Part shown: in pieces, positions 1 to 34,815 of the stretch
How the letters are laid out: every line of letters starts with the position of its first letter
Numbering within the stretch: position 1 is the first letter of the stretch
NCBI GenBank assembly: GCA_902797035.1
Contig: CADBRH010000027.1
Span: 1-34,815 of the forward strand
Reading direction: 5' to 3'
Length of the DNA: 34,815 nt
From: an uncultured Bacteroidia bacterium
GTDB taxonomy: Bacteria; Bacteroidota; Bacteroidia; Bacteroidales; UBA932
Program-made: the position numbers and the translations under genes
Notes under the pieces: model-generated
What the model was told of the DNA's origin: nothing
Databases searched by the model: none
Seen by the model: only the letters and a program-made list of their open reading frames with translations

Positions 1-46
1 CCTCTGATTAACAGTCAGATGCTCTAACCAACTGAGCTAAGGAGGA
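1..46 (-). tRNA. tRNA-Asn (GTT), 5' part only
   Basis: Read on the minus strand, this is the 5' two thirds of a tRNA. The acceptor strand starts at 46, followed by a D arm with GCTC/GAGC stem, and an anticodon stem TCTGA/TCAGA closing a CTGTTAA loop whose positions 34-36 are GTT, i.e. Asn. The variable region, T arm and 3' acceptor strand lie outside the window. It is divergent from the HU-like gene and has its own strong promoter. Confidence 0.93.
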
Positions 47-68
47 AGATTGTTCCCTTTCGGGATTG

Positions 69-99
69 CAAAGGTACAACAAAAAGACATTTCTCCAAA
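69..99 (-). promoter_or_regulatory. promoter of tRNA-Asn
   Basis: On the minus strand there is a TTTG at 99-96, then exactly 19 nt, then TACCTTTG at 76-69. This is a full match to the Bacteroidetes primary sigma consensus TTTG-N19-TAnnTTTG. It points at the tRNA-Asn, whose 5' end is 23 nt downstream of the -7 box. Confidence 0.85.
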
Positions 100-120
100 T
101 TTTTTGTACGTTTTTTTGTT

Positions 121-128
121 TATCTTTG
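121..128 (+). promoter_or_regulatory. -7 box for the cell-wall salvage operon
   Basis: TATCTTTG matches TAnnTTTG and ends 23 nt before the ATG at 152, giving a short leader. No TTTG lies at the ideal 19-nt distance; the nearest, at 103-106, is 14 nt away, so the -33 element is weak or absent. Confidence 0.6.
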
Positions 129-151
129 TATGAACAATCGACACCTGAGAG

Positions 152-802
152 ATGGATATCGACCTTTTCGCGGACATAGTCAATGATCTGGTCATGGACA
201 ATGACGAGGTCACGTTACCTGGTCTGGGGACTTTCGTCTCAGAGTTGATGCCTTCCACCTTCTCGGATAAAGGCTACACGATCAACCCTCCCTACAGGCG
301 GCTGTCTTTCCGCCAGCGCTGGAACGACGAGGACAGCCTGTTGGCTGACTTCTATTCCAGGACAAACGGGATAGGGAAAGAACAGGCGGAGAAAATAGTC
401 GGCGAGTTTCTCTCGGGCCTGAAAGACACTCTTCAATCCAAGAAAATGGTCCTTCTTCCGGGACTCGGCCGTCTGCGCGCGACCAAGGAAAACACCTTCT
501 TCTTCATCGCGGACGAGGATCTGGAAATTTATCCATACGGTTTCGGGCTGGAGCCTGTTTCGCTGAAAACCCACGAAGAGACACCCGGTGAGGTGTCCGC
601 CGCCGTCCGTGAGCTCAAGGATATCGTCGAGGAGAGGGAACGGCGTCCCTGGCTCAAGGTGGTTATTGCGGTCGCGGGAGCCGCCATCGTTATCCTGGGC
701 GTCTTCGCCGCTCTTGGCCGTCTCGCCCCGGGCTTTGTGGACAAGTTGCTCTACAACAAGGAGGAATTGACTGTCATTAAATATTGGGAATCAAATGTTT
801 GA
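152..802 (+). CDS. HU-CCDC81-type protein with C-terminal membrane anchor
   Basis: 216 aa. Two HU-like halves are visible, each with a 'LPGLG' turn (residues 22-26 and 102-106): domain 1 about 1-58, domain 2 about 60-135. This is the arrangement of the Bacteroidetes HU-CCDC81 family. A single hydrophobic segment at about 168-188 (VVIAVAGAAIVILGVFAAL) would place the HU-like part in the cytoplasm, anchored to the inner membrane. Relatives often end in a SPOR peptidoglycan-binding domain; here the protein stops soon after the membrane helix, at residue 216. It opens the cell-wall salvage cluster, 23 nt behind a TATCTTTG box, and its end overlaps the next start by 8 nt. DNA binding is not shown by the sequence; a structural role near the envelope is an inference. 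Confidence 0.8.
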   Translation: MDIDLFADIVNDLVMDNDEVTLPGLGTFVSELMPSTFSDKGYTINPPYRRLSFRQRWNDEDSLLADFYSRTNGIGKEQAEKIVGEFLSGLKDTLQSKKMVLLPGLGRLRATKENTFFFIADEDLEIYPYGFGLEPVSLKTHEETPGEVSAAVRELKDIVEERERRPWLKVVIAVAGAAIVILGVFAALGRLAPGFVDKLLYNKEELTVIKYWESNV

Positions 803-1385
803 ACTCATCTATCCATTCGATCCCGCCCCCTTGCTGCCTCTTCCGACCGCCGAGAAACCAGGCATATATCCCCGTGTCGGGTCCGAGATGCTTCCCGTGG
901 TGGAGGAGAACGGGCTTGTGATAGGCCAGGCCTCCAGGAAAGACATCCACTCCGGTCTCAAACTGCTTCATCCGGTCGTACATCTTCATATCCTGAACCG
1001 CTCCTCCGAGCTTTTCCTCCAAAAGAGGTCCATGTCCAAGGATCTGCTTCCCGGCATGTGGGACACCGCGGTGGGAGGACATGTGGATTACGGCGAGCTT
1101 TTGGAGGCAGCCTTGTACAGGGAGGCCTCTGAGGAGCTTGGCTTCACGGCCTTCAATCCCGTATATCTCAAAACTTATGTTTGGGAAAGCTCCACTGAGA
1201 GAGAGTTGGTCAATGTTTTCGCCGCGGTCGGTGATTTCAGGATACACGCCGCCAATGACGAGGTTTCAGACTGCCGTTACTGGCCCTTGGAAGAAATATT
1301 CTCCTCTCTTGGGAAAGGGGTTTTCACCCCGAACTTCGAGCATGAGTTCGCCACTTTCAAAGACACCCTCACCGCCCTGTTATGA
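795..1385 (+). CDS. NUDIX hydrolase
   Basis: 196 aa with a perfect Nudix box (G-x5-E-x7-REUxEExGU) at residues 95-117, from GGHVDYGE to REASEELGF. The box binds divalent metal and cleaves nucleoside-diphosphate-linked or related diphosphate substrates. The region before it ('LHIL..LFLQKRSMSKDLLPGMWD') resembles the IPP-isomerase-like/YfcD branch, which does not fix the substrate. It starts inside the HU-like gene (8-nt overlap), and its TGA overlaps the next ATG (ATGA), so translational coupling on both sides is likely. Given the operon, a UDP-sugar or other wall precursor is possible, but this is a guess. Confidence 0.85.
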   Translation: MFELIYPFDPAPLLPLPTAEKPGIYPRVGSEMLPVVEENGLVIGQASRKDIHSGLKLLHPVVHLHILNRSSELFLQKRSMSKDLLPGMWDTAVGGHVDYGELLEAALYREASEELGFTAFNPVYLKTYVWESSTERELVNVFAAVGDFRIHAANDEVSDCRYWPLEEIFSSLGKGVFTPNFEHEFATFKDTLTALL

Positions 1386-3586
1386 TGACGGCCGACATTG
1401 ACAAATTCATAGGGGACCAGCTCTCGGTCTGGCCTCTCGCCGCCGCGAACTACCGCTATCTGAAAAAGGTCAGGACCAAGACCTTGAATGTCGGGGGACT
1501 TGATGTGACGGTTCAATTGAACCCTTGCCGGCGGGTCTCTTCCGAGGCCGCTCTCGACCCTGCCTCGATAGCCTCAAGACCTTGTTTCCTTTGTCCGGAG
1601 AACCGTCCGGCGGAACAGTGGAATATCGAATTCGAGGGTCGCAAGGAACGGATGTACCGAGTCACCCTCAACCCTTATCCGATATTCCCTAGGCATCTTG
1701 TCATTTCCGGATTTGAGCATGTGCCGCAATCCATATGGCGTCGCTACCCGGACATGCTTGACTTCACTTTGGAGAACAAGGGCTTCATTTGTTTTTACAA
1801 CGGCCCCCGTTGCGGGGCCTCGGCCCCCGACCATATTCATTTCCAGGCGTGTCCCGAAGGGAGTATGCCGCTCGTTGAGAGAGTGGACAGTTTGCTTGAC
1901 TCCGATTCGGAAGCGCTTGAATATCAAACTAATGTCAAGGAGGCTCGCCTATATCGCCTGAATATGTACGCCAATGGCGTCTATGTGTTGAACGCCACCA
2001 CAGCGAAATCCCAGGCCAAGCTGTTTTACAGGCTTCTTGACTGCGCTCCTTTGAAAGAGGGTGATTCCGAGCCGAGGATAAACGTCATCGTGTGGCGCTC
2101 CAAGGGAGAATACAGGACCTTGGTTATATTCAGGGAAAAGCACCGTCCCCGTCATTATTTCTCCGACGGGCAGGACCATCTCTCCATGAGTCCCGGTTGC
2201 GCCGACTTGGGTGGGGTGTTCGTCACCACCAGAGAGGAGGAATTCGACAAACTTGACTCAAACCAGCTCGGTGAGATCGTGAGGGATGTCACTCTCTCCA
2301 AGGAGACTGACGACGAGATCTCATGGCGCCTGACACGTACCCAGGACACTCTGGAGGTGGGTGTCATGTCTGCCTCGGAGATCGAGTTCGAGATACTCTC
2401 CGACGGGGCGGGACCGCAGAAAGTGTCTTATGAAGATGGCCGGATATCGTATAACGGAGTCCTCTACGACGAGCTCGTGTTCGAGGCCCAGACTGAGGCC
2501 GCGATGTTCGCCGAGCCGTCTTTCCTGCTGAATGGAGTCACCATCGGGGTGGATTTCCACTGGGAGCGGGAAGTGACGATGATATTCGCGGGGACTCTCA
2601 AGTTCATAGTGGATGGGGACAAGGTAACGGCTGTCAATGTGGTCGGTGTGGAGGATTACCTTTTGAGCGTGATCTCCTCCGAGATGAAGGCCTCCGCCGG
2701 GCTTGAGTTCCTCAAGGCGCACGCTGTGATCTCCCGCTCTTGGGTGATGGCCCAGATCGCGAACCGGAAAAAGAAGTCTGCCGCCCCGACGACCGAAAGT
2801 GCAGTACCTTCCAAAGAAGCCTTGAGAGGCGATGAATATATCAAGTGGTTCGACCATGAGGACCATACCTTGTTCGACGTCTGCGCCGATGACCATTGCC
2901 AACGCTACCAGGGCCTGACCATGGCGGTGGGGGAGACTGTCCGGAAGGCCATCGACCAGACCTGGGGATTGACCCTGGTTTCGGACGGGGAGATCTGCGA
3001 CGCCCGTTTCTCGAAATGCTGCGGGGGGCGCATGGAAGTGTTCTCCACTTGTTGGGAGGATAAGGAATATCCTTACCTACAGCCGCTTCCGGACACTCCG
3101 GGGGAAAAGGAAGGAGCGGATCCTTTCTGCCATACCGACGACTTGGGCATCCTCTCACAGGTCCTCAATGATTATGACTTGGAGACAAGGGACTTCTACA
3201 GGTGGAAGACTGAGTACACCCGGACTGAAGTCTCGGACTTGGTCCGCCGCCGTTCCGGGATCGATTTCGGTGAGATTAAGGATCTGGTCCCGGTTGAGCG
3301 GGGTCCTTCCGGAAGGCTGAAGAAATTGAGAATCATCGGGGACAAGCGCTCGATGGTCATCGGGAAAGAGTTGATAATCAGAAGGTGGCTCTCGGATTCC
3401 CATCTCAAGAGCTCGGCTTTCGAGGTCAAGTGGGAAGGGGATAGACTGATCCTTGACGGCTCCGGTTGGGGCCATGGTGTCGGCCTGTGCCAGATTGGTG
3501 CCGCCGTGATGGGCAGCCGCGGATATTCATGCGAGGAGATCCTCCGCCACTACTATCCCGGGGCCGAGTTGAAACGAATGAAATAA
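1382..3586 (+). CDS. DUF4922-SpoIID/LytB fusion protein
   Basis: 734 aa in two parts. The N-terminal ~320 residues match DUF4922, a HIT/GalT-like fold: Cys pair in PCFLCPENRP (67-76), 'PRHLVI' (103-108), and a HIT-type 'APDHIHFQ' (148-155) with H151 and H153. Known relatives of this fold are nucleotidyl transferases or phosphorylases acting on nucleotide sugars. The C-terminal half is a SpoIID/LytB domain: 'EDYLLSVISSEM' (424-435), where E434 aligns with the SpoIID lytic transglycosylase glutamate, and 'GSGWGHGVGLCQIGA' near 694-708. No signal peptide is seen, which is odd for a peptidoglycan-cutting domain and leaves its compartment open. It is coupled to the NUDIX gene by an ATGA overlap and followed 9 nt later by the MFS gene. 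The functional link between the two halves is unknown to me. Confidence 0.85.
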   Translation: MMTADIDKFIGDQLSVWPLAAANYRYLKKVRTKTLNVGGLDVTVQLNPCRRVSSEAALDPASIASRPCFLCPENRPAEQWNIEFEGRKERMYRVTLNPYPIFPRHLVISGFEHVPQSIWRRYPDMLDFTLENKGFICFYNGPRCGASAPDHIHFQACPEGSMPLVERVDSLLDSDSEALEYQTNVKEARLYRLNMYANGVYVLNATTAKSQAKLFYRLLDCAPLKEGDSEPRINVIVWRSKGEYRTLVIFREKHRPRHYFSDGQDHLSMSPGCADLGGVFVTTREEEFDKLDSNQLGEIVRDVTLSKETDDEISWRLTRTQDTLEVGVMSASEIEFEILSDGAGPQKVSYEDGRISYNGVLYDELVFEAQTEAAMFAEPSFLLNGVTIGVDFHWEREVTMIFAGTLKFIVDGDKVTAVNVVGVEDYLLSVISSEMKASAGLEFLKAHAVISRSWVMAQIANRKKKSAAPTTESAVPSKEALRGDEYIKWFDHEDHTLFDVCADDHCQRYQGLTMAVGETVRKAIDQTWGLTLVSDGEICDARFSKCCGGRMEVFSTCWEDKEYPYLQPLPDTPGEKEGADPFCHTDDLGILSQVLNDYDLETRDFYRWKTEYTRTEVSDLVRRRSGIDFGEIKDLVPVERGPSGRLKKLRIIGDKRSMVIGKELIIRRWLSDSHLKSSAFEVKWEGDRLILDGSGWGHGVGLCQIGAAVMGSRGYSCEEILRHYYPGAELKRMK

Positions 3587-3595
3587 GTTTAGATA

Positions 3596-4909
3596 ATGAG
3601 CAAAAGATCACCCTGGTTCTGGATTCCTACCGTGTACGCCGCCGAGGGACTTCCCAACATCATCGTCACCGGCGTGTCCGTGGTCATTCTGCTTCAGATG
3701 GGCATGACCAACACCCAGATCGCCCTTTACACAAGCTGGCTTCAGCTCCCTTGGATCATCAAGCCGCTCTGGAGCCCGTTCGTGGACATATTCAAGACCA
3801 AACGCTGGTGGGTCATAACCATGCAGGCTCTCCTCGGCGCCGCTTTCGCCGGCGTGGCGTTCACGATTAACTCCTCATGGTGGTTCCAGTGCATCATGTT
3901 CTTCCTGTTCCTGATGGGCTTTTCCAGCGCCACCCACGACATCGCGGCGGACGGGTACTACATGATCGAGCTGGACGACAGCCAGCAGTCCTTCTTTGTG
4001 GGGATCCGCAACACAGTCTATCGCCTCGCTGTCATCTTCGGCAACGGAGTGCTGGTCCCTGTCGCGGGGTTGATCCAGAGGGCCTCCGGAGGCAAGGTGG
4101 CTTTCTCGTGGAGCCTGGTGTTCTTCGGCCTGGCCGGATTGTTCATAGCCATCGCCCTCTACCATAAGTTCTATCTTCCGGTGAGCGAGAACGACAGTCC
4201 CAGAAACCTGACCACCAAGGAGACTTTCAAGACCTTGGGCCGCTCACTGAGCACCTATTTCACAAAATTCCCTCTCAGGGAGACTATTGTGGCCATCCTC
4301 TTCCTGCTCCTGTTCCGCTTCCCCGAGGCGTTGTTGGCGAAGATGAGCCCCACTTTCCTCCTTCGCCCGGCTTCCGAGGGCGGCCTCGGCCTGACTTCCG
4401 AGCAATATGGTCTGGCCTACGGGACCATCGGGGTGATCGGCCTCCTTCTGGGTGGCATCCTCGGCGGTGTGCTGGCCAGCCGCCACGGCGTCAAGAAATG
4501 GCTGTGGCCCATGGTCCTGGCCCTTACCCTGCCTGATTTGGTTTATGTGTACCTCAGCGCGGGCCACGAGGTCGGCATGGGTGTGGTGACCGCCTGCATA
4601 TTCATCGAGCAGCTCGGTTACGGCTTCGGATTCACCGCCCTTACACTCTACATGCTGTATTTCAGCCAGGGTGAGTTCAAGACATCGCACTATTCCATCT
4701 GCACCGGACTCACATACCTTGGCCTGATGATCCCCGGCATGTTCTCCGGTTACCTCGCCGACAAACTCGGCTACCATCAGTTCTTCATCGTGGTCATGCT
4801 GTTCTGCGCCATCACTTTCCTGGTGACGGCCCTGATTAAGATCGACCCCTCTTTCGGGAAAGCCTCAGGAAAAGATAAAACCATAGATAATTCAGGCAAT
4901 GAGCAATAG
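3596..4909 (+). CDS. AmpG/MurT-like MFS permease
   Basis: 437 aa, strongly hydrophobic, about 12 membrane helices. Early residues (PTVYAAEGLPNIIV, then LQLPWIIKPLWSPFVD) match the AmpG / acetyl-CoA transporter-like branch of the major facilitator superfamily. AmpG imports anhydromuropeptides in Gram-negatives, and a related permease (MurT) next to a DUF1343 protein imports MurNAc in Tannerella forsythia. Here it sits between the SpoIID fusion (9-nt gap) and the NamZ gene (11-nt overlap). I infer that it imports MurNAc or a muropeptide across the inner membrane; exact substrate unproven. Confidence 0.85.
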   Translation: MSKRSPWFWIPTVYAAEGLPNIIVTGVSVVILLQMGMTNTQIALYTSWLQLPWIIKPLWSPFVDIFKTKRWWVITMQALLGAAFAGVAFTINSSWWFQCIMFFLFLMGFSSATHDIAADGYYMIELDDSQQSFFVGIRNTVYRLAVIFGNGVLVPVAGLIQRASGGKVAFSWSLVFFGLAGLFIAIALYHKFYLPVSENDSPRNLTTKETFKTLGRSLSTYFTKFPLRETIVAILFLLLFRFPEALLAKMSPTFLLRPASEGGLGLTSEQYGLAYGTIGVIGLLLGGILGGVLASRHGVKKWLWPMVLALTLPDLVYVYLSAGHEVGMGVVTACIFIEQLGYGFGFTALTLYMLYFSQGEFKTSHYSICTGLTYLGLMIPGMFSGYLADKLGYHQFFIVVMLFCAITFLVTALIKIDPSFGKASGKDKTIDNSGNEQ

Positions 4910-6167
4910 ATCAATTATTTCCATCACGAGAGCCCTCGTCACGACCATCGCCATACTCGTCACTTCCGCACTCGGTGCCCAAGTGAGAGTGGGGATAGAG
5001 GTGCTTGAGGGCCGCGGTTTCGAGGGCCTTGAGGGCAAGAGAGTAGGTCTCGTCACCAACCCCAGCGGAATCGACAGTCACTTGCGCTCCACCATCGACA
5101 TCCTGAACTCGGCGCCCCAGGTCGATCTCAAGAAGCTTTTCGCCCCCGAGCACGGCGTCCGCGGGGACATCTACGCGGGAGGACGTGTCGAGGACGGCAA
5201 GGATCCCGGGACCGGGCTGCCGGTCTATTCCGTCTACGGCGCCACCCGTAAGCCGACTCCCGAGATGCTCTCGGGACTGGATATCGTCGTCTATGACATC
5301 CAGGATGTGGGAAGCCGCTCGTACACATTTATCAGCACTCTCGGACTGATGATGCGCGCATGCGCCGAGCAGGGTATCGAGGTCATGGTCCTGGACCGTC
5401 CGAATCCCCTTGGGGGAGAGAAGGTGGAGGGGTGCCTCGTGGAGGACGGTTTCCATTCCTTCGTGAGCGAGTTCAAGATTCCTTACATCTACGGCCTCAC
5501 TGTGGGAGAGTTGGCGATGCTGATTAACGAGGAGGGCTTGAACCGCGGTGAGAAAGGCGACCTTCCCCCGCTGAAATGCAAGCTCTCGGTCATCCCCATG
5601 GACGGTTGGAAAAGGAATATGCTCTACAAGGACACCAAACTCCCATGGGTGCTCCCTTCCCCGAATATCCCTTATCCCGAGTCTGCCATCAACTATCCTT
5701 CCTCTGGGATAACCGGAGAATTCCAGGGGTACCTGAATATCGGGATAGGCTATACCCTGCCGTTCGAGGTCTTCGCCGCCGAGTGGATCGACGCCGACCT
5801 TCTCAAGGCTCGCCTGGACAGCTATAATCTTCCTGGAGTGGCTTTCAGGACTATTCATTTCAAGCCTTTCTCGGGAAGTTCGCAGGGGGTGCTCCTCCAT
5901 GGGGTGCAGTTCCATTACACCGATTTCGCGGCTGCCTGCTGCACATTGACACAGTTCTACGTGATGCAGGCGGTTCATGAGTTATACCCATCCAAAAACC
6001 CGTTTAAACTGTCCCCGGGTAGGAATAACATGTTCGATAAGGTTTGTGGTACGGATTATGTAAGGACGCATTTTGAGAGACGTCTGAAGGTCGAGGACAT
6101 CTCGGACTACTGGTCCAAGGATGTGGAAAGCTTCAAGAGACTCTCCAGAAAGTACCTGATGTACTAG
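4899..6167 (+). CDS. namZ: DUF1343 exo-beta-N-acetylmuramidase (NamZ family)
   Basis: 422 aa with an N-terminal signal peptide (hydrophobic stretch TIAILVTSALGA, cleavage near residue 27), so probably periplasmic. DUF1343 hallmarks follow in order: GLVTNPSGID, FAPEHGVRG, YDIQDVGSRSYT and LDRPNPLGG. Characterised NamZ enzymes release single MurNAc residues from non-reducing ends of peptidoglycan fragments. The start overlaps the permease gene by 11 nt, coupling release of the sugar to its import. It differs from SpoIID and NagZ types in being an exo-enzyme for muramic acid. Family assignment is firm; the exact substrate is by family. Confidence 0.88.
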   Translation: MSNRSIISITRALVTTIAILVTSALGAQVRVGIEVLEGRGFEGLEGKRVGLVTNPSGIDSHLRSTIDILNSAPQVDLKKLFAPEHGVRGDIYAGGRVEDGKDPGTGLPVYSVYGATRKPTPEMLSGLDIVVYDIQDVGSRSYTFISTLGLMMRACAEQGIEVMVLDRPNPLGGEKVEGCLVEDGFHSFVSEFKIPYIYGLTVGELAMLINEEGLNRGEKGDLPPLKCKLSVIPMDGWKRNMLYKDTKLPWVLPSPNIPYPESAINYPSSGITGEFQGYLNIGIGYTLPFEVFAAEWIDADLLKARLDSYNLPGVAFRTIHFKPFSGSSQGVLLHGVQFHYTDFAAACCTLTQFYVMQAVHELYPSKNPFKLSPGRNNMFDKVCGTDYVRTHFERRLKVEDISDYWSKDVESFKRLSRKYLMY

Positions 6168-6189
6168 TAACCACTAAAACCACTGCAAT

Positions 6190-7782
6190 ATGAAAAACAT
6201 CCTTAGAATCGCGACCGCATCGATAGTGGCTTTGGCCATGGTCGCGTTCCCTGTAGATTCTTACTCACAGGCCAGGCGTTCCTCTGGAAGTTCCAGAAGC
6301 GCCACCTCATCGAATAGCTCTTCCGCTAGAAGCTCGTCTTCTTCCAGCTCCCGCTCGCAGGTGGGAAGCGGATCCTCTCAGCGTAGTTCCGGCAGCGTCG
6401 CCAGAAGCTCCGGTTCCACCTCGAGCTCTCGCTCTCAGGTAGGAAACGGATCCTCTCAGCGTAACTCAGGCAGCGTCGCCAGAAGCTCCGGTTCCACCTC
6501 GAGCTCTCGCTCTCAGGTAGGAAACGGATCCTCTCAGCGTAACTCCGGCAGTGTCGCCAGAAGCTCCGGCTCCTCTTCTTCCTCGAGCTCACGCTCGCAG
6601 GTAGGAAACGGATCCTCTCAGCGTAGCTCCGGCAGCGCCGCCAGAAGTTCCAACTCCACCTCCTCCAGCAGCCGCTCTCAGGTTGGCAACGGCACTTCCC
6701 AGCGCAGCTCCGGCTCCGCCGCCAGAAGTTCCACCTCCTCCAGCAGCCGCTCTCAGGTCGGCAACGGCACTTCCCAGCGCAGCTCCGGCTCCGCCGCCAG
6801 AAGCTCCAACTCCGAGTCGAGGGTCGCCCGTCAGATCGGTGGATCGAACGCCAGAAGCAACATCGCCCGCGGCGCCGCCAGCGCGGCTTCCGCCAGGGAG
6901 CGTTCGCAGGGTGTCGGCAACGCCACCAGAGGCGGTCTCGCCCCTTATGACAAGAACAGTGTCAGAGGAAACGGTAACGTGATGAATGAGAGTCGCAATG
7001 ACTTTATGAGGATCGGCGAGGACAGGAATGTCCACAGGATCCCTCCGAGAGAGCGCGACTTCATGCCTTACGACCGTCCGGGACACTTCTGGGCTCACCA
7101 TCCTCACTACTATGGCTACAGGGTCAATTACCTGCCGCCTCGTTACAGGAGGCTGACCTACTGGGGCATCGACTACTGCTTCTACGACGGCATCTACTAC
7201 AGGCCTTATAACGGGTACTGGGTGGTTTGCAGACCTCCGTTCGGAGTTTGCATCGACGTCGCCATCTCTGATCTGCTCTTCACCTCAGTGCGCTTCGCGT
7301 ACTACCACAACACCTACCGTTTGTTCAGCGCCATTGACGCCAACAACCGGATCATCGACGAGCAGAACAGGATCATAGCTCAGAACAACGCGACCATCGC
7401 GGCGCAGAACAGCGCGTTCGCCCTGAACACGACCAGGGCCAATGACGCGGCCACTCTCGCCAACAGGCTCGGTCTCGCTCAGAGCTACGCCTACGCCAAC
7501 CAGCCGTACTACTATCAGGACGGAGTCTTCTACATCGTCAACTCAAACGGCCAGTACGAGGTCATAGTTCCTCCGGCCGGAGCTCTCGTCGAGGAGCTTC
7601 CCGATGATTACGACATCGTCACCCTGGACGGGGTTGACTACTACAAGGTCGATGACACTGTCTACCGTGTGACCCTCGTTGAGGGCAAGCCCTACCTCGA
7701 GGTCCTCGGACAGATGTACGGCAAGCTGGCCCAGAAGTACAACTACTACTCCAACGGAGTGACCTACAACAATCTCTATTAG
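6190..7782 (+). CDS. secreted Ser-rich repeat protein with DUF6515-like domain
   Basis: 530 aa. A signal peptide (IATASIVALAMVAFPVDSYSQA) is followed by a Ser/Arg/Gly low-complexity stretch with six tandem ~26-residue repeats (residues 54-210; SRSQVGNGSSQR...SGS.ARSS). Then comes a region with RxxxFMPYDRPGHFW and a Tyr-rich 'YYRPYNGYWVVCRPPFGVCI' segment. The C-terminal ~200 residues contain repeated 'G(V)xYY' units (DGVFYIV, DGVDYYKV, NGVTYNN) typical of DUF6515. Between them lies a short NR/DEQNRIIAQNN helix. Known members have no function assigned. It probably sits in the periplasm or at the outer membrane. It begins 22 nt after namZ and ends 3 nt before the kinase gene, so it belongs to the same operon. 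Confidence 0.75.
   Translation: MKNILRIATASIVALAMVAFPVDSYSQARRSSGSSRSATSSNSSSARSSSSSSSRSQVGSGSSQRSSGSVARSSGSTSSSRSQVGNGSSQRNSGSVARSSGSTSSSRSQVGNGSSQRNSGSVARSSGSSSSSSSRSQVGNGSSQRSSGSAARSSNSTSSSSRSQVGNGTSQRSSGSAARSSTSSSSRSQVGNGTSQRSSGSAARSSNSESRVARQIGGSNARSNIARGAASAASARERSQGVGNATRGGLAPYDKNSVRGNGNVMNESRNDFMRIGEDRNVHRIPPRERDFMPYDRPGHFWAHHPHYYGYRVNYLPPRYRRLTYWGIDYCFYDGIYYRPYNGYWVVCRPPFGVCIDVAISDLLFTSVRFAYYHNTYRLFSAIDANNRIIDEQNRIIAQNNATIAAQNSAFALNTTRANDAATLANRLGLAQSYAYANQPYYYQDGVFYIVNSNGQYEVIVPPAGALVEELPDDYDIVTLDGVDYYKVDDTVYRVTLVEGKPYLEVLGQMYGKLAQKYNYYSNGVTYNNLY
6349..6819 (+). repeat. six tandem ~78-bp coding repeats
   Basis: Inside the DUF6515 gene, six in-frame copies of a unit starting SRSQVG encode residues 54-210. 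Copies 2 and 3 are nearly identical at the DNA level, so the array should be prone to slippage and length variation. All copies keep the frame. Confidence 0.9.
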
Positions 7783-7785
7783 TGA

Positions 7786-9201
7786 ATGGATAAACTTAAA
7801 AATCTATTCGAGACTTACACCGGCCAGAAGGCCGCCGAAGTGGAAGAGCTTAACTCTTCCGGCAGTAACAGGAGGTATTTCCGCTTGAAAGGCGGAAATA
7901 TCTCCATTATTGGGGTTATCGGTACCAGCAAGGAGGAGAACAACGCCTTTGTCAGTCTGGACCGTCATTTCCTGGAGAAGGGGATCAGGGTCCCTAAAGT
8001 GCTTGCCGTGTCTGAGGACGGCATGCGATACATCCAAGAGGATTTGGGGGACGACCAGCTTTACAAGATAGTGTCCCAGGGGCGAGAGAACGGAGGTTAC
8101 AGCTCCTACGAGAGCCGGATGCTCTGCAGGGCGATGGAGATGCTTCCTAAGATTCAGTTCAAGGGCGCCCAAGGGCTTGACTGGTCGGTCTGCTATCCCG
8201 AGCCGTCCTTCAACGAGAGGACGGTCATGTTCGACCTTAACTATTTCAAGTATTGTTTCCTGAAGGCGACAGGGCTGGATTTCAACGAGGTCAGGCTGCA
8301 GGAGGATTTCGAGAGGCTGAAAGATGATCTTGTGAAAGATATGGGCGACACGTTCATGTACCGTGATTTCCAGGCCAGGAATGTGATGGTCAAGGACGGG
8401 GAGCCATATTTCATCGATTTCCAGGGAGGAAGAAAAGGGCCGATATATTACGATGTCGCGTCATTTGTCTGGCAGGCCCGTTCCCGTTATCCCGAGACGC
8501 TCCGCAAGGAAATGGTGCAGACATACCTGACCGCTCTCAAGGGGTACATGTCCGTGGATGAGGATTATTTCCACGAGAGGTTGCGGCTGTTCGTCCTGTT
8601 CCGGACGCTACAGGTATTAGGAGCGTACGGTTTCAGGGGATATTTCGAGAAAAAACCGCATTTCCTCGCCAGCGTCCCCTTCGCCTTGAGTAATCTCCGC
8701 AAGCTTCTTCAGAAGCCTTTTGACGCCTACCCGTATCTGAACGGGATCCTCACCAAACTCACCACGATGTCGCAATTCAACAACATCGCCGAGGACAAAC
8801 GCCTTGAGGTGAGAATATACAGTTTCGCTTATAAGAAAGGGATTCCAGTTGACACCACCGGCAACGGCGGGGGATATGTCTTCGATTGCAGGTCAGTCAA
8901 CAATCCGGGGAAATTCGAGCACTACAGGCAGTTCACCGGCCTTGACAAGGAGGTGGTCAAGTTCCTTGAGGATGACGGTGGAGTCTCGAAATTCCTCGAG
9001 AATGTTTACTCGCTTGTGGACAGCCATGTCAAGGTGTTCATAGAGAGGAAGTTCACTCACCTGCAAGTCTGCTTCGGATGCACCGGCGGTCAGCACAGGT
9101 CGGTTTATTGCGCCGAACGTCTGGCCAGCCATCTCTCCGACCGTTTCGACATAAAGATCACGGTCTCGCACCGGGAGCTGGACATCGAGAAGATTCTTTA
9201 A
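7786..9201 (+). CDS. AmgK-like sugar kinase fused to RapZ C-terminal domain
   Basis: 471 aa, two domains. Residues 1-~335 are an aminoglycoside-phosphotransferase-like kinase: 'GSNRRYFRL' (26-34) in the N lobe, catalytic YRDFQARN (192-199, D194 and N199) and metal-binding IDFQGG (210-215), followed by GPIYYDVASF. This pattern is that of AmgK, the anomeric MurNAc/GlcNAc 1-kinase. Residues ~340-471 match the RapZ/YvcJ C-terminal domain: 'SFAYKKGIPVD', 'VFDCRSVNNP', 'FTGLDKEV' and the signature GCTGGQHRSV (431-440), ending with 'VSHREL'. In E. coli this domain senses glucosamine-6-phosphate; the RapZ N-terminal P-loop domain is absent and replaced by the kinase. The next gene is MurU-like, 5 nt away, which supports the sugar-1-phosphate role. 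I infer a kinase with an attached amino-sugar sensor. Confidence 0.85.
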   Translation: MDKLKNLFETYTGQKAAEVEELNSSGSNRRYFRLKGGNISIIGVIGTSKEENNAFVSLDRHFLEKGIRVPKVLAVSEDGMRYIQEDLGDDQLYKIVSQGRENGGYSSYESRMLCRAMEMLPKIQFKGAQGLDWSVCYPEPSFNERTVMFDLNYFKYCFLKATGLDFNEVRLQEDFERLKDDLVKDMGDTFMYRDFQARNVMVKDGEPYFIDFQGGRKGPIYYDVASFVWQARSRYPETLRKEMVQTYLTALKGYMSVDEDYFHERLRLFVLFRTLQVLGAYGFRGYFEKKPHFLASVPFALSNLRKLLQKPFDAYPYLNGILTKLTTMSQFNNIAEDKRLEVRIYSFAYKKGIPVDTTGNGGGYVFDCRSVNNPGKFEHYRQFTGLDKEVVKFLEDDGGVSKFLENVYSLVDSHVKVFIERKFTHLQVCFGCTGGQHRSVYCAERLASHLSDRFDIKITVSHRELDIEKIL

Positions 9202-9206
9202 ATCAT

Positions 9207-9944
9207 ATGAAGGCCCTTGTTTTCGCCGCCGGCTTGGGGACGAGGCTCAAGCCTTTGACAGAGTCCATCCCCAAGGCATTGATTCCTGTGGGCGGCGAGC
9301 CTCTTCTGTATCATGTCGTGTCGAAGCTTAAATCGGCGGGGATTGACGAGGTGGTTATCAACGCGCACCATTTCGCCGACAAGATCATCGAATATGTCCG
9401 GGCAAATGACGATTTCGGGATAAAAGTGTATATCTCCGACGAGAGGGACTTGCTGCGCGAGACCGGAGGAGGTATCCGGCATGCCAGGGGATTCCTTGAG
9501 GGAGGCCCTTTCCTCGCGCACAATGTGGATATCCTCTCCGATCTGGATATCCGTTGGTTTATCTCTCAGGCAAGACCCGGGGCTTTATCCAATATCCTTG
9601 TGAGCGACAGGGTCACTAAGCGCTACATTCTTTTCGACGATGACATGCGCATGGTAGGGTGGACCAATGTCGAGACCGGCGAGGTGAAAAGCCCCTACGA
9701 AGGGCTAGATCCCGGGCGTTTCCGCAAGCTGGCCTTCTCGGGGGTGCATTTGATTTCTGACAGAATATTCACTATATTTGATGAGGACGGTTGGGGCGAA
9801 AGGTTTCCAATCATGGATTTTTATATCAAAGAATGCGCCTCGCATCCTATTTACGGAGTGCTTCCGGATCATTTGGAGACGATAGACGTCGGGAAAGTCG
9901 AGACACTCTCTGAGGCCGAGACATTTCTTAAAAAACTCAAATAA
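9207..9944 (+). CDS. MurU-like sugar-1-phosphate nucleotidyltransferase
   Basis: 245 aa from the ATG at 9207. The frame is open further upstream but that would run inside the kinase gene, and this ATG puts the classic motif at the N terminus. The motif is 'AAGLGTRLKPLTESIPKAL' (7-25), the nucleotide-binding loop of sugar-1-phosphate nucleotidyltransferases, then 'LRETGGGIRHA' and 'AHNVDILSDLD' with the metal-binding Asp. The short length without a hexapeptide-repeat tail fits MurU and mannose-1-phosphate guanylyltransferase-like enzymes. With the AmgK-like kinase just upstream, the likely reaction is MurNAc- or GlcNAc-1-phosphate plus UTP to the UDP-sugar, a shortcut around de novo synthesis. 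The sugar is inferred from context. Confidence 0.8.
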   Translation: MKALVFAAGLGTRLKPLTESIPKALIPVGGEPLLYHVVSKLKSAGIDEVVINAHHFADKIIEYVRANDDFGIKVYISDERDLLRETGGGIRHARGFLEGGPFLAHNVDILSDLDIRWFISQARPGALSNILVSDRVTKRYILFDDDMRMVGWTNVETGEVKSPYEGLDPGRFRKLAFSGVHLISDRIFTIFDEDGWGERFPIMDFYIKECASHPIYGVLPDHLETIDVGKVETLSEAETFLKKLK

Positions 9945-9952
9945 CTAGCATT

Positions 9953-10393
9953 ATGGCAAAAGGTAAATTCTGGTCTGAATTCAAGGAATTCGCGATGAAG
10001 GGCAATGTGATAGACATGGCGGTCGGTGTGGTCATCGGCGGCGCTTTCGGGAAAATCGTCACATCCCTTGTGAGCGACATCATCATGCCAGCTATCGGCG
10101 CTCTTTGCGGTGGCCTTAACTTCACTGATTGGAAGTGGGTTATCAGCAAGGCTGTCACGGAAGGCGGTGAGGTCGTCAAGCCGGAGGTGGCCATCTCCTG
10201 GGGTAATTTCCTTCAGGTGATCTTCGACTTCATCATCATCGCGCTCTGCATCTTCCTTGTGATCAAGGGTATCAACAAGGCCAAGTCCCTCACTAAGAAA
10301 GAAGAGGCTCCGGCCGAGCCCGAGGCTCCCGCTCCGAAACCGGATGATGTGGTCCTTCTCGAGGAGATCCGCGACTTGCTTAAGAACAAGTAG
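9953..10393 (+). CDS. mscL: large-conductance mechanosensitive channel MscL
   Basis: 146 aa. The first helix region KEFAMKGNVIDMAVGVVIGG and 'AFGKIVTSLVSDIIMP' is the MscL signature (residues 11-46). A second membrane helix at about 70-93 (FLQVIFDFIIIALCIFLVIKG) is followed by the charged C-terminal bundle ending LLEEIRDLL. It opens under membrane tension to release solutes during osmotic down-shock. It is the last gene of the cluster, 8 nt after the MurU-like gene, and meets the antiporter gene tail to tail with a 6-nt gap. Its presence at the end of a wall-salvage operon suggests shared expression during envelope turnover; that link is an inference. Confidence 0.96.
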   Translation: MAKGKFWSEFKEFAMKGNVIDMAVGVVIGGAFGKIVTSLVSDIIMPAIGALCGGLNFTDWKWVISKAVTEGGEVVKPEVAISWGNFLQVIFDFIIIALCIFLVIKGINKAKSLTKKEEAPAEPEAPAPKPDDVVLLEEIRDLLKNK

Positions 10394-10399
10394 GATTAT

Positions 10400-11851
10400 C
10401 TAAGACACTTTTTTGACTGACCGGATAATCTTGTATCCGGTCAGCGCTACTATTACGCTCATCAAGGGACTGATGATGTTGAAGAAGCAGAAAGGCAGGT
10501 AGGTGATCGTCGGCACGCTCAGGATGGTGGCCTGTGTCATGCCGCAGCTGCTCCACGGGTAGAGGGGCGAGGTGACAGTGGCCGAGTCCTCCACGGCACG
10601 GCTCAGAAGCTTGCCCTCATACCCTTCCTTCTCGTATATGTCTTTGAATATACTGGATGTCAGGATGATGGAAAGGTACTGGTCTGATACCACTCCGTTC
10701 AGGGTGGTGCCGGTGACGACTGTGGAAGCCACGAGTCCACCTCTCCGCCTGGTGAGTGGGACTATCGCAGACGCGAGCTCCCTCAGCATGCCGCTGGCTT
10801 TCATCGCGGCCCCGAAACACATCGCGCAGATGATGAGGTAGACAGTGTTCATCATTCCGGCCATTCCCCTTGACGAGACCAGCTGGTTGACCTCCGGATC
10901 ACCTGTCTCGAGAGACACCGTGTTGTAGAGCGTCTCCGCCACTCCGGTGAATGTCACTTTCCATCCGGCTCCGTCTACCACGCGTGATCCTATCTCCTGG
11001 ATGATTCCTGGCTGGAATAAGACCGCCGCGGCAGAGGCGAGGAGGGAGGAGAGGCCAAGTACCACGATAGCCGGCATCTTTCTGGCGATCATCACCGCCG
11101 TCAACAAGGGGACTATCATCAGCCATGGACTGAGATTGAACCGTGCCCCCAGAATATCCGTGTACTTGCCGACGGTGGCGGCGTCGGCGACCGGATGCGC
11201 GAGACCTATCACCAGGAAGATGATCAGGGTGATGGTGATTGACGGGACTGTTGTGAACAGCATGTACCGGATATGCTCGAAAAGGGGTACCTTATTAATA
11301 GACGAGGCCAGGACCGTGGTGTCGGACAGGGGCGAGATCTTGTCCCCGAAATACGCTCCGGAGATTATCGCTCCGGCTATTAGCCCCTCATTGAAACCCT
11401 CTGCCTTGCCTATCCCCATAAGGGCGACACCTATTGTGGCGATCGTGGTCCAGGAACTACCCACCATCAGGGACACCAGGGCGCAGATGGCGCAGGCGGT
11501 CAGGAGGAACACTTTGGGACTGATTATCTTGATCCCGTAATATATAAACGTGGGCACGATACCGCTCATGGTCCAGCTGCCGGAGATAGCGCCTATCAGG
11601 AACAGGATGATGATAGCCGACGTGACATCTCCCACATGACTTTTGATGGCCTCCTCGAAGTCGTGCCAAGGGACTTTGAAAAGCCACATGGCCAGCCATA
11701 CCGCGATTCCAGCGGAGAAGAGGAGGGAGACTTGGCTGGCGCCGTAGATGGCGTCGCTGCCGAAAATGCTGATGTCGAGCGCCAGTAGGGCGACGAGCGT
11801 CAGAATGGGAATCAGGGAAACGAACCGTCGTGACAGAGATCTTTTCGCCAT
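10400..11851 (-). CDS. nhaC: NhaC-type Na+/H+ antiporter
   Basis: 483 aa, about 12 membrane helices. Characteristic stretches are 'VGSSWTTIATIGVALMGIG' followed by 'GAIISGAYFGDKISPLSDTT', the NhaC family substrate region, and 'SPLYPWSSCGMTQATIL' near the end. The family exchanges sodium for protons, and some members exchange malate/lactate or other pairs, so the ion is by family. It is a single minus-strand gene: convergent with mscL on one side, divergent from the NigD-like gene on the other. The last codons form part of a perfect 11-bp inverted repeat. No clear TAnnTTTG box was found in the 96-nt upstream region, which is AT-rich. Confidence 0.88.
   Translation of the reverse strand: MAKRSLSRRFVSLIPILTLVALLALDISIFGSDAIYGASQVSLLFSAGIAVWLAMWLFKVPWHDFEEAIKSHVGDVTSAIIILFLIGAISGSWTMSGIVPTFIYYGIKIISPKVFLLTACAICALVSLMVGSSWTTIATIGVALMGIGKAEGFNEGLIAGAIISGAYFGDKISPLSDTTVLASSINKVPLFEHIRYMLFTTVPSITITLIIFLVIGLAHPVADAATVGKYTDILGARFNLSPWLMIVPLLTAVMIARKMPAIVVLGLSSLLASAAAVLFQPGIIQEIGSRVVDGAGWKVTFTGVAETLYNTVSLETGDPEVNQLVSSRGMAGMMNTVYLIICAMCFGAAMKASGMLRELASAIVPLTRRRGGLVASTVVTGTTLNGVVSDQYLSIILTSSIFKDIYEKEGYEGKLLSRAVEDSATVTSPLYPWSSCGMTQATILSVPTITYLPFCFFNIISPLMSVIVALTGYKIIRSVKKVS
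10417..10444. repeat. 11-bp perfect inverted repeat at the antiporter 3' end
   Basis: CTGACCGGATA (10417-10427), a 6-nt loop, then TATCCGGTCAG (10434-10444). It lies inside the last codons of the minus-strand antiporter gene and 24 nt past the mscL stop. On neither strand does a T run follow the stem (on the minus strand an A run follows), so it is not a textbook intrinsic terminator. It could still stop or protect the converging transcripts. Confidence 0.6.
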
Positions 11852-11947
11852 TTAGCTAAATTCGTTCGGATACTGTTCGCAATATAAAAATTTTTTTGTC
11901 ATTTTTATGCAAGATTTTCCAATTCCGGGATTTAGGTAGTAGAAGCT

Positions 11948-12793
11948 ATGAAGAAGATAGATGGTAAGCTGAACAAGATGGATTTGGCCATGTTCCGCCA
12001 CGTCCTGGTCGCTTTGGCTCTATTTCCGCTCCTGTTCATCTCCTGCTCGGGTAATCTCGACACGGATTTTGATGATATGGACGGTGTGTCGTCGGCGATG
12101 GTCTCAAGCCTTTCGAACGACATCAAATGGGCCAATGCTATAGTGACGGTGAGGACAGCCTCTTCCGGCAAGGATTATTTCCAGTTGGACGAGAAGACCA
12201 CTCTCGAGCCGATTGACTGGGAGAATCCTTTCAGCGGGGAAGTGAGGGCATTGGTAGCCTATTCCGACTCGGATAGGAGATCGGGTTTTTGCACGAGATG
12301 TGTCACTGTGGAGCGATTGGACTCCATTGTGACCAGCGACGCCGCCTACATCGACATGGTGGACGGCCTCTCAGGCGGCTCCGATTCCAAGGTGCTCTCG
12401 GTCAATACTGGTTTCGAGTCTGTCGAGGAGATGTTCGAGGCCAGCCGCCCCATCGAGGTGGTCACCAGCGAGGGAACGCCGGACTGGCTGACTTTCTCGG
12501 AGGACGGGTACCTTATGATCCATTTCGCCACTTTCTGGGGTGATGTCACCGCGCACTCTGTCAACCTCTACGCTTCACGGAAGCATCCGGACCATCTTTA
12601 TCTGGTCCATAAAGACAACGGGGATTTCCAGAGTTACTGGAAAGAGAGTTTGGTGGCTTTCAGGATCTGCCAACTGTACATGTCCAGGAAGGACGAGTAC
12701 AAGGATCCTTCATCGGTTGTCCTTCATTGGATGTCCTTCGGTGGAGAGAAAACGTTGAGGTTGCGGTACGGTAACAGAGCGACAGAGAAGTGA
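11948..12793 (+). CDS. NigD-like lipoprotein
   Basis: 281 aa. An N-terminal hydrophobic segment ends in a lipobox, LFISC, with C33 as the lipidated residue, so this is an envelope lipoprotein. The mature part has an early OB-like portion (DWENPFSGEVRALVAYSDSD) and a C-terminal beta-rich region ('YLMIHFATFWG', 'HPDHLYLVHKDNGD') that looks like the NigD family found in Bacteroides bacteriocin/stress loci. Met 11 or Met 15 could be the true start; both keep the signal. It ends 1 nt before the GTG start of the ECF sigma gene, so it is probably in the same transcript. Function unknown; a role in sensing or reacting to envelope change together with the sigma factor is inferred. Confidence 0.65.
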   Translation: MKKIDGKLNKMDLAMFRHVLVALALFPLLFISCSGNLDTDFDDMDGVSSAMVSSLSNDIKWANAIVTVRTASSGKDYFQLDEKTTLEPIDWENPFSGEVRALVAYSDSDRRSGFCTRCVTVERLDSIVTSDAAYIDMVDGLSGGSDSKVLSVNTGFESVEEMFEASRPIEVVTSEGTPDWLTFSEDGYLMIHFATFWGDVTAHSVNLYASRKHPDHLYLVHKDNGDFQSYWKESLVAFRICQLYMSRKDEYKDPSSVVLHWMSFGGEKTLRLRYGNRATEK

Positions 12794-12794
12794 C

Positions 12795-13367
12795 GTGTTG
12801 ACAGAAGGGACAGAGAGACAGGTCATTGAAAGGGCCAGGAATGGTGACAGGAACGCGGTCAGGGAGATATATGACCGCTATTCCAATTACCTTTCGGCGA
12901 CATGCTCGCGCTTCCTGACAGACCGGAGAGACCTCAAAGATGTTCTTCAAGAATGCTTCCTGAAGATATTCACGTCCCTTGACAGGTTCGATTACAGAGG
13001 GGAAGGGTCATTGAAGGCCTGGATGAGGCAGATTGTTGTCAACGAGAGTCTGAAGACCCTCCGGAAAAAGAGGAAAAACGTGCCGATAGTGTTCGAGGAT
13101 GAGCTGAAGGACGTTGAGGAGGAGGTGATTGAGCCGCCTGATGCGGAAAGCGTTCCGGCGGCCGCGATCCAGGAGATGATAAAAGAGCTTCCTGATGGGT
13201 ACAGGGTAGTGTTCAACCTCTACGCGCTGGAAGACAAGAGCCACAAGGAGATCGCCGCGGCGCTGGGAATATCAGAGAACACGTCAGCCTCACAGCTGCA
13301 CAGAGCCAGGGCGATACTGGCGAGAAAGATAAAAGAATATAAAGACAAGGTCAAGATAAAGCGATGA
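12795..13367 (+). CDS. ECF-type RNA polymerase sigma factor
   Basis: 190 aa from a GTG at 12795 (a TTG follows at 12798). Region 2 spans about residues 20-85 (IYDRYSNYLSATCSRFL, LQECFLKIFTSLDRF, LKAWMRQIVVNESL). Region 4 spans about 125-180, with the helix-turn-helix 'SHKEIAAALGISENTSASQLHRAR'-type segment. There is no region 1.1 or 3, as expected for ECF sigma factors. It overlaps the start of the next gene by 4 nt (ATGA), the usual layout for a sigma factor and its membrane-bound partner. Its targets cannot be told from this window. Confidence 0.93.
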   Translation: MLTEGTERQVIERARNGDRNAVREIYDRYSNYLSATCSRFLTDRRDLKDVLQECFLKIFTSLDRFDYRGEGSLKAWMRQIVVNESLKTLRKKRKNVPIVFEDELKDVEEEVIEPPDAESVPAAAIQEMIKELPDGYRVVFNLYALEDKSHKEIAAALGISENTSASQLHRARAILARKIKEYKDKVKIKR

Positions 13368-14734
13368 GCGAGGATTGGATTGAAATAATCAAGGAGAAGC
13401 TTGAGTCCTACGAGGCTCCCGCCCCTGATGGGGTATGGGAGAGAGTCGAGGCCTCTCTCTTCCCTGAGAAGACCCGCAAGGCGAGGATAATGCCTTGGTG
13501 GGCCTGGTCTCTCGCCGCAGCCGCGGCCGTGGCCTTGGGTGTTTTCGCCGGAGTCCGCCTGATTGACAGGGGACGAGGCGCGGACATCATCACGGACGAG
13601 AGTTTGATCGCGGAGAGCCCGGCCTCCCCCGAAACCACCATTTCTTCTTCAGTCGACAATGGGGGAGGTCAGGGATCTTCTGTCTCAGAGCCGATTCATG
13701 TCATTCCGGCCCCTAGAGGTTCGGTTCTGGCGGACGCCATAATCCCTGACGAGCCGGTGGTTCCCGCCGTTGAGGCGGTCCCGGTCGAGGAGACGGTTCC
13801 CGATGTTGCTGTAATCCCCGTCGAGGAGGTGATTGTCCCTGTCGAGGAGGTGGCTGTCCCTGTCGAGGAGGTGGTTGTCCCCGTTGAGGAGGCTGTGGCC
13901 CCAGTGGTTGTTGAGGAGAAATCCGAGGCGAATGTTGAAGAGAAGATCGAGGCGAAGGACACCGGATTCAAGACCGACCATGACGGAGAGGATTGGTCTG
14001 GTTATATGTCCGCCATAAATGATAAATTGAAGAAGAGGACCAACTCGCCGTCGGCGGGAATTTCCCTGTCCAGCGCCGCCAGGGAGTCCCAGGGTGCTAC
14101 CACTCTTGACGCCGGGACGTTTTTCCAAGGATACGCCGCGAACGCCGACAACACGAGGTTGATGACAAGGGCTTTGAGCTCGATTGTCACAAAGACGGTC
14201 TCGATCCCTGTCAATAAAGAGGAATCGCACAGAAGGCCTGTCAGGCTCGCCTTGTCATTGGATTTCCCTGTCTCCAAGGCTCTCTCGGTCGAGTCCGGGG
14301 TGACCTATTCGATTCTCCAAAGCGTGTTCTCCACCTCGTCCGGTACCAGGGTGTCCGAGCAGACCCAGACTTTGGGGTATCTTGGCTTCCCTCTGAACTT
14401 GAAGGCTAACCTCTGGAACACGGATCTTTTCACCGTGTACACATCAGGTGGTGGAATGGTCGAGAAATGCTTGAGCGCCAGGACCAAGACCGCTGTCAGC
14501 GTCAACGGGGAAAGAACCGGCTCGGTTGAACGCGGCTCTTTCAGCCTGAAGCCTCTCTACTGGTCAGTGAACGCCGGGGCCGGCCTTCAGGTGAATCTGC
14601 CCGGTAATCTGGGAATATACGCCGAGCCGGGGGTATCATATCACTTCGACAATGGCTCCCAGGTCAAATCAGTTTACACCGAGCGTCCTTTCGACTTTGT
14701 CATGGCGTTCGGAGCCCGGTACTCTTTCAGATGA
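13364..14734 (+). CDS. membrane-anchored anti-sigma-like protein with beta-barrel domain
   Basis: 456 aa. The first ~43 residues (DWIEIIKEKLESYEAPAPDG, VWERVEASL) resemble the short cytoplasmic segment of proteins encoded next to Bacteroidetes ECF sigma factors. A membrane helix spans about 44-65 (PWWAWSLAAAAAVALGVFAGV). Next comes a Pro/Glu/Val-rich spacer with four 7-residue repeats (PVEEVxV, residues 152-179). From about 250 onward, the repeated amphipathic strands and the final aromatic 'ARYSFR' are typical of the outer-membrane beta-barrel family (OMP_b-brl_2/PorT-like). A protein with both an inner-membrane helix and a barrel-like domain could span the periplasm or be regulatory only. 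ATGA overlap with the sigma gene supports an anti-sigma role; no classical zinc anti-sigma motif is seen. Confidence 0.7.
   Translation: MSEDWIEIIKEKLESYEAPAPDGVWERVEASLFPEKTRKARIMPWWAWSLAAAAAVALGVFAGVRLIDRGRGADIITDESLIAESPASPETTISSSVDNGGGQGSSVSEPIHVIPAPRGSVLADAIIPDEPVVPAVEAVPVEETVPDVAVIPVEEVIVPVEEVAVPVEEVVVPVEEAVAPVVVEEKSEANVEEKIEAKDTGFKTDHDGEDWSGYMSAINDKLKKRTNSPSAGISLSSAARESQGATTLDAGTFFQGYAANADNTRLMTRALSSIVTKTVSIPVNKEESHRRPVRLALSLDFPVSKALSVESGVTYSILQSVFSTSSGTRVSEQTQTLGYLGFPLNLKANLWNTDLFTVYTSGGGMVEKCLSARTKTAVSVNGERTGSVERGSFSLKPLYWSVNAGAGLQVNLPGNLGIYAEPGVSYHFDNGSQVKSVYTERPFDFVMAFGARYSFR
13817..13900 (+). repeat. four 21-bp coding repeats (PVEEVxV)
   Basis: Four in-frame 21-bp units encode PVEEVIV, PVEEVAV, PVEEVVV and PVEEAVA in the spacer of the beta-barrel protein. 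They probably form an extended periplasmic linker and could vary in number between strains. Confidence 0.85.
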
Positions 14735-15947
14735 TTATCCTCTCGATGAAGGGGGTTTGATAACAGTAAGCTATCGACGCTATGGAAGGGAGCGGCTTGG
14801 TGACCACCAGGTTCGCTCTCTTTCCTTTTGTTATGGATCCGGCGATTTCGGAAACGCCCATCGCGTAGGCCCCGTTGATGGTGCAGGCGTTGAAGGCTTG
14901 GTTGGGGGTGAGTCTCATCTTGACGCAGCTCAGCGCCATCACGAACCTCATGTCCCCGGAAGGTGAGGATCCAGGATTGTAGTCCGATGCCAGGGCCACG
15001 CCCAGTCCGGCATTAATATAATCCTTCGCCCTTCCGTAGGGCAGGCCAAGGAAGAAGGATGATCCAGGAAGCATGACAGGCATCGTCTCTTTGCCACGTA
15101 GGGTCTCTATCTCCGCGTCAGTCGTGCGCTCAAGATGATCCACGGACAAGGCGTTGTGGGCCACACCGACTTGAACGCCGCCGGAACAAGCCAACTCGTT
15201 GGCATGGATCTTTGGCCTCAGACCGTGGCTAAGTCCCGCCTCGAGTATCCTTGCGGTCTGTCCGGGGGTGAAGAAGCCCTCGTCGCAGAAAACATCCACA
15301 TAATCAGCTAGCCCCTCCGCCGCCACAGCCGGTATCATCTCCTTGGCTACCAGGTCGACATATTCATCCTGCCTGCCCCTGTACGCCCTTCCGACGGCGT
15401 GGGCGCCGAGGAAAGTCGCCTTGATGATCGCGGATGAGGTCTCCCTTACCCGCCGAATGACCCTCAGCATCTTCAGCTCGTCCTCAGTGGTGAGGCCGTA
15501 GCCGCTCTTTATCTCGATCGCTCCCGTACCCTTGGCGACCATCTCGCCAACCCTTTCCATGGTCTGACGGAAAAGTTCGTCCTCTGGGGTCTGATGGAGG
15601 AGGTCGGCGGAGTTGAGGATCCCGCCACCGCGGGCGGCTATCTCCTCGTAGCTAAGGCCGTTGATCTTGTCTATGAACTCCCTCTCCCTCGAACCGGCGT
15701 AACAGATGTGCGTGTGGGAATCGCAGAACATCGGCATGACCATGCCGCCTCCGGCGTCGATAACCTCGTCATCCTGAGTCGGTTCCGGACAAGAGTCCAT
15801 GGGGCCGAAGTCATGGATGAGCCCATCCTTGATGGCCACGAAAGCTTCTTTTATGGACGTCACCTCATCCATCTCGGGACCGACTTTCCTGGCCACCCCT
15901 GGTGGGACTATCCCGGCCAGATCGCCGATATTCCTGATTATCCTCAT
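14727..15947 (-). CDS. hutI: imidazolonepropionase HutI
   Basis: 406 aa. An amidohydrolase metal site 'FCDSHTHICYAGSRE' is present, with the HxH pair, followed by 'RGGGILNSADLL', 'EIKSGYGLTTEDELKMLR' and 'LASDYNPGSSPSGDM', the characteristic HutI blocks. It hydrolyses 4-imidazolone-5-propionate to N-formimino-L-glutamate in the cytoplasm, the third step of histidine degradation. It is the last gene of the minus-strand operon: its start overlaps the hutH stop by 4 nt, and its stop overlaps the converging beta-barrel gene by 8 nt. Length and motifs are normal for the family. Confidence 0.96.
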   Translation of the reverse strand: MRIIRNIGDLAGIVPPGVARKVGPEMDEVTSIKEAFVAIKDGLIHDFGPMDSCPEPTQDDEVIDAGGGMVMPMFCDSHTHICYAGSREREFIDKINGLSYEEIAARGGGILNSADLLHQTPEDELFRQTMERVGEMVAKGTGAIEIKSGYGLTTEDELKMLRVIRRVRETSSAIIKATFLGAHAVGRAYRGRQDEYVDLVAKEMIPAVAAEGLADYVDVFCDEGFFTPGQTARILEAGLSHGLRPKIHANELACSGGVQVGVAHNALSVDHLERTTDAEIETLRGKETMPVMLPGSSFFLGLPYGRAKDYINAGLGVALASDYNPGSSPSGDMRFVMALSCVKMRLTPNQAFNACTINGAYAMGVSEIAGSITKGKRANLVVTKPLPSIASIAYCYQTPFIERIII

Positions 15948-17425
15948 CTTATGAAGTCAATGGATTTCTTGATCAGGGGATGCATGTACTCGTCGTCCTC
16001 GATGAAGGGGACGCTTTTCCGGTATTCCTTGAATATCTCCTCAATTTGAGGCGACGATTTCCCGCGGGATTCCCTGTGCCTGAAATCGAGGGCCTGGGCG
16101 GCGTTGAAGAGCTCGATGGCAAGCACAGTCTCGCAGTTCTCGACAACCCTCACCAGTTTTGTGGCGGAGTTGGAACCCATGCTGACATGGTCCTCCTGCC
16201 CTTGAGAAGAGGGGATGGAGTCTACCGAGGCGGGCCAACAGAGCCCCTTGTTCTGGCTGACTATAGAGGCCGCGGTGTACTGAGGGATCATGAAACCGCT
16301 GTTGAGGCCGGGATTGGCCACCAGGAACTTAGGGAGCCCTCTCTGCCCTGAGATGAGACGGAAAATCCTTCTCTCGGAGATATTGGCCAGCTCGGACATG
16401 GCGATGGCCAGGGTGTCCATCGGGATGGCGATCGGTTCCCCATGGAAGTTGCCGGCCGAGATGATCATGTCCTCGTCAGGGAATATGTTGGGGTTGTCGG
16501 TGGCGGAGTTGATCTCGTTCTCGATCACTGACTCGACATAGCGGATGTTGTCTTTCACGGCCCCGTGGACCTGTGGGATGCACCTGAAGGAATAGGGGTC
16601 CTGGACATGCTCTTTCTTTCTGGATATCAGCTCACTGCCTTTGAGGATATCGACAAACCGGGCGCCGGTGTCAATCTGTCCCCTGTGCGGCCTGAGCTGG
16701 TGGGTAAGCGGAAGGAAGGGTTCTATTCTCCCGTCGTAAGCCTCAAGCGACATGGCCCCGATCATGTCCGCCCATTTGGAGAGCCGGTGGCATTGTATCA
16801 GGGACCAGATGGCGTGGGCGCTCATGAACTGGGTGCCGTTGAGAAGGGCCAGACCCTCTTTGGACTGGAGTGTCACCGGTTCCCAGCCCATCTCTTTCCA
16901 GACTTCCCCGCTGGGACGGATTTCCCCTTTATACAGCACTTCTCCAAGGCCGATGAGCGGGAGGCTCATGTGGGCCAGTGGAGCGAGATCCCCGGACGCT
17001 CCGAGAGATCCCTGCTGGTAAACGACAGGGATAATGTCGTTGTTGAACATGTCCAGAAGCCTCTGGACAGTGATGACCTGGGCTCCAGAATGGCCATAGG
17101 ACAGGGACTGGGCCTTGAGAAGCAGCATCAGCCTGACGATGTCGGGCCGGACGGTCTCACCGGTGCCGCAGGCGTGGCTCACCACAAGGTTGTACTGCAG
17201 CCTTGACAATTGGTCTTTGGGGATGGTCACGTTGCAAAGTGAGCCGAATCCCGTGGTGATTCCGTAGACGGGTTTAGTGAGATCCTCCATTTTCCCGTCA
17301 AGGTAAGCGCGGCATTTGTCAACAGCCGCCTTGGCCTCCTCGCCGAGGACCACTGTCTCATGGCCTTTCAATAACTCTTCAAGCCTTTCAAGGCTAAGAT
17401 GTTCCTTTGAGATGATGTGTGTCAT
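15944..17425 (-). CDS. hutH: histidine ammonia-lyase HutH
   Basis: 493 aa. The segment GSLGASGDLAPLAH contains the Ala-Ser-Gly triad that cyclises to the MIO electrophile. Other family blocks are 'YGITTGFGSLCNVTI' near the N terminus, 'QEDHVSMGSNSATKL' and 'DNPNIFPDED'. It removes ammonia from L-histidine to give trans-urocanate, the first step of the pathway. It follows hutU with a 1-nt overlap and precedes hutI with a 4-nt overlap. A tyrosine or phenylalanine ammonia-lyase shares the fold, but the gene order makes histidine the clear substrate. Confidence 0.96.
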   Translation of the reverse strand: MTHIISKEHLSLERLEELLKGHETVVLGEEAKAAVDKCRAYLDGKMEDLTKPVYGITTGFGSLCNVTIPKDQLSRLQYNLVVSHACGTGETVRPDIVRLMLLLKAQSLSYGHSGAQVITVQRLLDMFNNDIIPVVYQQGSLGASGDLAPLAHMSLPLIGLGEVLYKGEIRPSGEVWKEMGWEPVTLQSKEGLALLNGTQFMSAHAIWSLIQCHRLSKWADMIGAMSLEAYDGRIEPFLPLTHQLRPHRGQIDTGARFVDILKGSELISRKKEHVQDPYSFRCIPQVHGAVKDNIRYVESVIENEINSATDNPNIFPDEDMIISAGNFHGEPIAIPMDTLAIAMSELANISERRIFRLISGQRGLPKFLVANPGLNSGFMIPQYTAASIVSQNKGLCWPASVDSIPSSQGQEDHVSMGSNSATKLVRVVENCETVLAIELFNAAQALDFRHRESRGKSSPQIEEIFKEYRKSVPFIEDDEYMHPLIKKSIDFIR

Positions 17426-19452
17426 TATTCCTCAATGATTTTACTGACCAACGAATCATCTGTTAAGTTCGGAATTGTCACTTCAAGGCCGGGGGTTCGG
17501 CCCATTTCGCGGAGGATAGCCTGTCTGGCGCCCTCGTTTCTCGCCCATGAGCGGCGGGCGATGCCGTTATTGACGTCCCAGAAGAGCATCTGGCGGATGT
17601 GTCTCGCGGAGTCAGCGGAACCGTCAATGACCATCCCGAAGCCTCCGTTGATCACCTCTCCCCAGCCCACTCCGCCCCCGTTGTGGACCGAGACCCAGGT
17701 GGCTCCCCTGAAAGAGTCGCCGATCACGTTCTGTATCGCCATGTCGGCCGTGAACCTGGATCCGTCGTAAATATTGGACGTCTCCCTGAAGGGGGAGTCT
17801 GTGCCGGAGACATCGTGGTGGTCCCGGCCGAGGGTGATCGGGGCGCTGATCTCGCCCTTCGCTATCGCATCGTTGAAGGCCAGCGCTATGTTCGTCCTGC
17901 CCTCACAGTCGGCGTACAGGATCCTGGCCTGAGAGCCGACGACAAGGTTGTTCCGGCCGGCTTCCTCAATCCAGCGGATATTGTCATGGAGCTGGCCCCG
18001 GATGTCCTCCGGAGCGTTGAGAGCCTCCTCCGAGAGTACTTTCACCGCGATCTCGTCGGATTTCGCCAGATCCTCGGGTCTCTCGCTCATGCAGACCCAG
18101 CGGAAGGGACCGAACCCGTAGTCGAAATACAGGGGGCCCATGATGTCCTGGACATACGACGGGTAGCGGAAAGATCCGTCAGGTTCAAGAATATCGGCTC
18201 CCGCCCTGGAAGACTCGAGCAGGAACGCGTTGCCATAGTCGAAGAAATACATCCCTCTGGCGCTGAGCTTGTTGATGGCCTCGACCTGACGGCGCAGCGA
18301 GCACTGGACGGCCTCCTTGAACCGTTCCGGCTCCTCGGCCATCATCCTCTTGGACTCCTCGAGGGTCAGCCCGGCCGGATAATAGCCTCCCGCCCAAGGG
18401 TTGTGCAGCGAGGTTTGGTCGGAGCCGAGATCGACGCTGACGCCTTCCTCGGCCAGCCTTTCCCAAAGATCGACAACATTGCCCACATAGGCGAGCGAGA
18501 CCGTCTCTTTAGCCTCCACCGCCGCCTTGATTCGGGCGATAAGCTCGTCTAGATCCTCATGTAACTCGTCCACCCAACCCTGCTCGAACCTCTTGCGGGC
18601 CGCGAGAGGATTCACCTCGGCGGTGACGCTCACCACCCCGGCGATGTTCCCCGCCTTGGGCTGGGCGCCGGACATGCCCCCGAGACCCGCGGTGACGAAC
18701 AGAAGCCCCTTCATGTTCTCGTTTGTGGCGGGTATCCCTTTGGCTTTCAGTTGTTTCCTGGCGGCGTTCATCACGGTTATCGTAGTCCCGTGGACTATTC
18801 CCTGGGGGCCGATGTACATGTAAGAGCCGGCGGTCATCTGGCCGTATTGCGAGACCCCCATGGCGTTGAACCTCTCCCAGTCGTCCTGGCTCGAGTAATT
18901 GGGAATGACCATACCGTTGGTCACCACGACTCTCGGGGCGTCCTTGTGGCTCGGGAAGAGTCCCAGCGGGTGTCCGGAGTACATGACGAGGGTCTGCTCG
19001 TCGGTCATGGTCGCGAGATACCTCATCACCAGCCTGTACTGCGCCCAATTCTGGAATATGGCCCCGTTGCCGCCGTATATGATCAGCTCGTGGGGATGCT
19101 GGGCCACTCTCGGGTCAAGGTTGTTCTGGATCATGGCCATGATGGAGGCCGCCTGGATGGACTTGGCGGGGTATTCGCCGACAGGCCTGGCGTACATGTC
19201 GTATGACGGGCGGAACCTGTACATGTAGATCCTGCCGTAGTCCTTGAGTTCCTGGGCGAACTCCGGGGCCAGGGTGGCGTGGAACTTCTCCGGGAAATAT
19301 CTTAGGGCGTTTTTCAGCGCCAGAATCTTTTCCTCCTTGGTCAGGATGTCCTTGCGTCTTGGAGCGTGGTTGACCGATTTGTCATATTCCTTCGGCTCCG
19401 GAAGCCTGTCCTGAGGGATTCCGGCCAGTATCTCCTCTTGAAACCTATCCAT
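17425..19452 (-). CDS. hutU: urocanate hydratase HutU
   Basis: 675 aa, about 120 residues longer than the E. coli/Pseudomonas type. I recall this long form from anaerobes, and it appears intact here. Core blocks are 'YGGNGAIFQNWAQYRLVMRYL', 'MTAGSYMYIGPQGIVHGTT', the NAD-binding 'VTAGLGGMSGAQPKAGNIAG', and C-terminal 'HNGGGVGWGEVINGGFGMV'. It converts urocanate to 4-imidazolone-5-propionate using tightly bound NAD+. Its start overlaps the ftcD stop by 8 nt and its stop overlaps the hutH start by 1 nt, so the four hut genes are translated from one message. Confidence 0.95.
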   Translation of the reverse strand: MDRFQEEILAGIPQDRLPEPKEYDKSVNHAPRRKDILTKEEKILALKNALRYFPEKFHATLAPEFAQELKDYGRIYMYRFRPSYDMYARPVGEYPAKSIQAASIMAMIQNNLDPRVAQHPHELIIYGGNGAIFQNWAQYRLVMRYLATMTDEQTLVMYSGHPLGLFPSHKDAPRVVVTNGMVIPNYSSQDDWERFNAMGVSQYGQMTAGSYMYIGPQGIVHGTTITVMNAARKQLKAKGIPATNENMKGLLFVTAGLGGMSGAQPKAGNIAGVVSVTAEVNPLAARKRFEQGWVDELHEDLDELIARIKAAVEAKETVSLAYVGNVVDLWERLAEEGVSVDLGSDQTSLHNPWAGGYYPAGLTLEESKRMMAEEPERFKEAVQCSLRRQVEAINKLSARGMYFFDYGNAFLLESSRAGADILEPDGSFRYPSYVQDIMGPLYFDYGFGPFRWVCMSERPEDLAKSDEIAVKVLSEEALNAPEDIRGQLHDNIRWIEEAGRNNLVVGSQARILYADCEGRTNIALAFNDAIAKGEISAPITLGRDHHDVSGTDSPFRETSNIYDGSRFTADMAIQNVIGDSFRGATWVSVHNGGGVGWGEVINGGFGMVIDGSADSARHIRQMLFWDVNNGIARRSWARNEGARQAILREMGRTPGLEVTIPNLTDDSLVSKIIEE

Positions 19453-21154
19453 TTATCTTGCTGTTGACGATGTCCATAATCTCCTTCTCCATTGCCTCCG
19501 CCTTGGCGGCCAGCTCTTCCGCCTCCGCGATCAGTTCGGCCGCCTTGGCCTGGTCTTTCAGGCCGACGGCGTTGATCTTCACGTTCAGGCAGGCCCCGAG
19601 GACAGCGCTCCTGGCCGCCAAGGCGCCTACGCCGGCGTCGGAGACCGAGTTCGGGTTGCCTTCTGAAGCCATAGCCTTAGCCAGCTCGAAGACCTTGAAA
19701 GACGCTTTCATGGTGCCGAGAGGGACCAGGGAGGCTTTCAGAGTGGCCTCCTCGATCGCGGCCGCCCTCGCGGCTTTTTCCTCATCGCTGCCCTTAGGGA
19801 GCGAGAACGCGGCCATGATCCTGTCGAAAGCCGCGGTGTCCTCGTCCACAAGCCCTACAAGCTCTCTCATTATAACCTGCCCTTTCTCGGCCCAATCCGA
19901 GAACTCTTTCCAACGGTCGTCCCAACCTCTCTTATGTGCTGAGAGATTCGCGACCATCGTGCCGAGCGCGGCGCCCAAGGCGCCCATATAAGCGGAGATA
20001 GAGCCGCCTCCCGGGGCGGGGGACTCGGAGGCCGTCTCTGCCGCGAACCCTTTGAGCGTCATCCTGACAAGTCTCTCTTTAATAGCTTGGCCCTCAGGAT
20101 CTTCCATAAGATATTCGATGACCTTCTCCCTCGGATTGAAGGGACGGAGATCGTCCAGACTCATGGATTTCACCGCGATTTTCATTATCTCTTCCTCGGA
20201 GATCCCGAGCGAGCGCTGTTGTCTCTCAAGATAGAACTTTCCCGCGTCGATCAGCACGCTTTTGGGGACCAGACCCACAATCTCGGCGCCTGTGACCCTC
20301 AATCCTCTCGCGACCGCCGCCCTCGAGACCTCCTCGTAGGCGACATGAAGGGGAGTGGCGGCGATGTCGGTGATGTTCATGGAGACTTGGGCTATGCCGT
20401 ATTCATCAATGTACCAGCCGATCGCCTTGCAGCCTTTGAGAGTGCCGGGCTCCCAGATGTCGTTGCCTTTCTCGTCCTTGAGGACCTTGCCGGTCAGGCT
20501 GCCCCCCTCTCTTTTCTTGCGTCCTTTCTCCCTTACGTCGAACGCGATGGCCATCGCCCGGCGGGTTGAGGTAGTGTTGAGGTTGTAGTTGACGGCGACA
20601 AGGAAGTTCCTGGCTCCAACGTTGATGGCTCCGCATCTTGCCACGGTGTCGTTGTATTCCGAGGGGCTGAAGTCTGGCCTGCGGGCGGGATCCGCGATCT
20701 TCTCCGGCAGCGCCTCATATTCCCCGGCCCGGCAGACCGCGAGGTTTTTCCTCTCGGGTTTGAAAGCCGCCGCCTCGTAGCAGTAGCAGGGAACCCCGAG
20801 TTCCGTGAATAACCTCTCGGCCAAACCCCTGGCCATGACGGCGCACTCCTCCAGGGTTATTCCGGCGACCGGGACCAAAGGCAACACGTCACAAGCTCCC
20901 GAGCGGGGATGCGCGCCGTGGTGTTTTCTCATGTCAATAACCTCGCCCGACTTCCTGACGCCTTGGAAAGCGGCCTCCAGGACAGCTTCGGGCTCACCCA
21001 CGAAGGTCACCACCGTCCTGTTGGTGGCCTCTCCCGGGTCAACGTCAAGCACTTTCACCCCATCCACAGCGGCTATGGCACCGACTATCTGGTCAATGAC
21101 GCTCTTGTCACGCCCCTCGCTGAAATTGGGCACACATTCTATGATTCGTCTCAT
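19445..21154 (-). CDS. ftcD: bifunctional glutamate formimidoyltransferase / formimido-THF cyclodeaminase FtcD
   Basis: 569 aa from the ATG at 21154. A longer open frame exists but runs into the stop region of the upstream gene, and the conserved N terminus RRIIECVPNFSEGRD begins right here. The formiminotransferase half covers about 1-340 ('HHGAHPRSGACDVLPLVP', 'GVPCYCYEAAAF', 'QVSMNITD'). The cyclodeaminase half covers about 370-569 ('ASESPAPGGGSISAYMGALG', then helix-rich). It moves the formimino group from FIGLU to tetrahydrofolate, giving glutamate, and then releases ammonia to form 5,10-methenyl-THF. With HutH, HutU and HutI this completes histidine to glutamate without HutG or HutF. 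Confidence 0.95.
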   Translation of the reverse strand: MRRIIECVPNFSEGRDKSVIDQIVGAIAAVDGVKVLDVDPGEATNRTVVTFVGEPEAVLEAAFQGVRKSGEVIDMRKHHGAHPRSGACDVLPLVPVAGITLEECAVMARGLAERLFTELGVPCYCYEAAAFKPERKNLAVCRAGEYEALPEKIADPARRPDFSPSEYNDTVARCGAINVGARNFLVAVNYNLNTTSTRRAMAIAFDVREKGRKKREGGSLTGKVLKDEKGNDIWEPGTLKGCKAIGWYIDEYGIAQVSMNITDIAATPLHVAYEEVSRAAVARGLRVTGAEIVGLVPKSVLIDAGKFYLERQQRSLGISEEEIMKIAVKSMSLDDLRPFNPREKVIEYLMEDPEGQAIKERLVRMTLKGFAAETASESPAPGGGSISAYMGALGAALGTMVANLSAHKRGWDDRWKEFSDWAEKGQVIMRELVGLVDEDTAAFDRIMAAFSLPKGSDEEKAARAAAIEEATLKASLVPLGTMKASFKVFELAKAMASEGNPNSVSDAGVGALAARSAVLGACLNVKINAVGLKDQAKAAELIAEAEELAAKAEAMEKEIMDIVNSKING

Positions 21155-21165
21155 TATGCTAACAA

Positions 21166-22305
21166 TTAAATAATCAATGTAATCAGCGCCATGACCCAAT
21201 GCGCCGTTATCGCCGCCACGAGTCCTCCGATCGTGTGGGAAAGGATGGCTTTGCCGGTCAGTTCACGGTAACCGAGAGAGTCGAGCATGGCGGTGTGGGT
21301 GCTGAGGAACCCGCTCCAGCACATTCCGATCGCCGTGAAAACGGCTATGGCGTTGCCGTCCAGCCATCCCTGCGCCAGGAAGTTCGGCACAAGACTCAAA
21401 GCGGCTCCGACAGCGCCGAGGGCGGTGATGGGGAAGGCAATCTGATGGGGATCGTTGAACCCGAACAGGCCTTTGAACAGCCAGTCGACCTTGTTGGCCA
21501 GCCATGGCAGCAGTTCTGTGCCCTGATAGGCGGCGCCGGTGTAGGCTCCCGCGGCGTCGGTGCCGAAGGTGAGCATCATGACCAGGGTGGAGATGATGAG
21601 CACGCCCGGGATTATGGCCAGGCCGACCTCCACACCGTTTTTGCCACCGTCCAGGAGAGCGTTAAGAGTGCGCAGGAAGGCGCTTTTATCCTCGACATGC
21701 TCAGGCTCGGCGTTCAGGGCCTCAAGCTCCTCGACGCTGACCACCTCCTCTTCTTTGTAGGAAGGATAGGCTTTCACCACGAAACGCTGCATCAGCCTGG
21801 TGGTGACGATACATCCAGTGAAGGCCCCGAAAAGGCCGACAAGAGGCTCGATGAAGAAGCCCTCGCTGATCATGAATATGATGACTATCAGCCCCATGCC
21901 GAAGGCGGTGCCGAAATTGGTCAGGGAGATGTACTGGTATTTCTTGAAATAACTGGCGAACCTCTTGTCCTTAGTCAAAGTGATGATCGCCGGGTTGTCG
22001 GACAGGAAGGTCATCACCGCTCCCAGGGAGGCCACGCCGGGCAGGTTGAACAGTGGTTTCATCAACGGTTTCAGCACTTTCTCTATCAGCGCGACAACAC
22101 CGAACTCCACGAACAGCTTGCCCAGGGCGCCTGTGATGACGCAGATGCCCATCAGATAGAAGACGGTGTTGAGAAGCAGGTCGTGCGCGGTCTTCATGAT
22201 GGTGTTGAGCATATTCGCCGCTCCCATCACCATGCCCATGTAGGTGAACAGTCCCGCCACGACGGCGAGGCATATCCATGCCGAGGCGGTTCCTTTTTTA
22301 CTCAT
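21166..22305 (-). CDS. GATE-domain (nucleoside recognition-like) membrane protein
   Basis: 379 aa with roughly 8-10 membrane helices and a soluble loop near residues 190-215. Two GATE-type halves are suggested: 'NTVFYLMGICVITGALGKL' with 'LSDNPAIITLTKD' in the first, and 'GLAIIPGVLIISTLVMMLTFG' with 'FPITALGAVGAALSLVPNF' in the second. This resembles the SpmA/SpmB and nucleoside-recognition group of transporters. Substrates are known for few members. It lies between the transglutaminase gene (3-nt gap) and ftcD (11-nt gap). That position suggests transport of histidine, urocanate or a peptide, which is my inference only. Confidence 0.72.
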   Translation of the reverse strand: MSKKGTASAWICLAVVAGLFTYMGMVMGAANMLNTIMKTAHDLLLNTVFYLMGICVITGALGKLFVEFGVVALIEKVLKPLMKPLFNLPGVASLGAVMTFLSDNPAIITLTKDKRFASYFKKYQYISLTNFGTAFGMGLIVIIFMISEGFFIEPLVGLFGAFTGCIVTTRLMQRFVVKAYPSYKEEEVVSVEELEALNAEPEHVEDKSAFLRTLNALLDGGKNGVEVGLAIIPGVLIISTLVMMLTFGTDAAGAYTGAAYQGTELLPWLANKVDWLFKGLFGFNDPHQIAFPITALGAVGAALSLVPNFLAQGWLDGNAIAVFTAIGMCWSGFLSTHTAMLDSLGYRELTGKAILSHTIGGLVAAITAHWVMALITLII

Positions 22306-22308
22306 CTT

Positions 22309-23754
22309 TTACAGGTACTCTATCTGGAAACTCCAGTCCCATTGGTTGAAGTAAAGGTTGCCCCCTTCCCACTCGACCTCTCCTCTCTGGAAGTCAACTG
22401 TCTCGCTCCGGGGATATTTCTTGGCGGGCGACATTTCCCGCCCGTAATCGCTGTTCACGATCAGGCGGTACGGCTCGATCCCTCCGAGGAAGAAATAGCC
22501 TCCGTAGGGGGTGATCCCGAAACTCTGGTCCACCGGCATCCAGCCGTAGCCCTCGAAATAGATCTCGCCCCAGTCGTGCATGTTCTTATCCCCCGGATGC
22601 ATCATAAGGCCGCTCTGCCACCTCATCGGGATGCCCTTGTAGCGGCACAGCGTCATCAGAAGGAGGGTCTTCATCCCGCAGTCGCCGTGGCCGTTCTGGA
22701 GGACATATTCGGGGATATTCTCCATGGTGGAATACTCCCTCGCTGAGGCCCAAGGGAAGGTCTCGTCAATCCATGTGTAAAATGCCTTAGCCTGCAGGTA
22801 GGGGTTATCGATCCCGGCGGAGAGCGAGTCGGCTATCGCCTTGATCTTGTCGGTGAAGATGATGTGCTTCTCACGCTCTGCGGTGTATTCCTTGTACTCG
22901 TCGGTGGTGGTGTCGTACGGGAGGACGAGGTCCGGGTCGACGGGGTGCCATTCGCCGTAGGAAGTGTATTCGAAGACCTCATAGAAGGTCACGTCCTTGT
23001 AGCGGTTGGTCTTGGCCTCCATGTAGAGGCTGCTGTGGGCGCAGGAGGGGTCCGAGAATATGATGTTCTCCGGGGAATACGCCACGCTGTCCACTCCGGC
23101 CTCGATGAACTTGATGTCAGTCTGCCTGGCCACGTCGGCCCTGGGGTAGGGCAGCCAGCAGCGGAGGGTCTTGCCGGGACGCAGCGTGTTGACCGGCACC
23201 GTCAAGCTGAACCGCACCCGCATCCTCTTGGGCAGAGCCAGGTAAGTTTCTGCCGGCAGCTCCGTCGTCTCCCGGCCGTACTCAGCCGCGGCGGAGCGAG
23301 AATGGACGCGGACGGGGGATGACGGAGTGCCGGCCAATCTGGCATTTACCGTCTCCTGAATGGCGGGAATCGTCTGGGCGTCAATGGCTTGATGGCCGGT
23401 TAACCCGGGTGCCGGGGGCTCCACCAGCTCTTTCTTGGCCTTCATCTCCGGCACGATCCTGAACAGGTTGGGGCCGGCGTTGCGGAAATACATCGTCCTC
23501 TTACCGATCACCATATTCTCCAGCTCACCCGACTCGGTCCACTTGTCGATCTGCTCCTCGGTCACATAGGGGTCGTATTTACGGATGTAATCCTTGACCT
23601 CCTCACGGGTCCGGCAGAAATCGGCCGCGAGCCTCTGGCTCAAGTCTCTCTCCCATGAATATCTCTGCCTGAGGTGCCCGGGAAGCCAGATATTGGCGGC
23701 CAGCGCCAAGCCGACCAGCACCCAGAGGATAATCTCGCTCTTTTTCATTCTCAT
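22309..23754 (-). CDS. transglutaminase-like Cys protease-fold protein, membrane anchored
   Basis: 481 aa. An N-terminal hydrophobic helix (residues 8-24, IILWVLVGLALAANIWL) serves as signal or anchor, so the rest is periplasmic. The C-terminal transglutaminase-like core has all three catalytic residues: C359 in HGDCGMKTLL, H393 in MHDWGEIYF and D409 in WMPVDQSFG. The N-terminal ~300 residues form a beta-rich domain usual in Bacteroidetes members. Such proteins are often peptidases on cross-linked or wall peptides rather than true transglutaminases. It is coupled to the dipeptide epimerase gene by a 4-nt overlap, which supports a role in releasing muropeptide-derived peptides. The cut bond cannot be told from sequence. 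Confidence 0.8.
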   Translation of the reverse strand: MRMKKSEIILWVLVGLALAANIWLPGHLRQRYSWERDLSQRLAADFCRTREEVKDYIRKYDPYVTEEQIDKWTESGELENMVIGKRTMYFRNAGPNLFRIVPEMKAKKELVEPPAPGLTGHQAIDAQTIPAIQETVNARLAGTPSSPVRVHSRSAAAEYGRETTELPAETYLALPKRMRVRFSLTVPVNTLRPGKTLRCWLPYPRADVARQTDIKFIEAGVDSVAYSPENIIFSDPSCAHSSLYMEAKTNRYKDVTFYEVFEYTSYGEWHPVDPDLVLPYDTTTDEYKEYTAEREKHIIFTDKIKAIADSLSAGIDNPYLQAKAFYTWIDETFPWASAREYSTMENIPEYVLQNGHGDCGMKTLLLMTLCRYKGIPMRWQSGLMMHPGDKNMHDWGEIYFEGYGWMPVDQSFGITPYGGYFFLGGIEPYRLIVNSDYGREMSPAKKYPRSETVDFQRGEVEWEGGNLYFNQWDWSFQIEYL

Positions 23755-24941
23755 AATATCACGGAATTAAGGGGGACAATGCCGATGCCGGGACGGTCCG
23801 GAAGCGTGATCTTGCCATTCACCACGGTCATTCCCTCGAAACGGTCGTTGCTGATCAGCAGGTTGCCGTCAAGGTCGGCGAAATCGACGACCGGGGAAAG
23901 CTGGGCCGCCGCCGAGACCGCGCAGGATGTCTCGGTCATGCAACCGACCATGACCCTCATGCCCTCGGCGTGGGCGTAGTTGGCCATCTTCCAGGCCTCG
24001 CGCATGCCCGTGCACTTCATCAGCTTGATATTGATTCCCGTGTAAGCCCCTTTGATGGAGGGGATGTCTTTCAGCCTCTGGATCGCCTCGTCGGCGAAAA
24101 TAGGGAGGGGACTGTTCTCCGTCAGCCAGGCGGTCTCGTCCAGCATCTCCTTGGGCATGGGTTGCTCGACCATGACGATGCCGTGCTCCGCGAGCCAGTG
24201 GATCATCTCCAGAGCCTGATTCTTGTCTTTCCAACCCTGGTTGGCGTCCACCGCGATAGGGAGGTCGGTGATCTCCCTGATCGTCTCGATCATCTCCTTG
24301 TCGTTGTCCAGCCCGACTTTGACCTTGAGGATGTTGAACTGGTCGGCGCACTCCTTGGTTTTCTCCCTCACGACATCGGCCGTGTCGATCCCGATTGTGA
24401 AAGTAGTGTCAGGAGCCTTGGCGGGGTCGAGTCCCCAGATCCTGTACCAGGGCTGCCCCATCATCTTGCCCACGAGGTCGTGTAGGGCGATGTCCACGGC
24501 GGCCTTGGCGGCGGGATTCCCCTCGTTGATCCCGTCCACATAGGTCAGGATGTCATCGATTTGGAAGGGGTCCTTGAACTGTTCCAGATTGACCTTTTTG
24601 AGAAAGGTGGTAACGCTCTCGACAGTCTGCCCCAGATAGGGGGGCATCGAGGCCTCGCCGTACCCGGTGACGCCGTCGTACTCGATCTTCACCTGCACGT
24701 CTGGGGTGGTGGTCCTTGAATATGAGGCCACGGTGAAGGTGTGCCTGAGTTGGAGCTCGTAAGGCTCGAAACTCAGTTTCATCCTCGCCTTGCCGGAAGG
24801 GTTGACATGATAGGCCTGGACGGAATTCCCGACAGTCTTCTTCTTGGCTTCGCTGACGCCGATTGATACGGCCGAGCCAACGGCGGCTCCCACCAGGGCC
24901 GAACCCGCGGTCTTGATGAATTCTCTACGCTTGATAGCCAT
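23751..24941 (-). CDS. Tat-exported dipeptide epimerase (enolase superfamily)
   Basis: 396 aa. The N terminus KRREFIKTAGSALVGAAVG is a twin-arginine signal (R5-R6, F8, K10), so the folded enzyme should be exported. The body is a muconate-lactonizing-type enolase superfamily member: KVK at 206-208, metal ligands D232 (VDANQGW), E259 (VEQPM) and D284 (FADEAIQ), and the opposite general base K306 (INIKLMKCTG). Placement of two Lys on opposite faces fits L-Ala-D/L-Glu epimerases, which handle peptides from peptidoglycan. Periplasmic export is unusual compared with E. coli YcjG, which is cytoplasmic. It follows the NahK-like kinase by 21 nt. Other dipeptides are possible substrates. Confidence 0.85.
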   Translation of the reverse strand: MAIKRREFIKTAGSALVGAAVGSAVSIGVSEAKKKTVGNSVQAYHVNPSGKARMKLSFEPYELQLRHTFTVASYSRTTTPDVQVKIEYDGVTGYGEASMPPYLGQTVESVTTFLKKVNLEQFKDPFQIDDILTYVDGINEGNPAAKAAVDIALHDLVGKMMGQPWYRIWGLDPAKAPDTTFTIGIDTADVVREKTKECADQFNILKVKVGLDNDKEMIETIREITDLPIAVDANQGWKDKNQALEMIHWLAEHGIVMVEQPMPKEMLDETAWLTENSPLPIFADEAIQRLKDIPSIKGAYTGINIKLMKCTGMREAWKMANYAHAEGMRVMVGCMTETSCAVSAAAQLSPVVDFADLDGNLLISNDRFEGMTVVNGKITLPDRPGIGIVPLNSVIL

Positions 24942-24962
24942 TGTTCTGATCGTTATTATGTC

Positions 24963-26060
24963 CTACAGCGTTTCGAGCCAGGCTTTCATCTCGGGGACCT
25001 TGGCGAGGGCCGAGCGGAAGAGAGCCATCTGGTTGCGGGTGCGGACAAGGTTATGCTCAGGGTACTTGATTTTGTAATATGTGTCACCGTTGATGTAGTC
25101 GGCGAAGAACCGCACGGCCTGCATGAAGGGGAATAGGCAGGCGGCGTAGGGGAGGTTCTCCTTCTCGACCGGTGTGAGGAACGACTTGGTCCCCTTGATG
25201 TAACCCCTTGAGAAGGCTTTGAATATCTCCATGTCGAAATCGACCTTCTCCACCTCGGGGGAGTCCTCGGGCACGGGGTTGGCGGCGGTGCGGAGGAAGT
25301 CCCCGAAATCGGAGAACACATAACTCGGCATCAGGGTGTCTAGGTCGATGACGCACAGCACGTTACCATTCTCGTCGAACATCATGTTGTTGACCTTGGT
25401 GTCGCAGTGGCAGATTCTCTTTGGCAGGATTCCCTCGCGGTGAAGCTGCTCGGCCTTGCACATCCCTACACCGTGGATGTCGATCTCCTCCAGTATCTTG
25501 TGCAGCTCTCCGCCCGCCGGATCGGATGCCAGCCTCCCTGCCTTATCATTCTGGACGGCCTCTACCAACTGACGGAGCCTGAGCTCCATATTGTGGAAGT
25601 CGGGAATGGTCTCGCCGAGGGTGTCGGGGATGTCGGCCAGCATAGCCTCGAAACGCCCGAATGCCTCCCCGGCATATTCCGAGAACTCAGGGTTGACTGT
25701 CTCGTAGGTCTTGGCCCCGTCGATGAACACCGAGACCCTCCAGAACTTGCCGTCCACCTCGACATAGGTCTTGGGGCTTTCCTTCAAGGGGATGAATCTC
25801 AGGACTTTCCGGTCGATGTCCTTCTCTCCTGCCGCCTCGAGTTTGGCCCGGATGTGCCTTGTGGCGGCCATGATGTTGTTCTGGAGTAGCTCCACGTCTT
25901 TGAACACGGCGTTGTTGATTCTCTGGAGCACATAGTCGGGGGCGTCCCCCTCGGTGGTCACCTTGTAGGTGTCGTTGATCAGGCCGTTACCCAGCGGGGA
26001 TATCTCTTTCACGACGCCTTCGATGTCGAAGCGGTTGACGATAGCTTTCAGGTCTTCCAT
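24963..26060 (-). CDS. NahK-like aminoglycoside-phosphotransferase-family kinase
   Basis: 365 aa. 'GLINDTYKV' (26-34) forms the N-lobe glycine region; the catalytic loop is HCDTKVNN (218-225), with D220 and N225, and the metal site is VIDLDTLMP (237-245). This 'HxDTKxNN...DLDTxMP' pattern matches N-acetylhexosamine 1-kinase (NahK) and relatives, which phosphorylate C1 of GlcNAc/GalNAc. It differs from the AmgK-like kinase in region 1, so the window has two different sugar 1-kinases. It is the first gene of the minus-strand operon, behind a TATTTTTG box. Hexosamine specificity is by family resemblance. Confidence 0.78.
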   Translation of the reverse strand: MEDLKAIVNRFDIEGVVKEISPLGNGLINDTYKVTTEGDAPDYVLQRINNAVFKDVELLQNNIMAATRHIRAKLEAAGEKDIDRKVLRFIPLKESPKTYVEVDGKFWRVSVFIDGAKTYETVNPEFSEYAGEAFGRFEAMLADIPDTLGETIPDFHNMELRLRQLVEAVQNDKAGRLASDPAGGELHKILEEIDIHGVGMCKAEQLHREGILPKRICHCDTKVNNMMFDENGNVLCVIDLDTLMPSYVFSDFGDFLRTAANPVPEDSPEVEKVDFDMEIFKAFSRGYIKGTKSFLTPVEKENLPYAACLFPFMQAVRFFADYINGDTYYKIKYPEHNLVRTRNQMALFRSALAKVPEMKAWLETL

Positions 26061-26096
26061 CTGCGAACTGTTTTAGTGTTTGGTTGTATAATCTTT

Positions 26097-26104
26097 CAAA
26101 AATA
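26097..26104 (-). promoter_or_regulatory. -7 box for the NahK/hut operon
   Basis: TATTTTTG on the minus strand (26104 to 26097) matches TAnnTTTG and sits 36 nt before the start codon of the NahK-like gene. A TTTG at the ideal -33 distance is missing. It would drive the eight-gene operon down to hutI. Confidence 0.5.
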
Positions 26105-26132
26105 ACAATTATTCACGAAATTCGCAGTCGTT

Positions 26133-27296
26133 ATGGGAAAGAAAAGACACGTTATTCTCGACGCTCTGCGGGGATTCGCGATACTGGGGATTTGCCTGGC
26201 CAATTTCCCGGAGTTCTCTCTGTGGACATTCTCCGATCCGGCGGGCTGGACGGCGACGGACAAGATCACTAGGGCCATCCAGACTTTCCTTGTGGACGGC
26301 AAGTTCTACACTCTTTTCTCCCTGCTGTTCGGGATGGGTTTCAGCATCCAGCTGGAGAACGCCGGACAGAAGACACGGACTTTCTACCGGAGGATGGTTT
26401 TCCTCTTCCTCATAGGCCTTTGCCATCTCCTCTTCCTGTGGAGCGGGGATATCCTCATGCTCTACGCCGTGATGGGGATGCTACTCCCTCTGTTCAAACG
26501 GCTTCCGACACGGAAGATCCTCATTTGGGGCGGGTTTTTCCTCGCGCTTCCGGTGATTTGCGCGGCCGTCTTCGGGACTAGGCTCTCCGATCCCCTTGAG
26601 GCTGAGCAATGGAGAATCTGCGCCCTGTACGGCATCACCGAGGCGAATTTCGGGATGTGGCTGGCGGATATTCATAACTACAAGGGTATGCTCCAGTTCC
26701 TTCATCAGGGGGCGGTCGAGAGGATGTGGGAGTTCGTCACGAGTTACCGCTTCTTTAAGGTGTTGGGTCTGTTCCTGATCGGGTACGCCGCCGGCAGGGA
26801 AAAGATCTTCGCCGACCTCGGCGCCTGGAAGGGTTTGTTGAGGAAAATATTCATTTACGGGCTGACGCTGGGAGTCCCCGTGAGTATCGCTTACACTTGG
26901 AGCTCGATGGCGGGGGAGCCTCTCGGTCCGGTGGCTCATAGCGTTTTCTACCTGCTGAGCGTCTATCCGATGGGATTCGCCTACGCCGCCGGTTTCTGCC
27001 TGCTCTTCTCTCGCTCGCCGGAGGGTAGGGGATGGCTGCTTCTGACAAAGCCCGGCCGCATGGCCTGCACCAATTATCTCGGTCAGTCTTTCCTGGGGGT
27101 CCTGCTGTTCTATGGGATCGGGTTCGGCCTTGGAGGTAAGGTCGGGCTTCTAGCGACCGAGGCTATCGCCCTCGGTGTCTATGCCTTCCAGATCTCTTTC
27201 AGCGCGTTGTGGCTCAAGTATTTCCGTTTCGGGCCGGTAGAGTGGGTCTGGAGAATGCTGACCTACGGCCAGAGGCTCCCTCTCAGGAATCAGTAG
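26133..27296 (+). CDS. DUF418 family membrane protein
   Basis: 387 aa with about 8-10 membrane helices. The start 'RHVILDALRGFAILGICLANF' and 'LVDGKFYTLFSLLFGMGFSIQ' are the usual opening of DUF418/YeiB proteins. The C-terminal part 'PGRMACTNYLGQSFLGVLLFYGIGFG' and 'RFGPVEWVWRMLTYG' is the DUF418 domain itself. No enzymatic function is established; the fold resembles integral-membrane acyltransferases. It is divergent from the NahK-like gene with 72 nt between starts and convergent with the exonuclease gene (21-nt gap). No link to its neighbours is evident. Confidence 0.85.
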   Translation: MGKKRHVILDALRGFAILGICLANFPEFSLWTFSDPAGWTATDKITRAIQTFLVDGKFYTLFSLLFGMGFSIQLENAGQKTRTFYRRMVFLFLIGLCHLLFLWSGDILMLYAVMGMLLPLFKRLPTRKILIWGGFFLALPVICAAVFGTRLSDPLEAEQWRICALYGITEANFGMWLADIHNYKGMLQFLHQGAVERMWEFVTSYRFFKVLGLFLIGYAAGREKIFADLGAWKGLLRKIFIYGLTLGVPVSIAYTWSSMAGEPLGPVAHSVFYLLSVYPMGFAYAAGFCLLFSRSPEGRGWLLLTKPGRMACTNYLGQSFLGVLLFYGIGFGLGGKVGLLATEAIALGVYAFQISFSALWLKYFRFGPVEWVWRMLTYGQRLPLRNQ

Positions 27297-27317
27297 CCCT
27301 TTAGCAATAGATATGAA

Positions 27318-27812
27318 TCACAATATCTCAAGCGCTATCGCGGCGCAGGCCTCGGCGTCGGCGAGGGCGTGGTGGTGGTTTGTCAGGTCGTAGCCGCAGG
27401 CGGCGGCCACGGTCTGGAGTTGGTGGTCGGGTAGCAGCCGCCCGAAGCGGCGCCTCGACGCCGACAGGGTGTCACGGAACTCGTAATATGGGTAGTCCAT
27501 CTGATACACCCTGAACACCGCTTTGAGGCAGCCCTCGTCGAACCGGGCGTTATGCGCCACGAGGGGCAGGCCCTCGATCAGCGGCTCTATCCTGGCCCAG
27601 ACCTCGGAGAAGACAGGGGCATATTCAGTGTCCTCCGGCCCCAGTCCGTGGACTTGCCGGCAGTACCATTGGTAATACTCCGGCTCGGGATGGATCAGGC
27701 TGTAGAAGCGGTCGGTGATCTCCCCGCCACGCACCACAACCACCCCAACGCTGCAAACGCTGGACGGGCACTCGTTCGCCGTCTCGAAATCTATCGCCGC
27801 GAAATCAGTCAT
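27318..27812 (-). CDS. DEDDh 3'-5' exonuclease (DnaQ-like)
   Basis: 164 aa, a single exonuclease domain. Exo I is DFETA (D8, E10), Exo II is HNARFDEGCL (D92), and Exo III is H147-x4-D152 in HHHALADAEA, so all four metal ligands and the catalytic His are present. Free-standing proteins of this type act as proofreading subunits, RNases or DNA repair exonucleases. Its start overlaps the WYL regulator stop by 8 nt, so it is the second gene of that operon and would be controlled by the operator at 28735-28755. That link suggests an exonuclease induced with the accessory locus rather than a housekeeping proofreader. Confidence 0.9.
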   Translation of the reverse strand: MTDFAAIDFETANECPSSVCSVGVVVVRGGEITDRFYSLIHPEPEYYQWYCRQVHGLGPEDTEYAPVFSEVWARIEPLIEGLPLVAHNARFDEGCLKAVFRVYQMDYPYYEFRDTLSASRRRFGRLLPDHQLQTVAAACGYDLTNHHHALADAEACAAIALEIL

Positions 27813-28698
27813 ATCGTTTCAGCATTTCTTTAATCTCGGCGTGGACTTCGTCGCGTAAGCTTTCCGGTGACAGCACCTCCACCTCCTTGCCGTGACTGAG
27901 AATCTCCTGCATGAAGTCGTATGTGGAGGCCAGTCTGTACTTGAATACGCTGTATTCCCCGGTGGTCTCTATCTCCTTCTGGGAAGGATGAAGCGGCAGG
28001 GAGCGGAAGTACTTCACCTGACTCGCGGCCACCTTGAGTTCCACGCTTTCAACAGGGACGTCAACGCCGACAATGACCCCGAAAAACCTTGAGAAGAAGT
28101 CAGCCCCGTCGAAATCTTCTGGCATCTCGAGAGGGATGTCCAATTCCTCGACGTTATGGATACGGTCCAGAGCGTATATCCTCAGAAACTCATCCTCGCT
28201 TCTCGCCAGCAGATACCATCTCTGCCTGAAGAGTTTGAGGCAGTACGGGTGAGCCTTGAACGAGCTGGGCTCGGGGCTCGAATAACCTTGGTAGGTCAAC
28301 TGAATGGCCTTGCCGTCTTTCATCGCTCCGACGATTGGCGTGAGCCATTTCTGGCTCGACGGGATTGTTTCGAAGAGGATACGCTCCCGAAGGCTTCCAG
28401 CCTCATTCACCATGTTGTTCATGGATAGAGATTCAAGGAGCCACTGTTTGATGGCGTCACCCTCGATGTCCTCGCTGTCGATATAATAGCCCAGAGTCCG
28501 GTCATTTTTGATCTCTATCCCGAACATGTCCAGGATGGCCTCCCTGTGGTTGTGGAAGGTCCTTTCCGCCATCGGCTTGCCGTCGTCATTGAATGAACTG
28601 TTCTCCCAACAGCGACTGATGTCTTGCATCGAGATGTGTCCCCTCCGATTGATAGTGTCAATCAGCCAAACGTATCTTTTGAAAAAGTTCTTCGCCAT
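27805..28698 (-). CDS. WYL-domain transcriptional regulator
   Basis: 297 aa. Residues 1-75 form an N-terminal winged helix-turn-helix (RYVWLIDTINRRGHISMQDI, then AERTFHNHREAILDMFGI). Residues ~115-185 are the WYL domain, including the name-giving WYL at 161-163 and 'RIYALDRIHNV'. A WCX-like tail occupies ~215-295 (VELKVAASQVKYFRSLPLH, YDFMQEILSHGKEVEVLSP). WYL domains bind ssDNA, nucleotides or other ligands: PafBC and DriD respond to DNA damage, while BrxR/CapW control phage-defence genes. Its own promoter carries an AACTGCC-N7-GGCAGTT palindrome, and the same motif precedes three further transcription units, so I infer that this protein is the shared regulator. Whether it represses or activates is not shown. 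Confidence 0.88.
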   Translation of the reverse strand: MAKNFFKRYVWLIDTINRRGHISMQDISRCWENSSFNDDGKPMAERTFHNHREAILDMFGIEIKNDRTLGYYIDSEDIEGDAIKQWLLESLSMNNMVNEAGSLRERILFETIPSSQKWLTPIVGAMKDGKAIQLTYQGYSSPEPSSFKAHPYCLKLFRQRWYLLARSEDEFLRIYALDRIHNVEELDIPLEMPEDFDGADFFSRFFGVIVGVDVPVESVELKVAASQVKYFRSLPLHPSQKEIETTGEYSVFKYRLASTYDFMQEILSHGKEVEVLSPESLRDEVHAEIKEMLKRYD

Positions 28699-28718
28699 AT
28701 TCTCACGTTTTCCGGATA

Positions 28719-28726
28719 CAAAGATA
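28719..28726 (-). promoter_or_regulatory. -7 box of the WYL-exonuclease operon
   Basis: TATCTTTG on the minus strand, a perfect TAnnTTTG, 20 nt before the WYL start codon. The -33 position is occupied by the operator palindrome and shows no TTTG. Confidence 0.75.
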
Positions 28727-28734
28727 ATGATAAA

Positions 28735-28755
28735 AACTGCCGAAATGTGGCAGTT
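28735..28755. promoter_or_regulatory. operator 1 (WYL gene), 7-bp arms
   Basis: AACTGCC-N7-GGCAGTT is a perfect inverted repeat with spacer GAAATGT on the plus strand. Its centre (28745) is 19 nt upstream of the first base of the TATCTTTG box. The inner 17 bp are identical to operator 2. It lies between the AAA+ gene stop and the WYL start. Confidence 0.8.
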
Positions 28756-28773
28756 GTATTGAAATCGGTTTCA

Positions 28774-30417
28774 TCAGAAGCCGATTTTCCGGAGGGTTTG
28801 AGCGGAAGCGATATTCTCCTCCGCGCACAACATCCTGATCTCGGCGAAGTCGGGGTCGTCCGGGCCGATGATCGCCCTGACTTCTTTCTTCCGGGCGATA
28901 TTCTCGATTTGGCCGCCTGAGAAATCGAATTCGGTGGCCAGTCGCTCGGCTTCCGTCTCGGAGAGGGAAGGGATCATCGTCCTCCAGATGGAGACCTTCG
29001 CCTCCACGGACGGCTTCTCAAAACGGATTTTGTACAAGAAACGCCTCTCAAAAGCCTTGTCCAGGTTGGTGGTCAGGTTCGTGGTGGCGATCAGTATCCC
29101 GTCCAAATCCTCCATCTCCTGCAGGATGATATTCTGGATGGAATTCTCCATCTTGTCCACGGCCCGTTCAGCCCCTTCCTGACGTATGCCGAAGATGGCG
29201 TCCGCCTCGTTGAAAAGCAGGATCGGAACCATGCCGCCGGCTTTCACCGTTTGCCGGTAATTGTCAAAGACCTCCTTGATGTTCTTCTCGCTTTCGCCTA
29301 CCCAGCAACTCTTGATTTTGGAGACATCCACGATGAAAAGGTTCCGGCCGCTCTTCCTGGCTATTTGGTAGACGGTCTCCGTCTTTCCTGTGCCAGGTCC
29401 GCCGTAGAAGAGGCAGGTGAAGCCCGTCCGCAGGCCCTTTGCCTTCATCCGTTCTCGAATATCGTTGAAGCGCTCCTCACTCAGGAGTTCCTTAAGTTGC
29501 TCCACCTGACGGCCTTCCGGGATGTTGTAAAACAGATCTTTCCGTCCGATGGTTCCGGCCGGAAGTTTCCGTGAAGCCGACACCTTGGGGGCTTCTTTGC
29601 GAATGCCTCCGACATCGGCGAAGACTTCCTCTTTCACCGCGTCACGGATCTTGAAGTAGTCTTTGGTCATCATTCCATTGAAACCTGTGTATTCGATGAC
29701 CTTATCGCGCTGGAGTTTAAGATCTTCCCTTAATGAATCAGTCCGGAGTTCATCCAGTTCTTCTTCCTCCAGGTAATCGTCGACGTTGTGCCAACCAACC
29801 ATGTCGTCGTCCTCGAACCAGTAACGGGAGACCAGCCCATAAAATAAAATCCTCTCGGAATAATAGACATCCTCCAAATACTTCTTTACAGCCTTGGAAA
29901 CGCTTGTGTCTGGATTGTTCTCGAACAGGGCGATCATTTCCTCGTCAAGTTCCATCGAACTCAACTCGCCATCACTCCTGATGCTCAACAGTTTCTTCAT
30001 CCGGGACAGAATCTTGCCCGTGGAAAGCCCCGAGACGGGTTCGGGTTCCACTGGTCTGTTGCCTTTGAGGGCCTTCAAGACTTCTTTCGGGATGTGGATG
30101 CGAAGATCCTTATCCATACGTATGTACCCATTCTTCCTGAGATACTCCAAGTCGGAGTCATAGGTGAGGAACTGGAGATATTCCATGCCAAGAAAGGACG
30201 CGATGACCTCGCCGTCAATCCTGTAACGGGCGGACTTCTGGACGACGGCAGTCAGGATGAGCACCTGCATTGTACTCATGCCGAGAACCTGTTTCAAGAC
30301 CCGCAACTCCGCCGCCGCTTTCTTTGTCGTGGCGGGAGTGATCTTGATCGCGCAGTTATCTTCGTCCTTCATCTTTTCTGAGAGGGCGAACATACATTCG
30401 ATGATGGTCTTGCTCAT
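28774..30417 (-). CDS. AAA+ ATPase of unknown role
   Basis: 547 aa from the ATG at 30417. A longer frame would run into the tRNA-like gene and across operator 2, so it is rejected. The N-terminal ~280 residues are charged and helical, with no family I recognise. A central AAA+ domain follows: Walker A GGPGTGKT (339-346), Walker B ILLFNEADA with N403-E404 in place of the usual Asp-Glu, sensor 1 at N447 (ATTNLT) and Arg pair R458-R459 (FERRF). The Walker B Asn occurs in some AAA+ groups and need not kill activity, since the catalytic Glu is kept. This architecture (N-terminal adaptor plus one classic AAA ring domain) suggests a remodelling ATPase. It has its own promoter region with operator 2. 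Confidence 0.8.
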   Translation of the reverse strand: MSKTIIECMFALSEKMKDEDNCAIKITPATTKKAAAELRVLKQVLGMSTMQVLILTAVVQKSARYRIDGEVIASFLGMEYLQFLTYDSDLEYLRKNGYIRMDKDLRIHIPKEVLKALKGNRPVEPEPVSGLSTGKILSRMKKLLSIRSDGELSSMELDEEMIALFENNPDTSVSKAVKKYLEDVYYSERILFYGLVSRYWFEDDDMVGWHNVDDYLEEEELDELRTDSLREDLKLQRDKVIEYTGFNGMMTKDYFKIRDAVKEEVFADVGGIRKEAPKVSASRKLPAGTIGRKDLFYNIPEGRQVEQLKELLSEERFNDIRERMKAKGLRTGFTCLFYGGPGTGKTETVYQIARKSGRNLFIVDVSKIKSCWVGESEKNIKEVFDNYRQTVKAGGMVPILLFNEADAIFGIRQEGAERAVDKMENSIQNIILQEMEDLDGILIATTNLTTNLDKAFERRFLYKIRFEKPSVEAKVSIWRTMIPSLSETEAERLATEFDFSGGQIENIARKKEVRAIIGPDDPDFAEIRMLCAEENIASAQTLRKIGF

Positions 30418-30435
30418 TCTTTCTTCTGTTTTTTC

Positions 30436-30443
30436 GCGAAATA
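30436..30443 (-). promoter_or_regulatory. weak -7 box of the AAA+ gene
   Basis: TATTTCGC on the minus strand keeps TAnnT but not the final TTG. It lies 20 nt from the centre of operator 2 and 18 nt before the start codon, the same layout as at the other operators. A poorer box may mean stronger dependence on the regulator. Confidence 0.4.
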
Positions 30444-30454
30444 AAGGGGTTTTG

Positions 30455-30471
30455 CTGCCGAAATGTGGCAG
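30455..30471. promoter_or_regulatory. operator 2 (AAA+ gene)
   Basis: CTGCC-GAAATGT-GGCAG on the plus strand, the same 17 bp as operator 1 although the two sites are 1.7 kb apart. It lies 14 nt beyond the 3' end of the tRNA-like gene and upstream of the AAA+ gene. Confidence 0.75.
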
Positions 30472-30485
30472 GATGAGATAGTTTG

Positions 30486-30558
30486 AACCTTGGCCCAGAG
30501 TCGAACTGGGGTCTTTTCCCATCCAATATGAAACGTCCTACCGCTAGACGACCAAGGC
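30486..30558 (-). tRNA. tRNA-Gln(TTG)-like gene with aberrant anticodon arm
   Basis: Read on the minus strand, a 73-nt cloverleaf can be drawn. The acceptor stem is GCCTTGG/CCAAGGT (one G-U pair), the D arm GTCT-AGCGGTA-GGAC and the T arm CCCAG-TTCGACT-CTGGG; no CCA is encoded. The anticodon stem TTTCA/TGGGA needs two T-G pairs, and its loop TATTGGA gives TTG (Gln) but has A instead of the near-invariant T at position 33. The variable loop is 6 nt. It may be a working but divergent tRNA, a decayed copy, or a mobile-element tRNA. It lies 17 nt after the FtsK-like gene stop and could be cotranscribed with it. The anticodon call is tentative; that it is tRNA-like is well supported. Confidence 0.7.
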
Positions 30559-30575
30559 TTTATGTGAATGGTACA

Positions 30576-31499
30576 TCAAGGCCCTTTTTGAGCTTCAATG
30601 TGCTTGACAATCGCGGACACTTCTTCCTTACTGATGTATCCACCTTGCATTCGCTCCAGATTATTTCCTTGGCTAAACAGCAAATCTCCTCCGCCGATTA
30701 GTTTCTCAGCCCCCGGCTGATCCAGTATCGTCTTAGAGTCCTCACGGGAACTCGTTCGAAAAGCGATTCTTGTCGGGAAGTTGGCTTTGATGAGACCTGT
30801 TATCACATCCCGGGAAGGTCTCTGTGTGGCAATAACCATGTGGATTCCAGCGGCGCGACCTTTTTGGGCGAGACGAATAATAGATTCTGTAATCCGATTG
30901 GTAAGCTCCTTAACTTTCTTCTTATATTCCTTATTGGCCCCAAAAGCCACGGTCAAGTCGGCGTATTCATCAATAAAGCATACGATGTATGGGAGTTTAT
31001 TGTCCGATTGCTTGTTGTAGTCGCGGACGTTCTTCACCTGTGCCGCTAAAAGGGTCCCGTACCGGTCTTCCATTTCCTCGCAAAGACCGGTCAGGACATT
31101 GGCCGCATCCAGCGCGCGAGTGGCGATCGCCGTGTTACGCCATAGGTAATGATTGATCAGCGCTCCGTATTCGCTAAACTCGACCATCTTAGGGTCTATG
31201 AAGACGAACCGCAGTTCATCTGGCCTTTTACTAAAAAGGAGGGATGCCACCATCGAATGGAGGCTTACGGATTTCCCTTGTTTTGTGGCCCCGGCAGCGA
31301 GAATGTGAGGAGCGTCCACAAGGTCGATGACCTTGGTTTCTTGATCTTTAGTATAGCCAATGGCTAAAGGAAGTTCAGCCGCGCTGTCACGAAAGGTTTC
31401 GCTCCCCAGAAGGCTTTTCAGGGGAACTATTGAGTGATGATCTTCGTGGTTGTTCAGCAAAGACAGACTTGGCAAAGTGTACTTGGGTAATATGTCCAT
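30576..31499 (-). CDS. stand-alone FtsK/SpoIIIE motor ATPase
   Basis: 307 aa from the ATG at 31499. An upstream extension would read through the promoter and operator. It matches only the RecA-like motor of FtsK: opening 'YTLPSLSLLN', 'PHILAAGATKQGKSVSLHSM' with Walker A GATKQGKS (70-77), FIDPKMVEFSEY, Walker B CFIDEYADL (D177, E178), 'RLAQKGRAAGIHMVIATQRPS', 'IKANFPTRIAFRTSS', 'TILDQPGAEKLIGGGDLLF'. The membrane domain, linker and gamma DNA-reading domain of cell-division FtsK are missing, so it is a soluble translocase rather than the divisome protein. It has a perfect TACCTTTG box and operator 3 upstream. Related motors serve in conjugation, phage packaging and defence. Confidence 0.87.
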   Translation of the reverse strand: MDILPKYTLPSLSLLNNHEDHHSIVPLKSLLGSETFRDSAAELPLAIGYTKDQETKVIDLVDAPHILAAGATKQGKSVSLHSMVASLLFSKRPDELRFVFIDPKMVEFSEYGALINHYLWRNTAIATRALDAANVLTGLCEEMEDRYGTLLAAQVKNVRDYNKQSDNKLPYIVCFIDEYADLTVAFGANKEYKKKVKELTNRITESIIRLAQKGRAAGIHMVIATQRPSRDVITGLIKANFPTRIAFRTSSREDSKTILDQPGAEKLIGGGDLLFSQGNNLERMQGGYISKEEVSAIVKHIEAQKGP

Positions 31500-31523
31500 T
31501 TCTTTAACTGTTGTTTGATGCCA

Positions 31524-31531
31524 CAAAGGTA
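31524..31531 (-). promoter_or_regulatory. -7 box of the FtsK-like gene
   Basis: TACCTTTG on the minus strand, a perfect TAnnTTTG, 24 nt before the start codon and exactly 19 nt from the centre of operator 3. Confidence 0.75.
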
Positions 31532-31541
31532 GGCTGCCCGA

Positions 31542-31558
31542 GTGCCAAAGCATGGCAG
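31542..31558. promoter_or_regulatory. operator 3 (FtsK-like gene)
   Basis: On the minus strand CTGCC-ATGCTTT-GGCAC, with a perfect TGCC/GGCA core and one mismatch at the outer base. Its centre (31550) is 19 nt upstream of the TACCTTTG box, as at operators 1 and 4. Confidence 0.7.
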
Positions 31559-31595
31559 GGCGAAATAGCGAATCAAAAATCACCGCCAAGCACAA

Positions 31596-31612
31596 CTGCC
31601 AACCTTCGGCAG
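31596..31612. promoter_or_regulatory. operator 4 (unknown-gene operon)
   Basis: CTGCC-AACCTTC-GGCAG on the plus strand. Its centre (31604) is 19 nt upstream of the TATCTTTG box for the plus-strand operon. With operator 3 it makes a 150-nt divergent control region in which each promoter has its own site. Confidence 0.75.
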
Positions 31613-31622
31613 GGAGGGACAT

Positions 31623-31630
31623 TATCTTTG
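31623..31630 (+). promoter_or_regulatory. -7 box of the unknown-gene operon
   Basis: TATCTTTG, a perfect TAnnTTTG, 19 nt before the ATG at 31650. It should drive the four plus-strand genes from 31650 to 34301. Confidence 0.75.
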
Positions 31631-31649
31631 CCGCGAATATTTATGGCAT

Positions 31650-31997
31650 ATGACAGACAAACTGAACTTCTGGAAAGAAGCGAACAAACGAATGAGGAAA
31701 TACTTGGAGGGTGGGTATGAGGTTTACTCAAATCTTGAAACGATGAACGGGATTTACTCCGACATCCGGGAATTAGAGAATGCTTACTGGAATGACTCTC
31801 TGACAGATTTTAGCGTTCAAGACGATGATTTGGAATATGAACTTAACGAGGCGTTAGCGGATGCGAATTGCTTGATGTTTATGGTGGAGTTGAAATATGA
31901 TGGTTATAAGACCATCCTCGAGTATGCGAAAATCCATCCTGGATTAAAGGATGAATGTCTGGAGTTTTATTTCCCCGATGGAGATTATTCAATTTAG
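31650..31997 (+). CDS. small acidic protein of unknown function
   Basis: 115 aa. I do not recognise a family. It is acidic and probably helical, with many Tyr and Trp residues (KYLEGGYEVYSN, NAYWNDSLTDF, VQDDDLEYELNEALADA). There is no signal peptide or membrane helix, so it should be cytoplasmic. The start is chosen because it lies 19 nt behind a perfect TATCTTTG box; an ATG at 31643 opens only a 25-codon frame. It is the first gene of a four-gene plus-strand run under operator 4, with 12 nt to the next gene. Base composition is clearly more AT-rich than regions 1-3 (one 60-nt stretch near 31700 has 24 G/C). Confidence 0.75.
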   Translation: MTDKLNFWKEANKRMRKYLEGGYEVYSNLETMNGIYSDIRELENAYWNDSLTDFSVQDDDLEYELNEALADANCLMFMVELKYDGYKTILEYAKIHPGLKDECLEFYFPDGDYSI

Positions 31998-32009
31998 ACA
32001 ACTAATAAA

Positions 32010-32522
32010 ATGAAGAAAGAATTCTGGCGCAAGGCGCCACAGTGCTCATCCTGCGTGTACCACCGTCCGGAAGGGAAAAGGCCCCATTCAGTAGATCCTG
32101 ACACTATCTGGAAAGAGTCTTGTTTCATCTGCGGATTCTCTTTTTGGCCGGAGTTAGAAGAAGCGGAGATATGCTTTGATTATGCGAGTCAGCGCAAAGA
32201 CTCGGCAATGGTAGATAAGGCCGAAAAGGACAGATGGGCGAAGAAGCATATTTGTTCACGATGCGCGTTCTATGAAACCAATGGCTTTGAATACTTTGAT
32301 CATCCAGAAATAGGGAAATACGAAGCCTGGAATGCTGATTTCCGATGCCGAGGTTATATCCATATCATTGATAACGACCATAATTGTTTCTGCTCTTCAT
32401 TCTTATCGTTGGAGCAGTGGGCAGAAGTCGAGTCTACTCCCATCTATGAAGGACAACGAATCCGCAAGTGGGAGGAGTTCCGACGGGTAAATTCTCTTTG
32501 CGCCATGCATGAAATGAAATAA
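32010..32522 (+). CDS. Cys-rich protein with duplicated zinc-binding-like halves
   Basis: 170 aa. Eleven cysteines form two similar halves. The first has C12xxC15 (CSSCVY), C38xxC41 (CFICGF) and C55 (ICFDYA). The second has C82xxC85 (CSRCAFY), C113 (RCRGY) and C126xC128 (NCFCSSF). The repeated pattern 'C-S-x-C-[VA]-[YF]' after which a W and two further Cys follow suggests an internal duplication that binds two zinc ions or an Fe-S cluster. The only further Cys, C164, is near the C terminus. I know no named family for it. It lies 12 nt after the acidic protein gene and 38 nt before the large unknown gene. Its role could be nucleic acid binding, but this is only a suggestion from the Cys pattern. 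Confidence 0.75.
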   Translation: MKKEFWRKAPQCSSCVYHRPEGKRPHSVDPDTIWKESCFICGFSFWPELEEAEICFDYASQRKDSAMVDKAEKDRWAKKHICSRCAFYETNGFEYFDHPEIGKYEAWNADFRCRGYIHIIDNDHNCFCSSFLSLEQWAEVESTPIYEGQRIRKWEEFRRVNSLCAMHEMK

Positions 32523-32560
32523 CTAACTGTCAGAATATAAATCGGAATTTGATTGGACCA

Positions 32561-33985
32561 ATGGCAAAGAAAATACATATCGTAAGTGAAGAGTGGATGA
32601 TTACCGCATTAGACATGGTAAAAGCAGAAGATGATGTGGTTGTCGCGTACCCTGTTCCTATGGGTATGCACTATATCCCGGAGTCCTTGGACTCCATGGA
32701 ACTGATGAAGACCGCGATTTCCTGGAAAGACTCCTCCCTTTATTGGAAGTTGATGTATTTCGCGGAACGACTGGAAACATACAAATCGGACGGTCAAGTC
32801 GTCGTTTGGCATGCTCAAGACGCCGATTCAAGACTCCTCCTGTATGCTATATCTGAATGGTGTATGGCTGGTTTGTCCCACATAGACCTTACCCCAGATG
32901 GGTATGTTCCAGAGGTGCATCACCCGGAAGTGAAACATGATTTGGATGAGTACTTCGATCCGGAAGTGTTTTCACCGGGAATGATGTCATCACAGGACTT
33001 AAAAGCTCTGGTAGGGACGGAAAAGCCGGTTACGGATGAGGAGCGTAAGGAATACCATAGGCAGTGGACTGAATGGGGCGGAGAGGATTCCTTCGACAGC
33101 GTCATTGTGGTGGACCAGTACGGTCAATTGTACCAAACTTACAGGACTTTTGTCTACTCGGCCATTTTCACCGTCCTGCCAAAGGATAAAGAAATGTCGA
33201 TTGCCCGCTTGTGTAGTGAGGTGATGGATTATCATCCCCAATTGAGGGGTTCCTACATCATCGAGACCATCATCAAGATGGCCGATGAGACCTTGATCAA
33301 ATGGTGCGACCGCAATAAAAATGGAGAGAGTTACGATCTCGTTAAATCTACCGTCCGTCAGTATAAAACCGACGTGGCCGGAAACTGGCTCTACTGCCCT
33401 GAGGATTTTCTGTATCATTTTGCTAATAACGCCGGTAAGAAGCTGCACATCTCCGAAGAAGCGAAAGCCCAAGAATACAATCGCATGCGTCAGGATCACG
33501 ACAACCTGTATGGGCGTGGCCATCTGGCTCGAGAAGAAAGGAGAAAGGCGGAGGATGAACGCGATGAACGGAATCTCGTTCGTTGGGCAGGGGCGTTTAA
33601 CGCCAATTGGAGTTGGCGCCACTTGATGTCGGTTATGCATACGAAGCTGGAAATGATGGAGGATTATATGCGTCACTGGTCCTACATTGCAGATGGTCCG
33701 GTTTACGCTGACCAGATCCAACGTGCCATTCGATTGATCGAGATTTGTCTTGTATGGGGTGGAGAGAATGATTATAAGTTAAAACCCGGTGAGCAGGAGG
33801 ATACCGAATACCTGAATCCTGAGCACTTTCCACACTATGTCAACACCAGAAACGCAAGGCGTTTCCACGGCCCCGACTACGACGGCCACCACTTCTGGAG
33901 TGAAGCCCAACGTATTCGCTTCGACAAAGCCTGGAACCTCCTCTGGGAAATGCTACGCGTAAAACTATTGACTTGGGAGGACTGA
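32561..33985 (+). CDS. large protein of unknown function, possibly DUF1835-like N terminus
   Basis: 474 aa from the ATG at 32561; a TTG 12 nt earlier is possible. Residues ~1-105 (KKIHIVSEEWMITALDMVK, then VVVWHAQDADSRLLLYAISEW at about 80-100) remind me of the DUF1835 fold, where a similar 'hVhWh...D...hLhhhh' segment occurs; this is weak. A charged helical segment (HLAREERRKAEDERDERN) lies near 320-340. The C-terminal ~110 residues are rich in Trp, His and Arg (HFPHYVNTRNARRFHGPDYD, HHFWSEAQRIRFDKAWNLLW) and could form a separate domain. It has no signal or membrane helix. It is followed 1 nt later by a 104-aa gene, so the two are probably translated together. No function can be given. Confidence 0.75.
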   Translation: MAKKIHIVSEEWMITALDMVKAEDDVVVAYPVPMGMHYIPESLDSMELMKTAISWKDSSLYWKLMYFAERLETYKSDGQVVVWHAQDADSRLLLYAISEWCMAGLSHIDLTPDGYVPEVHHPEVKHDLDEYFDPEVFSPGMMSSQDLKALVGTEKPVTDEERKEYHRQWTEWGGEDSFDSVIVVDQYGQLYQTYRTFVYSAIFTVLPKDKEMSIARLCSEVMDYHPQLRGSYIIETIIKMADETLIKWCDRNKNGESYDLVKSTVRQYKTDVAGNWLYCPEDFLYHFANNAGKKLHISEEAKAQEYNRMRQDHDNLYGRGHLAREERRKAEDERDERNLVRWAGAFNANWSWRHLMSVMHTKLEMMEDYMRHWSYIADGPVYADQIQRAIRLIEICLVWGGENDYKLKPGEQEDTEYLNPEHFPHYVNTRNARRFHGPDYDGHHFWSEAQRIRFDKAWNLLWEMLRVKLLTWED

Positions 33986-33986
33986 A

Positions 33987-34301
33987 ATGGAATTGAACAG
34001 ATGGATTGAAGACCTTGATCATTGGTGCCCGGCCCAGATATATTATTATTTCGAGGATGCCGCCGGCGGCCGATGGTGCATCTATTTACGTTGGCGGCAT
34101 CAAGATCCGTGGACGGCTGAACTGGTTCGTTGTGACGAGAACTGGGACTTTGTCTGGGAGTGTCCTGACAATAAGATTCTTTTGGAAAACGAACCGCGAA
34201 TTCCAGGTAAACAAATGGGATATTACAGAGCCCAGGAATACTCAAACTTAATGGAGCGAGTCCTTGAGATTGTTAAACCGCGAATCCCGGAATTGAATTA
34301 A
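33987..34301 (+). CDS. small Trp-rich protein of unknown function
   Basis: 104 aa, no family recognised. It is unusually rich in aromatic residues (WIEDLDHWCPAQIYYYFED, GGRWCIYLRWRHQDPW, CDENWDFVWECPDN), with four Cys and a helical C terminus (EYSNLMERVLEIVKPRIPEL). The alternating pattern suggests a small beta-sheet followed by one helix, the shape of many small partner or immunity-like proteins, though nothing proves this. It starts 1 nt after the stop of the 474-aa protein, so the two may be partners. It is the last gene of the operon under operator 4. Confidence 0.7.
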   Translation: MELNRWIEDLDHWCPAQIYYYFEDAAGGRWCIYLRWRHQDPWTAELVRCDENWDFVWECPDNKILLENEPRIPGKQMGYYRAQEYSNLMERVLEIVKPRIPELN

Positions 34302-34310
34302 TTCAGACTC

Positions 34311-34327
34311 CTGTCGAGTTTTGGCAT
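34311..34327. promoter_or_regulatory. possible operator 5 (degenerate) before the RadA-like gene
   Basis: CTGTC-GAGTTTT-GGCAT has two mismatches to CTGCC-N7-GGCAG but keeps spacing and the TTT before GGCA. A weak box, TACTTAGC at 34339-34346, lies 20 nt from its centre, like that of the AAA+ gene. Confidence 0.35.
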
Positions 34328-34350
34328 AACAATGATTCTACTTAGCTGAT

Positions 34351-34815
34351 ATGGCGCAGGAAGTAATCAGAATGCGAGATATGCGGTTCGATCCGGAACT
34401 GTTCCGCAACTATATGAGCGGAACGGTCCTGGACGAGCTGCTTTGCGGTTATAAGGGATTACCCAAGGGGGTCAACTATATGATTATCGGCGATCCGGGC
34501 GTGGGCAAGACTACCATCATCCTGGACCTGCTCTCCAATATCCGAATTCTGAATCCGGGCACACGGGTCCTCTTCATCAGCGCGGAGATGAATGAGATTG
34601 ACCTGGCGATCTATGTCCAGCGTTTCCCGAAGTTCCAGGACCTGGACATCCTCTTCATAGAAGCCAATTTCGATGAAGAAGATAATACTCACAACCTTGA
34701 GACCGTCAGGGCCACGCTGGAGCAAGGTTGGGACATCGTTGCCATCGACTCATTCTATGAGTTGCAAGGCATTATCAAGGATGAGGAGAACTACACGCTG
34801 AAGAAGGCAGAGAGC
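34351..34815 (+). CDS. RadA/KaiC-like RecA-fold ATPase, 5' part
   Basis: 155 residues, running off the window end. After a short N terminus comes 'LDELLCGYKGLPKGVNYMI' and Walker A GDPGVGKT (47-54), then 'RVLFISAEMNEIDLAIYVQRF', equivalent to the 'VSGEES' switch of RadA/Sms, and Walker B 'WDIVAIDSF'. This is the arrangement of RadA, KaiC and DnaB-type ATPases. The N-terminal zinc finger of bacterial RadA is absent, so it is not the housekeeping RadA. If the weak box at 34339 is used, Met 8 (34372) or Met 11 would be more natural starts than 34351. The gap from the previous gene is 49 nt, so it may have its own promoter. The rest of the gene is needed for a firm call. Confidence 0.75.
   Translation, partial: MAQEVIRMRDMRFDPELFRNYMSGTVLDELLCGYKGLPKGVNYMIIGDPGVGKTTIILDLLSNIRILNPGTRVLFISAEMNEIDLAIYVQRFPKFQDLDILFIEANFDEEDNTHNLETVRATLEQGWDIVAIDSFYELQGIIKDEENYTLKKAES

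What the first reader, a model, noticed from the sequence alone, without database searches (positions are those of the whole stretch)
28719..31630. Four copies of one palindrome define an undescribed WYL-controlled regulon
TGCC-N7-GGCA occurs in front of the WYL/exonuclease operon (28735-28755), the AAA+ gene (30455-30471), the FtsK-like gene (31542-31558) and the unknown-gene operon (31596-31612). Oriented with transcription, all fit CTGCCAnnnTTYGGCA(G/C). Three are centred exactly 19 nt upstream of a perfect TAnnTTTG box; the fourth is 20 nt from a weak one. An 8-base match is expected about once per 65,000 bp by chance, and four lie within 2.9 kb. The sites cover the -33 position, and these promoters lack a -33 TTTG, so the regulator may activate or repress. 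The encoded WYL protein is the obvious candidate.
Basis: partly seen in the sequence, partly recalled or inferred. Interest (0 to 1): 0.88.

Follow-up and report, generated by a model that had tools for sequence, protein, structure and literature searches.

The report
WYL-controlled promoter network in Bacteroidota
Four near-identical DNA switches in front of neighbouring genes turn out to be copies of a very regular kind of promoter that recurs in related bacteria and is probably worked by a regulator protein encoded at one of the switches, which may let these bacteria turn on defence and DNA-handling genes together.

Summary
In detail: four TGCC-N7-GGCA palindromes lie within 2.9 kb (0.56 expected in the window). 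All four, the AAA+ one included, sit 11 nt upstream of a TAnnTTTG-type -7 box and start 54-59 nt before the likely ATG. The genome has two more good copies, on contig C62. The element recurs before WYL genes (28 of 54 distinct genes held) and AAA+ homologues (19 of 25) (some loci were fetched because they have a site) and in other Bacteroidales families (25 hits against 2 reversed-control hits). Chryseobacterium WYL genes carry the same layout with half-site CGAC-N7-GTCG (56 of 58), the published core of the site of DriD, an ssDNA-triggered WYL activator. With the gap free over 2-20 nt, 49 of 49 and 26 of 28 hits have exactly 11.

Best reading: the WYL protein is a DriD-type activator that occupies the -33 region of sigma-ABfr promoters, controls itself and a conflict/nucleic-acid regulon. 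WYL-to-site link about 0.8; activation rather than repression about 0.7; ligand open, since one of the two ssDNA-binding arginines of PafBC is missing. No binding or expression was measured, and many close WYL genes lack the element.

The parts
28719..28753 (-). promoter site 1: CTGCCACATTTCGGCA, 11 nt, TATCTTTG; drives WYL-exonuclease
   Evidence: matrix score 42.2
27805..28698 (-). WYL-WCX regulator (297 aa), the proposed activator, with a site before its own gene
   Evidence: Pfam WYL and WCX; closest solved relatives PafBC and DriD-type WYL proteins
27318..27812 (-). DEDDh 3'-5' exonuclease (164 aa), same operon
   Evidence: Pfam RNase_T; next to WYL in several relatives
30437..30471 (-). 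promoter site 2: CTGCCACATTTCGGCA, 11 nt, weak box TTATTTCG; drives AAA+ gene
   Evidence: score 31.8
28774..30417 (-). AAA+ ATPase, likely start at 30417 (ORF open to 30522)
   Evidence: Pfam AAA; 19 of 25 distinct homologues held with at least 100 nt upstream have the site
31524..31558 (-). promoter site 3: CTGCCATGCTTTGGCA, 11 nt, TACCTTTG; drives FtsK-like gene
   Evidence: score 35.1
30576..31499 (-). FtsK/SpoIIIE-type ATPase, likely start at 31499 (ORF open to 31622)
   Evidence: Pfam FtsK_SpoIIIE 1.3e-42
31596..31630 (+). promoter site 4: CTGCCAACCTTCGGCA, 11 nt, TATCTTTG; drives the unknown operon
   Evidence: score 33.8
31650..31997 (+). unknown protein 115 aa, first gene of operon
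   Evidence: no Pfam family
32010..32522 (+). unknown protein 170 aa
   Evidence: no Pfam family; homologue in a site-bearing operon of L207
32561..33985 (+). unknown protein 474 aa
   Evidence: no Pfam family (read from 32549); homologues in L006, L206, L207, L219 operons
33987..34301 (+). unknown protein 104 aa
   Evidence: no Pfam family; homologues in L006, L148, L207, L219 operons
34311..34345 (+). weak candidate site: CTGTCGAGTTTTGGCA, 11 nt, CTACTTAG
   Evidence: score 10.4, sequence; a homologue in L150 has a strong site (score 33.3)
34351..34815 (+). KaiC/AAA_25-like ATPase, cut by the window end
   Evidence: 87% identical to an L150 gene

Best explanation
The WYL-WCX protein encoded at 27805-28698 is a homodimeric transcription activator of the DriD type. 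Each of its two winged-helix heads reads one half of TGCC-N7-GGCA. The palindrome is centred 19 nt upstream of the -7 box TAnnTTTG, over the place where a -33 TTTG would lie; the bound dimer makes up for the missing -33 contact and anchors RNA polymerase with the housekeeping sigma-ABfr, as DriD and PafBC do at -35-poor promoters. A nucleic-acid or similar ligand bound in the WYL domain after damage or attack switches it on; its own gene is a target (feedback). Targets are the neighbouring AAA+, FtsK-like, exonuclease and unknown genes and two promoters on C62; in relatives also type IV restriction (GmrSD), PD-(D/E)XK nucleases, Nmad2/3 proteins and, in Chryseobacterium, secreted or toxin-like proteins. 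Shown here: the sites, their geometry, their recurrence, their company with WYL genes. Inferred: binding, activation, the ligand, the function of the regulon.
For: Excess in window and genome. Rigid 11-nt gap: with 2-20 nt allowed, 26 of 28 hits in 148 family genomes (2 reversed-control hits) and 49 of 49 in 20 Chryseobacterium genomes (0 control hits; four of the 49 are identical copies in one genome) have exactly 11. Place before the regulator's own gene: 28 of 54 distinct non-Chryseobacterium WYL genes held, rising with kinship to the window protein (10 of 13 at 50% identity or more, 11 of 20 at 43-50%, 7 of 15 at 38-43%, 0 of 6 below; part of these loci were fetched by site), and 56 of 58 Chryseobacterium ones, fetched by protein. 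Half-site follows WYL clade: GGCA, GTCG and GRGA types (42 of 65 rows labelled, one label doubtful) need 3 changes on the WYL tree against 15.8 in shuffles, and the recognition-helix text changes with it (RTLQRDI with CGAC; RTFHNHR with TGCC; SNFHRWK or STFHRWR with TTTC or TCCC). Order-wide, 12 of 15 site-bearing genomes hold a close WYL against 61 of 378 others (Fisher p 2e-7, kinship not corrected). Profile of 30 WYLs matches PafBC at 2.9e-21 and DriD (8tp8) with four similar entries at 1.8e-14 to 3.7e-15, named BrxR/CapW entries at 5.8e-5 to 1e-3. DriD consensus ATACGAC(X)7GTCGTAT, homodimer, site over the -35 at fixed distance from the -10, poor -35 (PMC12340889, passages).
Against: No binding or expression data. 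26 of 54 non-Chryseobacterium WYL genes held have no site scoring 20; only 3 of these 26 lie directly behind an AAA+ homologue. Of 20 WYL genes taken from the order by protein similarity alone, 2 score above 20 (L336, L338), L334 scores 18.4 and L347 has another palindrome at the same gap. Of 20 distant paralogues one (L312, 23.0) has an imperfect element, none a perfect one. Segatella copri and S. hominis WYLs (39-41%) lack it although an AAA+ homologue is nearby. Three of 15 site-bearing genomes have no close WYL. Only the second of the two arginines needed for ssDNA binding in PafBC is kept (30 of 30); the first is A, S, G or C, so an ssDNA ligand is not supported by sequence. A repressor over the -33 could also keep a fixed place.
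Confidence: 0.63

Rival explanations
1. The WYL protein binds these sites but as a repressor of the BrxR/CapW kind, covering the -33 region until a ligand releases it, for instance during phage infection.
For: WYL repressors beside defence genes bind inverted repeats and repress their own promoter (PMC9122601, passages); cargo includes defence-type genes.
Against: The profile is far nearer to PafBC and DriD than to BrxR/CapW; BrxR's R-BOX1 lies just downstream of one promoter and R-BOX2 upstream of another, whereas here spacing is fixed over two classes; the T-run on the box side is not mirrored on the far side (T 63, 60, 58 of 65 against A 23, 8, 45 of 65 at the mirror positions), so the element has a direction.
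Confidence: 0.24
2. Another factor (an alternative sigma or unrelated regulator) reads the element and the WYL gene is only one of its targets.
For: Sites occur at many non-WYL genes; 3 of 15 site-bearing order genomes have no close WYL; many close WYL genes lack the element.
Against: A palindrome implies a dimer, not a sigma factor; the -7 box is the housekeeping one; half-site type changes with WYL clade; the Chryseobacterium version equals the published DriD core.
Confidence: 0.11
3. Chance, or a repeat carried by a mobile element, without regulatory role.
For: Sites cluster in islands of variable content; flanks of the window's island are shared with G129 but contents differ.
Against: Reversed-control patterns give 0-2 hits against 25-49; the element is tied to promoter box and start codon while the 11 nt between them are not conserved.
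Confidence: 0.02

Closest known systems
DriD (Caulobacter crescentus), SOS-independent DNA-damage activator
   Same: wHTH-WYL-WCX protein; 4-7-4 palindrome (CGAC-N7-GTCG is the Chryseobacterium element and of the same shape as TGCC-N7-GGCA); fixed distance to the -10; site over a poor -35; an exonuclease among targets (preprint PMC12340889, passages)
   Different: different phylum and -33/-7 promoter; TGCC half-site in Bacteroidales; site before its own gene, whereas DriD was reported not to activate driD; conflict-type cargo; one ssDNA-contact arginine not kept
PafBC (mycobacteria)
   Same: WYL activator that adapts housekeeping polymerase to its own promoters by replacing the -35 contact (PMC11804915, passages); best profile match
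   Different: heterodimer, non-palindromic motif (PMC6789036, passages)
SiwR (Mycobacterium smegmatis)
   Same: homodimeric WYL activator, 19-bp imperfect palindrome (PMC10693628, passages)
   Different: site lies between the -35 and -10; reported targets are the adjacent genes
BrxR / CapW
   Same: WYL regulators beside defence genes with inverted repeats (PMC9122601, passages)
   Different: repressors; weak profile similarity

Membership tests
WYL-domain transcription factors (PafBC/DriD class) | WYL and WCX domains | tested here: met
   Pfam PF13280 8.9e-14, PF25583 5.9e-14
WYL-domain transcription factors (PafBC/DriD class) | N-terminal winged helix-turn-helix | tested here: inconclusive
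DriD-type activator | 4-7-4 palindromic site at a fixed distance from the -10/-7 box, overlapping a poor -35/-33 | tested here: met
   the palindrome itself excludes a TTTG at the -33 place, so its absence is no separate test
DriD-type activator | arginine pair of the WYL domain that binds ssDNA (defined on PafBC) | tested here: not met
   only the second arginine is kept (30 of 30 keep it, first position A, S, G or C); position mapping is my inference; other arginines such as R160 could serve
DriD-type activator | activation of transcription | not testable with these tools
   needs expression data
BrxR/CapW repressor family | close sequence kinship | tested here: not met
   best named entry CapW 5.8e-5, against 3.7e-15 for DriD-type entries and 2.9e-21 for PafBC; an unnamed WYL entry, 7tb5, stands at 2e-5
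Canonical sigma-ABfr promoter | TAnnTTTG at -7 | tested here: met
   of 65 training sites A at the free second position in 49, final T of TTT in 57 (the other positions were set by the pattern)

The most novel reading that the evidence does not exclude
Bacteroidota have a phylum-wide, SOS-like conflict response: a DriD-type WYL activator with a lineage-specific palindrome but an invariant promoter geometry, which senses a damage or invasion ligand other than plain ssDNA and switches on type IV restriction, nucleases, DNA translocases and interbacterial-toxin-type genes together, its half-site drifting along with its recognition helix.
Probability: 0.38. Interest if true: 0.87.

Novelty: new variant of a known kind. 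Interest (0 to 1): 0.75.

Why it matters
If true, it gives Bacteroidota, dominant in animal guts, a stress regulon with a sequence code that can be read from a genome: the element points directly to unknown genes (the 115/170/474/104-aa operon, the AAA+ protein, the 217-280-aa family) as members of a damage or conflict response. It also ties WYL activators of three phyla together by promoter geometry and turns 'what does the WYL domain sense here' into a testable question. That Bacteroidota mostly lack a classical SOS regulon is recalled, not checked.

Tried and rejected
Chance: rejected by shuffles and reversed-pattern controls. A plain palindrome search without the box (398 genomes) is mostly noise: 177 genomes have a hit, many of them GC-rich and coding-like, and the list was cut, so it was used only to find more loci. 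RtcB/RNA-repair regulon: RtcB lies near L157's sites without a convincing site of its own; a MoxR-VWA pair in L148 has one; a general RNA-repair claim is not made. Universal rule for WYL genes: rejected. Dynamin-like GTPase (L254:8290-10329) and ADP-ribosylglycohydrolase (L261) as targets: rejected on re-check, they lie upstream of or opposite to the nearest sites. IetA-like or TRIP13-like identity of the AAA+ protein: PADLOC hits cover the AAA domain only. SspH and mad8 hits of the FtsK protein likewise cover the shared ATPase domain. The 0-of-65 count of TTTG at -33 is forced by the palindrome. The matrix was trained on sites with the box at 11 nt, and many loci were fetched with the gap fixed at 11 or limited to 9-13, so the 55 of 56 is biased; searches are the clean spacing tests.

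Limits: gene calls are from my own simple ORF picker; start codons are guesses; kinship inflates recurrence counts.
Full report
OBSERVATION. The four palindromes are real and in excess: TGCC-N7-GGCA occurs four times in the window, 0.56 expected, none of 100 shuffles reaching four. Oriented with transcription they read CTGCCAnnnTTYGGCA; the genome holding the window (2.27 Mb in 113 contigs, 83.85% complete) has five exact matches, four in the window, and none for the reversed pattern. The full promoter pattern CTGCCANNNTTYGGCA-N11-TANNTTTG with up to three mismatches gives eight hits and no reversed-control hit. The six best are the four window sites and two on contig C62 (15006-15040 minus, 19604-19638 plus); the other two have three mismatches each. 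The C62 sites stand before a 217-aa and a 205-aa unknown protein; two DUF262-type genes lie between them without being downstream of either, one of them with a GmrSD_N match.

GEOMETRY. In all four window sites the gap between palindrome and -7 box is 11 nt. From site start to the likely ATG it is 54-59 nt in all four. The FtsK-like gene and the unknown operon are divergent and each has its own site.

RECURRENCE. In 149 genomes of the family the looser pattern (TGCC-N7-GGCA, gap 9-13, TANNTTTG) hits 33 genomes, with 55 hits listed against 18 reversed-control hits, and up to five hits within 23 kb (G084). Fetched regions show a recurring trio, AAA+ gene, WYL gene, DEDDh exonuclease, with sites before the first two or the first; the other site-bearing genes vary. 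Among distinct genes with at least 100 nt of upstream DNA, outside Chryseobacterium, a site scoring 20 or more stands before 19 of 25 AAA+ homologues, 28 of 54 WYL homologues and 2 of 24 exonuclease homologues, which mostly ride behind WYL. For WYL the share falls with distance from the window protein: 10 of 13 at 50% identity or more, 11 of 20 at 43-50%, 7 of 15 at 38-43%, 0 of 6 below. Part of these loci were fetched because they hold a site, so the shares are upper values. In 393 genomes of the order the strict pattern gives 25 hits in 15 genomes against 2 control hits; one of the 25 (G460) lies opposite a long coding frame and looks like chance. Twelve of these 15 genomes hold a WYL match at 1e-40 or better against 61 of 378 others (Fisher p 2e-7, kinship not corrected).

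SPACING. With the gap left free from 2 to 20 nt, 26 of 28 hits in 148 family genomes have 11 (one 12, one 13; 2 control hits), and 49 of 49 in 20 Chryseobacterium genomes (0 control hits; 18 of 20 genomes; four of the 49 are identical copies in one genome). Counting any 15-mer with four or five matching arm pairs before a -7 box in 77 Bacteroidales WYL upstreams (57 and 20), 26 fall at gap 11 and at most 4 at any other gap. The same count in Chryseobacterium gives 57 at gap 11 but also 43 at 15 and 41 at 16, probably imperfect palindromes overlapping the same conserved stretch; I did not follow these up. In fetched Bacteroidales loci 56 of 124 TGCCN4TTYGGCA contexts have a TAnnTTTG within 22 nt, 55 of them at 11; this is biased by how loci were fetched.

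SECOND HALF-SITE. Upstream of 56 of 58 distinct Chryseobacterium WYL genes (32-35% identical to the window protein, fetched by protein) stands CGACAnnTTTTGTCG, 11 nt, TAnnTTTG: same length, same T-run on the box side, same gap, other half-site. More distant Bacteroidales WYLs have TCCCATTTTATGGGA or TTTCACTTTGTGGGA at the same place. On a quick tree of 65 WYLs, of which 42 carry a half-site label (one, L157, doubtful), the three types need 3 changes, shuffled labels 15.8 on average (near copies help this). The recognition-helix text differs in parallel. CGAC-N7-GTCG is the core of the published DriD consensus ATACGAC(X)7GTCGTAT (PMC12340889, a preprint; I saw passages). [quoted passage not shown] The element has a direction: the T-run on the box side (63, 60 and 58 of 65) is not mirrored by A on the far side (23, 8 and 45 of 65).

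THE REGULATOR. The window protein has WYL and WCX domains. A profile of 30 relatives matches PafBC at 2.9e-21, DriD (8tp8, so named in PMC11804915) at 1.8e-14 and four entries of similar score and extent (7u02, 7tzv, 9cu3, 9pfq; that they are DriD is recalled) at 1.6e-14 to 3.7e-15; named BrxR and CapW entries follow at 5.8e-5 to 1e-3, an unnamed one at 2e-5. [quoted passage not shown] Mapped by spacing onto RLSR/RLDR of the alignments (my inference), the second is kept in 30 of 30 relatives; the first is A, S, G or C. So the ligand may not be ssDNA, or another arginine (R160, invariant) may take part.

TARGETS. Genes directly behind sites in Bacteroidales, or in the same run of genes, include GmrSD restriction proteins, a PD-(D/E)XK nuclease, a KaiC-like ATPase, a MoxR-like ATPase followed by a VWA protein (DUF2201), a UvrD helicase behind a weak site (score 20.7), an operon with Nmad2 and Nmad3 proteins, DUF1232 and zinc-ribbon proteins. 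MGMT-type proteins follow some WYL genes (named by me from the sequence). PADLOC puts the nuclease in candidate family PDC-S26, the GmrSD proteins near HEC-06 and related families; a name resemblance proves no function. On a Prevotella plasmid the run is WYL, 3'-5' exonuclease and two DUF262 genes, behind only a weak site (17.1). In Chryseobacterium, besides the WYL gene, sites precede a peptidase M15 gene followed by a patatin, proteins of one family of which one (L293) has a T9SS sorting tail, followed by very large RHS-like proteins, and a papain-fold toxin-like protein. The RHS label is mine: Pfam found no family in the two such stretches that I scanned, and several other targets gave none either. 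This is why I call it a conflict and nucleic-acid regulon; it is an inference from gene types.

MECHANISM. A fixed gap over two classes with different half-sites is what direct contact with polymerase demands and what a simple road-block does not; the palindrome lies where the -33 TTTG would be (sigma-ABfr promoters: -7 TAnnTTTG, TTTG around -33; PMC7366714, passages and section 8). The absence of TTTG there is forced by the palindrome and is no separate proof. With kinship to PafBC and DriD this favours activation by polymerase anchoring. A repressor with a fixed place over the -33 is not excluded.

AGAINST. 26 of 54 WYL genes held have no site scoring 20, and only 3 of these 26 lie directly behind an AAA+ homologue. 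Of 20 WYL genes taken from the order by protein alone, 2 score above 20 (L336, L338); L334 scores 18.4, L347 has another palindrome at gap 11, L332 a doubtful AT-rich one. Of 20 distant paralogues one (L312, 23.0) has an imperfect element. The Segatella plasmid WYLs lack it. Three of 15 site-bearing order genomes have no close WYL. So some WYL clades, not WYL proteins at large, are concerned, and the site-to-regulator link is by association.

MOBILITY. WYL relatives occur in 9 of 50,697 phage-collection records (unannotated faecal contigs, at most 41% identical) and in 30 of 72,556 plasmid records; no close copy was seen there.

LITERATURE. Searches combining WYL with RtcB, inverted repeat and DNA damage, Bacteroidetes, DriD and palindrome, Bacteroides, Chryseobacterium, Flavobacteri-, Prevotella, and one on PafBC sigma adaptation, listed no paper that by title or abstract start treats a Bacteroidota WYL regulon; the library holds open-licence papers only.

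Noticed in passing
window 30485-30558 (-): A tRNA-Gln (TTG) gene lies inside the island between the FtsK-like and AAA+ genes, its 3' end 13 nt before the AAA+ promoter site; possible integration point or read-through neighbour.
   Followed up: no
L204:8892-10001 (contig C62 of the window's genome): The 217-aa and 142-aa frames behind the fifth site fall in one family with 247-280-aa proteins of L006, L147 and L219, so the C62 gene may be split.
   Followed up: partly
window 23751-27296 and L156:2169-5701: Genes left of the island are 85-91% identical to genome G129, which has a different set of genes around a WYL and an AAA+ gene at the same place: a hotspot with exchangeable content.
   Followed up: no
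G792 contigs C5, C17, C29 at 131-164 and C12:149816-149849: Four identical copies of one CGAC-N7-GTCG promoter near contig ends in one Chryseobacterium genome, suggesting a repeated gene family or element that broke the assembly.
   Followed up: no
L330:4900-5003, L331:4900-5003: Segatella WYL genes share another upstream string (TGTGCAACAT, then a T-rich stretch) before TATCTTTG, possibly another site type.
   Followed up: no
L267:6992-9650: A site-bearing operon pairs Nmad2 and Nmad3 proteins with an unassigned 387-aa protein.
   Followed up: no
L312 (G079:C39), base 256 of the reverse complement: An imperfect element GTCCCACATTTTGGTA, 11 nt, TTTCTTTG stands upstream of a distant WYL paralogue (38% identical).
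   Followed up: no
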